Source of the DNA: Paracoccaceae bacterium | GTDB taxonomy: Bacteria; Pseudomonadota; Alphaproteobacteria; Rhodobacterales; Rhodobacteraceae | Assembly (NCBI GenBank): GCA_012270125.1 | Contig: JAAXIY010000026.1 | Coordinates: 1-64,000 of the forward strand | Length of the DNA stretch: 64,000 nt | Reading direction: 5' to 3' | Shown here: one piece after another, positions 1-64,000 of the stretch | Layout of the letters: the number at the start of each line of letters is the position of its first letter | How positions within the stretch are numbered: position 1 is the first letter of the stretch | Program-made: the position numbers and the translations under genes | The notes under the pieces: model-generated | The model's database searches: none | What the model was told of the DNA's origin: nothing | What the model saw: only the letters and a program-made list of their open reading frames with translations

Positions 1-578
1 AGCCGCGCAACATATCTTGCAAGAGTATCAATTTCTAAATTTATAGGATCATTTAACTGTGTTTTACCCCAAGAAGTAACCTTTTTAGTATGTGGGACTA
101 AGTTTACGCCAAATGTATTACTATCCACCTCATTTACAGTCAAAGAGGTTCCATTCAAAGCTACAGAACCTTTCGGAGCAATATAACGTGCTAATTCACT
201 AGGGGCTTCAAACACAAATCTGGTACTATCGCCTTCATCTTTAATAGATGTAACTTTTGCAATTCCATCTACGTGACCAGAAACAATATGTCCGCCTAAT
301 TCATCTCCAACTTTCAGTGAGCGTTCTAAATTAACAGTATGTCCAACTTTCCATAGACCCGACCCTATTATTGTTTTGGAAACAGTTTCAGAACTAATTT
401 CAACATCAAACCAGTCATCCCCAAAATCTACAGCTGTTAGACAAATACCGTCACAAGCTATGGATGCCCCAAATGTAATTCCTGCCGTATCATAATTAGT
501 CTTAATACGTGCACGAAGATCGCCCTTCTGTTCCAGCTCTAAAATCTCACCAAGATCTGTAACTATTCCAGTAAACAT
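1..578 (-). CDS. ribE: Riboflavin synthase alpha chain, 3' end missing
   Basis: Dismutates two 6,7-dimethyl-8-ribityllumazine molecules to riboflavin plus the pyrimidinedione, the last step of riboflavin synthesis in the cytosol. The reverse strand from 578 begins MFTGIVTDLGEI, the near-invariant N-terminus of this family, and contains the second lumazine-binding repeat with GGHIVSGHVDG. About 192 residues are visible, so only the last few of a normal ~200-residue protein lie beyond the window edge. It follows ribD after an 87-base gap and probably shares a transcript with nrdR and ribD. The identification rests on sequence recognition of the family; nothing looks broken. Confidence 0.95.
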   Translation of the reverse strand, partial: MFTGIVTDLGEILELEQKGDLRARIKTNYDTAGITFGASIACDGICLTAVDFGDDWFDVEISSETVSKTIIGSGLWKVGHTVNLERSLKVGDELGGHIVSGHVDGIAKVTSIKDEGDSTRFVFEAPSELARYIAPKGSVALNGTSLTVNEVDSNTFGVNLVPHTKKVTSWGKTQLNDPINLEIDTLARYVAR

Positions 579-665
579 TTGAGATTAAACTCCAAAAATC
601 ATTGTAAATTGAGACTAAGGTAACTCATAAAAATTGTGAGCAAAAGTATGCTACTAAAAAATAAA

Positions 666-1772
666 CTAGTTTTCAGAGTTTTTTTCAACTGAATGCCAAA
701 TATTTAAAACTTCAGCACCAAAAGAATGTGTATGATCAAGTCGCCAGCGTTTTGCTTCAGTCAATGACGAAATTCCTAAATCATGAATGCTCGGCAAGCC
801 ATCAGCGCCTATCGTTAAACCTCCATGAAAGGTTACGATTTGGTCAACATAGTTTGATCGAATAAGAGATGCTGCAAGTTTACCGCCACCTTCACAAAAT
901 AGTCTTGTTATTCCTTTAGACGCTAACTTTTGCAAAACATCCTTTATCGAAATGCCAAAATTATCAACCGGGCACTCAAATAATTGGGCCCCTTTTTCTA
1001 ACCAACTTTTTTTGCGCTCTTCAGGTGCATCAATTGAATGAAATATCCAAACAGGTTGTTCATGAACCGTTTTACCTAAATTACTCTTTTCAGGAATTTG
1101 CAACTTGGAACTTAGTATAACTCTTGCTGGCTGCAAACATTCCCCCAGATCTCTCACATTCAGGCTTGGATCATCAGATATTACTGTTCCACTTCCCACC
1201 ATAATTGCATCATGTTGACGCCTCATATTGTGAACAAAATGACGAGCTGATGCACCAGTGATCCATTTGCTATCACCTTCTTTAGTTGCAATTTTACCAT
1301 CAATACTTGCAGCTAATTTCAAAGTGACAAAGGGTCGACTTTTAATTTGGGTGAAAAAAAATCCAGAGTGATCCAGAGACGCCTGCTCCTCTAAAACACC
1401 AACTTGAACTTCTATCCCAGCAGCTTCAAGAATAGATATTCCCTGACCATTTACTCTTTCATCTGGGTCTAGAACTGCAATAACGGTGCGCTTAATACCT
1501 GCTTCAACAAGGGCATGAGCACATGGAGGAGTTTTGCCCTCATGAGAACAAGGTTCTAAAGTAATATAAGCAGTTGCTCCTTTTGCCTTTGAGCCAGCCT
1601 GATTTAACGCTTGAGTTTCAGCATGAGGGCGACCAGTTTGCGCTGTGCATCCTCTACCGACTATTACGCCATTTTTTACAATTACACATCCAACACTCGG
1701 GTTTGGAGAAGTTTGACCTAAGTTACGACGACCTAGCGATATCGCTAATGCCATGTAGCGTTCGTCGGTCAC
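666..1772 (-). CDS. ribD: Bifunctional riboflavin deaminase/reductase RibD
   Basis: Performs the second and third steps of riboflavin synthesis: deamination of the GTP-derived pyrimidine, then NADPH-dependent reduction of the ribosyl side chain. The N-terminal cytidine-deaminase-like domain (about residues 1-145) has the zinc site H50-A-E52 and PCSHEGKTPPC at 74-84, giving the two zinc cysteines. The reductase domain follows (about 150-365) with FVTLKLAASIDGKIA and a GGGKLAASL segment. At 368 residues it is full length. It starts 5 bases after the nrdR stop, so it is almost certainly cotranscribed with nrdR and leads into ribE. Confidence 0.96.
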   Translation of the reverse strand: MTDERYMALAISLGRRNLGQTSPNPSVGCVIVKNGVIVGRGCTAQTGRPHAETQALNQAGSKAKGATAYITLEPCSHEGKTPPCAHALVEAGIKRTVIAVLDPDERVNGQGISILEAAGIEVQVGVLEEQASLDHSGFFFTQIKSRPFVTLKLAASIDGKIATKEGDSKWITGASARHFVHNMRRQHDAIMVGSGTVISDDPSLNVRDLGECLQPARVILSSKLQIPEKSNLGKTVHEQPVWIFHSIDAPEERKKSWLEKGAQLFECPVDNFGISIKDVLQKLASKGITRLFCEGGGKLAASLIRSNYVDQIVTFHGGLTIGADGLPSIHDLGISSLTEAKRWRLDHTHSFGAEVLNIWHSVEKNSEN

Positions 1773-1777
1773 AGAAT

Positions 1778-2248
1778 TTATGCTTTGTCTTCTGTATCTG
1801 GTGGTCTGAGTTCGGAAACGAACTTGTCAAAATCATCAGCCGCCTGAAAATTTTTGTAAACACTGGCAAATCGAACATAGGCTACAGTGTCAATTCGAGC
1901 CAAGGCTTCCATAACAATTTCACCAATTTTATTTGAATTGATATCGGTCTCACCTAAACTTTCAAGACGCCGCACGATACCAGAAATCATTTGCTCCATT
2001 CTTTCATGCTCCACAGGTCTTTTTTGCAAAGCAATACGTATGGATCGTTCCAATTTATCTCTATCAAAATCTTCACGCCTACCGTTTGATTTTATTACCA
2101 CCAAATCTCTTAGTTGAACGCGCTCATAAGTTGTGAACCGCCCACCACAAGCAACGCAAAATCTTCGTCTTCTAATAGATACATGATCTTCCGCAGGTCT
2201 AGAGTCTTTCACCTGTGTATCAATATTACCGCAAAACGGACAACGCAT
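1778..2248 (-). CDS. nrdR: Transcriptional repressor NrdR
   Basis: ATP/dATP-sensing repressor of ribonucleotide reductase genes. The N-terminal zinc ribbon is visible as CPFC (C3, C6) and CVAC (C31, C34) followed by [10 protein letters not shown], and an ATP-cone domain spans about residues 46-136. At 156 residues it has the usual length. It is the first gene of a tight group with ribD, an arrangement common in proteobacteria. I did not find a convincing pair of NrdR boxes just upstream, so autoregulation is not supported by the sequence. Confidence 0.96.
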
Positions 2249-2366
2249 TACTAAACCTCATTTTGTATTCTCTCAGCATGGATCTTGCGCACACTTATCC
2301 ACAGTTACCATAAAAAATAAACAATAAATTGTGTAGTTTGAATTTTTTCTGTCTATATAAAGTAGA

Positions 2367-2780
2367 CTAGGATAATAAAAGTGACCCCACAATTTCCCTC
2401 TTACGTGGCCGTAAACGATGTTCAACCACATAAATTCCTTGCCAAGTACCAAGCATCATCCGTCCATTTTCAATTGGAATAGATAAAGTTGAAGGAAGCA
2501 ATCCAGATTTTATATGAGCCGGCATATCGTCCGGTCCCTCATAGGTATGAGTTAAATATGACATTTCTGGAGATGAACTAGGAGGTACTAACCTTTCAAG
2601 ATATTGAACGAAGTCAAACTTTACTTCTGGGTCAGCGTTTTCTTGGATTAAAAGACTAGCTGAAGTATGTTTGATCAAGAGAGTGAGAAGCCCATTGCCC
2701 TCAACCCATTTTTCAACCTCAGTTGTAATCTCGTAAAGCCCAGGTCCATTTGTTGATACAAAAAACCTCTCTAATTTCAT
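2367..2780 (-). CDS. YjbQ/UPF0047 family protein
   Basis: 137-residue member of the small YjbQ (UPF0047) family; some members can substitute weakly for thiamine-phosphate synthase, but the physiological role is unsettled. The family signature HTSASLLIQENADPEV is present at about residues 38-53, and the C-terminal GTWQGIYVVEHR with its conserved histidine and arginine is intact. It lies alone between nrdR (118-base gap) and rpoD (46-base gap) on the same strand, and there is no thiamine gene nearby. Family assignment is firm; function is not. Confidence 0.88.
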   Translation of the reverse strand: MKLERFFVSTNGPGLYEITTEVEKWVEGNGLLTLLIKHTSASLLIQENADPEVKFDFVQYLERLVPPSSSPEMSYLTHTYEGPDDMPAHIKSGLLPSTLSIPIENGRMMLGTWQGIYVVEHRLRPRKREIVGSLLLS

Positions 2781-2826
2781 ATTTGATTACACCCAAATAG
2801 CAGGCTGAAAGTTTTATAAATATTTA

Positions 2827-4803
2827 CTATTGATCTAGGAAGCTGCGTAATTTCCTGCTTCTACTAGGATGCTTCAACTTCCTCAAAGCTTTGGCTTCGA
2901 TTTGTCTAATTCGTTCTCTAGTAACGCTAAATTGTTGCCCAACTTCCTCAAGAGTGTGGTCAGTATTCATACCAATACCAAATCTCATTCTTAAAACACG
3001 CTCTTCTCTTGGCGTAAGAGAGGATAGTACACGGGTAGTTGTTTCTTTGAGATTTTCTTGAATTGCACTGTCCAATGGAAGAACGGCATTTTTATCCTCA
3101 ATAAAATCACCTAGTTGAGAGTCTTCTTCATCTCCAATTGGAGTTTCTAAGGAAATCGGTTCTTTAGCAATCTTCATAACCTTACGAACTTTTTCGAGTG
3201 GCATCTGAAGTTTCGCAGCCAGTTCTTCAGGCGTAGGCTCTCTTCCAATTTCATGCAGCATTTGTCTACCTGTACGAACAAGCTTATTAATCGTTTCGAT
3301 CATGTGCACCGGAATTCTTATAGTTCTTGCTTGGTCTGCTATGGAACGTGTTATAGCCTGCCGTATCCACCAGGTTGCATAGGTTGAGAACTTATAGCCT
3401 CGGCGATATTCAAACTTATCAACCGCCTTCATGAGGCCAATATTGCCCTCTTGGATCAAATCTAGAAATTGCAAGCCACGATTAGTGTACTTTTTAGCTA
3501 TAGAAATCACCAACCTCAGATTGGCTTCAACCATTTCCTTTTTAGCTTGGCGGGCCTCTTTTTCGCCTTTCTGAACCTGTGAAACAATTCTTCTAAATTC
3601 TGAGATATCAAGACCGACATACTGTCCAACTTGTGCCATATCTGCTCTTAGCTCTTCGGCTTTTTCTCGTGATTTCTCAATAAACATTTGCCAACCACGG
3701 CCTGTTTTCTCTGCCATACGGTCAAGCCAATTAGGATCTAGTTCATAACCACGATACTCTTCAATGAAATCTCTGCGATTAATTCTGGCCTGATCAGCCA
3801 ATTTCACTATGGAACCATCAATCTGCATTATTCTTCTGTTGATCCCATATAGTTGGTCTATTAGAGCCTCAATTCTATTATTGTGTAGGTGTAATTCATT
3901 CACCAGTTCTACGATTTCAGACCGTAAATCCTGATAATGCTTTTCTTGCGAGTCAGAAAAATCACTTCCATCATTTAAAGTTGCAGATATTCGATCATCT
4001 TGCATTTCTGACAACTGAGAATAATCTTCTGCAATACGATCTAAAATCTCTAAAACACGCGGTTTAAGTGCTGCCTCCATCGCTGCTAGAGACATATTAG
4101 ACTGATCGTCGTCGTCATCGTCATCATCGCTAATGATAGGGTTCCCGTCTGCGTCAAGTTCTGACTCAGCCTGCTTTGCTGGCGCAGCATTTACATTGGA
4201 TGGATCTATAACAGGCTGACCATCGACTTCTTCGCCCATTTGATTGCCAAATGTTGCCTCAAGGTCGATAACATCTCTTAGCAAGATATCCTCGTTAAGG
4301 AGTTCATCTCTCCAGATTGTAATAGCCTGAAAAGTCAGCGGACTTTCACATAAACCTAAGATCATTGTATTGCGGCCAGCTTCTATGCGCTTAGCTATAG
4401 CAATTTCACCTTCTCTACTGAGTAATTCAACAGAGCCCATTTCACGTAAATACATGCGAACGGGATCATCTGTTCTGTCGAGCTTTTCAGTATCGCCAGT
4501 AGAAACAGCAACATCTTTGGTTTGGTTGACAGTAACTAAGTCTGTTACCTTGCCTTCTTCTTCCTCAACATCCTCATCTTCAATGATATTAATACCCATT
4601 TCAGATAACATAGACATAACATCCTCGATCTGTTCGGAAGAAACTTGATCTGGAGGCAAAACATTATTCAGCTGATCGTACGTTATATAGCCACGCTCTC
4701 TAGCCTCAGCGATCATTTTCTTAACAGCAGCCTGACTCATATCTAACGATAAGTCAGCATCTTGCTCATCAGTTTTTCGATCTTCAGTGTCTTTTGCAGC
4801 CAT
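2827..4803 (-). CDS. rpoD: RNA polymerase primary sigma factor RpoD (sigma-70)
   Basis: Housekeeping sigma factor directing RNA polymerase to -35/-10 promoters. Region 1.1 is near the N-terminus, region 1.2 contains [21 protein letters not shown], a non-conserved segment carries a run of eight aspartates at about 224-231, region 2 starts near residue 422 ([16 protein letters not shown]...[13 protein letters not shown]), and region 4 ends the protein with the helix-turn-helix [20 protein letters not shown] chose the ATG at 4803 (658 residues) over two in-frame ATGs upstream because AGGAG sits 7 bases before it; the upstream extension lacks such a site. It lies directly downstream of dnaG, a remnant of the macromolecular synthesis operon without rpsU. 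Confidence 0.97.
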
Positions 4804-4895
4804 ATTTAGCTCCTGAGGCATGTGGAGTGATTCGTAATTACGAATCAATAGCGTGAACTTTTGATTCGCACACCCATATAACTTAATAATTACGT

Positions 4896-6845
4896 TTAAT
4901 TTTCACGATTTTTAGATTTATTAAAGGTATCTGTGGAAATTTCTTCTAAAAGTGCGTCAAACTGACTTTTTTCATCTTTATTTAATTTTGCTCCATTTGG
5001 AGCAATTTCAAAATTCATCGCACCATCATTTTCAGATTTATTAGCTTTCATTTTTATTTGGGTTGCTTGGCCAAGTCTCCAAAACGCCGTTTCATCCAAT
5101 TCTTCGTTCGAAGAATTAACCACTTCTGCAAGCTCCACATCCAAACCTCTCTGAATTTGTAATTTATTAATCTCGTCAGATAAGATCAGACCAGCCTGGT
5201 TCACGTCGTTTTTTCCACCAAGACAAGGAATAATAGTTACATGTTTTTGGTTAAAAATTTTCCCTGAAATTTTATCACCAAATTTACTTTCTAAACTTTG
5301 AGTAATATCTTCAGTGTTTAGGTGCCCCATTTCCATAACTTCTTCTAGCAGAAGGCTATGGTCATCAGAGCTCCAATGCATCGTGATCAACTTTTCTTTA
5401 TTAAGATCAATCAAACTTGGGTATTTGATTAATATAGCAAGGATCACATTTTCCTTTAATGAGATGAAATTTTTCTTTTCTGAATTTGCAATAAATGAGT
5501 CTTTAACATTTTTTCCAGCGGAACTTTTATTATTGAAATCAGATAATTTCTTCCCAGACTTTTTAACAAATGTCTGCCACTTCAATTCTTTAAAATATTG
5601 CTGATAATGATATTTTAGCTGGCTATCACGCACGTTAGAGAGGGTTTGATTTAATTTTTTATCGAGGGCTGCTCTTGAGTCTGGGCTGTTGAAGGACAAA
5701 CCCTCCGTTTCTCTTTTCCATATAAGATCAGCTAACGTAATTGCCTCCTCAACTAAAAGTTGCATCGCGTCCCTACCTCTTTCTTTTATAAGATCATCAG
5801 GATCATATCCTTCGGGAAGTATTGCAAATGTAATGGTTTTACCCGTTTCAATTAAAGGAAGAGCGACGTCGATTAAGCGGTAGGCAGCGTTTATTCCGGC
5901 TCTATCACCATCAAGTGCAACTACTGGGTTGGGGCTTATTCTCCAGATTAATCCCAGCTGCTCTTTTGTTATAGCTGTTCCTAATGGAGCAACTGAAGCT
6001 TTAAAATTTGCCTGAGAAAGCGCAATGACATCCATATAGCCTTCTGCAACGATCAATGATGACTGGTTGCTAAGAGCAGATCTAGCAGACCCAAAATTAT
6101 ATAGGCTTCGACCCTTATCAAACAATTTGGTTTCTGGTGAATTGAGATATTTAGCTCGAGCATTCTGGGACATAGCTCGACCACCAAAGGCAATATATCG
6201 GCCCTTAGAATCTCGTATTGGATACATAATACGATCCCGAAAGCGATCATATACTGCACCACCCTCATCAGAACGCAAACACATCCCAGTATCAATGATA
6301 TGCTGTTCCGGAATTTCTTTACCACGCAAATAATCGAATAGATCTGTTCTATTATTTGAGGCAAAACCTAACTCAAATTCATTAACAATGGATGATGATA
6401 ATTTTCGACTATCAATATATTCTCGAGCCTTCAAACCTTGCGCAGAATTAAGTGAGCGCTGATAAAATCTCACAGAAAGCTCCATAACTTTAAAAAGTTC
6501 ATCCCGGTAGTTTGACTTTTCTTTTGCTAACGGATCTTGTTCTGGCATTTGAAGACCAGCTTCTTTTGCCAGTATTTCAACTGCTTCAATAAAATTGACA
6601 TTTTCAGTTTCTTTTACAAAAGAAATAGCATCACCCTTCGCATGACACCCAAAGCAATAATAGAAACCTTTTTGATCATCGACGTGAAACGAGGCAGTTT
6701 TTTCTTGATGGAAAGGGCAAGGGGCCCACATATCACCTTTATTCTGGTTTGATTTTTTATGATCCCAGGTCACTTTGCGACCAACAACTTGGGTCACACT
6801 CACTCGTGCACGCAACTCATCTAAAAAACCGGGTGGCAAACTCAT
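4896..6845 (-). CDS. dnaG: DNA primase DnaG
   Basis: Synthesises RNA primers for chromosome replication and works with the DnaB helicase. The CHC2 zinc finger is clear: C43 and H46, then C64 and C67 within [14 protein letters not shown]. The catalytic Toprim domain follows in the middle, with [15 protein letters not shown] and a downstream [10 protein letters not shown] carrying the metal-binding aspartates. The C-terminal third is lysine- and asparagine-rich and poorly conserved, as expected for the helicase-interaction part. At 649 residues it is normal in length. It lies 92 bases upstream of the chosen rpoD start. Confidence 0.97.
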
Positions 6846-6902
6846 AACACAAATATCATGTCAGATTAAGTTAGAGTCCAGTCTATATTAACCTAATAAT
6901 AA

Positions 6903-7457
6903 TTAATTATTATGGTTAATTCGGGCGTTTAATGTTGTTAGAGAGCTTTTCAATTCATGACAAATAGTTTGCGCCATTGAACGAAACCCATATAAGTCGA
7001 TTGTAGTAGGTCCTATCCTGTGAAGAGTAACATTCACATGCTGCAGGCTAGTGCGAACAACGTTACCTCGTTTAAATTCTTTCATTCTTAGATCGACAGG
7101 GCATAGCCCCATAAGGGCATCCTCAATTAGATCACCACTCATTCTCAATGTAACCCAAGCATCACTTTGATCTGTTAAAACTCCAAATTTTGAGAGTTTT
7201 CCGTCAGGCTTTGGACCCACTAAAAGGGTATGCTGCCCAAACCACAATGCTCGCATGCCCTCCTTTCCAGTTGAACGCCCCTTATTCGGAAGAGATAATC
7301 CATGGGATTTTTTTAAATGATCAGCTAATTTTTCAGCTTTGTTTTTTAATGGCGAGATTGAAGTAAGAATTAAACCATCAACTTCCACAATAGAAGTGTT
7401 CGACACTTTGATGGGAAGCAAACCTTCAGCAGCTGATTTCTCTAACAACTTAATCAC
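6903..7457 (-). CDS. soxG: Sarcosine oxidase subunit gamma
   Basis: Small structural subunit of heterotetrameric sarcosine oxidase. I place the start at the GTG at 7457, overlapping the last 8 bases of soxA, because AAGGAGA precedes it by 8 bases; this gives 184 residues, typical of SoxG. An ATG further upstream would embed 38 extra residues in the soxA 3' end in another frame and is unlikely. The C-terminal part (VNVTLHRIGPTTIDLYGFRS) matches the folate-binding-like fold of the family. Sequence conservation is modest; position directly after soxA makes the assignment safe. Confidence 0.88.
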   Translation of the reverse strand: MIKLLEKSAAEGLLPIKVSNTSIVEVDGLILTSISPLKNKAEKLADHLKKSHGLSLPNKGRSTGKEGMRALWFGQHTLLVGPKPDGKLSKFGVLTDQSDAWVTLRMSGDLIEDALMGLCPVDLRMKEFKRGNVVRTSLQHVNVTLHRIGPTTIDLYGFRSMAQTICHELKSSLTTLNARINHNN

Positions 7458-10383
7458 GAAGCCTATCTCCTTTGGGATCAAAGGAAACGGTGTTAATAAC
7501 TTCACACTCAGTTTCAATACCCCTAAGATGATCCACCATTTTAATTCGATCTCCCAACCTACCACGACCATTTTTCAAAAAGGCTAGTCCTATAAAATAT
7601 CCAAAAGTAGGAGAAAATCCAACTGAAGTGACATAGCCCTGATCGTTTTCTCTAATTGGTTCATCATTAGTTTCGAAAAGGTGAGCACCAGCAACAAGTT
7701 GCTTAACCGCTCCTAAGGGCTTAATTGCAACCATTTGCTCTCGGTTACTATCAAGTAATCCTGGTCGTGCAGCTGATGTTTTCCCTATACAGTCTTTTTT
7801 TTCAGAGATCATTCTTTGCATTCCTATATCGAAAGCGGTGACCCTCCCGTGAATTTCAGCATGAGTTATAAAGCCTTTCTCTAATCTTAAGACATTAAGA
7901 GCTTCCATACCGTATGGCCCTCCTCCCATCTCCTCTGCACGAGAAGCTAGTAGACGAAAAAGACTATCTCCATACCTGGATGGAACAGCGAGCTCATAAG
8001 CATGCTCTCCACTAAAAGAGATACGGAATAATCGACTGGGAACGCCTAAAACATCCACCAATCCGCAACTCATATAAGGAAAGTTTTCCGAACTGATTGG
8101 TTGGTCAAGTACGGCATTAACCAATTCTTGAGACCTTGGACCAGCTATCGAAAATTGCGCCCATTGTTCCGTAACTGAAATAAAACTTAAGTCCCATTCA
8201 GGGTGTAAGCATTGATGGACAAAGTCCAAATGTCGCATTACTTGGCCTGCTGCTGCGGTAGTAGTCGTCATCAAATAATGGTCTGGAGCTAGGCATGCAG
8301 TTGTACCATCATCCATCACATGTCCATCTTCCCTCAACATCAATCCATAACGCACTTTGCCAACTTTCAACGTGCTAAACATATTGGTGTAAACAAAATC
8401 CAATAACTTGTGCGCATCAGGTCCTTGAATATCTATTTTACCAAGCGTTGAAACATCACAAACGCCTACATTAGTTCGAACCATTTCAACTTCTCGATCA
8501 CATGACTGACGCCAATTCGTTTCACCCACTTGTGGAAAATAACTTGGCCGGTACCAAAGACCTGCTTCAATCATAGGGGACCCACGGTCAACTGATGCCG
8601 CGTGGGAAGTAGTAAAACGCTGAGGAGCAAACCCCGAGCCTTGCGCATTTTTACCCATTGAAGCAATTGAAACTGGAACAAAAGGGGGGCGAAAAGTAGT
8701 TGTTCCTGTTTCAGGAATTCCTCTACCCGTTGCGTCTGCCAATATAGCTAATGCAGCCACATTTGAGTTTTTACCTTGGTCAATAGCCATACCTTGTGTC
8801 GTATAGCGTTTCATATGCTCAACTGATTTAAAGTTTTCCTGAACAGATTGACGAACATCTTTGACAGTAACGTCATTTTGATAATCAAGCCATGCTCGTC
8901 CTTTTCCTTCCACGGCCCACTTTGGAGAAATTTCAAATTTTGTTGTCTCTACATTTGGTATTTTCTTTGTTTTTGATGATTTTCCAAAAGTTTTAAGTAA
9001 AGAATTAATCTCTTTTTGCGCCGACTCAAAGCACTTCCCAGTATCCATGTGACCGTTGGCTGACCCCACAACAGCCATATTTGGAATTGCGCCAATTTCT
9101 GGAACAAAACTTAAAATTTCATCATTCCAAGTTGGCCGACCATTCATGTGACAGGTTAAATGCACTGTCGGGTTCCAGCCTCCAGAAACAGCCAAACAAT
9201 CAACTTCTATTTTTGTTTCCACATTATTCTTTTTAATGTTGATTGATTTAAGACCCTGGCGCCCAAATGTATTTGAAACCTCAGCTCCGTTATAAAATGG
9301 GACATCCAAAGCCGTTTCACTATCTTTACGACTGTCAATTATGGCAGCAACATTTACTCCGCTTTCCAGCAAATCACTCGCCGTTTTATGAGCAGCATTA
9401 TTATTACAGAAAATTGCAACAGATTTACCTGTGGAAACCCCATAGCGGTTAAGATAGGTACGTACCGCACTGGCAGTCATAATTCCCGGCCGATCATTAT
9501 TTGGAAAAGCAATTGTCCTTTCAATTGCTCCCGCTGCTAATACACTATTCTTGGCGACAATTCGCCAAAAGCATTCAAGTGGCAGGTCCCCTCCTCTTTT
9601 AGATAAGTGATGCCCCACACGCTCGACAGCCGCAAAAGTTCCCTGGTCATAGACACCTGTGACAGTTGTTCGTGAAAACAGGCGTACGTTATCCATTAAC
9701 TTCAGGCTTTCTGTGGTTTTAGCTGCCCATGTACTACCAGGCATACCATCGACCTGTTCTGTTTCACTATTTAAGCGTCCACCAAAAATAGGTTCTTGTT
9801 CTGCTATGATTACATCGAGGCCGGCCTCAGCAGCCAACTTTGCTGCCAGTAATCCCGAAGGCCCTCCACCTATGACTAGCAAGTCACAAAATGCGTAGGC
9901 TTTTTCGTAAGTATCTGAATTATGTAGTCCACTTAAAGAGCCCAGCCCTGCTGCTCGCCTGATAAATGGTTCATAGATTTTTTCCCAAAAACTTTTTGGC
10001 CACATAAAAGTTTTGTAATAAAATCCAGCCCCCAAAAAATGAGAAAAAAGATCGTTGATAGAAAGAACATCGTAACTCAAATTTGGCCAGTTATTTTGGC
10101 TTCTAGTGACCAAACCTTCAAAAATTTCTTGGGTTGTCGCTCTTACATTTGGATCTTGAAATGAACCTTCACCTACTGTGATAAGAGCATTTGGCTCTTC
10201 ACTCCCAGCAGTTAGCACCCCCCTCGGCCTATGATATTTAAATGACCGACCAAATAGTTTTTTACCTGAAGCTAAAAGTGCTGAAGCAACGCTGTCACCC
10301 TCGTAACCAGTATAATTAACTCCATCAAACTTAAAATTCACGGTATTCTGACGGTTTATAAGGCCTTTACCCGAAACTCTCAC
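7450..10383 (-). CDS. soxA: Sarcosine oxidase subunit alpha
   Basis: Large subunit of the four-subunit enzyme that oxidises sarcosine to glycine, passing the one-carbon group to tetrahydrofolate as 5,10-methylene-THF and electrons to O2. The 977 residues run in the known order: an N-terminal ferredoxin-like domain (about 15-100), an NAD-binding Rossmann domain starting near 168 (VIGGGPSGLLAAKLAAEAG), and a GcvT-like folate-binding C-terminal half from about 600. The start overlaps the soxD stop by 4 bases (ATGA) and the end overlaps soxG, indicating translational coupling. Confidence 0.96.
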   Translation of the reverse strand: MRVSGKGLINRQNTVNFKFDGVNYTGYEGDSVASALLASGKKLFGRSFKYHRPRGVLTAGSEEPNALITVGEGSFQDPNVRATTQEIFEGLVTRSQNNWPNLSYDVLSINDLFSHFLGAGFYYKTFMWPKSFWEKIYEPFIRRAAGLGSLSGLHNSDTYEKAYAFCDLLVIGGGPSGLLAAKLAAEAGLDVIIAEQEPIFGGRLNSETEQVDGMPGSTWAAKTTESLKLMDNVRLFSRTTVTGVYDQGTFAAVERVGHHLSKRGGDLPLECFWRIVAKNSVLAAGAIERTIAFPNNDRPGIMTASAVRTYLNRYGVSTGKSVAIFCNNNAAHKTASDLLESGVNVAAIIDSRKDSETALDVPFYNGAEVSNTFGRQGLKSINIKKNNVETKIEVDCLAVSGGWNPTVHLTCHMNGRPTWNDEILSFVPEIGAIPNMAVVGSANGHMDTGKCFESAQKEINSLLKTFGKSSKTKKIPNVETTKFEISPKWAVEGKGRAWLDYQNDVTVKDVRQSVQENFKSVEHMKRYTTQGMAIDQGKNSNVAALAILADATGRGIPETGTTTFRPPFVPVSIASMGKNAQGSGFAPQRFTTSHAASVDRGSPMIEAGLWYRPSYFPQVGETNWRQSCDREVEMVRTNVGVCDVSTLGKIDIQGPDAHKLLDFVYTNMFSTLKVGKVRYGLMLREDGHVMDDGTTACLAPDHYLMTTTTAAAGQVMRHLDFVHQCLHPEWDLSFISVTEQWAQFSIAGPRSQELVNAVLDQPISSENFPYMSCGLVDVLGVPSRLFRISFSGEHAYELAVPSRYGDSLFRLLASRAEEMGGGPYGMEALNVLRLEKGFITHAEIHGRVTAFDIGMQRMISEKKDCIGKTSAARPGLLDSNREQMVAIKPLGAVKQLVAGAHLFETNDEPIRENDQGYVTSVGFSPTFGYFIGLAFLKNGRGRLGDRIKMVDHLRGIETECEVINTVSFDPKGDRLRD

Positions 10384-10652
10384 GATCCATCACCCTTCAA
10401 CTTGGTCACCAATTCAGCATGCTGTACTTCGTGAGTTGTAGTGTTTCGCGTTACCACCAACCATGAATTACACCCATTTTCATGGTACCATAAATCTTTT
10501 GTTACTCCGGCTGGATTATCACGATTATGCAGGTAATCATCCCATGTGTCTTCTGACGCCTCGGGAGACGGTCTATTTATTATCTGCGCATCGCCTACGT
10601 AATAAAATTCTCGGCGATCTCTATCTCCGCATGTTGGACAAGGGATTCTCAT
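10380..10652 (-). CDS. soxD: Sarcosine oxidase subunit delta
   Basis: The 90-residue zinc-binding subunit of sarcosine oxidase. CPTCGDRDRREF at the N-terminus supplies two zinc cysteines; WYHENGCNSWLVVTRNT supplies the conserved His and Cys. It sits 12 bases after soxB and overlaps soxA by 4 bases, the standard soxBDA order. Length and motifs are normal for the family. Confidence 0.95.
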   Translation of the reverse strand: MRIPCPTCGDRDRREFYYVGDAQIINRPSPEASEDTWDDYLHNRDNPAGVTKDLWYHENGCNSWLVVTRNTTTHEVQHAELVTKLKGDGS

Positions 10653-10664
10653 AAAATTCCTTTC

Positions 10665-11918
10665 TTAGTGAAGATTATGTTGAGAGCCGGTACCCTCTTC
10701 ATCAATCAAACCATAGCCAGTTTTAAATCTGTCCAACCTAAAACCACTTGCAAATTCGTGATGGTTATCGGTGGCAAGCAAATGGGCGAAGCAATAGCCA
10801 GAAGCAGGTACGGCTTTAAACCCACCATAACACCAACCACAGTCAATATATAAACCTTCTATATCTGTCTTATCGATTATAGGAGAACCATCCGGCGTCA
10901 TATCCATAATCCCACCCCAAGAACGCAAAACACGGGCTTTTCCGATCATTGGCATCAATGTCATACCCGCTTCCATAACATGTTCTTTCATCGGCAAGTT
11001 GCCTCGCTGAGCGTAAGAGGCATAAAAATCTAAATCGCCGCCAAAAACCAGCCCACCTTTGTCTGACTGACTTATGTAAAAGTGACCCATGCCAAAACTG
11101 ATCACATGATCAATGCACGGCTTCAGACCCTCAGTAACAAAAGCCTGCAAAACATGGCTTTCGATCGGTAAACGCATGCCTGCCATGGCCGCCACCTGCC
11201 CGGAACGACCCGCTACCACAATGCCAACTTTTTTAGCACTGATTTGACCGCGAGTTGTTTGGACGCCTGTAACGCGGCCTTGAGAAATATCTATTCCTGT
11301 AACTTCACAGTTTTGTATAAGATCAACACCTCTAGTATCTGCGCCACGCGCGTAGCCCCAGGCAACAGCATCGTGCCTAGCAGATCCACCTCTAGGGTGA
11401 TACAAACCGCCGTAAATGGGAAACCGTACCTGTTCAAAGTCTAGATAAGGAATTAAATCACGGACACCTTCCGTATCTAATAAGATAGCATCATCACCCT
11501 GATTAATCATTGCATTGCCTCGCCGTGCAAAGGCATCTCTTTGTCCATCTGAGTGAAACAAATTAATTAATCCTCTCTGAGAATGCATGACATTGTAGTT
11601 TAAATCATTCTCCAGGTTTTCCCATAATTTCAAAGAGTGTGAGTAAAACTCTGAATTACCTGGCAAAAAGTAATTCGCTCGTACTATTGTCGTATTTCGG
11701 CCAACGTTTCCTCCACCAAGATAACCTTTTTCTAAAACTGCTATATTTCTGAGGCCATGATTTTTTGCTAAATAGTAAGCAGTGGACAAACCGTGACCGC
11801 CGCCGCCTATAATTAAAATGTCATATTCTTTCTTTGGCTCTGGATCTCTCCAATGCTTTGTCCAACCTTTATTTCCGGTTAAACCTTCTCTAAATATTTT
11901 CAATCCAGAAAATCGCAT
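10665..11918 (-). CDS. soxB: Sarcosine oxidase subunit beta
   Basis: FAD/FMN-binding catalytic subunit that oxidises sarcosine. The N-terminal dinucleotide fold reads YDILIIGGGGHGLSTAYYLA, and the family-specific GGGNVGRNTTIVRANYF, containing the flavin-contact segment, follows. I set the start at the ATG at 11918 (MRFSGLKIFREGL, 417 residues): GGAG lies 6 bases upstream, and the known family N-terminus begins at the same point; a 12-residue longer form is possible but unsupported. First gene of soxBDAG. The 193 bases between it and the divergent rimO must hold promoters for both directions. Confidence 0.95.
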   Translation of the reverse strand: MRFSGLKIFREGLTGNKGWTKHWRDPEPKKEYDILIIGGGGHGLSTAYYLAKNHGLRNIAVLEKGYLGGGNVGRNTTIVRANYFLPGNSEFYSHSLKLWENLENDLNYNVMHSQRGLINLFHSDGQRDAFARRGNAMINQGDDAILLDTEGVRDLIPYLDFEQVRFPIYGGLYHPRGGSARHDAVAWGYARGADTRGVDLIQNCEVTGIDISQGRVTGVQTTRGQISAKKVGIVVAGRSGQVAAMAGMRLPIESHVLQAFVTEGLKPCIDHVISFGMGHFYISQSDKGGLVFGGDLDFYASYAQRGNLPMKEHVMEAGMTLMPMIGKARVLRSWGGIMDMTPDGSPIIDKTDIEGLYIDCGWCYGGFKAVPASGYCFAHLLATDNHHEFASGFRLDRFKTGYGLIDEEGTGSQHNLH

Positions 11919-12111
11919 TCTATACTCCAGTGGTGCCACTTGTAACTTGAGCAATTTAAAGGCACAAAATCAAGATCAACGAGCGACAAAAAACAGAACT
12001 TTTCGACCCAATCTGAAAGAGTATCATTAGTTCAGGTAAGATTTAAGCAATCAAAAAATTAGAATAACTTCTGGGCTGTTACTCTTAAAAATATCTGGTA
12101 GTACAAATAAG

Positions 12112-13491
12112 ATGAGCAGCAATCCTTCATCAATCAGACCTGATCAAGCAAAAGTGTCTTTCAAAGCTGAGAGAAATTCAGAGCAACCAAACATTGGTAT
12201 GGTTTCGTTAGGGTGTCCCAAGGCTCTTGTTGATAGTGAAAGAATACTAACAAAGTTGCGCGCCGAAGGATATGGCATTTCACCCAATTATGAAGGAGCC
12301 GATGCTGTTATAGTAAACACTTGTGGTTTTTTAGATAGTGCAAAAGCTGAAAGTCTGGAAGCAATTGGTGAGGCCATTGACGAAAATGGAAGGGTCATTG
12401 TTACTGGTTGTTTAGGAGCCGAACCAGAATTTATTACCGGTGCACATCCACGCGTTCTCGCTGTGACTGGACCGCATCAGTATGAAAGCGTTTTAGATGC
12501 AGTCCATCAGGTAGTACCACCAAAGCCAGATCCTTTTATTGATTTGCTCCCTGAAACTGGAATTAAGTTAACACCGCGCCACTTCAGCTATTTAAAGATT
12601 TCAGAGGGCTGTAATCACAAATGTAAGTTTTGCATAATTCCTGATATGAGGGGGCGTTTGCAGTCAAGACCAGCACACGCAATAATCAGAGAAGCTACAA
12701 AATTAGTTGATAGCGGAGTAAAAGAAATACTTGTGATATCTCAGGACACAAGTGCATATGGTTTAGACCTAAAATATAAGACCGAACAGAGTCATAGGTC
12801 TCATATCAAAAACTTAGCTGAGGATTTGGGCGCATTAGGGGCTTGGGTGCGCTTGCACTATGTCTATCCATATCCACATGTTCGAGATCTCATACCTTTG
12901 ATGGCAGATGGATTGATATTACCTTATCTTGATATTCCTTTCCAACACGCGCATCCAGACGTTTTAAAGCGAATGGCACGACCTGCTGCCTCAGTAGAAA
13001 CCTTGGAGGAAATAAAAAAATGGCGTTCCATCTGTCCTGAAATCACACTGCGGTCAACATTTATAGTAGGCTATCCAGGCGAAACAGAGGACGAATTTAA
13101 CACGCTTATTGATTGGTTAGATGAAGCACAATTGGATCGTGTTGGGTGCTTTAAGTATGAAAATGTTGACGGCGCTCGATCCAATTTACTGGCAAACCAA
13201 ATTTCAGAAGATATCAAACAACATCGATGGGAAATTTTTATGGAAACAGCAAGAAAAATTTCTACAGAAAAACTTGCTCGGAAAATCGGTAACGAGATCG
13301 AAGTTATTGTAGACGAAATTGATGATGAGGGGGCAGTCTGCCGAACCAAAGCTGATGCCCCTGAAATTGATGGAAATCTCTTTATTGAGGAAAATTTTGA
13401 CAAGATTTCTGTGGGCGATATTCTGAAAGTCCATGTGACAGCAGCAAGCGACTATGACCTTTGGGGAACAATTTCAAAAGATCAAAAATAG
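12112..13491 (+). CDS. rimO: Ribosomal protein S12 methylthiotransferase RimO
   Basis: Radical-SAM enzyme adding a methylthio group to the conserved aspartate of ribosomal protein S12. The N-terminal UPF0004 domain has the auxiliary-cluster cysteines C35 ([10 protein letters not shown]), C71 (NTCGFLDSA) and C100. The radical-SAM triad is CNHKCKFC at 167-174. A TRAM-like RNA-binding segment ends the protein. The CPKALVDSE signature separates RimO from MiaB. It is 459 residues, complete, and divergent from soxB with no clear ribosome site before its ATG. Confidence 0.95.
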
Positions 13492-13550
13492 TGGAATTAA
13501 ATCGAAGTTTGATAACTTGCTATCTCAATTTATAAATCTAACTAACTTGT

Positions 13551-13925
13551 ATGACTACGAGAATTCTTTTTAACGAAGACTGTCCCATTTGTAATGCAGA
13601 AATTTGTCACTATCAAAAATATGCAAAAGCAAATGATATTGAACTTTATTTTGATCAGTTAGGTAAAGCAGATCTCTCCGTTTATGGTGTCAATAAAGAT
13701 CAGGCTGCAAAACGATTACATGTAATTTCAGACGGAAAAATACTACACGGTCTGCCAGCCTTTAGAGCTATTTGGACGCTTATGCCTAGGTATAAATTAT
13801 TAGCAATAGTAACAAACATTCCCGTTATTAGGGAAATAGCGACTTTTACCTATGACAAAATACTGGCTCCAATACTCTATAAATCCCACTTAAGACGCCA
13901 AGCAAAGAAAGCCAAACAAACTTAA
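13551..13925 (+). CDS. DCC-family (DUF393) thiol-disulfide oxidoreductase-like protein
   Basis: 124-residue protein opening with RILFNEDCPICNAEICHY. The CPIC pair (C11, C14) after a short strand is the hallmark of the DCC1-like/DUF393 family, predicted to have a thioredoxin-like redox fold. No signal peptide is seen, so it is probably cytosolic or membrane-associated. It follows rimO by 59 bases on the same strand and converges with the FAD dehydrogenase gene. Substrate and partner are unknown. Confidence 0.85.
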   Translation: MTTRILFNEDCPICNAEICHYQKYAKANDIELYFDQLGKADLSVYGVNKDQAAKRLHVISDGKILHGLPAFRAIWTLMPRYKLLAIVTNIPVIREIATFTYDKILAPILYKSHLRRQAKKAKQT

Positions 13926-13973
13926 GTTTATTTAAACCAGCACAAATAAGAGATATTTGGCTACTTACATTGA

Positions 13974-15395
13974 TCAATAGTTGGTCTCAAAAATTACGCC
14001 TGGGTTCAATATTCCATTTGGGTCCATGGCTTTTTTAATCGATTTATTAAGTTTAAGTTTAATGGGATCAGAATATTTTATGAGATCATTAGTTTTCAAT
14101 CTGCCAATTCCATGCTCTGCACTGACAGAACCTCCATACTTATGAACTAGATCATGGATGACTGTTTTAACTGTTGGTCTGATATCATTATAAATTTCTC
14201 TGTTATTGCCCTTTTCTGGGAAGATATTGAAGTGAAGATTACCGTCTCCTAAATGACCGAAACAGTTTATTCTAAATTGACCCAGCTTTGAAATTTCAAT
14301 CCTAGCTTGTTCTACAAAGTCGCTCACTTCTGACAGTGGTAAGGAGATATCATGGCTCGACACCGATCCTATCCTCCGATTTGCTTCGGGTATATTCTCA
14401 CGTATTGCCCATAAATCGTTTTGTTGGCGCATATTTTCTGCAAGAGCACCATCTAATGCGAGACTACTACTCAAAATATTTTCGAAAAAATCGTTTATGT
14501 TTTTTTCTGTACCAAATCGAACCGGGTGTCCAATTTCCAACAGAACCATCCATTCTGGAATAGCACTTAAAGGAAATTTAAAATTCAGCCCTGTTTCCTT
14601 TAGAAATTGTATACCCATCTTATTAATTAATTCGAATGCTGAAATCGTTTCTCCAAAATAATCTTTTGCCTCTGATAGTAATCTAAGCGCATCTTTTGGA
14701 GATCCAACCGCAATTAAAGCCACACTTCTATCCTTAGGCTTTGAAAAAAGCTTCATCGTTGCTGCGGTTATGATCCCTAAAGTGCCCTCTGAACCTATTA
14801 CTAAGTTTTTGAGATCATATCCGGTATTGTCTTTATGAAGACGTGATAATCCATTCCAAATCGAACCATCCGCAAAAACTACTTCAAGTCCCAAGCATAA
14901 GCTTCTAGTACTCCCATATCGCAGGACGTTTAAACCGCCCGCGTTTGTAGCTAAATTTCCACCTATCTGAGCGGTTCCTTCAGAGGCTAAAGAGAGTGGA
15001 AATACTCTTTCTTCTTTTTCAGCTGCACTTCTTAAATCCGACAATATGACACCAGCCTCTACCGTGATTACATTTTCCTCTGAATTTAAATATCGGATCT
15101 TATTCATTCGTTCTAATGACAATAGAATTCCCGCAGGACCCCTGTCTTGTATCTGGCCACCTACTAAGCCAGTACCTCCGCCATAGGGGATAATAGGAAT
15201 ATTTTCTGAATTGGCAGAACTTAGTATAGTCGATACTTCTTTCACGTTAGCAGGTGACATAAGAATTGGACTTATCCCTCGCCACCGCGAGCGAGGCTCT
15301 GACAAATATTGATCTGGAACGGTTGAAACCACTCCAGGGGATAAATCTTTTTTCAGCTTATTGATAAATTTTTCCGTGACTGGCTTTAAAGACAC
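13974..15395 (-). CDS. FAD-linked 2-hydroxyacid dehydrogenase (GlcD/D-lactate dehydrogenase family)
   Basis: Flavoprotein of the vanillyl-alcohol-oxidase fold. The FAD-binding domain has IPYGGGTGLVGG at 69-80 and GGNLATNAGG; the C-terminal substrate domain has HLGDGNLHFN and VSAEHGIGRLK, the histidine-rich motifs that bind the metal and substrate in D-lactate and D-2-hydroxyglutarate dehydrogenases. It is 473 residues with no Fe-S domain, so it resembles the single-subunit cytochrome-linked enzymes rather than a full GlcDEF complex. The exact acid (D-lactate, glycolate, D-2-hydroxyglutarate) cannot be told from the sequence. Confidence 0.9.
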   Translation of the reverse strand: MSLKPVTEKFINKLKKDLSPGVVSTVPDQYLSEPRSRWRGISPILMSPANVKEVSTILSSANSENIPIIPYGGGTGLVGGQIQDRGPAGILLSLERMNKIRYLNSEENVITVEAGVILSDLRSAAEKEERVFPLSLASEGTAQIGGNLATNAGGLNVLRYGSTRSLCLGLEVVFADGSIWNGLSRLHKDNTGYDLKNLVIGSEGTLGIITAATMKLFSKPKDRSVALIAVGSPKDALRLLSEAKDYFGETISAFELINKMGIQFLKETGLNFKFPLSAIPEWMVLLEIGHPVRFGTEKNINDFFENILSSSLALDGALAENMRQQNDLWAIRENIPEANRRIGSVSSHDISLPLSEVSDFVEQARIEISKLGQFRINCFGHLGDGNLHFNIFPEKGNNREIYNDIRPTVKTVIHDLVHKYGGSVSAEHGIGRLKTNDLIKYSDPIKLKLNKSIKKAMDPNGILNPGVIFETNY

Positions 15396-15415
15396 TTGCG
15401 TTCCTCAATCATTAT

Positions 15416-16006
15416 TTACTCAATACCAGCATGGGTTTTACCCCTTCGGTCATAGCGAAGGGCAGAATATAAAACATGTGTTCTCCAGCGGCCATTTATT
15501 TGAATATATGCTTGAGCAACACCTTCATATTTAAATCCACATTTTTCAAGAACGCCACGAGAAGGCTTGTTGTCCGCCAAGCAGGCACTTTCTATCCTAC
15601 TAAGATCAAGGTCAATAAACGCGTACTGAACAACTGCATTTATTGCTTCGGTCATAAAACCGCGTCGGGCGTATTCTTCGCCAATCCAATATCCTAATGT
15701 CCCACATTGGGTGGGGCCTCTTCTAATATTATCTAAAGTAATAGCTCCATATAATTGTTCTGTCTCATTATCAAAAAGCAATAATGGCAGCCCAGTACCT
15801 TGGTTAATTGCTCGCCTAGACCAATAAACCCTGTTTGAAAACGACTTACGTGTTAGGTGATCTTCGGCCCACTTGGGTTCCCAAGGCGTTAAAAAATCTC
15901 TACTTAAATGGCGAACTTGTTTCCAATTCTTAAAATCAAGATGCATAGGCGGTCTTAGTATTAACCGATCTGTAGTGATCCTAATTTTTGGCCTGAATGA
16001 AAACAT
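15416..16006 (-). CDS. RimJ-like GNAT N-acetyltransferase
   Basis: 196-residue GNAT protein. TDRLILRPPMHLDFKNW at the N-terminus and the acetyl-CoA-binding LGYWIGEEYARRGFMTEAI are typical of the RimJ/RimL group, which acetylates N-termini of ribosomal or other proteins. Its ATG overlaps the last base of the M16 peptidase stop codon, so it is translationally coupled at the end of the SURF1-thrC-M16 group, the usual arrangement in Rhodobacteraceae. The substrate is unknown. Confidence 0.88.
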   Translation of the reverse strand: MFSFRPKIRITTDRLILRPPMHLDFKNWKQVRHLSRDFLTPWEPKWAEDHLTRKSFSNRVYWSRRAINQGTGLPLLLFDNETEQLYGAITLDNIRRGPTQCGTLGYWIGEEYARRGFMTEAINAVVQYAFIDLDLSRIESACLADNKPSRGVLEKCGFKYEGVAQAYIQINGRWRTHVLYSALRYDRRGKTHAGIE

Positions 16007-17271
16007 TAAGCTGCTCTAAGCGCATCCAGTTCTTGTAATGATGGTGCTGAGGAAATTGGGCCATAAAGCGCCATTGCAAACTGAGCTTGAGTGACCACAT
16101 TTTCAGCATAAGTTCTAACTTTATCCAGGTTTACAGCATCAATCTTTTCGATGGTCTCGTCCAAACTAGGAACTTTACCCCAGATTTGAATCATCCTAGC
16201 AAGTCTTTCGGCTCTACTCGAAGGACTTTCCAAACCCATAAGCAGACCAGCTTTCATTTGAGATCTGGCCCTTGTTACTTCAACTTCTGAAAGATCCGTT
16301 GCCACTCTTTTTAATTCATTAACCGTTAATTTTGATAAATCAGGTATTTGTTCCCCTGATGTGCCTGCATAGATAGTCGTCAAACCAGTATCAGAAAAAG
16401 CTCCCGCCTGTGCAAAAATAGAATAACAAAGGCCACGCTTTTCTCTGATTTGTTGAAATAATCTTGACGACATGCCTCCACCCAACGCAATAGAATAAAC
16501 CTGCGCTGTATAGATATCAGGGCTTTTGTAACTTGGGCTTTCAAAAGCTAAAGCAAAATGCGCTTGCTCAAGACTTTTATCCTTTCGAAACTCACCTCCT
16601 GAAAAAGCTGCCGACTTTGACCGGTAAGTTGATTGTGGTTTTTTAAGATCACCAAAGGCATTTTCGGCCAATACGCACAGCTTTTCATGGTCAACCCCAC
16701 CTGCAGCAGAAAGAATCATTCGGTCGGGGCTGTAGTGCTCACCAACAAAGGTAGACAAATCTTCTCTAGAAAACCTGGAAATGTTTTCACTTGGGCCAAG
16801 AATAGATCGTCCTAAAGATTGTTCTGGATAAGCCGTCTCTTGCAACCAATCAAAAACTATATCGTCTGGGGTATCTAAAGTTTGACCAATTTCTTGCAGT
16901 ATGACCCCTCTTTCTACATCGACCTCCCGCTGGTCAAAAACAGAGTTTCGCAGTATATCCGCCAGAATATTAGCTGCCATTTCAACATCCTCGTTCAAAA
17001 CACGAACAAAATAAGCGGTCGTTTCTCTAGAAGTATAAGCGTTGATATATCCACCTACATTCTCAATAGCTTCCGCTATATCCAGAGCAGATTTTGTTTT
17101 TGTACCCTTGAATGCCATATGCTCCAAAAAATGAGCAATGCCGTTTTGTTCGCGCCTTTCGTGGCGTCCACCGGCAGAAATCCAAATTCCAAGAGATGCG
17201 GATTTCAAACCTGGCATATTCTCAGTGATTACCTGAAAACCGTTACTTAACTTATGATGTTTTATGCTCAT
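16006..17271 (-). CDS. M16-family zinc metallopeptidase (processing-peptidase-like)
   Basis: Pitrilysin-fold peptidase resembling the mitochondrial processing peptidase beta subunit. The inverted zinc motif HFLEH has H47, E50 and H51, and the downstream conserved glutamates are in VDVERGVILQEI. At 421 residues it is the single-chain bacterial type with two homologous halves. No signal peptide is visible. It overlaps thrC by 4 bases at its start and the GNAT gene by 1 base at its end. The natural substrate of these bacterial enzymes is not established. Confidence 0.93.
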   Translation of the reverse strand: MSIKHHKLSNGFQVITENMPGLKSASLGIWISAGGRHERREQNGIAHFLEHMAFKGTKTKSALDIAEAIENVGGYINAYTSRETTAYFVRVLNEDVEMAANILADILRNSVFDQREVDVERGVILQEIGQTLDTPDDIVFDWLQETAYPEQSLGRSILGPSENISRFSREDLSTFVGEHYSPDRMILSAAGGVDHEKLCVLAENAFGDLKKPQSTYRSKSAAFSGGEFRKDKSLEQAHFALAFESPSYKSPDIYTAQVYSIALGGGMSSRLFQQIREKRGLCYSIFAQAGAFSDTGLTTIYAGTSGEQIPDLSKLTVNELKRVATDLSEVEVTRARSQMKAGLLMGLESPSSRAERLARMIQIWGKVPSLDETIEKIDAVNLDKVRTYAENVVTQAQFAMALYGPISSAPSLQELDALRAA

Positions 17272-18659
17272 GTTTGGATCCGCTCCCTGACAACAGATTC
17301 TATAGACTGAAGGTTGTTTTCCACAATTGTTATTCTTTCCTTAAGATCAAATAGATCAGCCATTCGTGACGGCAACTTAGGATATATTGAAGTCGCTTTT
17401 TCAACAGCTTTTGGAAACTTAGCTGGATGAGCTGTAGCAAGTGTTACCATAGGAACATCTGCATCGCTCTGTTTTCGTCCTACAAACACCCCAACTGCCG
17501 AGTGAGGACACAATATTTCAGAATATTTTTGATAACTGTAAGCGATCTCAGAAAGAGTTTCCTCTTCAGAAACTCTTCCACTGACAAAACACTCTTGTAA
17601 CTTCTCCAATATGCTTTCAGAAACCTTGAACTGGCCAGTATTTTTAAGTTCATCCATTAAAGCCGAAACTTTTTTACTATCACAATCGGCAGCATAAAAA
17701 AGTGCTCGCTCAAAATTCGAACTTACCTGAATATCCATGGATGGGCTGATACTAGGCAAAACTTTATCTGTTTTATAAACTCCAGAAGTGAGACACCTGT
17801 GAAGTATATCATTTTGATTTGTAGCTACAACCAAACGATCAATTGAAAGGCCCATTTTTTTTGCTATAAAACCTGCAAATATATCTCCAAAATTCCCTGT
17901 TGGTACACTGAAACTAATTTTTTTATTTGGAGCTCCTAGCTTAACTGCTGATGAAAAATAATATACAACTTGAGCCAGAACTCTGGCCCAGTTTATTGAG
18001 TTCACACCAGCCAAGTTCACACCATCTCTAAATTCAAAATCGTTAAACATATCTTTCAAACGAGCTTGACAGTCGTCAAAGTGACCATTGATAGCCAATG
18101 CATGTACATTTTTTTCTGAAGGGGTAGTCATTTGCTTTCTCTGAACGTCAGAAACTCTGCCATCAGGATATAAAATAAAAACATCAACCGCAGCTAAACC
18201 TCGAAATGCTTCAATTGCAGCGCTACCAGTATCTCCACTCGTAGCTCCAACAATTGTTACCCTTGATTGTCGCCGCTCTAATGAAAATTGAAAGAACTGA
18301 CCAATGAGCTGCATAGCGAAATCTTTGAAAGCTAGAGTTGGGCCATGAAATAGCTCTAAAAGGAAATGGTTGTTCTCTAATTCAACTAGAGGAGCCCGCT
18401 CAGAATGCCCAAAGCCAGCATAGGCTCGATTTATAATCTCCATAATTTCTCTGTCAGAAAAGCAATCACCTACGAAGGGTGCAATAACTTTGAAAGCTGT
18501 TTCTTCATAACTAAGGTCCGCCATTGATTGGATTTCGTCATCAGAAAAGCTTGGGATAGTCTCAGGTACGTAAAGACCACCGTCTCTTGCAAGCCCAGTT
18601 AGCATCGCTTCCTCAAAATTCAAAACCGGGGCTTTCCCACGGGTAGATATATATTTCAT
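17268..18659 (-). CDS. thrC: Threonine synthase
   Basis: PLP enzyme converting O-phosphohomoserine to threonine. The PLP-binding lysine is K112 in LAFKDFAMQLIG; the phosphate-binding GATSGDTGSAA segment is intact. At 463 residues it is the longer proteobacterial/fungal type. It starts 5 bases after the SURF1 stop and overlaps the M16 peptidase start by 4 bases, so these three genes are almost certainly one transcript. Confidence 0.96.
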   Translation of the reverse strand: MKYISTRGKAPVLNFEEAMLTGLARDGGLYVPETIPSFSDDEIQSMADLSYEETAFKVIAPFVGDCFSDREIMEIINRAYAGFGHSERAPLVELENNHFLLELFHGPTLAFKDFAMQLIGQFFQFSLERRQSRVTIVGATSGDTGSAAIEAFRGLAAVDVFILYPDGRVSDVQRKQMTTPSEKNVHALAINGHFDDCQARLKDMFNDFEFRDGVNLAGVNSINWARVLAQVVYYFSSAVKLGAPNKKISFSVPTGNFGDIFAGFIAKKMGLSIDRLVVATNQNDILHRCLTSGVYKTDKVLPSISPSMDIQVSSNFERALFYAADCDSKKVSALMDELKNTGQFKVSESILEKLQECFVSGRVSEEETLSEIAYSYQKYSEILCPHSAVGVFVGRKQSDADVPMVTLATAHPAKFPKAVEKATSIYPKLPSRMADLFDLKERITIVENNLQSIESVVRERIQT

Positions 18660-18664
18660 GTTTT

Positions 18665-19339
18665 CTAACCTCTGCTGGCGCTCGTTCTATAAATGAAAAA
18701 CGCTCCCATCCCAAGCCAAATAAATGCCAGCGAAAACCAGGTGATTGCATACTGCTTGTGATTGTTAGGAATATTCAATGCATTTATAGGAAGCGGGTCT
18801 ATATATTCAATTTGAGGACTGAAACTTTTAGCAATTACCAAAATCGGCTCCGAGCCTAAATGTTTTGATAATTCATCTACATCCCTAGCATACCAAATGT
18901 TGTTTGTTTTATCTGGGTCGGGAGTAAAAAAATCAATTTCTTTTGGCCAATGCAAATTACCAACTATATCTACATTCTCGATTAATTTAATCTTTGATAC
19001 ATCATCATGGCGGACAAAGCCTAAATCTACCAGAATGGTAAGACTATTTATTGTCTTTAATGGAGCAATTATTCGGTAACCAGCTCCAATAAATTTTTGG
19101 CTTACCATTATTTTTATAAAATTATCATCAAGCTTCCCAGAAACTTCTACCGGTAAATACTTGTGCTCAATCTCATTTATAGAATCTGGCAGGGACTGCG
19201 GTGTGCCAGAAATTTTACTCTCAATATCTTTTAAAATAGACTGTTTCCACCCGAGACGATCAAGTTGCCATTGACCTAGATAAAGCAAAACAGCAGTCCC
19301 AAGAATAATAAAAAATCCTGCAAAAAATTTGTGTGGCAT
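18665..19339 (-). CDS. SURF1 family cytochrome oxidase assembly protein
   Basis: Membrane assembly factor needed for heme a insertion into aa3 oxidase subunit I. It has the family layout of a transmembrane helix near each end (about 7-24 and about 197-217) with a periplasmic domain between. GQWQLDRLGWKQ after the first helix and the AYRIIAPLK-type motif (GAGYRIIAPLK here) match the family. It lies downstream of coxC but beyond a strong hairpin with a T run, so it probably has its own promoter or depends on read-through. Confidence 0.9.
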   Translation of the reverse strand: MPHKFFAGFFIILGTAVLLYLGQWQLDRLGWKQSILKDIESKISGTPQSLPDSINEIEHKYLPVEVSGKLDDNFIKIMVSQKFIGAGYRIIAPLKTINSLTILVDLGFVRHDDVSKIKLIENVDIVGNLHWPKEIDFFTPDPDKTNNIWYARDVDELSKHLGSEPILVIAKSFSPQIEYIDPLPINALNIPNNHKQYAITWFSLAFIWLGMGAFFIYRTSASRG

Positions 19340-19351
19340 AAAATTACACTC

Positions 19352-19384
19352 AAAAAAAAGCGCGCGTAGATTTGCGCGCTTTTT
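19352..19384 (-). terminator. Rho-independent terminator between coxC and SURF1
   Basis: On the reverse strand an 11-bp stem (AAAAAGCGCGC paired with GCGCGCTTTTT) closes an 8-base loop and is followed by an unbroken run of eight T. It lies 48 bases after the coxC stop and just before the SURF1 start. It should end most transcripts of the coxB-to-coxC operon. The forward reading also gives a T5 tail, but no gene reads into it from that side. Confidence 0.88.
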
Positions 19385-19431
19385 ATTTATATTTTTTCTA
19401 AATTAGTAAATCAAAATATCTCAACGACATT

Positions 19432-20250
19432 TTAGTGAATTGTTGCGCCAACGCTTCCCCACACGTAAATAGCGGCAAACAAAAACAGCCATACTACGTC
19501 AACAAAGTGCCAATACCATGCGGCAGCTTCAAACCCGAGATGTTGATCTTTAGTAAAATGACCCCGCATAGCACGCAACATGCATATGGCTAAAAATATT
19601 GTACCAACAATCACATGAAATCCATGAAAACCGGTAGCCATGAAAAAGTTTGCTCCATAGATATTTCCTGAGAAGCCAAATGCAGCATGTTGATATTCAT
19701 ACGCTTGAAAAACTGTAAAGAGAACGCCCAAACCTACAGCAACGGCAAGACCTTGTATCATCGATTTTCTGTCTTCATCGTGGGCAATTGCATGGTGTGC
19801 CCAAGTTGCTGCCGCACCGGAGCATAATAAAATTAGGGTATTTATCAGGGGCAAATGCCAAGGGTCAAAAACTTCTATTCCTGCTGGGGGGAACTGACCA
19901 TCTTGCAGGGGGCTCATCTCCCCCATGGGATACATAGCATGTTTAAAAAAACTCCAAAACCAAGCCAAAAAAAACATAACTTCCGACATTATAAACAATA
20001 TGAAGCCGTATCTGAGTCCAATCAAAACTACTGGCGTGTGATCGCCAACTTGGTTTTCTTTTACTGTGTCAGCCCACCAGACATACATCACAAACAACAC
20101 ACCTACAAAGCCTGCGATAAACATCCAAGGATTTTCACTATGAAAAAAGACAACTGCCCCAAAAAGCATTACAAAGGCTGCAATTGAGCCAATGAACGGC
20201 CATATAGATGGGTTTAGTATGTGGTAATCGTGGTTTTTTTCATGTGCCAT
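19432..20250 (-). CDS. coxC: Cytochrome c oxidase subunit III
   Basis: Integral membrane subunit III of the aa3-type oxidase, seven predicted helices. [19 protein letters not shown] starts the protein; [16 protein letters not shown] and the C-terminal [18 protein letters not shown] are hallmark segments. I chose the ATG at 20250 (272 residues) because GAGGGG precedes it and the short upstream in-frame extension is not family-like. It overlaps the ctaG end by 11 bases. Last gene of the oxidase operon before the terminator. Confidence 0.96.
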
Positions 20251-20851
20251 TTGGGTTCCCCTCACTTAGGAGTTGGTTGAAGTTAATTTTTCTATTTAAG
20301 CTGGCGTTTTCCTGTTCCAGCGGTAAGTCTTTTTCATAAAAAGTATATGAAAGTGTGATCACTTTGGTGTATTTTGCGTCACGGTCATCTACTATTTCCG
20401 GGTCTACAAAGAAAGTTACAGGCATCTGCACACGTTCACCTGGCATTAAAATCTGTTCCTCAAAACAAAAACAGTCAATCTTACTGAAAAAACCTCCTGC
20501 TTCATATGGAGTTACATTATAACTTGCTGTTCCCGCCACCGGTCGATCAGTAGGATTATAAGCTTCATAAAATGCCAAACCGGTTGCACCAATTTGGATC
20601 TCCATTTCCCTTTGAGCTGGCTTGAACTCCCAAGGCATATTCCTCTCCAGTGAGGCATCAAATCGCACTTTCATTGTTTCGCTGAGCACCGTATCTGATC
20701 CGCTTTCCGCCACTTGGGTAATGCCTCCAAATCCAGTTACTCTGCAAAACCAATCGTAAAATGGTACGGACGCCCAAGCCATAGCACCCATAAAAATAAC
20801 TACGCTTACCGTTTGGATGAGTGTTTTGTTTTTTGCTTTCTTACTCACCAC
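20240..20851 (-). CDS. ctaG: Cytochrome c oxidase assembly protein CtaG (Cox11 type)
   Basis: Copper chaperone that delivers Cu(B) to subunit I. One N-terminal membrane helix ([29 protein letters not shown]) is followed by a periplasmic domain with the copper-binding CFCFEEQ. I favour a GTG start at 20851 or the adjacent GTG at 20848, both shortly after GGGAG and overlapping the end of the preceding small gene; the ATG at 20884 would add 11 residues inside that gene without a better ribosome site. Length then is about 203 residues, normal for the family. Confidence 0.92.
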
Positions 20852-21008
20852 GGGCCACTCCCGATAAAGCCTCAGCAAACTCACCTTCAGTTACTTTAAC
20901 AACCGTTAAACCAAATATAACTGCAACAAAACCAATTAAAACAAGGCCGAGACCAACATTTCTGCCCTTGCGGCGTTTATGTAAATCATGTTCCCGTCCA
21001 AAGCTCAT
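20841..21008 (-). CDS. Small single-helix cytochrome oxidase assembly protein (CoxF-like)
   Basis: A 55-residue protein starting MSFGREHDLHKRRKGRNVGL, with a basic N-terminus and one transmembrane helix (LGLVLIGFVAVIFGLTVVKV). AGGAG lies 7 bases before the ATG at 21008, which I prefer to an ATG 6 codons upstream. It starts 2 bases after the ctaB stop and overlaps ctaG. A gene of this size and layout between ctaB and ctaG is usual in Rhodobacterales and often annotated as CoxF or assembly protein; its biochemical role is not defined. Confidence 0.85.
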   Translation of the reverse strand: MSFGREHDLHKRRKGRNVGLGLVLIGFVAVIFGLTVVKVTEGEFAEALSGVARGE

Positions 21009-21010
21009 TT

Positions 21011-21943
21011 TTAAACTCCTGGCCAAGGAATATTAATTTTCGCTTCTAAAATAATAACTCCAAAATGAATGAAAAGATAAATAAGGGAAAATTTAAAAAA
21101 CTTTCTTTCCAAGATAGAATTATCCACAGTGCACTGAGTTTCAGAGCGCAACCACAATTTAAAAGCCGCAAAAACGAGTTTCAAATTTAGCAACATGGCC
21201 ATTACGAAATAAATAGGCCCTCCTAGAGAGGAAAAATATATAGCTAAAGAGACGACAGCTAAAGCTAATGAATAAACAAAAATGTGATTTCTTGTGGACC
21301 GTCTGCCGTTAGTTACGGTCAGCATTGGAACATTAGCATTGTCGTAGTCATCTTTCATAAAAAGTGCCAGCGACCAAAAATGAGGAGGTGTCCAAACAAA
21401 AATAAGGGCAAACATTAAAAGACTTTCAAAGCCAATATTGCCTGTCACAACAGCCCAACCTATTATTGGCGGAAATGCTCCAGCAGCTCCACCAATGACA
21501 ATATTTTGTGGCGTTAACCTTTTTAACCACATAGTATAAACGACCACGTAAAAGAATATAGTGAAAGCAAGTAAGAAGGCCGCCAACCAATTGGACGCAA
21601 GTCCAAGCATAACGACTGAAAGCGCCGACAAAGCAAGGCCGAAATCCTTTGCTTCATTTGCGGAAATTTTTCCAGATGGAACTGGTCGTCGTTTGGTTCG
21701 CGCCATCACTCCATCGATATCAGCGTCATACCACATATTTAAAGCACCAGAAGCACCACCACCCAGCGCGATAAATAAAATTGATACAAACGCTACAAAT
21801 GGGTGGATTACCCCAGGAGCCGCTAAAACTCCAGCTATTGCTGTAAATACAACCAGCGACATCACTCTAGGCTTAAGTAAAGCAAAGAAATCTCCAAACT
21901 CAGGTTCGTCTGAGTAAAGTTTATCTATACTTGCTTCTGCCAT
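21011..21943 (-). CDS. ctaB: Protoheme IX farnesyltransferase (heme O synthase)
   Basis: Membrane prenyltransferase adding farnesyl to heme b to give heme o, the precursor of heme a. The UbiA-family aspartate-rich motif is NMWYDADIDGVMARTKRRP, and the second conserved motif (KDDYDNANVPML) follows. About nine hydrophobic helices; 310 residues, full length. It lies 46 bases after coxB and is followed after 2 bases by the CoxF-like gene. Confidence 0.96.
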   Translation of the reverse strand: MAEASIDKLYSDEPEFGDFFALLKPRVMSLVVFTAIAGVLAAPGVIHPFVAFVSILFIALGGGASGALNMWYDADIDGVMARTKRRPVPSGKISANEAKDFGLALSALSVVMLGLASNWLAAFLLAFTIFFYVVVYTMWLKRLTPQNIVIGGAAGAFPPIIGWAVVTGNIGFESLLMFALIFVWTPPHFWSLALFMKDDYDNANVPMLTVTNGRRSTRNHIFVYSLALAVVSLAIYFSSLGGPIYFVMAMLLNLKLVFAAFKLWLRSETQCTVDNSILERKFFKFSLIYLFIHFGVIILEAKINIPWPGV

Positions 21944-21989
21944 GGCTAACCTTTTTGCAATGGTGTATTGACGTAGAGGCTACATCCTA

Positions 21990-22862
21990 CTACTGAGATG
22001 CTTCCGCAACATTGTAAGACTGAACAACGCCAGCATACTCCGCTTTCGCTGCAGACAACCATGTCGCATAAGCATCCTGACTAACCACTTTTACTGTGAT
22101 CGGCATATAAGCGTGATCTTTCCCACACAACTCAGAACACTGCCCAAAGTATATGCCCTCTTTCTCAGCCTTAAACCAAAGTTGGCCTAACCTTCCAGGT
22201 ACCGCATCCTGCTTTACGCCAAAAGCGGGTATAGTCCAGCTGTGAATAACGTCAGCACCAGTGACTTGCATTACAACTGTTTTGTCTACTGGAACAACTA
22301 CGGCAGTATCGGTAGCGAGTAAAAATTGGTCGCGAGTATACCCTGCTTCTTGCAACTCGAGCTCGACTTCTGGTGTAAGTACCTTCCCGTCGCCAATCAG
22401 AAAGCTTTCAAATTCAAAGCCTTCATCTACGTATTCATATCCCCAATACCATTGATACCCTGTAACTTTAATATTTACTTCACCCTCTGGTATTTTTTGT
22501 TGATCAAACAATACCGGCAGAGAAAATGCTCCGATGAACACTAAAATTACAATTGGGATAACGGTCCATGCGACTTCGACGGGTGAATTGTGTGTAAATG
22601 TACTAGGAGTTGGGTTGGCCTTTCGGTTATACCGCACTATTACATATGCTAATAGGCCTAGAACAAAAACCGTAATTGCAGTGATGATTATTAAAACCAT
22701 CCCATCCAACCATTGTAGATCTCGAGCCAGTTTTGTGGCAGCCGGCTGAAAGCCAATACCATCGGCTACAGGTTGACCAATTATTTCGAGGCCTTCTTCA
22801 GCACACACAGGCAACGCAACGAAGCCAGAGATCGCACCGGTTAATATTGATTTTATTCGCAT
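21990..22862 (-). CDS. coxB: Cytochrome c oxidase subunit II
   Basis: Carries the binuclear CuA centre that accepts electrons from cytochrome c. A signal peptide ends near residue 20 (VCAEE), two membrane helices follow (about 53-78 and 96-117), then the periplasmic cupredoxin domain with CuA ligands H207, C242, E244, C246, H250 and M253 (CSELCGKDHAYM). 290 residues. First gene of the coxB-ctaB-coxF-ctaG-coxC operon; coxA is absent, as is common where subunit I is encoded elsewhere. Divergent from tldD across 187 bases. Confidence 0.97.
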   Translation of the reverse strand: MRIKSILTGAISGFVALPVCAEEGLEIIGQPVADGIGFQPAATKLARDLQWLDGMVLIIITAITVFVLGLLAYVIVRYNRKANPTPSTFTHNSPVEVAWTVIPIVILVFIGAFSLPVLFDQQKIPEGEVNIKVTGYQWYWGYEYVDEGFEFESFLIGDGKVLTPEVELELQEAGYTRDQFLLATDTAVVVPVDKTVVMQVTGADVIHSWTIPAFGVKQDAVPGRLGQLWFKAEKEGIYFGQCSELCGKDHAYMPITVKVVSQDAYATWLSAAKAEYAGVVQSYNVAEASQ

Positions 22863-23049
22863 TTTTCACCCTGATTTTTCAGTGTTCGTGTCAAATTGAA
22901 AACAACAAATTACATATAGATGGAATCCTATTGTATTCAATGTCGTTTAAAATCATATTTTGACAAAGAGATAAAGAAGAATACTTGCGGCAAACGGACG
23001 CTTTTTTTTATTTAAAAATATTGCAGTTAGAGCTTAGGTAGGAACGAAT

Positions 23050-24471
23050 ATGAAAACTTGCGAATTTAACCCATTTGGAACAAATCTTTCTCAGGACGAC
23101 GCCTTAAACTCCTTGAAGTTAGCTACATTAAATTCAGATGATGGCGAGTTATTTTTTGAACAGAGGCAAACAGAAACAATAACCTTTGACGACGGAAGAG
23201 TAAAATCTGCAAACTTTGATACTTCAGAAGGAATGGGCCTGCGTTCAGTTTATGGTGAAATAACTGGATATGCTCACTCAACTGAATTATCGCACTCCGC
23301 GCTCTTGAAAATGGTACCTACTGTTCAACATGCTTCACAAGGAGAAGTGTCTAACTTTGCAGATTCACCATTAAGACAAAATAAAAAATTGTATGATCCA
23401 CTTGAACCAATTTCCGAATTACCCTTTTCAGAAAAAGTAAAATTACTGCAGGAAATTGACGATTTTAGTCGCAATCTTGATCCACGTATCAAACAAGTAA
23501 CGGCCACCATTTCTGCTTCTACCCAAAAAATTCTTATCTTAAGACCCGATGGAACTTCTTTTTCTGACATAAGGCCTATGGTACGGTTTAATATATCACT
23601 TTTAGTTGAAAAAAATGGCCGAAGGGAAAATGGATACACCGGTATTGGTGGCCGTAGTAAATTGCTAAGCTTTCTAAAACCAGAAACTTGGAAAAGTGCA
23701 GCCTCGGAGGCATTGAGGATAGCAAAGGTCAATCTCGAAGCAAGACCAGCACCAGCAGGCGTTATGGATTTAGTTTTAGGTCCAGGATGGCCAGGCATTT
23801 TGTTACATGAAGCTATCGGTCATGGGCTTGAAGCAGACTTTAACAGAAAAAAAACAAGCGCTTTCAGTGAATTGATGGGAAAACGTATCGCTGCCCCCGG
23901 AGTAACAGTTTTCGATGATGGTACTATTCCAAATCGACGCGGTTCAATAACAATTGATGATGAGGGGACGCCAAGTCAAAAGACTAAGCTCATCGATGAC
24001 GGAAAATTAGTTGGCTACATGCATGACCGTCAAAACTCAAGATTAATGGGTCTAAAATCTACAGGTAACGGGCGCCGACAAAGCTATGCGCATGCTCCCA
24101 TGCCAAGGATGACCAACACATACATGCAGGCCGGAAATGAAGATCCAAAAAATTTAGTCCAAAATTTAAAAAACGGCTTATACGCCGTTGGTTTTGGTGG
24201 TGGGCAAGTAGATATAACAAATGGAAAATTTGTTTTCTCTTGTACAGAAGCCTACAGAGTCAGAGATGGTAAAATTGCCGAGGCAGTTAAAGGCGCAACT
24301 TTAATAGGAGATGGTGCCTCCGCACTCAAAAAAATTAAAGGCATAGGAAACGACCTAAGCCTAGATCCCGGAATTGGAAATTGTGGTAAAGCTGGACAAT
24401 GGGTTCCTGTTGGGGTCGGGCAGCCAAGCCTTTACATCAGCGGCCTCACGGTTGGAGGAGTTTCTAACTAG
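23050..24471 (+). CDS. tldD: Metalloprotease TldD
   Basis: Zinc protease that with TldE processes modified peptides and antitoxins. The zinc motif HEAIGH (H253, E254, H258) is intact within LLHEAIGHGLEADFNRKKTS. 473 residues, complete. It stands divergent from coxB and 139 bases ahead of topA. No tldE/pmbA partner is in the window. AGGAACGA before the ATG is a weak ribosome site. Confidence 0.95.
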   Translation: MKTCEFNPFGTNLSQDDALNSLKLATLNSDDGELFFEQRQTETITFDDGRVKSANFDTSEGMGLRSVYGEITGYAHSTELSHSALLKMVPTVQHASQGEVSNFADSPLRQNKKLYDPLEPISELPFSEKVKLLQEIDDFSRNLDPRIKQVTATISASTQKILILRPDGTSFSDIRPMVRFNISLLVEKNGRRENGYTGIGGRSKLLSFLKPETWKSAASEALRIAKVNLEARPAPAGVMDLVLGPGWPGILLHEAIGHGLEADFNRKKTSAFSELMGKRIAAPGVTVFDDGTIPNRRGSITIDDEGTPSQKTKLIDDGKLVGYMHDRQNSRLMGLKSTGNGRRQSYAHAPMPRMTNTYMQAGNEDPKNLVQNLKNGLYAVGFGGGQVDITNGKFVFSCTEAYRVRDGKIAEAVKGATLIGDGASALKKIKGIGNDLSLDPGIGNCGKAGQWVPVGVGQPSLYISGLTVGGVSN

Positions 24472-24610
24472 GTTTGTTTTTGATTTTTTGTAAATCAACT
24501 TCATCTATTTTGTTTTTAAAATTAATTTTTTACAAGCAGGATTGACAAACCTACCCAGCTATCGCCATGTTCCCGCGCTAAGTCACATCCGTGAGTCGAA
24601 AGGATTTTTG

Positions 24611-27103
24611 ATGCCAGTAGTTGTTGTAGAGTCACCAGCAAAAGCCAAAACCATAAATAAATATTTGGGCTCTGATTACACCGTTTTAGCATCTTATGGG
24701 CATGTGAGAGATTTACCTCCAAAAGATGGTTCAGTTAATCCTGATAACGGATTTGATATGAAATGGGAAATTGGCGCGGATAGCAAAAAACATGTAAAAG
24801 CCATTGCTGATGCTCTCAAACATGATAACGAATTAATATTAGCCACCGACCCTGATCGTGAAGGTGAAGCTATAAGCTGGCATCTAGAAGAAACGCTACG
24901 AAATAAGCGAGTTATCACTAACGACACACCCGTAAGTAGGGTCGTTTTTAACGCCATTACCAAATCAGCAGTTTCAGAAGCAATGGAGAACCCCAGAGAA
25001 ATAGATGCACCTTTAGTGCACGCTTATCTGGCCAGAAGAGCGCTCGATTATCTTGTTGGTTTTAATTTATCGCCAGTTTTGTGGCGTAAATTACCCGGTG
25101 CAAAATCAGCGGGAAGAGTTCAGTCCGTTTGCTTGAGGTTGATAGTAGAACGAGAAATTGAAATTGAAGCTTTTAAACCAAAGGAATATTGGTCCGTAAA
25201 AGCCTCTCTGAAGACCCCAAGAGGTCAATTGTTTGAAGGAAAGCTAATAAATTTTGCGGGAACTAAATTAGACAAATATGATTTAAAAAGTGGTTCGGAA
25301 GCAGAATTAGCCGCGCAAGCGATAGCAACCCGCGAACTCCTCGTTTCATCTGTTGAAAGCAAACCTGTCAGCAGAAATCCTTATGCCCCGTTTATGACCT
25401 CAACATTGCAACAAGAGGCTAGTAGGAAATACGGAATGGGTGCTAGACAGACGATGCAAGCCGCTCAGAGATTATATGAAGCTGGACATATAACCTATAT
25501 GAGGACAGACGGTATCGACATGGCGCCTGAGGCAGTTACTTCTACACGTGAAGCCATCAAGGAAAGGTACGGGGAAAAGTTCCTTCCTTCATCGCCTAGA
25601 TTCTACAAAAATAAAGCAAAAAATGCGCAGGAAGCGCATGAATGTATCCGTCCTACTTCTATTTCTAAAGATGCCAAACAACTGAAACTTACAGATCAAG
25701 ATCAGTTCAAATTATACGACTTAATTTGGAAAAGAACGATATCGTGTCAGATGGCAACTGCAAAATTAGAAAGAACCTCGGTAGATATTCAAAGCGCCGA
25801 TAAAGAAGTTACACTGAGAGCCAATGGGCAAGTTGTGCTGTTTGAGGGCTTTCTCAAAGTGTATGAAGAAAGCCGCGATGATGCAGAACAATCAGAAGAT
25901 GAGAGCCGTCTTCCCCAAATGACACAGGGTGAGAATATTGAGAAGATAAGCATAGACCCTGAGCAGCACTTCACCCAACCGCCGCCACGATATACAGAAG
26001 CCAGCCTTGTTAAAAAAATGGAGGAGCTAGGCATAGGTAGGCCTTCAACTTATGCTAATATCGTCACAACGATCCAGGATAGAGAATACGTTAGAAAAGA
26101 AAAAAATAGATTGCTTCCTGAGGATAAAGGACGAATAGTCACAATTTTCCTTTTAAATTTTTTCAAACGCTACGTAGAATTCGATTTTACGGCGAGTTTA
26201 GAAAATCAACTCGACGCTGTGAGCGCAGGTAAGGGCAATTATAAAGAGCTTCTGGGCCGTTTTTGGGATGACTTTTCGCAGGCTATTGCTGAAACTTCAG
26301 ATCTTCGAATTACAGAAGTTTTAGATGTTCTTGATGATGCATTAGCCCCACAACTTTACCCAGTAAAAGAAGACGGGGTTGATCCACGAAAATGCCCCAA
26401 ATGTGGAAATGGCCAACTTCATTTGAAATCATCACGAACCGGTGGATTTGTTGGGTGTGGAAATTATCCTGAATGCAAGTACACCCGACCAATATCAGGC
26501 GATATAGAAGAAGCCGCTGACCGTCTGCTTGGTGAATATGATGGAGATCAAATATTCTTAAAAAACGGTCGGTATGGACCCTATATCCAACGTGGTGAAA
26601 CTTCAGAAGACAATAAAAAGCCTCCGAGAGCAAGTTTGCCAAAAGGGTGGTTAGCATCAGAAATGGAAATCGAAAAAGCTATAAAACTTCTGAACCTACC
26701 GAGGGAAATTGGCCCGCATCCTGAAGACGGCCAAATTATAGAGGCAGGCATTGGGAGATACGGACCTTTTGTTCGTCATGGAAGAATCTATGCAAATTTA
26801 AAAGAACCTGAGGATGTTTTTACTATAGGAATGAATAGAGCCGTCGAAGAACTAGCAAAAAAAGCATCCGCTAATAGCGGTCGTGGGGGCGCTTCAAAGG
26901 CTCTTAAAGAGCTTGGAGACCATCCCGATGGTGGTGGCCCAGTGAATGTTATGGATGGGCGCTATGGCCCCTATGTAAAATTCGCGAAAATCAATGCCAC
27001 AATACCAAAAGACCAAGATCCAGAAAAAATTACGATGGAACAAGCTTTAATTCTTATTTCTGAAAAAGCTGCGAAAGGAAAAAAGAAGGGAAAGAAAAAA
27101 TAA
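24611..27103 (+). CDS. topA: DNA topoisomerase I
   Basis: Type IA topoisomerase that relaxes negative supercoils. Toprim domain at the N-terminus (VVVESPAKAKTINKYLG... DPDREGEAISWH), catalytic tyrosine Y296 in HITYMRTDG, one four-cysteine zinc ribbon (CPKCGNG...CGNYPEC), then three C-terminal repeats built around RYGP(Y/F). The start at 24611 (830 residues) follows AAGGA by 6 bases and gives the universal MPVVVVES N-terminus; an in-frame upstream extension of 23 residues is not family-like. The lysine-rich tail is typical of alphaproteobacteria. dprA, often next to topA in relatives, is not here. Confidence 0.96.
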   Translation: MPVVVVESPAKAKTINKYLGSDYTVLASYGHVRDLPPKDGSVNPDNGFDMKWEIGADSKKHVKAIADALKHDNELILATDPDREGEAISWHLEETLRNKRVITNDTPVSRVVFNAITKSAVSEAMENPREIDAPLVHAYLARRALDYLVGFNLSPVLWRKLPGAKSAGRVQSVCLRLIVEREIEIEAFKPKEYWSVKASLKTPRGQLFEGKLINFAGTKLDKYDLKSGSEAELAAQAIATRELLVSSVESKPVSRNPYAPFMTSTLQQEASRKYGMGARQTMQAAQRLYEAGHITYMRTDGIDMAPEAVTSTREAIKERYGEKFLPSSPRFYKNKAKNAQEAHECIRPTSISKDAKQLKLTDQDQFKLYDLIWKRTISCQMATAKLERTSVDIQSADKEVTLRANGQVVLFEGFLKVYEESRDDAEQSEDESRLPQMTQGENIEKISIDPEQHFTQPPPRYTEASLVKKMEELGIGRPSTYANIVTTIQDREYVRKEKNRLLPEDKGRIVTIFLLNFFKRYVEFDFTASLENQLDAVSAGKGNYKELLGRFWDDFSQAIAETSDLRITEVLDVLDDALAPQLYPVKEDGVDPRKCPKCGNGQLHLKSSRTGGFVGCGNYPECKYTRPISGDIEEAADRLLGEYDGDQIFLKNGRYGPYIQRGETSEDNKKPPRASLPKGWLASEMEIEKAIKLLNLPREIGPHPEDGQIIEAGIGRYGPFVRHGRIYANLKEPEDVFTIGMNRAVEELAKKASANSGRGGASKALKELGDHPDGGGPVNVMDGRYGPYVKFAKINATIPKDQDPEKITMEQALILISEKAAKGKKKGKKK

Positions 27104-27154
27104 ATTTTGTTAAGTTTATTTCAGCGTTCCAAATCTTAGAAAGGAGATACTTCA

Positions 27155-27853
27155 ATGCAAAAAGTTTACAACACAGCTGAGGAAGCTCTTGATGGTTTGC
27201 TTTTCGATGGAATGTTTATTGCCGCTGGAGGTTTTGGGCTATGTGGAATTCCAGAATTGTTACTGGAAGCAATTAAAAATGCTGGAACCAAAGATTTAAC
27301 TTTTGCTTCAAATAATGCCGGCGTTGACGATTTTGGAATTGGAATATTGCTCCAATCGCGGCAAGTAAAAAAGATGATATCTTCTTATGTGGGCGAAAAT
27401 GCCGAGTTTATGAGGCAATACCTCGCAGGAGAACTCGAACTAGAATTTAATCCTCAAGGAACACTAGCCGAGAGAATGCGAGCGGCAGGTTGTGGGATAC
27501 CTGGTTTTTACACAAAAACAGGTGTTGGAACCGTCATCGCTGATGGAAAAGAGCATAAAAATTTCAATGGGGAAACATATATATTGGAAGAGAGCCTTTT
27601 TGCAGATCTTTCAATTGTTAAAGCCTGGAAAGCAGATGAAACAGGAAACCTCATATTTAGAAAAACAGCGAGAAATTTTAATCCTCCGGCCGCCATGTGT
27701 GGTAAAGTTTGTGTGGTAGAGGTGGAAGAGATTGTGCCTACAGGTTCGCTTGACCCAGATTTGATCCATCTTCCAGGAATTTATGTTCATAAAATTATTC
27801 AAGGAAAACATGAGAAGCGAATTGAGCAGCGAACAACGCGTGCAGCAGCCTAA
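27155..27853 (+). CDS. scoA: 3-oxoacid CoA-transferase subunit A
   Basis: Alpha subunit of a class I CoA-transferase, most likely succinyl-CoA:3-oxoacid (acetoacetate) CoA-transferase. [12 protein letters not shown] at about 21-32 and [15 protein letters not shown] are the family CoA-site motifs. 232 residues. AGGAG 8 bases before the ATG is the strongest ribosome site nearby. It is followed after 11 bases by subunit B. Related enzymes (AtoDA, Pca, butyrate types) cannot be fully excluded. Confidence 0.92.
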
Positions 27854-27864
27854 AGGATAGACAA

Positions 27865-28491
27865 ATGTGGGATCGAAATCAGATGGCTGCCCGAGCAGCA
27901 ATGGAACTTGAAGACGGAATGTATGTAAACCTCGGTATTGGAATTCCAACATTGGTATCAAACTATATTCCAGAAGGAATAAGCGTAACACTTCAGTCAG
28001 AAAATGGCATGCTTGGTATGGGACCATTTCCATTTGAAGGTGAAGAAGACCCTGATTTGATAAATGCCGGGAAGCAAACGATTACAGAGCTTCCACAAAC
28101 CGCATACTTTGATAGTGCAACTTCTTTTGGAATGATCCGAGGAGGTAAAATAGCGATGGCCATATTGGGAGCAATGGAAGTGGCTGAAAATGGCGACTTA
28201 GCTAATTGGATGATACCTGGAAAACTCGTTAAAGGAATGGGGGGCGCTATGGATTTAGTATCTGGTGTCGGACGCGTTGTGGTAGTTATGGATCATACTA
28301 ACAAACATGGAGACTCTAAAGTATTAAAAGAGTGCACCTTACCACTTACAGGCAAAGGTGTTGTGAACAGAATAATTACAAATTTAGGAGTTTTGGATGT
28401 GGTGCCGGGAGGTTTAGAAATCATTGAATGCGCCACTGGAGTTTCTGAAGAAGAAATTCGAAGTGCTACAATAGCCAAAATAGTAAATTAA
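27865..28491 (+). CDS. scoB: 3-oxoacid CoA-transferase subunit B
   Basis: Beta subunit carrying the catalytic glutamate, E46 in [14 protein letters not shown], that forms the acyl-CoA thioester intermediate. [15 protein letters not shown] and [12 protein letters not shown] are conserved further on. 208 residues, complete. With subunit A it lets the cell use or make acetoacetate at the expense of succinyl-CoA. No thiolase or 3-hydroxybutyrate dehydrogenase gene is adjacent. Confidence 0.93.
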
Positions 28492-28509
28492 TTTTTCTTA
28501 AAATTTTTA

Positions 28510-30918
28510 ATGAGTACATTCGCTTTACCCCAAAAGTTTCAAAATTGGATAAACAAAAGAAACTGGGGTTTGCACACTCATCAAATAGACGTTCTAACCA
28601 ATTCAGATAGGAAATCACAACTTCTAATCGCCCCAACTGGTTCTGGAAAAACTTTGTCTGGCTTCCTTCCAACATTAATTGAGCTAGATCGAGTGAATTT
28701 CTCTGGCCTTCATACGGTTTACGTTTCCCCTTTGAAGGCTTTAGCAGCCGATATCAAAAGAAATTTAATGATCCCAATTGAAGAAATGGGTCTTAATATA
28801 AAAGTGGAGGATAGAACAGGCGATACAACCGCCAAAACAAAACGGCGGCAACGAATTGATCCTCCCCAAATCCTATTAACCACTCCTGAGAGCCTGGCAT
28901 TATTAATCTCTTTTCCAGAGGCCAACGCACTTTTCGCAAATTTAGAAAGAATAATAATTGACGAGATACATGCACTCGTTGAAAATAAACGGGGTCATCA
29001 GCTATTGCTAGCAATCTCTCGCTTGCAATCAATCTCAAAAAACCTTCGCAAACTGGCTTTGTCGGCAACAGTTGATCATCCGCAAGAAATAGCAGGTTTC
29101 ATATCAGAAAATGACAACAATTGCCCAATAATATTTGCTGAACCTGGACCTGATCCAAATATTTCTATGCTACAGACAACCGCTTCACCTCCCTGGTCAG
29201 GGGCCGGAGCGACATATGCTGTTCCAGATGTCTTGGAACAAATATCGAAACACAAAACAACACTTATTTTTCATAACACACGCGCTCAGGCTGAAATCTT
29301 TTTTCATAATCTTTGGCTAAATAATCAAGACAACTTGCCTGTAGCTATCCACCATGGAAGTCTAGATTTGGCGCAACGCAAACGCGTTGAGGCAGCTATA
29401 ACGAAAGGTGAATTGAGAGCAGTTGTTTGTACTGGCACACTAGACTTAGGGATAGACTGGAATGAAGTCGACCTTGTCATTCAAGTCGGTGCGCCAAAAA
29501 ACATAAAAAGACTTGTGCAGAGAATTGGGAGGGCAAACCATACTTACAATACACCGTCCAAAGCCATAATTGTACCAGCAAATAAATTTGAAATTGTTGA
29601 ATGCCAAGCAGCGCTAGAAGCCGTTAGAGATAAGGATTTAGATGGCGAGCCAATAGCGTCAGGATCCTTGGACGTATTATGTCAACATATTTTACTTGTG
29701 GCTTGTTCGGGAAAAATTTTGCCAGCCAAATTATTTGAGGAAATAAAACAAATTGGTGCGTATAAAAATTTAACTCACGAAGAGTTTAAAGAATGCATGG
29801 GGTTTTGTATCGATGGAGGTTATGCCCTTAAGCGATATGAACAATGGCATAGACTAAAATTAGACCACTCAGGAAATTTAATTTTACGTGATCCAAGAAT
29901 TGCAAATAAAATAAGAATGAATGTCGGGACCATTCAAGATACTGAGACACTGAAAGTGCGAACACATCGTCGAAGTGGCGGAAAACCTCTCGGAGAAATT
30001 GAAGAAGCGTTTGCCGCCTCTTTGACGAAAGGTGATACTTTTTTAATAGGCGGTAATATAGTTCGTTTCGAAAGCTTACGCGAAATGATAGTAGAGGTGA
30101 CTCATAATGCAAATAAACAGCCAAAAATTGCAACTTTTATGGGGACTAAATTTGCAACAAGTACAAAACTAAGCGATAGAATTTTAGACAGCTTTGAAAA
30201 CCAAAGTTGGAAAGATTTACCAGCAGACACAGTAAATTGGCTAAACAAACAAAAAGAATTTTCTCAACTGCCGGTTCGAAATAGTTTATTAATTGAGACG
30301 TTTTTTAGAAAGTCACGTCACTATCTAGTCGTTTATGGGTTTGCTGGGAGAAATGCCAACCAAACATTAGGATTAATTCTATCAAAAAAATTAGAAGAGC
30401 TAAACCTCGCCCCACTAGGCTTTGTGGCTAATGATTATGCAACGCTGATATGGGGATTAGAAAAAGTAGAAAACCCAATCCAATTATTCAAATTCAGCGA
30501 AATTGAATTAGGACTAGATAAATGGTTTTCAGGTAACGCTTTAATGAAAAGAACATTTAAAGCTGTGGCTTCAGTATCTGGCTTAATTGATCGGAATTTA
30601 CCAGGCCTTAGAAAATCTGGACGCCAGACAACTTTTTCTTCAGATATATTATACGACACTCTAGTCAAATACGATCCAACTCACCTGCTTTTAAAAATTA
30701 CAAAAGACGAAGCCATGAAAGGGTTAATTGATTTCAGCCGAATTGAAGAAATGTTCAAAAGGGTAGACGATAATATTATCCACAAAAATCTTCCACATGT
30801 TTCGCCTTTAGCTGCACCAATGTTACTGGAGGTAGGGACTATACCTATTGAGGGCCAGGCTAGAGAACTATTATTAAAAAATGAGGCAAATTCGCTTATG
30901 AAAGAAGCCGGACTGTAG
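28510..30918 (+). CDS. Ligase-associated DNA damage response DEXH-box helicase (Lhr-like)
   Basis: Superfamily 2 helicase of the type found with bacterial ATP-dependent DNA ligase repair loci. Walker A is APTGSGKT at 41-48, the DEXH box is DEIH at 151-154, SATVDHP is motif III, and VQRIGRANH is motif VI. The C-terminal winged-helix and DUF4419-like Lhr core region completes 802 residues. It is directly followed by the PdeM nuclease gene, supporting the repair-locus identity, but the ligase and exonuclease of the usual four-gene set are missing here. Confidence 0.92.
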   Translation: MSTFALPQKFQNWINKRNWGLHTHQIDVLTNSDRKSQLLIAPTGSGKTLSGFLPTLIELDRVNFSGLHTVYVSPLKALAADIKRNLMIPIEEMGLNIKVEDRTGDTTAKTKRRQRIDPPQILLTTPESLALLISFPEANALFANLERIIIDEIHALVENKRGHQLLLAISRLQSISKNLRKLALSATVDHPQEIAGFISENDNNCPIIFAEPGPDPNISMLQTTASPPWSGAGATYAVPDVLEQISKHKTTLIFHNTRAQAEIFFHNLWLNNQDNLPVAIHHGSLDLAQRKRVEAAITKGELRAVVCTGTLDLGIDWNEVDLVIQVGAPKNIKRLVQRIGRANHTYNTPSKAIIVPANKFEIVECQAALEAVRDKDLDGEPIASGSLDVLCQHILLVACSGKILPAKLFEEIKQIGAYKNLTHEEFKECMGFCIDGGYALKRYEQWHRLKLDHSGNLILRDPRIANKIRMNVGTIQDTETLKVRTHRRSGGKPLGEIEEAFAASLTKGDTFLIGGNIVRFESLREMIVEVTHNANKQPKIATFMGTKFATSTKLSDRILDSFENQSWKDLPADTVNWLNKQKEFSQLPVRNSLLIETFFRKSRHYLVVYGFAGRNANQTLGLILSKKLEELNLAPLGFVANDYATLIWGLEKVENPIQLFKFSEIELGLDKWFSGNALMKRTFKAVASVSGLIDRNLPGLRKSGRQTTFSSDILYDTLVKYDPTHLLLKITKDEAMKGLIDFSRIEEMFKRVDDNIIHKNLPHVSPLAAPMLLEVGTIPIEGQARELLLKNEANSLMKEAGL

Positions 30919-30953
30919 AAAAAATTATTTTTACATTGGGAATAATTAAAAAA

Positions 30954-31622
30954 ATGGATAGTTTTAAGTTTTCTATTTCAGAAAATGAATTGGTGGCCTT
31001 GCCCTCCGGGGCTCTCTGGTGGCCATCCCAATCCTTGCTATGTGTTTCAGATCTTCATTTCGGTAAGTCGAATAGATTAGCTAGAAAGGGACAATCTTGG
31101 ATCCCTCCTTATGAAAACCAAGACACACTGTTAAGACTAGAAAAAGATCTTAAGACTACAAAGGCAAGAATGATTATTTGTCTGGGTGACAGTTTTGACG
31201 ATAACGAAGGGGATAGGTTCCTTCCAAAAGATGAAATCCTTTGGATTCGAAAGATGCAAGAGGGTAAAGAATGGATATGGATTTCTGGGAACCATGACCC
31301 ATCACCTAAAGCATTAGGGGGGAGTTTCGTACAGTCTATAGAGATTGGAAAAATTAATTTTCAACATATTGCAAATACAAAAGAAAGTTACGAGATATCT
31401 GGCCATTACCATCCCAAAATAAAGTTAAGGCTTAAAGGCCAATCTTTTACAAAAGCTTGTTTTTTAATCGACGATAATCGAGTAATAATGCCAGCCTATG
31501 GTACTTACACTGGAGGCCTGTATTGCAATCGGGAACCACTACGTTCGATTATGCAAACAAAAGCCATCGCTATAATGACCGGAAAGGAGGTTTATCCAGT
31601 CCCGATTTCTAAAGCTAATTAG
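30954..31622 (+). CDS. pdeM: Ligase-associated DNA damage response endonuclease PdeM
   Basis: Metallophosphoesterase-fold nuclease paired with the helicase upstream. Metal-binding motifs are visible in order: SDLHFGK, GDSFDD, SGNHDP and SGHYHPK. I set the start at the ATG at 30954 ([10 protein letters not shown], 222 residues), 35 bases after the helicase stop; a TTG six codons earlier is possible but has no better ribosome site. The stop overlaps the folD stop by 4 bases tail to tail. Confidence 0.88.
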
Positions 31623-32512
31623 CTTAATTTAATGTCAGGCTCAGAGAGACCATATTTGCGGCAACAGGCAACTAAAGTATTTACCAATAAGCAAGCAATA
31701 GTCATTGGACCGACACCACCAGGAACCGGGGTGATAGCACCAGCAACTTCGGAGCAACTTGAGAATTCAGCATCTCCAACAAGCCGTTTACTTCCATTGC
31801 TTCCCTCAACTCTATTGATACCAACGTCGATAAGCGTGGCTCCAGGCTTGATCCAATTACCCTTGACTATTTCTGCTTTACCCACTGCTGCTACAACAAT
31901 ATCAGCCCGTCCAACAACGTGTTCTAAGTTTTTAGTTCTGGAATGCGTAATGGTAACGGTGCAACTTTCATTTAACAAAAGTTGTGCCATTGGTTTGCCG
32001 ACTATGTTGGAGCGACCAACAACTACTGCATCCATACCTGATAAAGATCCATGAAATTCTTTTAGCATCAGCAAACAACCTAGTGGTGTGCACGGGACCA
32101 TGGAAGATTGACCTGTGGCAAGTAGGCCAACGTTAGAAATATGGAAACCATCGACGTCTTTGGCAGGATCAATTGCGTTTATTACAGCCTCTTCATTGAT
32201 ATGTGGTGGTAATGGCAATTGAACTAAAATTCCATGTACAGCGTCATCATTATTTAAATCGTATACCAACTTTAGAAGATCCAGTTCCAACGTATCTTCT
32301 TTCAGTTTATATTCGTAAGAATTCATGCCTGCTTCTTTTGTTTGCTTACCTTTCGACTTAACATAAACTTGGCTTGCTGGATCTTCACCAACTAGCACCA
32401 CTGCGAGACCTGGTGTGATTTTGTGGTTATTTTTTAAATCTGCCACGTTCAGAGCAACTTTATCTCTGAGTCTTTGCGAGAAAAGCTTGCCATCTATTAT
32501 TTGCGCTACCAT
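31619..32512 (-). CDS. folD: Methylenetetrahydrofolate dehydrogenase/cyclohydrolase FolD
   Basis: Bifunctional enzyme interconverting 5,10-methylene-, methenyl- and 10-formyl-THF. [13 protein letters not shown] carries the catalytic tyrosine and lysine; [14 protein letters not shown] and GRSNIVGKP (NADP site) are all present. 297 residues. Last gene of the fhs-chorismate mutase-folD group. With Fhs it can oxidise one-carbon units made by sarcosine oxidase to formate, or run in the biosynthetic direction. Confidence 0.96.
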
Positions 32513-32545
32513 CGTCAGTATCCCTTAAAGTTAGAGGAAATAAAT

Positions 32546-32851
32546 TTATTCTTCGCGAATAATTTCTGCTTCTCTTTTAATCGACCACTCAATCAGAATT
32601 CTCCAGATTTTCTCAACCAAATCTGAGTCAAGATCTAGTTCTTGCGCAGCCTCCCGCGCATTTGAAACAACACTTTCAATTCTATCAGGAATTCTTGCAG
32701 GCATCCCGTTTATACTTTTCAAATCAGTTGCTCGATCTATGAACTGTGAACGCGTGGCTAATAGTTCAACTATTTTGATATCCAACTTATCAATTTGATG
32801 ACGCAATTCTTCCATACTTTTACAATCATCCGGTTTTGTAAGTTCTGTCAT
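32546..32851 (-). CDS. Chorismate mutase (AroQ class)
   Basis: 101-residue helical protein: MEELRHQIDKLDIKIVELLATRSQFI is the first long helix of the AroQ fold with its active-site arginine, followed by IPDRIESVV and EKIWRILIEWSIKREAEI. It should convert chorismate to prephenate for Phe/Tyr synthesis. The related isochorismate-pyruvate lyases look alike, but no siderophore genes are near. It lies between fhs and folD on the same strand, a common neighbourhood in Rhodobacteraceae. Confidence 0.88.
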   Translation of the reverse strand: MTELTKPDDCKSMEELRHQIDKLDIKIVELLATRSQFIDRATDLKSINGMPARIPDRIESVVSNAREAAQELDLDSDLVEKIWRILIEWSIKREAEIIREE

Positions 32852-32901
32852 TGCGATCTCCTGAACTCAAAGTTTTATTACGTAAAACATTAAATTCAAG
32901 T

Positions 32902-34578
32902 TTAGAACAACCCTTCTATTTCACCAAAGCGATTGAGATAAATGGATTCTGCTGCAGGTACTCTAGGCAAACCTGGCATTGTCATAATTTCACCACATAC
33001 AACAACAATAAAGCCCGCCCCTGCACTAATCCTGACTTCACGAACTGGCACACTATGGCCAGTTGGTGCACCACGTAAGTTGGGATCAGTTGAAAAACTG
33101 TATTGTGTCTTTGCCATACAAATTGGCAAATCACCGTATCCTTGATCTTCCCATTGCCTCAACTGATCACGTATCCTCTTATCCATAAGCGCTTCGTCAG
33201 CCCTGTAAATTCTTTTACAAATTGTTTGTATTTTTTCAGCTAGTGGCATGTTGTCAGGATAGATTGGTGCGAAATCAGATATGTCTGAGTCAGCAATTTC
33301 TGCTACTCGTTTTGCCAAATCTACTGAACCCTCTGATCCAAACTCCCAATGTTTTGATACAATAGCTTCCGCGCCCTGACTCGTAACAAATTCCATGACG
33401 GCATTTATCTCATTTTGCGTGTCTTTAACAAAATGATTAATTGCCACAATCACCGGTACACCAAAACTTTTCAAATTCTCTATATGACAGCCCAAATTTG
33501 CACAGCCAGACTTAACAGCACTCACATTTTCTTGGCCTAAGTCTTCCTTTAACACACCACCATTCATCTTCATTGCACGAATGGTTGCAACAAGCACTAT
33601 GACAGATGGAGACAAGCCAGCTTTACGGCATTTTATGTTTAAAAACTTTTCAGCACCCAAATCTGCACCGAAGCCAGCTTCTGTCACAACATAATCAGAT
33701 AATTTAAGCGCTGTTTGAGTAGCGATTAATGAATTACATCCATGTGCTATATTGGCGAATGGCCCACCATGTACAAATGCTGGGTTATTCTCTAAAGTTT
33801 GCACCAAATTGGGTTTAATCGCGTCTTTCAGCAAAACTGTCATAGCACCATCCGCCTGTATATCTCGGCAAAATACTGGGCTACGGTCACGTCTGTAGGC
33901 AACTATCATATTACCTAATTTCGTCTGTAAATCGTTGAGATCTTTTGCTAAGCACAAAATTGCCATAACTTCTGAGGCAACCGTGATGTCAAACCCTGCT
34001 TCTCTAGGAAATCCATTTGAAACACCCCCTAGAGAGGCCGTAATTTGACGCAGGGCCCTATCATTCATATCGACAACTCTACGCCAAACTACCCTTCTAG
34101 TATCAATACCTAGGTCATTACCCCAATAGATATGATTATCGATCATGGCTGAGAGTAGCGAATGCGCCGATGTTATTGCATGAAAGTCCCCGGTAAAGTG
34201 TAGGTTCATATCCTCCATTGGAATAACTTGTGAATAACCACCGCCGGCAGCCCCGCCTTTCATACCAAAATTTGGCCCAAGAGATGCTTCCCTTATGCAG
34301 ATCGTTGCATTTTTTCCAATTTTGTTGAGCCCATCACCTAGACCAACAGTTGTTGTTGTTTTACCTTCTCCAGCCGGTGTGGGATTTATAGCCGTTACAA
34401 GAATTAGTTTTCCATTATTTCTATCCTGAACACTATCAATAAATTCTTGAGACACCTTTGCTTTATCATGACCAAAAGGTAACAAATGTTCTGCAGGAAT
34501 TCCAAGGTGAGCTCCAACTTCTTGAATTGGCTTTTTTTCAGCGCTACGCGCTATTTCAATATCGGTTTTATAGCTCAT
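32902..34578 (-). CDS. fhs: Formate-tetrahydrofolate ligase
   Basis: ATP-dependent synthesis of 10-formyl-THF from formate and THF, reversible in vivo. The P-loop is [11 protein letters not shown] at about 67-77; [10 protein letters not shown] and the glycine-rich GGG segments are conserved. 558 residues, full length. In marine Rhodobacterales Fhs with FolD can oxidise methyl carbon from sarcosine, glycine betaine and methylated amines, consistent with soxBDAG in this window (inference). First gene of a three-gene unit. Confidence 0.97.
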
Positions 34579-34714
34579 CTAGGTGTCCCCTATGCAATGA
34601 TAAACGTCTCTAAATCGTATAAAGCTTAAGTAAAATTGTAATTTTGCATTTCCGACATTTACCAGACCACTTGCGGCCAGATGTCGCAAAAATATGAGCA
34701 TACTAAATTAGACC

Positions 34715-35440
34715 CTATTTCAAGGTTGACTCAGCAAGTAACTCATTTGTTCTTTTTTCGATAACATTCTCAAGTTCATTCATAAGATCTGAGTTTTCCA
34801 AGCCTTTAGGAATTACGGGCAAACACTCAACAACTGCCAATCCGGGCTTTCGCATAACCCCATACTTGGGCCAGAAAAGACCAACGTTACAAGCCACAGG
34901 TAAACATTCTTGACCAGTTTGCTGATAAAGCGCTGCTACGCCTATTTTATATGGTTTAAAATCTCCTGGAGCAACTCGGGTTCCCTGTGGATAAATAATA
35001 AGCTGACCAGGCGGAGCTGTACCTGATGCAACCGAAGACATCATTTTTTGAATAGCTTCGGTTCTTTTTCCTCTTTCAACTGCAACACATCCAATTTTTT
35101 TTGCATACCAACCCAAGACAGGCGCCCAACGTAATGAGGATTTCATTATAAATTTTGGCCTTGGCGTTTCACTTACGATCAAAATTATATCAAAAAAGCT
35201 TTGGTGTTTTGCCGCTATAATGAATTCGTGATCTGGAATTACACCCCTAACTTCAGATTTAAGACCTACCATCCAAGAAGCGGTCCAGCGAACCCATCTG
35301 CACCAAACATGAACAGCCAAATATGAATACTTTCTATTTAGGCTGACTAGTGGACAGAATAGTAAACCAAAAACTACCATCATGAGATACATCTGGATAA
35401 GGAAAAAAAGAGAGCGTGTATATTGAATAGCATAAGCCAT
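34715..35440 (-). CDS. plsC: 1-acyl-sn-glycerol-3-phosphate acyltransferase (PlsC family)
   Basis: Membrane enzyme making phosphatidic acid from lysophosphatidic acid. An N-terminal hydrophobic helix (about 10-33) precedes the catalytic HQSFFD (H79, D84, the HX4D motif) and the glycerol-phosphate-binding YPQGTR. 241 residues. Its ATG overlaps the ftsX stop by one base, so it is coupled to the ftsE-ftsX pair. A second acyltransferase domain, in the fusion protein at 56.7 kb, lacks the HX4D aspartate. Confidence 0.9.
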   Translation of the reverse strand: MAYAIQYTRSLFFLIQMYLMMVVFGLLFCPLVSLNRKYSYLAVHVWCRWVRWTASWMVGLKSEVRGVIPDHEFIIAAKHQSFFDIILIVSETPRPKFIMKSSLRWAPVLGWYAKKIGCVAVERGKRTEAIQKMMSSVASGTAPPGQLIIYPQGTRVAPGDFKPYKIGVAALYQQTGQECLPVACNVGLFWPKYGVMRKPGLAVVECLPVIPKGLENSDLMNELENVIEKRTNELLAESTLK

Positions 35441-36333
35441 TAGGTCAGGGTCCTAAGGATACTCAGTGAAGAAATACGTGTTGTTAAAAACGTTAAAAAA
35501 GAAAAAGACAGGGGTACTATGCCTAACCAAATCCATTCCATCCCCTCTAATCGTAGCCCTGTTAAAATCGCAGCTTGATCGGACTCAGATGGTAGGAGAA
35601 ATAAAGTTAAAGATGCTAAGGATGATCCTAATAAAGAGCCAAAGAAAGCTTGGTTTGCAAGTTTTCGAACAAAAGCCGAAGCAATATATTGATCAGTTGC
35701 TCCAACCAATCTCAAAACCTCAATGATTTTTTTGTTTGAAGACAATGCTGCACGGGTCACCAGTGTCATCATCGCAACGACTATCAACACGATTAATCCT
35801 ATAGAAAACCAACCCAAAAACCAAATGCGATCAGCTGCTTTAATCAGAGGTTCGCGCCACCTTGTGTGATCGTCCAATACTGCTGCGGGGACTTCGGCTG
35901 CCAGCCTTAATCTTAGTCCTACTCTATCATAACCATTTTCATCTTCTTCAATACTGATAAGACGGGGCATGGGTAAATTTTTTATGGGAACTTTCGGACC
36001 AAACCAAGGCTCGAGTAGTGCTTGTTGTTCTTCTGGCTTTAACACACGAAAGGAGGCAATTCCTCTCGTAGTAGACAATACGCTCAAGGCCGCTTCTGTT
36101 TGTGCCTCCAAGTCTATTGAAGGTGCAGATACTCGCAATGTTGCGGAATTTTTTAATGAGTCAGACCAATTTTGAGCTAAACGATCGGCTGCAGATGAGA
36201 GAGCTACTGAAAATACAATCAAGAACGCCATTGATGCAGAAGTAAAAAATGTCAAAAGTGTAGTGAAACCATTTTTTGGAACAATTTGATTTACATATCT
36301 ATCTGATAAAAAGACTTTTCTAATGCCGGACAT
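35440..36333 (-). CDS. ftsX: Cell division protein FtsX
   Basis: Membrane partner of FtsE in the divisome, where the complex activates periplasmic wall hydrolases. Four hydrophobic segments are visible: near 20-42, about 172-195, about 219-245 and about 268-290, with a periplasmic loop between the first two. 297 residues. It overlaps ftsE and plsC by one base each. Sequence conservation in this family is low; the ftsE neighbour makes the call secure. Confidence 0.9.
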   Translation of the reverse strand: MSGIRKVFLSDRYVNQIVPKNGFTTLLTFFTSASMAFLIVFSVALSSAADRLAQNWSDSLKNSATLRVSAPSIDLEAQTEAALSVLSTTRGIASFRVLKPEEQQALLEPWFGPKVPIKNLPMPRLISIEEDENGYDRVGLRLRLAAEVPAAVLDDHTRWREPLIKAADRIWFLGWFSIGLIVLIVVAMMTLVTRAALSSNKKIIEVLRLVGATDQYIASAFVRKLANQAFFGSLLGSSLASLTLFLLPSESDQAAILTGLRLEGMEWIWLGIVPLSFSFLTFLTTRISSLSILRTLT

Positions 36334-37007
36334 TACAAATCACTTCCAGCAAGTTGCACTCTTTTGTTGCTTATCCGTAAAACACGCGCCTGCACACTAG
36401 CTTTTGTAAATCTTATCAAGTTTAAATCATGAGTAGCAATCACGATTGTCTTCCCCATATGGTTTAATTCGATCAACAAACGAATTAGTCTTTGAGACAT
36501 TTCCCAATCAATATTACCCGTAGGCTCATCAGCCAATATGACATCTGGAGACATAATGATAGCGCGAGCCAATGCTGCTCTTTGTCTTTCGCCACCAGAA
36601 AGTTCAGGTGGCAGAGCTTTTGATCTATGGGACAGGCCAACCCAGTTCAAAAGCTCCTTTAAATTTACATTATCTGACAAAGAATTCTGACCCGAAACCA
36701 TTATCGGTAGTGCTATATTATCATTCACGTTTAAGTGATCCAAAAATTGACAATCCTGATGGACAACGCCAATTTTTCTCCTTAAATAAGCCATTTCATC
36801 GCGGGTTAAATCTGAAGACTCTTTACCAAAGATCGTAAGGGCCCCAGACGTAGGAACGAGAGAGCCATAACACATTTTAAGAAAAGTTGTTTTACCAGAT
36901 CCTGACGGCCCAGTAAGAAAGTAAAAAGAACCCTGAGATATAGATATATTTAGCTCTGACAAAAGTTCATCACCGTAAGAGTATGCGGCGCTTTTCATCT
37001 CAATCAC
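36333..37007 (-). CDS. ftsE: Cell division ATP-binding protein FtsE
   Basis: ABC-type ATPase paired with FtsX. Walker A GPSGSGKTT at about 34-42, Q-loop VHQDCQFLDHL, signature LSGGERQR, Walker B VILADEPTGNID and the switch histidine in IVIATHDL are intact. 224 residues. It is the first gene of ftsE-ftsX-plsC and is divergent from the zinc-ribbon gene across 156 bases; such divergence is common in Rhodobacteraceae. Confidence 0.95.
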   Translation of the reverse strand: MIEMKSAAYSYGDELLSELNISISQGSFYFLTGPSGSGKTTFLKMCYGSLVPTSGALTIFGKESSDLTRDEMAYLRRKIGVVHQDCQFLDHLNVNDNIALPIMVSGQNSLSDNVNLKELLNWVGLSHRSKALPPELSGGERQRAALARAIIMSPDVILADEPTGNIDWEMSQRLIRLLIELNHMGKTIVIATHDLNLIRFTKASVQARVLRISNKRVQLAGSDL

Positions 37008-37163
37008 AGCTAAATCGTCCCTCAGTTATTTTTTATTCATAAATACAATTACCATACTGTAATAAACTGTTGTTCAACAATTAAAAGCATGTACTTTTAC
37101 GGCTATATATATTTTTTTATCTGGCATAAAGTCTGATGCAGACATTTATTAAAAAGAGAGCAA

Positions 37164-37793
37164 ATGCGTTTAGTTTGTCCATCTTGTAAAGCAAATTACG
37201 AGGTTCCTCGTACTGCAGTGCCAATTGGAGGCAGAGAAGTACAATGTGCGAGTTGCGGTCATAAATGGTTTCAAACCAGAACAAAAAAGACAACAGACGA
37301 AAAGCCTACTCAGCTTGACTCCAAAAGCAGCGAAGAAAATAATATTGAATTAGAAAACAACGCGTCTGCTCAACGAAAAATTGACCCTTCTGTTATAAAA
37401 ATACTTAAAGAAGAGGCAAAAAGAGAAATCGAAGCTAGAGATCGAGAGCGTAGCAATAAAAACAAACCATCTAAAAAGAAAAAAACAGAAAAAAGTCTAG
37501 AAAACAATAATCCAGAAATTCTAACAAAGGCTGCCATTTTAAAGCATCAGTCTAAAGATGTAATTGCAGAAGCTCTGGACGAAAAAAAACGATCGCAGTT
37601 TCCAGGTTTCATTTTGGGCTTATTGGTGGTTCTCGCATCCTTTCTGGTTTATAGTTTTAATGCAGAATTGATATTACTTTTACCCGAAGCTGAAAGCTAC
37701 ATTATTGCATATGTCCAACTTATTGACTGGATTAGGTTAGAACTAAACAAGCTTGCGGGAAAAACTATTTATTTGATAAATAGCTTTGTTTAA
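37164..37793 (+). CDS. Zinc-ribbon (MJ0042-type) single-pass membrane protein
   Basis: The first 40 residues form a zinc ribbon: CPSC (C5, C8) and CASC (C28, C31) with YEVPRTAVPIGGREVQC between, the MJ0042 motif. A long charged, lysine-rich linker follows (about 45-145), then a hydrophobic helix FILGLLVVLASFLVYSF. 209 residues. Proteins with this plan beside ftsE are frequent in Rhodobacterales, but no function is established; tethering a cytosolic zinc finger to the membrane near division genes is speculation. Confidence 0.82.
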   Translation: MRLVCPSCKANYEVPRTAVPIGGREVQCASCGHKWFQTRTKKTTDEKPTQLDSKSSEENNIELENNASAQRKIDPSVIKILKEEAKREIEARDRERSNKNKPSKKKKTEKSLENNNPEILTKAAILKHQSKDVIAEALDEKKRSQFPGFILGLLVVLASFLVYSFNAELILLLPEAESYIIAYVQLIDWIRLELNKLAGKTIYLINSFV

Positions 37794-37816
37794 TAATAAA
37801 AATTCAAAAAATTATT

Positions 37817-38416
37817 TCAATTTTGCATTTCTATTTCTATAGCCTTTTCAAGTAATTTTACAGCTTGTGGGCTGGACCAATCAGCATCACCAATAAACCT
37901 TGCAACCTCTTTGCTATCCCTATTAATCAAAATTGTTAATGGAAGTCCTGCTACTTTGAGAGAACGGGCCAAGTGCCCTTTAGGATCTTGATATTTTATT
38001 AGGTTATCAATTGACATTTTTTCAAAAAATTTATCCACAGATTTTGGTGAATTTCTCATTGTAGCTATTGTTACAACATTAAAGTTTTTGCCACCCTTAA
38101 TTTTTTGAAGGTTTGACAAACTAGGCATTTCCTTAAGACATGGGGCGCACCAAGTTGCCCAAAAGTTAACTAGCGTCAGACTTTCTGAAAAAGACTCCAA
38201 AATAACTGGATCACCGTTTGGCTTATAAAATACCTCTTCACTCAATGCCTTTGGAGTTTCGTGCAAAATTAACTTTTTCATTTCACCAACTTTAAATTCT
38301 TCTAAAATAGAAAATTTGTTAACTTCAGAAAGCACAGTATTTGCACACAAGCTAAAGGCCGTATAAAGAACAACAAAAGTTGAAAAATTTGTTAATCCTT
38401 TAAAGGGTATTTTCAT
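37817..38416 (-). CDS. TlpA-family membrane-anchored thioredoxin
   Basis: Periplasmic disulfide reductase of the TlpA/ResA type, usually involved in cytochrome maturation or copper handling. An N-terminal hydrophobic anchor or signal (about 9-25) is followed by the thioredoxin fold with active site WCAPC (C90, C93) in [15 protein letters not shown] and the cis-proline segment [11 protein letters not shown] start it at the ATG at 38416 (199 residues); the reading frame continues 114 codons upstream but that part lies antisense to argH and has no family similarity. Its start codon shares two bases with the argH start. Confidence 0.9.
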
Positions 38417-39806
38417 GTCAAAAAAATCCTCAAATAAAATGTGGGGTGGTCGGTTCTCTACCGGACCAGATGCCATTATGGAAGCAATTAACGCCTCAAT
38501 TGAATTTGACAAGCGTTTGGCACCTGAAGACATTGAAAGTTCTTTAGCCCACGCCGAAATGCTAGCTGAAACAGGCATCATAAATCTTCCTGATGCTAAT
38601 GCTATAAAGCAAGGCCTCGAGGAAATCCTAGCTGAGCTTGAAGCTGGTGACTTGGAATTTTCAACTGCACTTGAAGACATACACATGAATATAGAGTCAA
38701 GACTGAAGGATAAGATTGGTGAACCTGCTGGCAGACTCCACACTGCAAGATCCCGCAATGACCAGGTGGCAACCGATTTTCGACTTTGGGTCAGAGGCCA
38801 AATAGATCTGATTGACCAAAATTTAGTAAACTTAATCAGAGCCCTTCTCGATCAAGCGCAAAGTGGCATTTCTTGGATTATGCCCGGCTTTACGCATTTA
38901 CAAACGGCCCAACCAATAACTTGGGGTCACCATATGATGGCATATGTGGAAATGTTTACTCGGGATCGTTCTCGATTTAAAGACGCTAGAGCGAGAATGA
39001 ATGAGTGTCCATTAGGCTCCGCTGCATTAGCTGGAACTTCTTTTCCAATAGACCGAAACTATACATCTAGTAAGCTTAAATTTGCCAGACCAACAGCGAA
39101 TTCTCTTGATGCAGTTAGTGACCGCGACTTTGCTTTAGAATTTTTAGCCTCTTCCTCTATTTGTGCTATGCATTTAAGCCGATTAGCGGAGGAACTGGTA
39201 ATATGGTCTTCCGCGCAATTCAAATTTATTGAGTTATCAGACAGATTTTCAACAGGGTCTTCTATTATGCCCCAAAAGAAAAACCCTGATGCAGCTGAAT
39301 TAGTAAGAGCAAAAATTGGACGAATTTTAGGCGCCAATATAGGCTTAATGACAGTTATGAAAGGGCTGCCTTTAGCATACTCAAAAGACATGCAAGAAGA
39401 TAAGGAGCAAGTTTTTGATGCTGCGGATAGTTTAAGACTGGCCTTATGCGCAATGGAAGGCATGATTAAAGATTTGACTGCTAACAAAGAAAGCCTAGAA
39501 AAAGCAGCGAAATCTGGCTTCGCGACCGCAACTGACTTAGCGGATTGGTTAGTCAGAGTTTTAAATCTTCCTTTTAGGGAAGCTCATCACATTACAGGTG
39601 AATTAGTGAGGCTTGCTGAGCAATTAGAGTGCGATTTGTCCGATTTAGAACTCAAAGATATGCAGAAAGTTCATGCGGATATAACAGAAGATGTTTTTAC
39701 GGTTCTATCTATTGAAAATTCAGTTAAATCACGATCTTCCTACGGAGGGACTTGCCCTGAAGAAGTGCAATTTCAAATAGATAGATGGAAAAAGGAGTTA
39801 GAATGA
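38415..39806 (+). CDS. argH: Argininosuccinate lyase
   Basis: Last step of arginine synthesis, splitting argininosuccinate to arginine and fumarate. The fumarase-superfamily signature [12 protein letters not shown] is present, along with [12 protein letters not shown] and [16 protein letters not shown]. 463 residues. AAAGGG 7 bases before the ATG is the ribosome site, placed inside the divergent tlpA coding sequence. The stop overlaps the start of the small lipoprotein gene (ATGA). Confidence 0.97.
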
Positions 39807-39901
39807 GAATTATTACTCTCGTTTTGCTTTTCTGCTGTTTGACAGCAGGTTGCGGAGTGGATGGCCCACCAAAACCACCCTTAAGTAACGAAACAAAATA
39901 A
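39803..39901 (+). CDS. lptM: Small LptM-like lipoprotein
   Basis: A 32-residue lipoprotein: a hydrophobic signal [16 protein letters not shown] with lipobox LTAGC, then [15 protein letters not shown]. The ATG overlaps the argH stop (ATGA) and AGGAG lies 5 bases upstream, so translation is well supported. The GCG-x-x-GPP pattern right after the lipobox resembles LptM (YifL), the chaperone for LptD maturation, and a similar tiny gene commonly sits between argH and lysA in alphaproteobacteria. The gene is firm; the LptM assignment rests on size, motif and position. Confidence 0.75.
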
Positions 39902-39922
39902 AATAAATTTTTGGAAAATTAA

Positions 39923-41095
39923 ATGACGCAACTTCAATTCGCCGACAGCATTTCTAGATTGGGAACAGAGTCAGCATTTACAGTTTTGGCGAAAGCAAAT
40001 GAATTGGCTGCCAATGGTAAAGACATTATTAATCTGGGAATTGGTCAGCCAGACTTCAAAACACCTGAGCATATCGTTCAGGCAGGAATAAAAGCTCTTC
40101 AAGACGGGCACCATGGATATACTCCTGCAAACGGCATTCCTGAATTGAGGGAAGCTGTTGCAAGGGACTTAGAAAAACGTCACCAAACCCATGTTAAACC
40201 ACAAAATATAATCGTCGTTCCAGGTGGAAAACCAACTATGTTTTTTGCTGTACTTTTATTTGGTCAAAAAGGTGCCGAAATAATGTACCCTAACCCGGGC
40301 TTTCCAATTTATGAGTCAGTAATAAACTACACTGGCGCCACAGCAGTGCCCATTGCTTTGAAAGAGGAAAACGGGTTTGCTTTCGAAGCAGAGGCGGTTT
40401 TATCTCAGATAACCAGTAAAACAAGGCTTATTATAATTAATAGCCCAGCAAACCCAACAGGTGGAGTCACACCAAAATCAGAGGTTGATAAATTAGTGGA
40501 AGGATTAAAAAACCACCCACACGTAGCCTTGTTATCAGATGAAATATACAGTCAAATGCTATATGATGGGCGGAAGCATGTCAGCTTGTTGCAGTATCCT
40601 GAAATTCGAGACAGGCTAATTGTTTTAGATGGTTGGTCAAAAACCTATGCCATGACAGGTTGGCGTATGGGATATGCAGTATGGCCAGATCAAATGGTAG
40701 ACCAAGTCACTCGGTTGTGTATTAATGATCACTCTTGCGTAAACGCTGCAGCACAGTATGCAGGATTAGCTGCATTAACAGGACCAAAAGATCCGGTTCT
40801 CGAAATGGTGTCACAATTTGATGAAAGACGTAAAGTTATCGTTTCTGCACTAAATGACTTAAAAGGAGTAAGCTGCATTGACTCAGCTGGCGCCTTTTAT
40901 GCATTTCCAAATATATCAGAAACTGGGCTTTCTTCATCTCAAGCTCAGGATTTGATCCTTGATGAAGCCGGTGTTGCCACTATTGCTGGAACTAGTTTTG
41001 GTAAATTTGGAGAAGGATATTTGCGGTTCTCATACGCAAATAGCAAAGACAATATATTACGCGCTATTGAGCGAATAGACAAAATTCTAAAATAG
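39923..41095 (+). CDS. Class I/II PLP-dependent aminotransferase
   Basis: Fold-type I aminotransferase of the AspC/MalY-like group. PLP lysine K240 is in LDGWSKTYAMTGWRMGY; the cofactor aspartate/tyrosine pair is in LLSDEIYS (D206, Y209); INSPANPTGG supplies the conserved asparagine. 390 residues. It lies between the lipoprotein gene and lysA on the same strand, so an amino-acid-biosynthetic role is plausible, but the substrate cannot be read from the sequence. Confidence 0.88.
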   Translation: MTQLQFADSISRLGTESAFTVLAKANELAANGKDIINLGIGQPDFKTPEHIVQAGIKALQDGHHGYTPANGIPELREAVARDLEKRHQTHVKPQNIIVVPGGKPTMFFAVLLFGQKGAEIMYPNPGFPIYESVINYTGATAVPIALKEENGFAFEAEAVLSQITSKTRLIIINSPANPTGGVTPKSEVDKLVEGLKNHPHVALLSDEIYSQMLYDGRKHVSLLQYPEIRDRLIVLDGWSKTYAMTGWRMGYAVWPDQMVDQVTRLCINDHSCVNAAAQYAGLAALTGPKDPVLEMVSQFDERRKVIVSALNDLKGVSCIDSAGAFYAFPNISETGLSSSQAQDLILDEAGVATIAGTSFGKFGEGYLRFSYANSKDNILRAIERIDKILK

Positions 41096-41129
41096 AAGCA
41101 TCATTTAAGAAAGCGGAGCAAAAAAATTA

Positions 41130-42398
41130 ATGGATCATTTCAATTATAGAAACGGCCATCTTTATGCCGAAGATGTTTCTGTGGCTGAAATAGCAGCGTC
41201 AGTTGGTACGCCTTTTTATGTATATTCAACAGCTACTTTGGTACGCCATTTTAAGCTTTTTGATGATGCTCTTGATGGTTTGGATCATTGCATATGCTAT
41301 GCAATGAAAGCTGCTTCTAATCAGGCTATTCTAAAAACACTGGGGAACCTAGGGGCTGGCATGGATGTGGTATCTGGCGGGGAATATAGGCGGGCAATTT
41401 CTGCAGGTATACCATCAGAGAAAATTGTGTTTTCAGGTGTGGGAAAAACTTTAGAGGAAATTAAATTGGTCCTTCAAAATGGTATTCGCCAATTTAATGT
41501 GGAAAGCGAGTCAGAACTTAAACACATATCTTCAGTAGCATCATCCATGAATACATTAGCTCCTATAGCTATTAGGATAAATCCGGATGTAGACGCCCAA
41601 ACTCATGAAAAAATTGCAACTGGTAAAGCTGAAAATAAATTTGGAATTCCGTTATCGAGAGCAAGAGATGTTTATGCTGACGCCGCAAAAATGCCCGGAA
41701 TTGATATTGTGGGAATAGATCTTCATATTGGCAGTCAGTTGACCAACTTGGAGCCATTTGAAAAGGCCTATCAAAAACTTGCTGATTTGACACAAATTCT
41801 TAAGCAAGACGGCCATAAAATCACACGTTTAGACCTTGGAGGCGGCTTAGGTATACCTTATGGAAGTGAACAATCTGCACCTCCCCTACCCTTAGAATAC
41901 GGGAAAATGGTCAAAAAAGTTTTGGGGCACCTCGATTGTGAAATAGAAATTGAACCAGGCCGACTGATTGTTGGTAATGCCGGAATTTTGGTGTCATCGG
42001 TGCTATGTATCAAAAGTGGAGAAAACAGAAATTTTGCCATACTTGACGCTGCTATGAATGATTTAATTCGTCCAGCAATGTATGAGGCATATCATGACAT
42101 TGTACCAATCGAACAGCAAAACGCCTCTCGAGCAGAGAAAGTATATGATGTGGTGGGACCTGTGTGCGAAACTGGCGACACTTTCGCAAAAGAACGAAGA
42201 ATGAATGAGCTTTTTGAAAATGATCTGGTGGCATTCAGATCTGCTGGCGCCTACGGTGCAGTGATGTCTAGTGAATATAATACTCGACCATTAATTCCTG
42301 AAGTAATGGTCAATAAGGATAGATTTTCTATCATACGCAAGAGACCTAGTTATACAGAAATTATTGATAGAGATATAATTCCTGAATGGCTTAAATAG
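41130..42398 (+). CDS. lysA: Diaminopimelate decarboxylase
   Basis: Converts meso-diaminopimelate to lysine. Alanine-racemase-type barrel with PLP lysine K60 in CICYAMKAASNQ; IDLHIGSQL, the glycine-rich LDLGGGLGIPY and EPGRLIVGNAG phosphate-binding motifs, and the dimer-interface GPVCETGDTFAKER are intact. 422 residues. Ends the argH-lptM-aminotransferase-lysA run; 109 bases separate it from the transporter gene. Confidence 0.96.
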   Translation: MDHFNYRNGHLYAEDVSVAEIAASVGTPFYVYSTATLVRHFKLFDDALDGLDHCICYAMKAASNQAILKTLGNLGAGMDVVSGGEYRRAISAGIPSEKIVFSGVGKTLEEIKLVLQNGIRQFNVESESELKHISSVASSMNTLAPIAIRINPDVDAQTHEKIATGKAENKFGIPLSRARDVYADAAKMPGIDIVGIDLHIGSQLTNLEPFEKAYQKLADLTQILKQDGHKITRLDLGGGLGIPYGSEQSAPPLPLEYGKMVKKVLGHLDCEIEIEPGRLIVGNAGILVSSVLCIKSGENRNFAILDAAMNDLIRPAMYEAYHDIVPIEQQNASRAEKVYDVVGPVCETGDTFAKERRMNELFENDLVAFRSAGAYGAVMSSEYNTRPLIPEVMVNKDRFSIIRKRPSYTEIIDRDIIPEWLK

Positions 42399-42507
42399 CT
42401 GTAATTAATAAAGTAAAAAATGTTTATTTCTCTGTCTGTTTGAAATTTGCACTATAAGCATTCATCAGAAACGACTAAAATTAGGAAACCAATCTCGGGG
42501 GTGTAAA

Positions 42508-43860
42508 ATGTCACTTACAACAGGTCAAAAAGCAGGCTGGGGTTTAGCAGACATGGGGATTGTTGTTTTTGTCATTGTAAAACAACTACTGATTTTAGCC
42601 TTTATGAATAGCTTTCTTGGAATTCCAATTGCTATTGCAGGGGCAATAACAACTGCTGTTCTTGTTTTTGACATTATTTCAGATCCTATAATTGGCTACT
42701 TTAGTGATAAAACAGTTTCTCGCCTTGGAAGAAGGGCACCTTGGATGCTATTGGGTGCCGTTATTTTAGCGGCCTCCATAATTGGATTATTTGCAGTACC
42801 AGAAGGTTTTGGAACCAATGAAAGCCTCATTTGGGTTACTATATTTTTTCTTATCGCAACGCTAGGTTTTACAATGGTTTCAATACCTTATGGAGCTATG
42901 GCTGGTGAAATGACCTTGGATAAAAAAGAGAGATCTTCGATGACCGCATGGCGAATGGCGTTTGCCTCACTTGGTATTTTAATAGGCGGCGCCCTGATCC
43001 CAATACTGGCAGGAGACACAAGATCCGGTTATACATTCGCCGCGATCTGTGTAGCTCCGCTTATAGTTTTATCTATTTGGTTTTCAGTATTTTTTACCCG
43101 AAATACCCCTCGTACTTTGCTACCATCCCAACAAAACTTTTCACAAGTAGTGGGATTAGTCATTGCGAATAGAGCGTTTATCACCCTGGTTGTTCTTTAT
43201 GGTATTATGACGCTAGCTATAGCGCTGATTACGGCTGGATTACCTTTCGCTGCAATGTATCTGATACTTGATGATGGAAATTCTCTACTTTCAGGGATTG
43301 CAAAAGGCCTCGGAACATTATCTCTCATGTTCGCAGCTTTTGTAATCGGCTCGATAATTAGTCAGGTGCTGTGGGTAAAACTATCAAATATATATGGGAA
43401 AGTTACCGCTCAGCTTATTGGCATTATATGCTATATAATTTTATTGGTTTTAATATTTTTCTGTTTGCCCAATTTCAATGTCACATTGCTGGCTGGACTA
43501 TTTATTTTGGCTGGAATGACCAATGGATCTTATCAACAAATACCATGGGCGCTTTATCCCGATCTAATGGACGTCACTCGTGAAAAAACGGGTGAGTCTA
43601 TTGAGGGCGCTTTTTCCGCTGTTTGGCTCTTTGGTCAGAAAGTAGCAAATGCAATTTCTCCACTGCTGTTAGGGTTCATTTTGAGTTTGTATGGATGGAA
43701 AGAAACAACGGAGGGAATAACCGACCAAACCGAAGCTGCTATCAACTCTTTACAGATATCGATGACTTTGGTTCCAGCATCTATATTGGGTTTGGCCGGA
43801 ATTCTCTTGATTGGTGTATATCTACCCCAACATAATAAAATTATTGAACGGGAAGCTTAA
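42508..43860 (+). CDS. GPH-type (MelB-like) cation symporter, MFS superfamily
   Basis: Polytopic protein of 450 residues with about 12 hydrophobic helices. DIISDPIIGYFSDKTVSRLGRRAPWMLLG is the diagnostic loop of the glycoside-pentoside-hexuronide:cation symporters; YGAMAGEMTLDKKERSSM is the matching cytoplasmic segment. It has its own leader and is monocistronic in appearance. The solute is unknown; sugars or uronates are typical for the family, but no sugar-catabolic gene adjoins it. Confidence 0.87.
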   Translation: MSLTTGQKAGWGLADMGIVVFVIVKQLLILAFMNSFLGIPIAIAGAITTAVLVFDIISDPIIGYFSDKTVSRLGRRAPWMLLGAVILAASIIGLFAVPEGFGTNESLIWVTIFFLIATLGFTMVSIPYGAMAGEMTLDKKERSSMTAWRMAFASLGILIGGALIPILAGDTRSGYTFAAICVAPLIVLSIWFSVFFTRNTPRTLLPSQQNFSQVVGLVIANRAFITLVVLYGIMTLAIALITAGLPFAAMYLILDDGNSLLSGIAKGLGTLSLMFAAFVIGSIISQVLWVKLSNIYGKVTAQLIGIICYIILLVLIFFCLPNFNVTLLAGLFILAGMTNGSYQQIPWALYPDLMDVTREKTGESIEGAFSAVWLFGQKVANAISPLLLGFILSLYGWKETTEGITDQTEAAINSLQISMTLVPASILGLAGILLIGVYLPQHNKIIEREA

Positions 43861-43973
43861 GACGAAGCGACAATTACAAAAACGAAAATACCGAGCCCAA
43901 GCAAAACATAAGTTGCCACTTCCCCTGCTATTCTAGCATCTGATTTTGGTTTTTTTCTATTATCTTTGGTCAT
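43857..43973 (-). CDS. Possible 38-residue single-helix membrane micro-protein
   Basis: The reverse strand from the ATG at 43973 reads MTKDNRKKPKSDARIAGEVA, then a hydrophobic helix of about 16 residues (TYVLLGLGIFVFVIVASS) and a stop at 43857. A positively charged N-terminus followed by one helix is a credible membrane protein. It starts 20 bases after the CoA-transferase stop on the same strand and its stop overlaps the transporter stop by 4 bases. No strong ribosome site is seen and I recognise no family, so it may be spurious. Confidence 0.45.
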   Translation of the reverse strand: MTKDNRKKPKSDARIAGEVATYVLLGLGIFVFVIVASS

Positions 43974-43993
43974 TAAGATTACTTTCAGAGTTT

Positions 43994-45217
43994 TCACAAA
44001 TTTTTAGTAGCTGAACCAACAATACCGGCATCAAAAAGCCCTCCAATTTCTCCTGATCCTAACCTCATTACATCTGCTAAAATTTCCTCTGTATGCTGAC
44101 CAAGTTTTGGGGGTTTTTGCGCAGGTAAGTTATCATAGTTAGAAAATTCTAGTGGCGAGCGAGGAACCATATATTCGCCGATACCTTCAAAACTTAGTTT
44201 TTGAAACATTGGATTATCAGAAAATGTATCTGCGTCCTCAGTAAGTGCTTCTTTCGTTGTTCTGAAACGTGACCAGGTAAGACCAAGTTCATTAAAATTG
44301 TTCTCAAAGTCAGTAATCTTTCGCTCTGCAAACCAAGATCTAAAAACATTATTTATTTCATGCCGATTTTCCCAACGATGTCCTTCATCATCCAATGAAA
44401 GACCCAAGTTTTGCTCGAGGCTTTTAATTTCCTGTGCTTTATCAGTTGCTTTCAATAGGCCACGCCATTGTCTTAAGGTAAGCCCAATTACTACAACTCG
44501 ACCACCGCATGCACACTCAAAATCTTGGCCATAGGCTCCATATACAGAATTGCCCGATTTTCCTCTTTGTTGATCGGAAATTGTTGCCTCCCCTATCATT
44601 CCAAGGTGACCAATGATTGCAGCTGCTGCGTCTTTTAATGCAAACTCCACATTCTGACCCCTTCCAGATCGGAAACGATCTCGCTCGGCTGCGAGTAGCG
44701 AGGAAACAACCATATTACCTGCTACGCAATCCCAAGCAGGTAAGGCATTTGCAACGGGCTCATGGCTGCCTTCAGCACCCGTAATGTGAGGAATTCCAAG
44801 AGCTGGATTTACAGTGTAATCAACTTCCGGGCCACCATGTCGATCACCTTTTAAAGTCACCATTATTAGATCCGCTCTTTTCTTTTTAAGACTTTCATAA
44901 TCTGTCCAACCAGGCACCCTCAGGTTAGTAATAAACAGTCCAGCATCTTCACCATCTGAGGTGATTAGATCACTGACTAGTTCCCGTCCTTGTTCAGATT
45001 TTAAATTTACAGCAAAAGATTTTTTCCCCTTATTAAGACCATGCCAGAATAAACTTTCGCCGTTAGGAGCAAGCGGTCTTCTGAAGTGATCAAGACCTCC
45101 CCCTAAATTGTCAAACCTAATAACCTCAGCACCCATTTGAGCTAACTGCATGCCTGCAAGAGGTAAAGCGACAAAGGCTGAGCTTTCAAAAACCCGCATA
45201 CCACGCAAAATACTCAT
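43994..45217 (-). CDS. Family III (CaiB/BaiF) CoA-transferase, 2-methylfumaryl-CoA isomerase-like
   Basis: 407-residue family III CoA-transferase. The N-terminal CoA-binding part (SAFVALPLAGMQLAQMGAEV, LNKGKKSFAVNLKS) and the aspartate in LPAWDCVAG, at the position of the catalytic Asp, are clear. Segments such as DYTVNPALGIP, IGHLGMIGEA and SRFRTTKEALTEDADTFSDN resemble mesaconyl-C1-CoA to C4-CoA transferase (Mct) of the 3-hydroxypropionate/glyoxylate pathway more than formyl- or carnitine-CoA transferases; that subfamily call is from memory. No other pathway gene is in the window. Confidence 0.78.
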   Translation of the reverse strand: MSILRGMRVFESSAFVALPLAGMQLAQMGAEVIRFDNLGGGLDHFRRPLAPNGESLFWHGLNKGKKSFAVNLKSEQGRELVSDLITSDGEDAGLFITNLRVPGWTDYESLKKKRADLIMVTLKGDRHGGPEVDYTVNPALGIPHITGAEGSHEPVANALPAWDCVAGNMVVSSLLAAERDRFRSGRGQNVEFALKDAAAAIIGHLGMIGEATISDQQRGKSGNSVYGAYGQDFECACGGRVVVIGLTLRQWRGLLKATDKAQEIKSLEQNLGLSLDDEGHRWENRHEINNVFRSWFAERKITDFENNFNELGLTWSRFRTTKEALTEDADTFSDNPMFQKLSFEGIGEYMVPRSPLEFSNYDNLPAQKPPKLGQHTEEILADVMRLGSGEIGGLFDAGIVGSATKNL

Positions 45218-45379
45218 ATAAGTTCTCTCCCGTTTTTTCTTTCCAAAAACCCAAATAATACTAATTGGGGGCCAAGGGTCAAACCCACTAATTTAAATAC
45301 AAGATACAGGTGATGCAGAGAAGTCAAAAATCAAACACAAGTTCAATTCGATATTCACAAATTTCAAATGGAGATATTT

Positions 45380-46057
45380 TTACCTGTTGGTGTTTTCTAA
45401 TATTTTTTCAACTAGCTCAGGTAATTTATTAAACGAAGAAAATGAATATGTGTGGGGGATTTCTTCAATCGGTGTTTTTCGATATCCCTCCGTAAAGAGT
45501 AGGAATGGCACATCAGCTCTTTTGGCCGTTTCAGCATCAACTTCACTATCGCCGACGTAAATACATAAACCATCTCCCACACTGGCGGATGTATTCAATA
45601 AAGGACTAGGGTCAGGTTTTCTTCCAAAAGAACTGTCACCTCCGGTTATACATTTAAAGAAGTAATCTAACTTTAGATGCTTCAAAATTTTCAATGCAGG
45701 CTTAAGCGGTTTATTTGTACATAGTCCTAATTCGTGACGCGAATTTAGAATTTCTAAAATTGGGACAACATTCTCATAAGGCTCAGTAAATTGTACTGCG
45801 TTTTCATAAAATTTTAAAAATTGTTCCAGAAGAAAATCATGCTTCGAGCTTTCGATTGATCGAGCCACAATCATTTTTTTAACAAACAGAGGTGCACCCT
45901 CACCAATAAAGCTAACGGCTTCTTCATAACTAATTGGAGTAGCTCCTATTTCAGATAAAGCCTTATTGGCGACCCATTGAATATCCTTAGCACTGTCAAT
46001 TAAAGTACCATCTAAATCAAAAATTAGGCTCGCATTTTGATTAATTACGTCAGTCAA
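45380..46057 (-). CDS. gph: HAD-family phosphoglycolate phosphatase-like hydrolase
   Basis: Hydrolase with DLDGTLIDS (nucleophile and acid aspartates), the threonine/serine motif LCTNKP, and a GDSEVDAETAKRA acidic motif, all typical of Gph-type enzymes that remove 2-phosphoglycolate. I favour a TTG start at 46057 (225 residues), because GGAG lies 6 bases before it and the protein then begins just before the first HAD motif; a GTG at 46099 would add 14 residues but has no ribosome site. Divergent from phnD. Confidence 0.82.
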   Translation of the reverse strand: MTDVINQNASLIFDLDGTLIDSAKDIQWVANKALSEIGATPISYEEAVSFIGEGAPLFVKKMIVARSIESSKHDFLLEQFLKFYENAVQFTEPYENVVPILEILNSRHELGLCTNKPLKPALKILKHLKLDYFFKCITGGDSSFGRKPDPSPLLNTSASVGDGLCIYVGDSEVDAETAKRADVPFLLFTEGYRKTPIEEIPHTYSFSSFNKLPELVEKILENTNR

Positions 46058-46161
46058 ATTAAACTCCAAAATTTCGTTCAAAAAAATTATTTTTGCCACT
46101 ATTAAGTTTTGAATAAATCAAATTTCTTTATGTTTGAAGAAATTCTCATTTTTTGTAAATA

Positions 46162-46200
46162 GCAGATATTTTTCAGAAATGGCTGATATTTTTGAAGAAA
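46162..46200. promoter_or_regulatory. Tandem direct repeat in the gph/phnD divergent promoter region
   Basis: Two copies of GC(A/T)GATATTTTT, at 46162 and 46182, each followed by a GAAA-like tail, lie exactly 20 bases apart, about two helical turns. They sit 70-105 bases before the phnD ATG, where an activator or repressor would bind. They do not match the PhoB box. No regulator can be named. Confidence 0.4.
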
Positions 46201-46266
46201 TTTGTTGTTTGAAGACAAGTTGCCGCATAACCTCGTTTATAGAATCGATAAAACTGGAGAGGAACA

Positions 46267-47244
46267 ATGATCACTAAATTGAAAGTGGGCTCAGCTATTT
46301 CTGCTGCCCTAATGCTATGTGCAAGCTTTGTGACGCAAGCTGTTGCTGAAGATTGTCATAGAGGCACATTGGATGAAGCATATTGCGATAGAAACTTAGA
46401 CCAAGTTGCTGACCTACCGCTTGATCCAAAGGATTGGGTTGACCCAAAGACATTAATTTTCACTTACACACCTGTTGAAGATCCTGCCGTTTATGCAAAC
46501 GTGTGGAAACCATTTACAGACCATCTTGAAAAGATGATTGATCGAAAAGTTGTCTTTTTCCCGGTTGAGTCAAATGCAGCGCAACTAGAGGCTATGCGTT
46601 CTGGAAGATTGCACGTCGCGGGTTTCAATACTGGATCCAACCCGATTGCTGTTAGCTGCGCAGGCTTTGTTCCATTTGGGATGATGGCCTATGATGATGG
46701 TTCTTTCGGCTATGAAATGGAAATCATTGTTAAAAAAGGAAGTGACATCGCATCGCCTGCAGACATTAAAGGTCGAACAATGGCTTTTACATCACCCACA
46801 TCTAACTCAGGGTTTAAAGCACCATCTGCTATTCTGAAGGGTGAATTTAGCTTAATTGCCGAACAAGATTTTACCCCAACATTTTCAGGCAAGCACGATA
46901 ACTCTATCTTAGGTGTTTACAATGGTGACTATGAAGTAGCTGCTATAGCGAACTCTGTCAGACAGCGCATGGAACGCCGTGGTGTTATCGAAAAAGACGT
47001 ACTTGAAATAATTTACACGTCAGCAACTTTTCCAACAACAGGTTATGGCCATGCCCACAACCTACACCCTGAGCTTGTTGCTAAAATCAAAAGTGCTTTT
47101 TGGAGCTTTGATTTTGACTCAGACGCAACTTTCAAAAAAGAGTTTGCTAAAGCTGATCGCTTCATAGGAATCCGTCATAAAAATGACTGGGCTGTGATCA
47201 GAGGCATCGATGCAGCAAACGGTGTAAGTTACGACTGTAAATAA
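46267..47244 (+). CDS. phnD: Phosphonate-type ABC transporter substrate-binding protein
   Basis: Periplasmic binding protein of the PhnD/phosphate-phosphonate family: signal peptide ending at AVAEDC (about residue 27), LIFTYTPVEDPAVYANVWKPF, FFPVESNAAQLEAMRSGRLHVAG, and SPTSNSGFKAP at the position of the ligand-gripping serine/threonine loop. 325 residues; cysteines near the mature N-terminus could form a disulfide. GGAGAGGAAC precedes the ATG. First gene of phnDCEE. Ligand could be a phosphonate, phosphite or another small phosphorus compound; no C-P lyase, phnWX or ptxD gene adjoins it. Confidence 0.88.
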   Translation: MITKLKVGSAISAALMLCASFVTQAVAEDCHRGTLDEAYCDRNLDQVADLPLDPKDWVDPKTLIFTYTPVEDPAVYANVWKPFTDHLEKMIDRKVVFFPVESNAAQLEAMRSGRLHVAGFNTGSNPIAVSCAGFVPFGMMAYDDGSFGYEMEIIVKKGSDIASPADIKGRTMAFTSPTSNSGFKAPSAILKGEFSLIAEQDFTPTFSGKHDNSILGVYNGDYEVAAIANSVRQRMERRGVIEKDVLEIIYTSATFPTTGYGHAHNLHPELVAKIKSAFWSFDFDSDATFKKEFAKADRFIGIRHKNDWAVIRGIDAANGVSYDCK

Positions 47245-47256
47245 ATTTAAACAGAG

Positions 47257-47282
47257 GACCTGGCCTCTCTAAAGGCCAGGTC
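47257..47282 (+). other. Perfect stem-loop between phnD and phnC
   Basis: GACCTGGCCT at 47257-47266 pairs perfectly with AGGCCAGGTC at 47273-47282 around a 6-base loop. No T run follows, so it is probably not a full terminator. Stable hairpins behind binding-protein genes often protect the upstream mRNA or attenuate, giving more binding protein than permease; that role is inference. Confidence 0.7.
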
Positions 47283-47332
47283 ACTATATTTCTTAATTTT
47301 AGAAATCAAATGTATAGGAATACAGGTACAAA

Positions 47333-48127
47333 ATGCTTCAACTGAGCGAATTAACAAAAAGATATAATACTGGAGAACTCGCTCTAAAAGGCGTCTCTTT
47401 AGAAATTCCAAAAGGGCAAGTACTGGCTCTAATCGGTCCCTCAGGGGCAGGCAAGTCCACCTTGATCCGATGCATAAATCGACTTGTGCAGCCGACATCT
47501 GGCAGTGTTGTATTGAAAGAATTAGAGTTAACAAAGCTTTCGTCATCAGCACTAAGACGCGCACGACGACGAATGGGAATGATTTTTCAAGAATATGCTT
47601 TGGTTGAACGCCTTACTGTAATGGAAAACGTTTTATCAGGTCGTCTTGGTTACGTTGGATTTTGGCGTAGTTATTTTAGGAAATTTCCCAGTGCCGATAT
47701 TCAGGAAGCCTATCGCCTGTTGGACCGCGTTGGCCTTAAGCATATGGCCGATAAACGTGCCGATGAATTATCAGGAGGTCAACGGCAACGCGTTGGGATA
47801 TGCCGAGCACTAATTCAAAACCCAGACCTGCTATTAGTGGATGAACCGACGGCAAGTCTTGATCCCAAAACATCTCGTCAAATAATGAGATTGATACAAG
47901 AACTATGCTCTGAAAGAGGTCTAACGGCCATCATTAACATTCACGATGTGTTTTTAGCACAGATGTTTTCTCAGCGTGTTGTAGGTCTAGAGTTAGGCTC
48001 TGTTGTTTATGATGGAAAGCCAGAAGGACTTACGCCTGAAGTTCTAACGAGAATTTACGGTGAGGAAGATTGGTCAGCAACCATTAAGTCAACAGACGAG
48101 GATGATGACGAAGAGGAAGACTTTTAA
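47333..48127 (+). CDS. phnC: Phosphonate-type ABC transporter ATP-binding protein
   Basis: ATPase of the phnDCEE importer. Walker [10 protein letters not shown] at about 35-43, Q-loop [21 protein letters not shown] cut by the PhnC-typical insertion with [13 protein letters not shown], signature [11 protein letters not shown], Walker [14 protein letters not shown]. 264 residues. An unusual run of acidic residues ([11 protein letters not shown]) ends the protein. The next gene starts 2 bases after its stop. Confidence 0.94.
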
Positions 48128-48129
48128 TC

Positions 48130-48945
48130 ATGGCAGACTCTTCGGGAACAGATAGCTACCCTTCCAGTTGGAAGAAAGCTCCATTTATTAAAAATAGCTT
48201 TGTAAGATGGCTTTTAATCGTGGGCGGAGCAATTTATCTTGCTGCAGCCCTGGGCACGATGAATATTGATATTGAGCGCGTGAAGGAAGGTTTGCCAAGA
48301 GCTCAAAGGTTCTTAGATTCATTTTTTCCACCAAATTTTGCCGATAATCGTGGGGTTCTTTGGGAAGGGATTGCCGAAAGTATTTGGATGGCAATTATTT
48401 CTACGGTTGCTGGAATTGCCTTATCTATTCCTGTAGGCCTAGGCGCTGCTCGTAACTTAGCACCCGCCTGGGTGTATTTGTTTTGCAGAGGCATAATAGC
48501 CGCTTCTAGAACTTTTCCTGAAATAATACTCGCAATATTCGCAGTAAAATTGTTTGGTTTCGGACCATTTGCTGGTTTTGTTGCTCTAGCGCTTGGAACT
48601 ATTGGCTTTTATGCCAAATTACTCGCAGAAGATATTGAGAATTCTAGCGCATCTCAAGCTGAAGCTGTAAAAGCAACTGGAGCAAATTGGTTTCAGTGGG
48701 TCAATTACTCCATTCAACCTCAGGTTATGCCAAGAATGATAGGGTTATCAGTATATCGCTTGGATATTAATTTCAGAGAGTCTGCAGTTGTCGGCATTGT
48801 TGGCGGCGGCGGAATTGGAGCAACTTTGAATACCTCCTTTTCTAGATACGAATTCGATACGGCAGCCGCGATACTCATAATAATTATCTTAATTGTGATG
48901 GCTATGGAATATACGTCAAGCTTTATGAGAAAGTGGGTGCAGTAA
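48130..48945 (+). CDS. phnE: Phosphonate-type ABC transporter permease 1
   Basis: Inner-membrane permease of the PhnE family, about six helices. The cytoplasmic EAA loop reads QAEAVKATGANWFQWVNYSIQPQ, and NFRESAVVGIVGGGGIG near the C-terminus is a family hallmark. 271 residues. It overlaps the second permease by one base (TAATG). Two different PhnE chains imply a heterodimeric channel. Confidence 0.93.
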   Translation: MADSSGTDSYPSSWKKAPFIKNSFVRWLLIVGGAIYLAAALGTMNIDIERVKEGLPRAQRFLDSFFPPNFADNRGVLWEGIAESIWMAIISTVAGIALSIPVGLGAARNLAPAWVYLFCRGIIAASRTFPEIILAIFAVKLFGFGPFAGFVALALGTIGFYAKLLAEDIENSSASQAEAVKATGANWFQWVNYSIQPQVMPRMIGLSVYRLDINFRESAVVGIVGGGGIGATLNTSFSRYEFDTAAAILIIIILIVMAMEYTSSFMRKWVQ

Positions 48946-49757
48946 TGCCAACAATTACAAATAACGGGACTGAATCTTGGCGTCTTCGCACTTCGAAAGA
49001 ACAATGGATTAGATGGGTTTGTTGGTTAATCGGTATAGCCATTATTATGTATGCTTGGCAGATGATATCCGAAAAAACAGTGTGGTTTTTCGTAACCGAT
49101 GCACCTAATCAAGCTGCCGACATAGGCGCACGCATGGTTCCTCCAAAATGGTCTTATATGGATAAGTTATGGAAACCTGTTTGGGATACAATTAATATTG
49201 CGACACTTGGAACTGTTATAGCAATGGTTATAGCTGTACCAGTTGCTTTTGCTACAGCTCGCAATACAACCCCAAACATTGTTGTACGCACGATAGGCCT
49301 CTTTATTATTGTTTCGTCTAGATCCGTGAACTCTCTAATCTGGGCTCTTATTTTAGTTTTTATTTTGGGCCCTGGTGTTTTGGCTGGTACAATTGCAATT
49401 GGGCTTAGGTCTGTAGGGTTTTGCGCTAAACTTATCTATGAGTCTATTGAAGAAATAGATCACACACAGGTTGAAGCTATTGAAGCAACTGGCGCAAGTA
49501 GCTCCCAAAAAATGTTATTTGGTATTTTGCCTCAGGTTCTCCCAACTATAGCTGGTGTTGGTATTTATCGTTGGGATATCAATATTAGAGAGTCAACAAT
49601 CTTAGGTTTAGTTGGTGCCGGAGGAATTGGTTTACAATTAAATGGTTCCCTGAATACGCTAGCCTGGACACAAGTATCTTTAATTTTGATAGTCATATTG
49701 GTAACTGTTTTCATATCAGAATGGGTTTCAGCTAAAGTTCGTGGCGCTATTATTTAG
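48945..49757 (+). CDS. phnE: Phosphonate-type ABC transporter permease 2
   Basis: Second permease subunit: EAA loop QVEAIEATGASSSQKMLFGILPQ and NIRESTILGLVGAGGIG. 270 residues from the ATG at 48945, which overlaps the preceding stop codon; an alternative start four codons earlier would lie within the first permease. Together with phnD, phnC and permease 1 it completes an importer. The next gene begins 64 bases downstream. Confidence 0.93.
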   Translation: MPTITNNGTESWRLRTSKEQWIRWVCWLIGIAIIMYAWQMISEKTVWFFVTDAPNQAADIGARMVPPKWSYMDKLWKPVWDTINIATLGTVIAMVIAVPVAFATARNTTPNIVVRTIGLFIIVSSRSVNSLIWALILVFILGPGVLAGTIAIGLRSVGFCAKLIYESIEEIDHTQVEAIEATGASSSQKMLFGILPQVLPTIAGVGIYRWDINIRESTILGLVGAGGIGLQLNGSLNTLAWTQVSLILIVILVTVFISEWVSAKVRGAII

Positions 49758-49821
49758 AGTGAAAAATAAGTAAAAAGCAGTTCATTTTTATGATGCGTTT
49801 TATTTTAAAAAAGAACATTGA

Positions 49822-50655
49822 ATGAAGCACACTACCCTAAGAGTTCTTGCGGACCAATTTGATGCATTTTTTATAGATCAATTTGGTGTACTGATGGACG
49901 CAACTGGGGCTTACCCGTTTGCGATCGACTCGGTAAAACGGCTTTCTGAGTTGGGCAAACCAATGATCTTATTGTCAAATTCAGGTAAACGGGCTTTAAA
50001 AAATGAGGAACGTCTAACTAGGCTTGGTTTTGAGGTATGTTTATTTACCAAGGTTATTACTTCTGGAGAAGTAGCTTACTCAGTAATAAAAAAAAATATT
50101 CAGAAAAAATTTCCCAAAAAGCCAAAAGTGTTTATCATATCCAGAGATAGTGATACTTCGCCAATCGATGATCTCAACTGTGACGTTTGCGACAGAATAG
50201 AAAAGGCTGATTTCATAATTATTTCAGGCTCAGAACCAGAAAAACACTCCCTTCAATTTTATCATAACCTATTAAAGCCAGCGGTTGATAGAAATATCCC
50301 CGCATTTTGCATAAACCCTGATATGATTATGCTAACCAAGACGGGAACCTCGTTTGGTGCTGGAGCTATTGCCAAAGAGTACGAAAAATTAGGAGGCAAT
50401 TTAAGCTGGTTTGGCAAACCATATGAAGAAATTTACAATTTTGCTCTCAAATTTATTCCCGAAATTTTGCCCCAAAAAGTACTCTGCATTGGAGATAGTC
50501 CAGAACACGATATTCGTGGCGGCTACTTCGCCAATTGCAAAACCGCTCTCGTAAGAAGCGGTATTCACTCAAAATCAAGTTTTGAAGAATTAGTTGAAGG
50601 GCTTGCTGACTCCGATAGAGCAGACTTTGTAATTCCAAACTTTTCATTTGTTTGA
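49822..50655 (+). CDS. HAD-IIA family hydrolase (NagD-like, TIGR01459 type)
   Basis: 277-residue phosphatase-like protein. The first motif is FFIDQFGVLMDATGAYP: the nucleophile D19 is kept, while the usual second aspartate is replaced by phenylalanine, as in some HAD-IIA members. ILLSNSGKR is motif II, the cap domain follows, and VLCIGDSPEHDIRGG is motif IV. It lies just after phnDCEE, so dephosphorylating an imported or derived organophosphate is a reasonable guess. Substrate unknown. Confidence 0.85.
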   Translation: MKHTTLRVLADQFDAFFIDQFGVLMDATGAYPFAIDSVKRLSELGKPMILLSNSGKRALKNEERLTRLGFEVCLFTKVITSGEVAYSVIKKNIQKKFPKKPKVFIISRDSDTSPIDDLNCDVCDRIEKADFIIISGSEPEKHSLQFYHNLLKPAVDRNIPAFCINPDMIMLTKTGTSFGAGAIAKEYEKLGGNLSWFGKPYEEIYNFALKFIPEILPQKVLCIGDSPEHDIRGGYFANCKTALVRSGIHSKSSFEELVEGLADSDRADFVIPNFSFV

Positions 50656-50676
50656 AGTTTTTGATTAATTTACCCT

Positions 50677-50716
50677 AAAACAACAAAACAACTAAATTTT
50701 GTTGTTTTGTTGTTTT
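50677..50716. promoter_or_regulatory. 40-bp palindrome of four octamers before the DeoR-type regulator
   Basis: AAAACAAC occurs twice in direct tandem at 50677-50692, and the exact reverse complement GTTGTTTT twice in tandem at 50701-50716, with an 8-base spacer; the two 16-base arms are perfectly complementary. It ends 37 bases before the regulator ATG and starts 21 bases after the HAD stop. Four half-sites in this geometry suit a DeoR-family operator, probably autoregulatory. As RNA it could also form a weak terminator for the phn-HAD transcript. Confidence 0.65.
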
Positions 50717-50753
50717 CTATTTAGTACCGTTTCTAAATAGCAATGGATTCGCA

Positions 50754-51539
50754 ATGTCACCAAAAAAGAAAATTAGAGAGGATTTTATTAGAAACATACT
50801 GGCAGAACGCGGTAGTGTGAGCGTTGGATCTTTGGCAGAAACATTGGATGTTTCAATGCAAACAATTAGACGTGATCTGGACAAGCTTTCCGCATCGGAA
50901 AATTGGCATAGAGCTTACGGTCGGATTAGCGTTGCTAAAAGCCTTCTTAACACTCCTTTTGAATTGCGAGCTAGTACGAATTTAAAAGGAAAACAGGCAA
51001 TTGCAGAAGTAACGGCTGCACAAATTCCAAACGGATCGACAATTTTCATATCAATAGGATCGACACCCTTGGAAGTTTCAAAAGCCCTTTTGAGTAAGCG
51101 AGACTTGACAGTTATTACTAACAATTTAGGCGCAGCTCTTACCTTGGGTAATGAAACATCAAATAGGATTTTAATACCTGGTGGGGAAATTAGACTTCCA
51201 GATAAAGACATTATCGGCGAAGAAACAGAACAGTTTTTTGATAGATTTAGAGCAGAATTCGCAATATTTGGCGTTGGTGGGGTCGCCAAGGATGGGGGTC
51301 TTTTAGATTTTCACCCAGCAGAAGTTCAAGCCAGACTCAAAATGAAAGAGCATTCTAGTAAATCTATTCTGGTTTTAGATAGCAGTAAATTTATTAGGCA
51401 CGCCCCAGCTGCAGGAGATAATATTACTAATCTAGATTTAGTTATTTGCGATAACCCAGGACCAACCCCAACAAGCAATCTAATTTTGAGTTTAAAAAAT
51501 AAAATAATTTTTGCAGAGCAAGAAACCGAAACGCTATGA
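50754..51539 (+). CDS. DeoR/GlpR-family transcriptional regulator
   Basis: 261-residue regulator. The N-terminal winged helix-turn-helix reads ERGSVSVGSLAETLDVSMQTIRRDLDKLS (in two halves), and the C-terminal sugar-phosphate sensor domain contains ISIGSTPLEVSKAL, ITNNLGAA and FGVGGVAKDGG. DeoR proteins sense phosphorylated sugars or glycerol-3-phosphate. The stop overlaps the start of the next ABC ATPase by 4 bases, so it is the first gene of the Ugp-like operon and likely its repressor. Confidence 0.9.
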   Translation: MSPKKKIREDFIRNILAERGSVSVGSLAETLDVSMQTIRRDLDKLSASENWHRAYGRISVAKSLLNTPFELRASTNLKGKQAIAEVTAAQIPNGSTIFISIGSTPLEVSKALLSKRDLTVITNNLGAALTLGNETSNRILIPGGEIRLPDKDIIGEETEQFFDRFRAEFAIFGVGGVAKDGGLLDFHPAEVQARLKMKEHSSKSILVLDSSKFIRHAPAAGDNITNLDLVICDNPGPTPTSNLILSLKNKIIFAEQETETL

Positions 51540-52549
51540 GTGAAAAATTTGTTGATATTAATAACATTGCCAAAAGATGGAATGGTCAACTTGGTGTCGA
51601 GGATATCTCACTATCTTTCCCAAAAGGGTCATTCGTCGCGTTGTTGGGACCATCTGGTTGTGGAAAATCCACAACTTTAAGGCTTTTGTCCGGACTTGAA
51701 CAAGCAGATCAAGGAATAATTAAAATTAATGGCGTAGATGTGACTGACAAACCTCCATCAGAAAGAAATCTTTCTATGGTATTTCAATCATATGCTCTTT
51801 TTCCCCATTTAACCGTTAAAGAAAATGTTATTTTCGGACTTAAAGTACGCAAAACTCCAATTAAAGAACGGCAAGAAAAACTTCTGCGCGCGCTAGAAAT
51901 CACTGGGCTTGTTGGTTTTGAAAATCGAAAACCGGCAGAACTATCTGGAGGTCAAAGACAGCGTGTTGCACTAGCTAGAGCCATTGTAGCAAATCAACCG
52001 CTTTGCCTGATGGATGAGCCTTTATCAAACCTAGATGCCAAACTTCGCAACTCGGTCAGAAAAGATATTAAAAAACTACAAGTCAATTTGGGTATTACTG
52101 TGGTTTATGTTACTCACGATCAGACTGAAGCCATGAGTATGGCTGACATCGTTGTTTTGATGAAAGACGGTCGAATACAGCAAACAGGTTCCCCTGAAGA
52201 ACTGTATTATAAACCTAATAATATATTTGTTGCTGAATTTATTGGAAGCCCGCCCATGGCTATAATTGAAGGTAAAGCGCTTAAAGGGTTCGAGAAATAT
52301 TCAAGCGTAGGTATTAGGTCTGAAAACCTCACTGTGGCAAAAAAAGGAAAAGGGCGTTTAATTTGTGAGGTTTCAGAATGCGAATTTCTTGGATCTGAAA
52401 CCTTTATAGGTCTATCACACCCCTCTGCTAAAGGTCTGACAATTTCTATGCCTGGGGTACAAAATATTGACCAAGGCAAAAAACTAGAAATTTCATTTGC
52501 AAATGAAGATTTGCATTTTTTCGACGTCAATGGGGACAGAACCTCATGA
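51536..52549 (+). CDS. ugpC: Ugp/Mal-type ABC transporter ATP-binding protein
   Basis: CUT1-family ATPase. Walker A GPSGCGKST at 38-46, Q-loop VFQSYALFPH, signature [11 protein letters not shown], Walker B LCLMDEPLSNLDAKLR and switch VTHDQTEAMSMAD are intact; a C-terminal TOBE-type regulatory domain runs from about 240. 337 residues. Coupled to the regulator (4-base overlap) and followed by the binding-protein gene after 37 bases. Named by the resemblance of the whole operon to Ugp; such ATPases are exchangeable among sugar systems. Confidence 0.87.
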   Translation: MSEKFVDINNIAKRWNGQLGVEDISLSFPKGSFVALLGPSGCGKSTTLRLLSGLEQADQGIIKINGVDVTDKPPSERNLSMVFQSYALFPHLTVKENVIFGLKVRKTPIKERQEKLLRALEITGLVGFENRKPAELSGGQRQRVALARAIVANQPLCLMDEPLSNLDAKLRNSVRKDIKKLQVNLGITVVYVTHDQTEAMSMADIVVLMKDGRIQQTGSPEELYYKPNNIFVAEFIGSPPMAIIEGKALKGFEKYSSVGIRSENLTVAKKGKGRLICEVSECEFLGSETFIGLSHPSAKGLTISMPGVQNIDQGKKLEISFANEDLHFFDVNGDRTS

Positions 52550-52586
52550 CAAACTATTACAAATTTTATTCTAAAGGGAGGAAAAT

Positions 52587-53843
52587 ATGAATAAATTTGC
52601 TAAACTGGGACTGGCAGCAGTTACTGCTATCGGTATAGCTGCCCCGGCAGTGGCCGAAACTGAATTGACCATGTACTATCCTATTGCCGTGGGTGGCAAG
52701 CTTACCGAAGTTGTTGATGGGATTGTTTCAGATTTTGAGGCTGCAAACCCAGATATAAAGGTGAATGCCATCTATTCTGGAAATTATGATGATACACGTG
52801 TTCGTGCATTGTCAGCATTAGCATCTGGGGATCCTGCCCAGCTGGCTGTGATGTTTTCAATTGATGCTTATGACCTGATCGAACAGGATTTGGTTATGGC
52901 ATTTGATGATATTAGTGGAGTTGATAAAAATTGGTTAAATAGTTTTTATCCAGCTCTAATGGCAAATGGAAATATTGAAGGTAAAACTTGGGGGATACCA
53001 TTTCAAAGATCAACTATTGTTGCCTATTACAATAAGGATTTATTTCGTGCCGCTGGCTTAGATCCAGAAGCGCCCCCTACAACGTGGGATGAAATTATTT
53101 CTATGGGTAAAACTCTTACTAAGGATGGCACATACGGTCTAATGATTCCATCTACCGGATATCCCTACTGGATGTTTCAAGCTCTCGCGATCCAAAACGG
53201 GAAAGAAGTCATGTCTAATGACGGACTTACTACCTATTTCGACGACCAGACCGTCATAGACACTTTGGATTTCTGGAAATCACTTTCCACAGAACATGGT
53301 ATTATGCCAGAAGGCACCGTTGAATGGGGCACGCTCCGTCAGGCCTTTTTAGAAGGAAAAACTGCTATGATGTGGCATTCTACTGGTAATCTCACCGCTG
53401 TTAAGAATAATGCATCTTTTGATTTTGGAGTAGCAGAACTTCCAGCAAATGTCAGAAAAGGTTCTCCAACTGGTGGCGGAAATTTCTACGTTTTTAAAGA
53501 AACAAGTGCCGAGGAACGCGCAGCTGCCCTAAAGCTCATTGAATTTATGACTTCACCTGAGCAAGCTGCAGCTTGGTCTATTGCTACGGGTTATATGGGC
53601 GTATCCCCTGCTGCATATGAAACTGAAGCTCTTAAGAAGTATACATCTGAGTTTCCACCAGCTCTCGTTGCTAGAAACCAGCTTGAGCACGCAGTTGCAG
53701 AATTCTCTACATTTGAGACTGCCAGAGTTAGAGAAGGCCTAAACAATGCAATTCAAGCTGCTTTGACTGGTGCAAAATCATCAGCTGATGCTTTGAAAGA
53801 GGCTCAATCAGCAGCCGTACGTTTGTTGCGAGACTATCAATAA
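52587..53843 (+). CDS. ugpB: UgpB-like ABC transporter substrate-binding protein
   Basis: 418-residue family 1 binding protein with a signal peptide cleaved near AVAETEL (about 22). IVSDFEAANPDIKVNAIYSG, WGIPFQRSTIVAYYNKDLF, FDFGVAELPA and TGYMGVSPAAYE line up with the corresponding ligand-contacting segments of E. coli UgpB, which binds glycerol-3-phosphate and glycerophosphocholine. GGGAGGAAAAT before the ATG is a strong ribosome site. Ligand specificity is inferred, not shown. Confidence 0.83.
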   Translation: MNKFAKLGLAAVTAIGIAAPAVAETELTMYYPIAVGGKLTEVVDGIVSDFEAANPDIKVNAIYSGNYDDTRVRALSALASGDPAQLAVMFSIDAYDLIEQDLVMAFDDISGVDKNWLNSFYPALMANGNIEGKTWGIPFQRSTIVAYYNKDLFRAAGLDPEAPPTTWDEIISMGKTLTKDGTYGLMIPSTGYPYWMFQALAIQNGKEVMSNDGLTTYFDDQTVIDTLDFWKSLSTEHGIMPEGTVEWGTLRQAFLEGKTAMMWHSTGNLTAVKNNASFDFGVAELPANVRKGSPTGGGNFYVFKETSAEERAAALKLIEFMTSPEQAAAWSIATGYMGVSPAAYETEALKKYTSEFPPALVARNQLEHAVAEFSTFETARVREGLNNAIQAALTGAKSSADALKEAQSAAVRLLRDYQ

Positions 53844-53847
53844 ATTA

Positions 53848-53884
53848 AAATAGAGCACTCAGTAAAAGCCTGAGTGCTCTATTT
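53848..53884 (+). other. Perfect 15-bp stem-loop after the ugpB-like gene
   Basis: AAATAGAGCACTCAG at 53848-53862 pairs perfectly with CTGAGTGCTCTATTT at 53870-53884 around a 7-base loop. Only three T end the stem, so it can act as a partial terminator or 3' stabiliser. It separates the binding-protein gene from the permeases by 63 bases, the same arrangement as between phnD and phnC. Confidence 0.75.
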
Positions 53885-53906
53885 CTGAATGTTAATGAAA
53901 TTATAA

Positions 53907-54797
53907 ATGCTTAGATTAAAAAAAATGTCCCAAAGACAATCTATATATGGGTGGCTTTTACTTTCACCTGCTATGATTTTGTTAACAACATTTGCATTCT
54001 ACCCGTCCATGGCAACTTTTTGGTCAAGCTTGTTCAGTCGAGGGACCCGGAGAAAACCAAGTAAGTTTATTGGGACAGACAATTATACTGATCTATTTGC
54101 TGACCCAACTTTTTGGAAAGTTCTTACAAACAATTTAATCTACGCCGGCGCAACTATACCAATATCAATAGTGATAGCTTTATCAATGGCGTTATGGGCG
54201 AATTCCAAAATACCAGCGCGGAGTTTTATAAGAACAGCTTATTTTACACCTACTGTTCTCCCTATGATCGCCGCCGCTAATCTTTGGTTATTTTTTTACA
54301 CACCAGGTTTTGGCGTCTTAGACCAAATTGGAAGCCTATTTGGGTTACCCTCTGTGAACTGGCTAGGGCAACCAGAAACAGCTCTTTTTTCGATAATTGT
54401 AGTAACGATATGGAAGGAGGCAGGTTTCTTTATGATTTTTTATTTAGCTGCTCTTCAAACAATACCAGAAGATCTTAAAGAAGCAGCCGACATAGAAGGA
54501 ACTAGCCGCTGGTATTATACTAGAAGAATTGTTTTACCTCTTTTAATGCCAACAACTTTATTTATTTTGGTAAATGCCCTGATCAATTCTGTAAAATTAA
54601 TTGACCACCTTTTTATACTTACAAAAGGAGGGCCAAACGATGCATCAAAGTTATTACTCTATTACATCTGGGAGATGGCTTTTGCTTTTTTTGATGCCCC
54701 ACACGCTGCAGCAACAACTATATTAGTTTTAGCAGCACTTGGAATAATTGCAGGTATAAAATTTACTATTCTTGATAAACGGACTCACTACCAATGA
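53907..54797 (+). CDS. ugpA: Ugp-type ABC transporter permease 1
   Basis: MalF/UgpA-type permease with six predicted helices and the cytoplasmic EAA loop LKEAADIEGTSRWYYTRRIVLP. 296 residues from the first ATG; a second in-frame ATG at 53925 (MSQRQSIYGWLL) is an equally good start, and neither has a strong ribosome site. The stop overlaps permease 2 by 4 bases. Confidence 0.87.
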   Translation: MLRLKKMSQRQSIYGWLLLSPAMILLTTFAFYPSMATFWSSLFSRGTRRKPSKFIGTDNYTDLFADPTFWKVLTNNLIYAGATIPISIVIALSMALWANSKIPARSFIRTAYFTPTVLPMIAAANLWLFFYTPGFGVLDQIGSLFGLPSVNWLGQPETALFSIIVVTIWKEAGFFMIFYLAALQTIPEDLKEAADIEGTSRWYYTRRIVLPLLMPTTLFILVNALINSVKLIDHLFILTKGGPNDASKLLLYYIWEMAFAFFDAPHAAATTILVLAALGIIAGIKFTILDKRTHYQ

Positions 54798-55603
54798 AGT
54801 TTTTTCTAAGGAATATTGAAGCTCTTGGTGCCATTCTCTTAGCAATTATTTGGGTATCACCACTTTTGTATGCTTTTTGGGCTGCATTTCATAACACGTC
54901 AGACGCCGTTAACTTTAATATCTACGGGGAATGGACTTTGGACAACTTCAAAATTGCTTGGGATGGAGCTCCTTGGCTAAGATATTTTTTAAATACATTT
55001 ATGTTAGTAACAGTAATCTTAATTGGCCAATTTTTTGTCACTACGTTAGCAGGGTTTGCATTTGCTCAAATCAAGTTCCCTGGGCGCGATTTTGTTTTTA
55101 TTTTAGTTTTAATGCAACTTTTTATTCTACCCGAAGTGCTGATTGTTGAGAATTATGCAATGGTCTCTAGATTAGGGCTTTTTGATACTATCTTGGGCGT
55201 TGGAATGCCGTACATGGCTTCAGCTTTTGGAATTTTTTTAATGCGTCAAGCTTTTAAGGGGGTACCTTATGAACTTCATGAAGCGGCGCGGGTAGAAGGA
55301 TGTGGATGGTTTGGAATTTTATGGCGTGTGTATGTTCCATTAGCCAGACCCACCTATATTGCTTATGCCTTGGTTTCAGTATCAACTCACTGGAATAACT
55401 TTTTATGGCCGTTAATAGTAACCAACACTCCAGACACAAGACCTTTAACGGTTGGGCTTTCAATTTTTGGTGCTCCAGAAAACGGGGTAGATATTAGTAT
55501 AATTTCAGCTGCGACAATGATGTCAATCGCACCATTACTTATTGTATTTTTAATATTCCAAAGACAGTTTGTTCAGGCATTTTTGCGCACAGGAATTAAA
55601 TAG
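54794..55603 (+). CDS. ugpE: Ugp-type ABC transporter permease 2
   Basis: MalG/UgpE-type permease, six helices, EAA loop LHEAARVEGCGWFGILWRVYVP, and the C-terminal NNFLWPLIVTN typical of the second permease. 269 residues. It overlaps permease 1 by 4 bases and is followed after 2 bases by the phosphodiesterase gene, tying uptake to hydrolysis of the same substrate. Confidence 0.87.
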   Translation: MKFFLRNIEALGAILLAIIWVSPLLYAFWAAFHNTSDAVNFNIYGEWTLDNFKIAWDGAPWLRYFLNTFMLVTVILIGQFFVTTLAGFAFAQIKFPGRDFVFILVLMQLFILPEVLIVENYAMVSRLGLFDTILGVGMPYMASAFGIFLMRQAFKGVPYELHEAARVEGCGWFGILWRVYVPLARPTYIAYALVSVSTHWNNFLWPLIVTNTPDTRPLTVGLSIFGAPENGVDISIISAATMMSIAPLLIVFLIFQRQFVQAFLRTGIK

Positions 55604-55605
55604 AT

Positions 55606-56430
55606 ATGGCAAAGCTGATACATTTATCTGATCTTCACTTGGTCTCACCAGGGACGCTAACCTCTCGTGTTCTGGACACTAATGCAATTTTAGAGGAAAC
55701 AATTAATGAAATTGCAAACAAAATAGAATATTTTGGCCAAATTGATGCTCTTGTTGTTACTGGCGATATAAGTGATGATGGCAGCTTAGAAAGCTATATA
55801 AGCGCCTATGAAAAGCTCGGAAAATTAAACGTTCCTGTACTGGCAATCCCTGGGAACCATGACTTACGTATTCCGATGCGAAAAATATTTCATGAGGATG
55901 TTGAATTTAGCACAAGCTCAACGCAATTTGATTGGGCTTTTCAACATGAAGAAACATTAATAATTGGACTTGATACTTTAGTCGAGGGTGAAAATTTTGG
56001 ACTTCTAGAAAAAGAAAGCTTAGATTTTTTGTCAAAATATTTATCCAATTATCAAGGATCTGATTTAGTTCTGCTGATCCACCATCCTCCCATTAAAACC
56101 GGAATTTATTTTATGGATCAAATTGGTTTAAAAAATAGTAGTGATCTTTCAGAGTGTTTAAAATCCTCTAATAACCCAGTAAAAATACTATGTGGTCATG
56201 TTCATGGAGTATATCATGGGCTGCTTGGCATTCATCCCGTGGTGACTGCACCATCGGTTTGTAGTGCATTTGAATTTAATCGAAAAAAGACTGCTCCAGT
56301 GGGTTTCAACAAAGGGCCAACAGGATACGCATACTTCGAAACATCAACTGATGGATTTTGGACCGCAATCCCATCCAACTATGGAAGTGGGCCTTTAAAG
56401 TTTAGCGATGGAAGTGAAATAAACACTTAA
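55606..56430 (+). CDS. Metallophosphoesterase, GpdQ/CpdA-like
   Basis: 274-residue calcineurin-fold phosphodiesterase. Metal-site motifs in order: LSDLHL, VTGDISDDG, PGNHD, LIHHPP and CGHVHGVYHG. No signal peptide, so it acts in the cytosol. Family members hydrolyse cyclic AMP or glycerophosphodiesters; immediate coupling to an Ugp-type importer favours a glycerophosphodiesterase, replacing the UgpQ enzyme seen in enteric ugp operons. PlcP-like phospholipid hydrolysis is a less likely alternative. Confidence 0.85.
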   Translation: MAKLIHLSDLHLVSPGTLTSRVLDTNAILEETINEIANKIEYFGQIDALVVTGDISDDGSLESYISAYEKLGKLNVPVLAIPGNHDLRIPMRKIFHEDVEFSTSSTQFDWAFQHEETLIIGLDTLVEGENFGLLEKESLDFLSKYLSNYQGSDLVLLIHHPPIKTGIYFMDQIGLKNSSDLSECLKSSNNPVKILCGHVHGVYHGLLGIHPVVTAPSVCSAFEFNRKKTAPVGFNKGPTGYAYFETSTDGFWTAIPSNYGSGPLKFSDGSEINT

Positions 56431-56664
56431 GCAAAATTCTAAGCATTAGTAATTTCTATTATCCTTAAAAAACAAAACCCAATGCTTAGATTTTTCAGCA
56501 ACTGAATTTCGGTTTAAGTTGTGACTAAAATTTCCAACAAATGAACAAAATTTAACCAAAGTTATGCAATTTTCTGATTTAAAAATTTAAGTCACGCAGT
56601 TCTTTGACAAAATTGCAACTAAATTGGGCATTTTATATCTCGGTTTATACGGTGTTTTGCAGAA

Positions 56665-59310
56665 ATGTTAAAGATTATTCCTCCTACAAATCAAAATGCA
56701 TCCTCATGCTTTATTGAAAGTGCATCTCAATTTAATCTGGAAGTAAGCTTTTCCAAAAAAAGTAAGGAAATCATTGATGAACATTGTCGGTTTGAAGTTT
56801 ATAAGACCGGCGAAACTCTTTTTCACCAAAACCAAATAGCGGAAAATCTATACTTTTTGGTTAACGGCAAAGTTGAATTTACACGAAAAGCTGAAGACCA
56901 AAATATTACTTTCGCAACTGTTACGGAACATATCGTGCCATTAGGTGTATCTGGATTAAACTCACCAGGTAGGTACATGTCTGACCTTACTATTATAGAA
57001 GATAGCCAAATTTTAATTTTTCCTCTCTCAGTTCTTTATGATCTCTTAATCATTGACCAGATTAGTGGTGCTTCTTTAATGAGCTTTGTTCTGAGCCGAT
57101 CTACTGAACTATTATGGGCTACACGTCATTTCAAACCAGCGAAGCCGAAACCGATACAAAAAAAGTTTAATGGTGTTTTGTTTAATAGCGACAGAGATAT
57201 TGTTAAAAGGCTAACTAACAGCGCTTTTTTTGCTCAACTTGACAAAGAGAGGCTACCTGACCTTTTAAAATTTAGCGAATTATTATTATTTCCAGCCAAC
57301 GAAATCATTATGAATGAAGGGGAGCTATGTGAAGACCTAATAATTTTGTTCACTGGTAGCTTAGAGGCTAACTTTTCGTTTAAACTAGACAATAAAATTG
57401 TTCAGAAGACCCGAACAATCGTAACACCCGGCGTTGCTCTCTCGTGGGCAAACGGTCACTCAAACTTAATTGCACCATACTCCATCAAATCGAACCGTGA
57501 CACGGCTATCCTTAAATTTTCCAAGAAAAATTTAAGGTCGATGATGGAAGTCGAACCATTACTCGCTTCCTTTTTATTCCAAAGACAAATTTGGCAAATT
57601 GGTCGATTTCAACAATCAGCTAACAGACACTTTAACTTCACAGATAATCCGGGATCTGAATTTTTAAAAACACTTATCAGCTTCAACGGGTCAAAAATTC
57701 CCGTACAGTCGCCACTTCATTGTGCAGTGCACATGATCGATAATAGATTTACAAGAAAATTTGGTTTGGACTGCATTTATGAAGCAGCTCTTAAAGGTAA
57801 TGAAGCTGAAAAAACAGTAGGCTCTTTGGCGCTGGATGCGTTGAAGCCAGTTGAACGCGAACATCGTTTTTTTGAACAGTTAAACAAAATTTATACCCGC
57901 GTTGCGAGTGCAAAAAAAGGTACAAACGCATCAAGTCTAAGAGAACTTATTCAGCTGGATTTCGCCCGCGCATTTGACCAAGTACCTTATGTAATAAAAG
58001 GTATGGAAAATCTTCCCAAAGAGTCCAAAACAATTTTCATTTATAATCATCTTGCTTCTTGTCCAGAAAATGTGCTGGCAAATGGTCACGCATTTTCAAT
58101 AGATAGTCACTTCGTCAGTTCCAAAATTTTATATCCAAAATACGGTGACGGAGGACAAAGAATTGTTCGCGCCAGTAGAAACACCGAATTTTGGCGTAAC
58201 GGTTATTATTCTCGACTTGATAACATTGTTGTTCACACACCAGAGTCAGATAGACTTGATGAAACACAATTTGAGAAGGAGGCCCGGAAAGAAAGTTTGT
58301 TCATTGAAGCCCAAAAAGCTTTTAATGAAGGACGACCACTCGTCATCGCTCCAGAGGGCACATCGGAAACGCCCGATAATTTAACGACCACCTCTCCAGG
58401 TCCATTAAAGCTGGGAGCCTTTAAGCTTGCTGCTAATCTAAAACCCTCACCCGTAATCGTTCCAATAGCCCTAGCAAATTTTGATTTTCCCGTCTCCGGA
58501 ACAAATTATGCTGCTGTAATAAAGCCAGGCTTCAGATTGTCTGATATGGTAGCTGATACATCAAGCGAAGCCGAAATAGACAGCTTTCTAAAAGAATATA
58601 GAAAAACTTTTAGATCATATGTCGAAGAGGCGATAGAACTTGCCGCTGAGTTAAATATTATGCCTTTTGCAAAACGCCAAACACTATCAACTAACGTCGG
58701 TTTACTCAGCCCTGTCGAGGAAGAATTTGGCACTGACGTCCGTGAGGTTGAAATTCAGAACCATATTAGCCAAACGAAAGAGCAAGACTTTATTTTGTAT
58801 GGAAGTTCGACACTCAGACTTTGGAAAGAAGCGAAGACTGACTTGGGTATTCCACATCTATCTAATTTAGCATTTGGCGGTGCGACTATTGCTGCTTGCC
58901 AAGCATTTTCAGAAAGGCTTTTGACAACCAGAACAACTAATGGAAAAATTATTATCTATGCAGGAGATAATGACTTGGGGAGCGGTCTTTCTGTTTCTGA
59001 AGTTATTCGTGATTACAAAAATTTTCTCATTACAGTAACGGAGCTTCTACCTAATTTTGAAGTTTTAGTAATCTCAATAAAACCCTGCCCTTTCAGGCGC
59101 CACCTAAGGAAGGAGATTGAAGAAGTTAATTTCTGGTTAGAGAAATATATAAATAACAAAGAAAATTGGAGTTTTATAGATATACACTCTTCTATGCTTG
59201 ATGCTTATGGCGAAAATAAAAATGCTTTTTATAGTGACGATCCACTGCATATGAATGATGTTGGTTACGCACTTTTAGGTAAAAAAGTTAGAATGTCTTT
59301 AAACAGTTAA
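56665..59310 (+). CDS. Fusion protein: two cNMP-binding-like domains, PlsC-like acyltransferase, SGNH hydrolase
   Basis: 881 residues in one intact frame. Residues about 30-135 and 184-300 each have the cyclic-nucleotide-binding fold pattern (YKTGETLFHQNQIAENLYFL; FPANEIIMNEGELCEDLIIL). About 452-625 resembles glycerophosphate acyltransferases, with NHLASCPEN (H462, but P467 where HX4D needs Asp; E468 follows) and APEGTSE (562-568). About 705-880 is an SGNH/GDSL hydrolase: GSSTLRLW (nucleophile S715), NLAFGGA (G738/G739), AGDND (N769) and DPLH (D859, H862). No membrane helix or signal peptide is evident. It stands alone after a 234-base gap downstream of the Ugp-like operon. Function unknown; regulated lipid acyl exchange is speculation. 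Confidence 0.8.
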   Translation: MLKIIPPTNQNASSCFIESASQFNLEVSFSKKSKEIIDEHCRFEVYKTGETLFHQNQIAENLYFLVNGKVEFTRKAEDQNITFATVTEHIVPLGVSGLNSPGRYMSDLTIIEDSQILIFPLSVLYDLLIIDQISGASLMSFVLSRSTELLWATRHFKPAKPKPIQKKFNGVLFNSDRDIVKRLTNSAFFAQLDKERLPDLLKFSELLLFPANEIIMNEGELCEDLIILFTGSLEANFSFKLDNKIVQKTRTIVTPGVALSWANGHSNLIAPYSIKSNRDTAILKFSKKNLRSMMEVEPLLASFLFQRQIWQIGRFQQSANRHFNFTDNPGSEFLKTLISFNGSKIPVQSPLHCAVHMIDNRFTRKFGLDCIYEAALKGNEAEKTVGSLALDALKPVEREHRFFEQLNKIYTRVASAKKGTNASSLRELIQLDFARAFDQVPYVIKGMENLPKESKTIFIYNHLASCPENVLANGHAFSIDSHFVSSKILYPKYGDGGQRIVRASRNTEFWRNGYYSRLDNIVVHTPESDRLDETQFEKEARKESLFIEAQKAFNEGRPLVIAPEGTSETPDNLTTTSPGPLKLGAFKLAANLKPSPVIVPIALANFDFPVSGTNYAAVIKPGFRLSDMVADTSSEAEIDSFLKEYRKTFRSYVEEAIELAAELNIMPFAKRQTLSTNVGLLSPVEEEFGTDVREVEIQNHISQTKEQDFILYGSSTLRLWKEAKTDLGIPHLSNLAFGGATIAACQAFSERLLTTRTTNGKIIIYAGDNDLGSGLSVSEVIRDYKNFLITVTELLPNFEVLVISIKPCPFRRHLRKEIEEVNFWLEKYINNKENWSFIDIHSSMLDAYGENKNAFYSDDPLHMNDVGYALLGKKVRMSLNS

Positions 59311-59466
59311 ATGTTAAATTTCCAAGCTACAGTATCTTAAAAAAACTGAAAAAGCGATTGGTCGCGCCTTGGCTCTTTACAAAGGCAGTCAACTCATAAA
59401 AAATTCTAAAAGTTAATTGAATACAAAGTCCAAAAACATTTTTGACTACGGAAACTCAGAACCAAG

Positions 59467-60588
59467 ATGAAAATGAGCTGGTATATTGGCCTGATGACAG
59501 GAACAGTTTTAGATGGGAATATTGATGTTGCATTTTTACGAACCGATGGAAAAACTATTGAAAAATTTGGCTATTACGATTTAGTACCCTATTCAGAAGG
59601 CGTAAAAAGCCTAATAATATCTGCCCTGAATGAAGCTAAGCGCTGGAATTTTATAGGTAAAGAACCAGAAATTTTTTCAAAAGCAGAAGCAGCACTTACA
59701 AAGTCTCAGGCAGAGGCGGTTAAAAAATGCATCAAGCTAGCAGGAATAAATAAAAAAGAAATTTCAGCGATTGGCTTTCATGGGCAAACCGTTTTGCATA
59801 GACCTGCCAACAGAGTACTAAAAGGGGCGACCCGGCAACTTGGGGATGGCCAGGCTATGGCTAACGCGCTTGATATCCCCGTGGTGTATGATTTCAGAAC
59901 CCATGACATTGAAGAAGGCGGGCAAGGCGCTCCTCTATGCCCAATATATCATGCTGCGTTGCTCAACAAAATCGGCGCCACTTCAACTACCGCTATCCTT
60001 AATTTAGGTGGTTTAGGAAATTTAAGTTTTTACTCAGAAAATTATGGCCTAATTGCATTTGACACCGGTCCTGCCAATGCCCCATTAAATGATTGGATTA
60101 AGTTTTTTAATGCTGGTGATATGGACGTAAATGGCACAATAGCAGCCACAGGGATTGTCGATGAGGATAAATTAGAAAAAATTTTAGAAGATCCTTATTT
60201 TACACTCAAATATCCAAAATCCTTAGATCGCTTTGATTTTTCCTATAAATTAGTAGGTGGGATGTCACTTGAAGATGGCGCGGCAACCTTAACGGCTTTA
60301 GTAGCCGCAGCAGTTTCAAAAAGTCTGGATATGCTTCCAATACGTCCAACTCAGTTAATAGTTTCAGGTGGTGGGCGAAAAAACACAACAATGATGCGAG
60401 AAATTGCAACTCGAGGAAATATTGAGGTTAAAACTGCAGATAATTATGATTGGCGAGGCGATGCTATAGAGGCAGAATGCTTTGCTTTTCTTGCAGCAAG
60501 ATCATTGGCTAATCTTCCAATTTCATACCCCAAAACAACTGGCGTTCTTAAGCCCCTAACAGGGGGTGTGATCGCATATCCAGAGTGA
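59467..60588 (+). CDS. anmK: Anhydro-N-acetylmuramic acid kinase
   Basis: Phosphorylates and opens 1,6-anhydro-MurNAc to MurNAc-6-phosphate in wall recycling. The ATP-binding start reads GLMTGTVLDGNID, one residue longer than the common MSGTSxDGxD form. GFHGQTVLHRP, ILNLGGLGNLSF and FDTGPANAPLND, which carries the catalytic aspartate region, are intact, as is the C-terminal SGGGRKN. 373 residues from the first ATG; an ATG two codons later is equally possible. It converges with nagA over 8 bases. Confidence 0.92.
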   Translation: MKMSWYIGLMTGTVLDGNIDVAFLRTDGKTIEKFGYYDLVPYSEGVKSLIISALNEAKRWNFIGKEPEIFSKAEAALTKSQAEAVKKCIKLAGINKKEISAIGFHGQTVLHRPANRVLKGATRQLGDGQAMANALDIPVVYDFRTHDIEEGGQGAPLCPIYHAALLNKIGATSTTAILNLGGLGNLSFYSENYGLIAFDTGPANAPLNDWIKFFNAGDMDVNGTIAATGIVDEDKLEKILEDPYFTLKYPKSLDRFDFSYKLVGGMSLEDGAATLTALVAAAVSKSLDMLPIRPTQLIVSGGGRKNTTMMREIATRGNIEVKTADNYDWRGDAIEAECFAFLAARSLANLPISYPKTTGVLKPLTGGVIAYPE

Positions 60589-60596
60589 GTTTTTGA

Positions 60597-61751
60597 TCAA
60601 GTTATCTCTTGCCCCGCTTTCCAAACTTTTTCGACATCTAAATTCTTTCTCATCCACAAAAAATCAGCCTGCGTGTTTGGCGCCAAACAACCAATTTCAT
60701 GTTCCATACCCAAGACCCTTGCGGGGATAAGACTAGCCATCCTTATTGCATCATCTTGCGAAATTCCAACTTCATTTGCCATGTATTTTACTGCATCCGC
60801 TAGATGAATATCTGCACCAGCTAAGGTCCCATCCTCGAGTAATAGTTTGCCTTGGCTGCGAGTAATTAAACGATCGTTTAAGAAAAACTGTTTCTGATCT
60901 GAACCTATTGTTGACATAGAGTCGCTCACTAAGAACAAGGCGCCCGGCGCCGACTTTGCTCTTAAGGCCAAATTAATACTAGTTTTATTAACATGAAAAC
61001 CATCCGCAATAATTCCCGCATAAAGATTTTCACTTTCCAGAACGGCGCCTACTAGACCTGGTTCACGGCTCCCCAAAGCGCTCATAGCGTTAAAAAGATG
61101 AGTTGCACAAGTTGCCCCCGACGCAACCGCTTCTATTGCCTCGTTATAAGTACAATCTGTATGTCCTAAAGAAACAGTCACTCCCGCTTTTGATAGTCTT
61201 GAAATATATCGGCTAGATACGCATTCTGGAGCAATTGTAATCAATAAATTTGGGATCTTTTTTGCTAAACCTTCAAGCTCTTTACAATCAATTTCCTGCA
61301 TTGGTCTTAGAAAGATCTCATTGTGGGCTCCTTTACGAGTAGAAGCCAGATGTGGGCCCTCCAAGTGGAGCCCTATCAAACCATTAATTGATTGATCTAA
61401 AGCTTCAATAATGGCGGACGTTGCGCACTCGGTGACCTCAATACTGTCAGAAATAAGTGTTGGCATAATTGAAGTGGTTCCAAGCTTTGCATGGGCTTCA
61501 TAAATTATCATCAAATTTTCTACTGAAGGTTTGTCATTAAACAATAAACCGCCACCGCCATTAACCTGCAAATCGACAAAACCAGGAACCAATAAACCAC
61601 CTGGCAAAACTATTCGTTCAATTTTGGGATCAACGTTATGTTCTTCCACAATTTCAGCAACTTTATCGTTTTTTACTATTAGTGCCGAGTTGAAATGACG
61701 CTTAAAACCATCAAAAATTGTTGCACCAATATAAGATTTTTTTTTGGTCAT
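60597..61751 (-). CDS. nagA: N-acetylglucosamine-6-phosphate deacetylase
   Basis: Removes acetyl from GlcNAc-6-phosphate. Amidohydrolase barrel with VPGFVDLQVNGGGG, the metal glutamate in GLHLEGPHL, GHTDCTYNEA, CATHLFNAM and the catalytic aspartate in LVSDSMST. 384 residues. It lies on the opposite strand between anmK and murQ; 88 bases separate its start from the divergent murQ start. GlcNAc-6-phosphate from MurQ would be its substrate. No nagB is in the window. Confidence 0.95.
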   Translation of the reverse strand: MTKKKSYIGATIFDGFKRHFNSALIVKNDKVAEIVEEHNVDPKIERIVLPGGLLVPGFVDLQVNGGGGLLFNDKPSVENLMIIYEAHAKLGTTSIMPTLISDSIEVTECATSAIIEALDQSINGLIGLHLEGPHLASTRKGAHNEIFLRPMQEIDCKELEGLAKKIPNLLITIAPECVSSRYISRLSKAGVTVSLGHTDCTYNEAIEAVASGATCATHLFNAMSALGSREPGLVGAVLESENLYAGIIADGFHVNKTSINLALRAKSAPGALFLVSDSMSTIGSDQKQFFLNDRLITRSQGKLLLEDGTLAGADIHLADAVKYMANEVGISQDDAIRMASLIPARVLGMEHEIGCLAPNTQADFLWMRKNLDVEKVWKAGQEIT

Positions 61752-61839
61752 GCTTTAATCTAATCTTTAAGGTTTGCGGGTTTATGCGTTAGGTTGTTAC
61801 CATAAATTAACTATTAGCTTTTAAAAACCAAAATTTACC

Positions 61840-62721
61840 ATGCAAAATACTGAGAAATTACATCCAAAGGCTTTAGGGATAGATGAAAAAAGTGGTCTAG
61901 AAATTCTAACCATTCTTTATGAGGGACAATTAGAAGCCGCCAAGTGCGTAATTGAGGCTAAAGCTTCTCTCGAAGTAGGCGCGAGGGCTATGGCAGATGC
62001 TATAGAGGCTGGTAATAAATTAGTCTATGTAGCTGCTGGAAGCTCTGGCCTTCAGGGAATGGCTGATGGTTTGGAACTCACCCCAACATTTGGCATTCCA
62101 ATTTCACAAATAAAGATATTAAGAGCAGGTGGCCTTGAAGATATGTCAAAACCGAAAGGAAATATGGAGGACAATGTATCAGCTGCATTAACAGACGCAC
62201 AAATCATTTCCTCTGGAGATTGTGTAATTTGTTTAGCAGCAAGTGGAAATACTACCTATCCTGAAGTCATTATGAAAAAAGCTAAAGAATTAGGGGCAAC
62301 TACAATTGGAATAGCCAATAATCCAGATACAAAACTTTTGACTGGATCGGATATACCAATATTACTATCAACTCCCCCAGAAGTAGTAGCTGGCTCAACT
62401 CGCTTGGGTGCAGGAACAGCTCAGAAAATAGCCTTAAATATGATGTCTACGTGCATGGGGATTTATCTTGGACACGTCATGGACGGTCAAATGGTAAACT
62501 TGATCGCTAATAACAATAAACTATTTAAGCGATCAGAAAAAATTGTAATGAATTTAACTGGTTGCACTGAAATGGAGGCTAGAAATTCTTTAGAAAAAAC
62601 AGAAGGTAATTTAAAACTTGCTGTTTTGTTAATTTCAGGAGCTGAAACCGTTTCAATCGCAAAAAAATTGATAAACAAAGAAGGCCAAAATCTAAGGTCT
62701 GCATTAAAACAGCTTAGATAG
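61840..62721 (+). CDS. murQ: N-acetylmuramic acid 6-phosphate etherase
   Basis: SIS-domain enzyme removing lactate from MurNAc-6-phosphate to give GlcNAc-6-phosphate. AAGSSGLQGMADGLELTPTFG replaces the more familiar TSGRLGVLDASECPPTFG motif (quoted in parts) but keeps the glutamate; TPPEVVAGSTRLGAGTAQK, LNMMSTCMGIYLGHV and MVNLIANNNKL are strongly conserved. 293 residues. It completes the AnmK-MurQ-NagA recycling path in this cluster. Confidence 0.9.
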   Translation: MQNTEKLHPKALGIDEKSGLEILTILYEGQLEAAKCVIEAKASLEVGARAMADAIEAGNKLVYVAAGSSGLQGMADGLELTPTFGIPISQIKILRAGGLEDMSKPKGNMEDNVSAALTDAQIISSGDCVICLAASGNTTYPEVIMKKAKELGATTIGIANNPDTKLLTGSDIPILLSTPPEVVAGSTRLGAGTAQKIALNMMSTCMGIYLGHVMDGQMVNLIANNNKLFKRSEKIVMNLTGCTEMEARNSLEKTEGNLKLAVLLISGAETVSIAKKLINKEGQNLRSALKQLR

Positions 62722-62778
62722 GACAAACTCAGCCAAAAGTTTTAAAAAACGTTCATGAAATGATTATGTAAATTTACC

Positions 62779-62862
62779 TGGTACCCGTGGGCGGACTCGA
62801 ACCGCCACGCCCGAAGGCCACAGATTTTAAGTCTGTTATGTCTACCATTCCATCACACGGGC
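62779..62862 (-). tRNA. tRNA-Leu (anticodon UAA)
   Basis: An 84-base cloverleaf on the reverse strand. The acceptor arm GCCCGTG (5' end at 62862) pairs with CACGGGT, with one G-T pair at the end, followed by A and an encoded CCA at 62779-62781. The T arm contains GGTTCGAGTCC. The anticodon stem ACAGA/TCTGT holds loop CTTAAAA with anticodon TAA at 62827-62829. A class II variable arm (GGCCTTCGGGC) confirms leucine. Confidence 0.95.
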
Positions 62863-62879
62863 CAGGTGACGCGACATTA

Positions 62880-62907
62880 CTTATATTGTTCGGAGTGTCT
62901 AGTCTAA
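62880..62907 (-). promoter_or_regulatory. Likely promoter of the tRNA-Leu gene
   Basis: On the reverse strand TTAGAC (62907-62902) and TATAAG (62885-62880) are separated by 16 bases and resemble sigma-70 -35 and -10 elements. Transcription would begin about 10 bases before the mature tRNA 5' end. Assigned by pattern only. Confidence 0.45.
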
Positions 62908-63034
62908 AGAATGGTTTCATATTAAAATTAACAAAAATATCTTTTAATTTTATTGAATAAATAATCCAAAAGTTTGACTACTTACGGATTATATTTAACT
63001 TGACTGCTTTTATTGAAAGAGTACATCCACCTTT

Positions 63035-63775
63035 ATGTTTCCAATACGCGACCATAACCCTTCTCGACGTTTCCCATACATAACTTACACTTTGATCTTA
63101 GTGAATACGTTAATTTTCTTAAGCTATTGGCACATTTTGGGTGACCCAAGTAAAATAAATCCTTTCTTCCAAAACTGGGCTCTTCTACCAGCAAGCATAA
63201 GTGAAGGAAGCTCTCATCTTGGATTATTAACGTCTATATTTTTACATGGCAGTTTTATGCACTTACTGGGCAATATGCTTTTTCTACATATTTATGGAGA
63301 TAACCTAGAAGATAAAATGGGGCATTTCTGGTTTCTGACTTTTTACCTATGCGCAGGAATATTTGCGAACTTGGCCCAATTTATGGCAGATCCCTACTCA
63401 AGTATTCCAGTTATCGGAGCTTCCGGTGCAGTGGCTGCAGTCATGGGGGGCTATTTACTACTTTTTCCAAAAGCAAAAATTGATATTTTATTTATTTTTG
63501 TGATTATTTTCAAAATTATCCCCGTAAGAGCATGGATTGTTTTAGGTATATGGTTTGTATTGCAGCTCTATAACGGTTTAGCCGTTCCGGCTTCAGTGAG
63601 TGGCGTAGCTTACTGGGCTCACATAGGTGGATTTGTGTTTGGAATTTTAGCAACTTTAACCACATTTAATAAATTAGGTGGGTCAGATTTTTGGTCTAAA
63701 AACCACGGTGCACCAGACCACGAAGCCGCCACTTACTCTTTCAGACGAACTAATATACCAAAAGTTACAAAATGA
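63035..63775 (+). CDS. Rhomboid-family intramembrane serine protease
   Basis: 246-residue membrane protein of six or seven helices. The catalytic dyad is S130 in GASGAVAAVMGGY and H196 in AHIGGFVFG; the oxyanion-side HLLGNMLFLHIYG (H76, N80) is present. The short N-terminus MFPIRDHNPSRRFP is typical of a bacterial subgroup with unknown substrates. Its stop abuts the stop of the convergent phosphatase gene with no base between them. Confidence 0.92.
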   Translation: MFPIRDHNPSRRFPYITYTLILVNTLIFLSYWHILGDPSKINPFFQNWALLPASISEGSSHLGLLTSIFLHGSFMHLLGNMLFLHIYGDNLEDKMGHFWFLTFYLCAGIFANLAQFMADPYSSIPVIGASGAVAAVMGGYLLLFPKAKIDILFIFVIIFKIIPVRAWIVLGIWFVLQLYNGLAVPASVSGVAYWAHIGGFVFGILATLTTFNKLGGSDFWSKNHGAPDHEAATYSFRRTNIPKVTK

Positions 63776-64000
63776 TCATTGCCTGATTATTTTTGCCAGC
63801 TTATCAAATTGAACCTCGGTCACAGCGATTATACTTCCATCAATTAATGGGTCAGTATTGCCTGAAATAGACTCCACTATGGCTCCTGCCTCTCGTGCAA
63901 TAATCACTCCAGCAGCAATATCCCAATTATTTAGGTTACGCTCCCAATACCCTTCATATCTACCAGCAGCCACATAAGCGAGATCTAAAGCAGCAGCTCC
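63776..64000 (-). CDS. Inositol-monophosphatase-family protein, 5' part missing
   Basis: Only the C-terminal 74 residues lie in the window; the frame is open to its edge. GAAALDLAYVAAGRYEGYWE followed by LNNWDIAAGVIIAREAGAIV is the conserved C-terminal half of the IMPase/SuhB fold, with the metal-binding aspartate in NWDIAAG. Substrate could be inositol-1-phosphate or a related sugar phosphate. A methionine inside this stretch at 63973 is not the true start. Confidence 0.9.
   Translation of the reverse strand, partial: GAAALDLAYVAAGRYEGYWERNLNNWDIAAGVIIAREAGAIVESISGNTDPLIDGSIIAVTEVQFDKLAKIIRQ

Follow-up and report, generated by a model that had tools for sequence, protein, structure and literature searches.

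A bacterial fusion of tandem CNB-fold domains, a PlsC-like acyltransferase and an SGNH hydrolase

Why would one polypeptide carry a part resembling acyl-adding enzymes and a part resembling acyl-removing enzymes behind a pair of sensor-like domains? The question is raised by an 881-residue open reading frame in the window, the 64,000-nucleotide stretch of DNA from a marine Paracoccaceae bacterium analysed here. An earlier note, made from the sequence alone, read the frame as a four-domain fusion, suggested a switchable acyl-remodelling enzyme, and raised the idea of phospholipid remodelling from the importer genes beside it.

Domains and residues of the fusion protein

The gene and its parts are located as follows.
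56665..59310, + strand: fusion gene, CNB-CNB-PlsC-like acyltransferase-SGNH hydrolase, 881 aa (ORF, Pfam, structure model)
56737..57144, + strand: first CNB domain (CNB1), residues ~25-160, limits chosen here (best PF00027 stretch 44-128; column counts)
57187..57624, + strand: second CNB domain (CNB2), residues ~175-320, limits chosen here (3mdp matches 182-304; profile matches)
57832..58656, + strand: PlsC-like acyltransferase region, residues 390-664 (5kym; PF01553)
58048..58050, + strand: codon for the motif-I His, H462, with P467 at position +5
58708..59307, + strand: SGNH hydrolase region, residues 682-881 (2hsj, 6njc and 1wab; PF13472)
58807..58809, + strand: codon for S715, proposed as nucleophile; its counterpart in 6njc is the Ser of GNS (sequence, column counts, profile alignment)

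The frame starts with ATG and contains no internal stop. A Pfam scan finds three families, each above its own cut-off: cNMP_binding (PF00027, 54.4 bits against 27.5, two stretches), Acyltransferase (PF01553, 29.1 against 23, residues 446-603) and Lipase_GDSL_2 (PF13472, 44.2 against 32.9, residues 727-870). The AlphaFold2 model resembles a tandem of CNB folds at the N-terminus, PlsC in the middle and an SGNH fold of the PAF-acetylhydrolase/sialate-O-acetylesterase type; its pTM is 0.53, so the mutual arrangement of the domains is unreadable. The four-domain fusion described in the earlier note is thus borne out, and the residues it named (H462, P467, E468, S715, G738, N769, D859 and H862) are all correct in the sequence. 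The 2.16-Mb genome of the window holds a single match to the protein. Because the fusion is kept in five genus relatives at 84-85% identity, with low dN/dS for each domain (0.037-0.215 against two of them, L014 and L018), it represents more than chance. Chance juxtaposition or a frameshift artefact is ruled out by the identical domain order across distant lineages.

The SGNH region is superimposable on 2hsj (Z 25.0, 3.2 Å, 201 residues), 6njc (Z 24.8, 2.0 Å, 190 residues) and 1wab (Z 23.3, 2.4 Å, 197 residues). In column counts over 84 family sequences, the catalytic residues are nearly invariant (S715 in 82, G738 in 81, and N769, D859 and H862 in 83 each, with one gap), and S714 is present in 84/84. 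When the SGNH domain is compared with standalone relatives in a tree, 24 of the 28 relatives form a separate group (100/98), three adjoin the alphaproteobacterial fusions, and one, on a long branch, lies beside Marinomonas; a single clean clade is absent (3 changes, long branches).

The middle region matches 5kym (Z 18.5, rmsd 4.1, 222 aligned), and PF01553 is the only acyltransferase family that matches the fusion at E ≤ 1. Searched against PDB profiles, the acyltransferase alignment returns 5kym alone (E 0.043), and hhalign pairs the region with a standalone PlsC at a probability of 49% (E 1.7e-4) and with a second one at 4%. The match of the predicted fold is stronger evidence for PlsC likeness than these profile alignments. 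Motif III is present, as PEGTS in the window, with P563-E564-G565 in 84/84 and T566 in 69/84 sequences. The motif-I His, H462, is kept in 82/84, but position +5 of the HX4D motif is Pro in the window, followed by Glu; across the family it is E in 44, P in 21, D in 15 and another residue in 4 sequences (n = 84), so that Asp is absent in 69/84. Motif II (F-I-x-R) is replaced: VVHTPESD stands opposite the FIDR of a standalone PlsC, in a single alignment of modest probability. Judging from the sequence, glycerophosphate is a doubtful acceptor, because the motif-I Asp is mostly absent and motif II is replaced. Moreover, ordinary PF01553 genes are also present in 9/9 family-bearing genomes examined, and the fusion is therefore unlikely to serve as the basal PlsC.

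Conservation of the two catalytic parts varies among lineages. Within the genus, acyltransferase identity is 91% and 89% versus 82% and 83% for SGNH, and acyltransferase dN/dS is low (0.038 and 0.046). The SGNH domain is the better kept in 2/3 SAR11-type pairs and in G186 and G291, two genomes of one genus in which the acyltransferase His is Ser and the SGNH domain is intact.

The N-terminal part finds the CNB structure 5kbf in a Foldseek search (E 1.5e-12). According to the available text of a CNB census that includes Global Ocean Sampling data (PMC2246266), the canonical cassette motif is FGE, and non-canonical cassettes and other ligands occur. The CNB1 cassette is non-canonical (G94-V95-S96...P101-G102-R103-Y104). 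Position 95, that of the cassette Glu, is I in 48, W in 19, V in 16 and a gap in 1 of the 84 sequences, so that Glu occurs in 0/83 sequences with a letter there; the cassette Arg, counted for CNB1, is kept (R103 in 83/84, one gap). A search for class III cyclases gives a match in 9/14 family-bearing genomes and none in 5/14, some of these genomes being incomplete. Sensing of cAMP or cGMP, the ligands considered in the earlier note, is unsupported because of the I, W or V at the Glu position of CNB1 and the five genomes lacking a class III cyclase match. Gating by cAMP as a given is ruled out by the CNB1 cassette, with cyclase presence being mixed.

Distribution and esterase partners

The window protein alone, used as query, finds no match in genome contigs or viral contigs; the family was found with the core alignment as query, and the best 80 of 128 matches were kept. 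The four-domain order occurs in several distant lineages: a fusion of ~870-910 aa is also encoded in SAR11-type genomes, Marinomonas and a Dadabacteria-type phylum. The fusion occurs in many SAR11-type genomes, a lineage with streamlined genomes in which 2.6 kb is a lot of sequence to spend on one gene. In Bacteroidota, the CNB-acyltransferase and the SGNH hydrolase are two adjacent genes. Split adjacent pairs are found at loci L008, L080, L087 and L090, and in G1228 a pair of 697 and 199 aa is followed by a patatin phospholipase gene.

A third arrangement places a divergent AXE1-type esterase directly upstream of a CNB-CNB-acyltransferase gene in six genomes (G253, G1197, G1089, G1274, G1275 and G1277) from three lineages, 4/6 being from one order. 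The AXE1-type esterase is unrelated to SGNH and matches the acetyl xylan esterase family; the other five are 42-53% identical to that of G1197. The acyltransferase His is kept in the CNB-CNB-acyltransferase proteins beside it. No SGNH gene lies downstream in the flanks of G253, G1197, G1089 and G1275, the four with a well-readable side; locus L170 (G1277) breaks off within the acyltransferase gene, and only ~0.6 kb follows that gene in L168 (G1274). A tblastn search with the G1197 AXE1 esterase (E ≤ 1e-4) matched no SGNH-bearing locus among the loci it covered. G1190, excluded from the six, lacks SGNH in its available flank; its contig ends upstream and its genome has no AXE1 match. In part of the genome survey, scoring stopped at two candidates per genome, and a separate CNB-acyltransferase there could be missed.

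With AXE1 beside the sensor-acyltransferase at loci whose readable flank lacks SGNH, the acyltransferase with an exchangeable esterase looks like a conserved module. The fused, tandem-split and AXE1-paired arrangements support the proposal that a part for adding acyl groups and a part for removing them go together, and the presence of an unrelated esterase where SGNH is missing provides comparative evidence for a common process served by the two halves.

Gene neighbourhoods

Upstream of the fusion, the window contains the following genes.
46267-49757: PhnD/C/E/E-type transporter, before the importer block
50754-55603: importer block (DeoR, ATPase, SBP, two permeases)
55606..56430, + strand: calcineurin-type phosphoesterase, kept in 5/5 genus relatives but without a match in seven loci from other lineages

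The earlier note had placed an Ugp-type importer and a phosphodiesterase here. The positions are correct, but the scores of the importer proteins against the Ugp models fall short of the cut-offs (138 versus 411, 121.5 versus 335, 113 versus 297 and 342 versus 432 bits). A Ugp-like block lies beside the fusion in 0/5 genus relatives, where HAD (a partial match in two) and phosphoesterase genes precede the fusion, with PhnE before them in 4/5, and AnmK, NagA and MurQ genes follow it in 5/5. None of 12 window neighbours tested is matched at E ≤ 1e-20 in the seven loci of other lineages, and AnmK, NagA and MurQ are not found there either. The argument from an organophosphate operon is therefore unsupported, and a partnership with organophosphate uptake is ruled out by synteny.

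Photolyase genes lie near the fusion in SAR11-type loci and in 4/5 genus relatives, but not in the other groups. In SAR11-type context B (13 loci), a DPRP photolyase, a DCC1-like gene, the fusion and, after a gap of 0-1 nt, a second photolyase follow one another, and one of these loci, L054, adds MsrA, SDR, TspO, FeSOD, DUF3833 and CMAS. A DPRP photolyase also lies within a few kb in SAR11-type context A and in 4/5 genus relatives. DPRP and the fusion are on different contigs in the window genome, G101, G105, G107 and G253, and no DPRP match is found in G102, G103, G106, G186 and G291. Overall, a photolyase is in the examined flank of 49/80 loci, many of the other 31 having short flanks. Photolyase linkage as a general rule is thus ruled out.

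Possible activity and known systems

The recurrence of sensors with acyl-adding and acyl-removing parts suggests controlled acyl-group editing, probably on membrane lipids. The reading that we tentatively favour is an acyl-turnover enzyme, ligand-gated and located in the cytosol, probably at the membrane periphery, that would run a kind of Lands cycle within a single polypeptide. Its SGNH domain would cleave an acyl ester, possibly of a short or damaged acyl group, and the PlsC-like domain would put a long-chain acyl group back on the same kind of acceptor. The tandem CNB domains, with their non-canonical pocket, would sense a small ligand, probably not cAMP, that sets the balance of the two activities or membrane recruitment; the enzyme may in this sense be switchable. 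The analysis establishes the folds, the conserved SGNH residues, the His and PEG of the acyltransferase, the low dN/dS where computable and the recurrent esterase pairing in three arrangements; the cellular location, reaction, lipid substrate, order of steps and gating are our inferences.

The acyltransferase could instead be a degenerate acyl- or membrane-binding platform, leaving a CNB-gated, NTE-like SGNH esterase as the sole chemistry. The HX4D Asp in only 15/84 sequences, the lost motif-II Arg and the loss of His with SGNH kept in G186 and G291 fit such a platform, but we consider it rather unlikely given the nearly invariant His and invariant PEG, the low acyltransferase dN/dS within the genus and the persistence of CNB-CNB-acyltransferase proteins, His included, beside AXE1. 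The acyl groups edited might also sit on an O-acylated sugar or another small envelope metabolite and not on a phospholipid. A sialate O-acetylesterase is among the best SGNH matches, the AXE1 partners match acetyl xylan esterases, and SGNH and AXE1 alike have known relatives that are mostly acetyl or carbohydrate esterases, which counts against the acyl-turnover reading. AnmK, NagA and MurQ genes follow the fusion throughout the genus relatives but not in the seven other-lineage loci, known PlsC-fold enzymes act on lipids, and a patatin phospholipase gene follows the split pair in G1228; we regard such a non-phospholipid substrate as unlikely.

Photo-oxidative repair, in which the fusion would strip oxidised or truncated acyl chains and restore the lipid within a light-stress gene set, draws on contexts A and B, the additional genes of L054 and the 4/5 genus relatives. 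The available text of PMC5507510 describes a ChrR-type singlet-oxygen regulon that includes phrB, cfaS, an SDR and a flavin oxidoreductase. However, DPRP is elsewhere or unmatched in ten genomes, only 49/80 loci have a photolyase in the examined flank, and the linked contexts may trace to one ancestral linkage, and we judge this role improbable. It would be a long shot that a conserved, ligand-gated acyl-editing module with an interchangeable esterase mends light-damaged membrane lipids in bacteria abundant in the surface ocean, and that the signal sensed by its CNB pocket is a new one other than a cyclic nucleotide. The acyl-turnover reading poses a concrete question: whether bacteria run a signal-controlled deacylation-reacylation cycle in a single protein, and which ligand occupies the non-canonical CNB pocket.

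The folds are all known, and the literature searched yields partial matches at most to the combination of CNB, acyltransferase and SGNH. Among the 30 CNB families described in the available text of PMC2246266, none is given an acyltransferase or GDSL partner or a GVSGLNxPGRY-like cassette. The earlier statement that no such system had been described stands to this extent, although the architecture itself is widespread.

The fusion shares its fold with PlsC (5kym, a 1-acyl-glycerol-3-phosphate acyltransferase), and the NH, PEGT and G-x-F-x-L-A stretches of standalone PlsC align with it. Unlike PlsC, it has Pro for the motif-I Asp, a replaced motif-II Arg, a family-specific YGDGGxRIVR stretch, and attached sensors and esterase. 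Its SGNH domain shares fold and catalytic residues with PAF acetylhydrolase Ib and sialate O-acetylesterase (1wab, 6njc and 2hsj). Aas, a bifunctional lipid-repair protein, likewise has a PlsC-type domain in a multi-part protein, joined to an AMP-dependent ligase (acyl-ACP synthetase), for which the fusion has no match. OatA-type AT3-SGNH proteins also join an acyltransferase to SGNH, and the OatA SGNH domain is among the structural matches, but their acyltransferase part is an AT3 domain that spans the membrane several times, whereas that of the fusion has the PlsC fold. In NTE (PNPLA6/7), several CNB-fold domains are followed by a patatin lysophospholipase in one chain. NTE has no acyltransferase, and the fusion has SGNH in place of patatin (no Pfam patatin match at E ≤ 1), but both set CNB-fold domains ahead of an ester hydrolase in a single chain.

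Domain architecture and predicted folds

The fusion (window 56665–59310, +) is a single intact gene of 881 codons, with one match in the 2.16-Mb genome, and the scores of its three Pfam families are all above the curated cut-offs. An AlphaFold2 model based on 37 aligned sequences has a mean pLDDT of 80.8 and a pTM of 0.53. In Foldseek, the top matches to this model are the tandem CNB domains of PKA-R and PKG (5kbf, E 1.5e-12). With VIA-align, the predicted structure of residues 390–664 is superimposable on T. maritima PlsC (5kym; Z 18.5, rmsd 4.1, 222 aligned), and that of residues 682–881 on sialate O-acetylesterase (6njc; Z 24.8, rmsd 2.0, 190 aligned), near which 2hsj ranks (Z 25.0, rmsd 3.2, 201 aligned). 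The modeled SGNH region also resembles PAF acetylhydrolase (1wab; Z 23.3, rmsd 2.4, 197 aligned).

The cassette of the first CNB domain (CNB1) reads G-[IWV]-S...P-x-R-[YFH] across the family, with the Arg kept and Glu never present. In a CNB census, the canonical cassette motif is FGE (PMC2246266), whereas CNB1 of this family lacks the FGE-type Glu. A change of ligand is possible in CNB pockets, as shown by trypanosomatid PKA (PMC10959531). A class III cyclase match is present in 9 of 14 family-bearing genomes, and 9/9 genomes have ordinary PF01553 genes in addition to the fusion.

Distribution and conservation of the family

A scan with the acyltransferase core over 84,980 species, one genome each, gave 128 relatives. 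The best 80 of these 128, which were analyzed, comprise five loci of this genus, one of UBA4588 (L082), 58 SAR11-type loci, 11 of Marinomonas, and L080, L085, L086, L087, and L090. Fourteen SAR11-type loci are labelled Pelagibacteraceae or Pelagibacterales; the rest, labelled 'uncultured Alphaproteobacteria', are placed by identity and synteny. The genus relatives, MED-G52 among them, are labelled Rhodobacteraceae, and 6 of the genus's 16 genomes carry the fusion, counting that of the window, many of the remaining genomes being incomplete. A single reading frame is found in 77 of the best 80, with lengths of 866–910 residues except in L030 and L069, which are ended by contig edges. L080, L087, and L090 have two ORFs (~650 and ~200 residues) overlapping by 14–16 nt. 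L080 and L090 are labelled Bacteroidota; L087 is labelled Rickettsiales yet shares 89% identity with L080. The gene of Persicobacter (Bacteroidota, L008) is likewise in two pieces (655+209 residues).

In a sample of Alphaproteobacteria with at most two candidates scored per genome, 9/385 genomes match at E<=1e-30: four fully fused (G000, G230, G186, and G291), one with CNB and acyltransferase only (G253), and four with SGNH only. In the class to which G106, a Marinomonas genome, belongs, the acyltransferase core is found in 4/369 (E<=1e-20). In the phylum of L085 and L086 (the latter labelled Dadabacteria), 14/57 genomes match, 12 with open frames of 911–921 residues; the two of these examined, L158 and L159, have all four parts. 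In the phylum of L080, again with at most two candidates scored per genome, 68/395 match, and among the matches listed all but G101 cover the SGNH part only.

The catalytic residues named in the earlier note are correct when checked against the sequence and against counts in 84 sequences. In the acyltransferase domain, H462 is found in 82/84, D480 in 82/84, and the PEG motif in 84/84. In the SGNH domain, S714 is found in 84 and S715 in 82, and N769, D859, and H862 each in 83 with one gap. The Asp position of HX4D is occupied by Glu (44), Pro (21), Asp (15), or other residues (4). Pro occurs in 6/7 of the genus/UBA4588 group, 9/11 Marinomonas, 4/4 split loci, and both L085 and L086, indicating that it is not a private defect of the window protein; 57/58 SAR11-type loci have Glu or Asp. 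The motif-II Arg is gone relative to standalone PlsC in a single, modest hhalign alignment (probability 49%, E 1.7e-4). In two Marinomonas loci of 11, including L077, Thr replaces the proposed nucleophile S715, with S714 kept; either S714 may serve there, or the esterase may be altered.

In comparisons of the window with L014 and L018, per-domain dN/dS ranges from 0.037 to 0.215, with values of 0.038 and 0.046 for the acyltransferase and 0.074 and 0.088 for SGNH. Elsewhere the order of the catalytic domains varies: of the three SAR11-type pairs, two have the higher identity in SGNH, as does the pair G186/G291, and several compared pairs have no usable dS.

Gene neighborhoods

In the five genus relatives, a HAD gene (a partial match in two) and a phosphoesterase gene precede the fusion, with PhnE before them in four; AnmK, NagA, and MurQ follow it in all five. 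None of 12 neighbor genes from the window has a match (E<=1e-20) at seven loci of other lineages. The link to a Ugp-like importer proposed in the earlier note is not conserved, the importer being absent at the fusion in 5/5 genus relatives. In the window, a DeoR gene and a CUT1-type ABC importer (50754-55603) lie between HAD and phosphoesterase, a place where the five relatives have none, reflecting either insertion here or loss in the relatives.

At the 13 loci of SAR11-type context B, the fusion is flanked on one side by a DPRP photolyase and a DCC1-like gene and on the opposite side by a second photolyase. At one locus (L054:6681-20246), the wider cluster is of photo-oxidative type, with two photolyases, MsrA, TspO, SDR, Fe superoxide dismutase, DUF3833, and CMAS. 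In context A, genes for a DPRP photolyase and a flavin amine oxidase occur in the vicinity. DPRP photolyases whose identity to full-length SAR11-type photolyases is 46–49% lie downstream in four of five genus relatives, 3.5 kb away in L014 and L016. These neighborhoods resemble singlet-oxygen and blue-light response gene sets (PMC5507510, PMC5241685). In the window's genome, however, the DPRP gene is on a different contig from the fusion, and the remaining lineages checked have it on a different contig or have no match, so that a light-stress role is no more than a lead.

All 11 of 11 Marinomonas loci share an upstream neighbor from a single gene cluster, which in L077 belongs to the flavin-reductase family, at a distance of 16–27 nt from the fusion. 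In L085, the gene directly upstream encodes an HTTM-domain protein (L085:7210-8358, +); upstream in context B is the DCC1-like gene.

Esterase partners, proposed mechanism, and known systems

At six loci with CNB–CNB–acyltransferase, an AXE1-type esterase gene lies directly upstream and divergent.

AXE1-type esterase genes divergent from the CNB–CNB–acyltransferase gene (locus:coordinates, strand)
L156:9877-10833, +, AXE1-type esterase
L155:5202-6263, -, AXE1-type esterase
L168:5720-6730, -, AXE1-type esterase (G1274)
L169:10620-11552, +, AXE1-type esterase
L170 ~1897-2763, +, AXE1-type esterase (G1277)
L096:3475-4470, +, AXE1-type esterase

The genomes are G253 (Alphaproteobacteria) and G1197, G1089, G1274, G1275, and G1277 (class of G106), representing about three lineages, with four loci sharing one order. 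PF05448 was verified by hmmscan for G253 and G1197, in both of which CNB1 and CNB2–acyltransferase are on separate ORFs; the rest were assigned by tblastn to the G1197 gene (42–46% identity). No SGNH gene lies downstream in the flanks of G253, G1197, G1089, and G1275, the four loci at which absence is readable, as G1274 has only ~0.6 kb of downstream sequence and G1277 is cut. At a seventh SGNH-less locus, G1190, the upstream side is cut, and its genome has no AXE1 match. Conversely, the G1197 AXE1 gene matched no SGNH-bearing locus among those screened by tblastn (E<=1e-4), many flanks being short. The AXE1-type genes are a possible non-homologous substitute for SGNH, and our reading is that the sensor–acyltransferase stays constant as the esterase next to it is exchanged. 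On the SGNH tree, the fused/operonic label requires 3 changes (shuffled mean 19), compatible with one origin or more. In G1228, CNB–acyltransferase and SGNH are on split genes, and a patatin-like phospholipase gene (L157:5878-6918, -) comes directly after them.

We tentatively propose that the fusion is a ligand-controlled deacylation–reacylation enzyme, in which the SGNH domain would remove an acyl group, the PlsC-like domain would add one, and the CNB domains would exert control. The parts, their conservation, and their recurrent pairing are observed; what the enzyme acts on, in which direction, and under what control is inferred. Weighing most against this reading is the erosion of the acyltransferase motif, and weighing most in its favor are the near-invariant His and the invariant PEG. 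An esterase carrying a dead acyltransferase platform is a rival reading that seems less likely. In G186 (L160:1053-3713, +) and G291 (L104), the acyltransferase His is Ser and D480 is Cys, with the SGNH residues kept, indicating that the acyltransferase domain is probably inactive in that genus. Acyl editing of a non-lipid metabolite is another rival, likewise less likely.

The 30-family table of the CNB census, whose data include ocean metagenomes, lists neither an acyltransferase nor a GDSL partner (PMC2246266). In the literature searched, we found no description of the CNB–acyltransferase–SGNH combination. The closest working analogue is NTE, which combines CNB with patatin.
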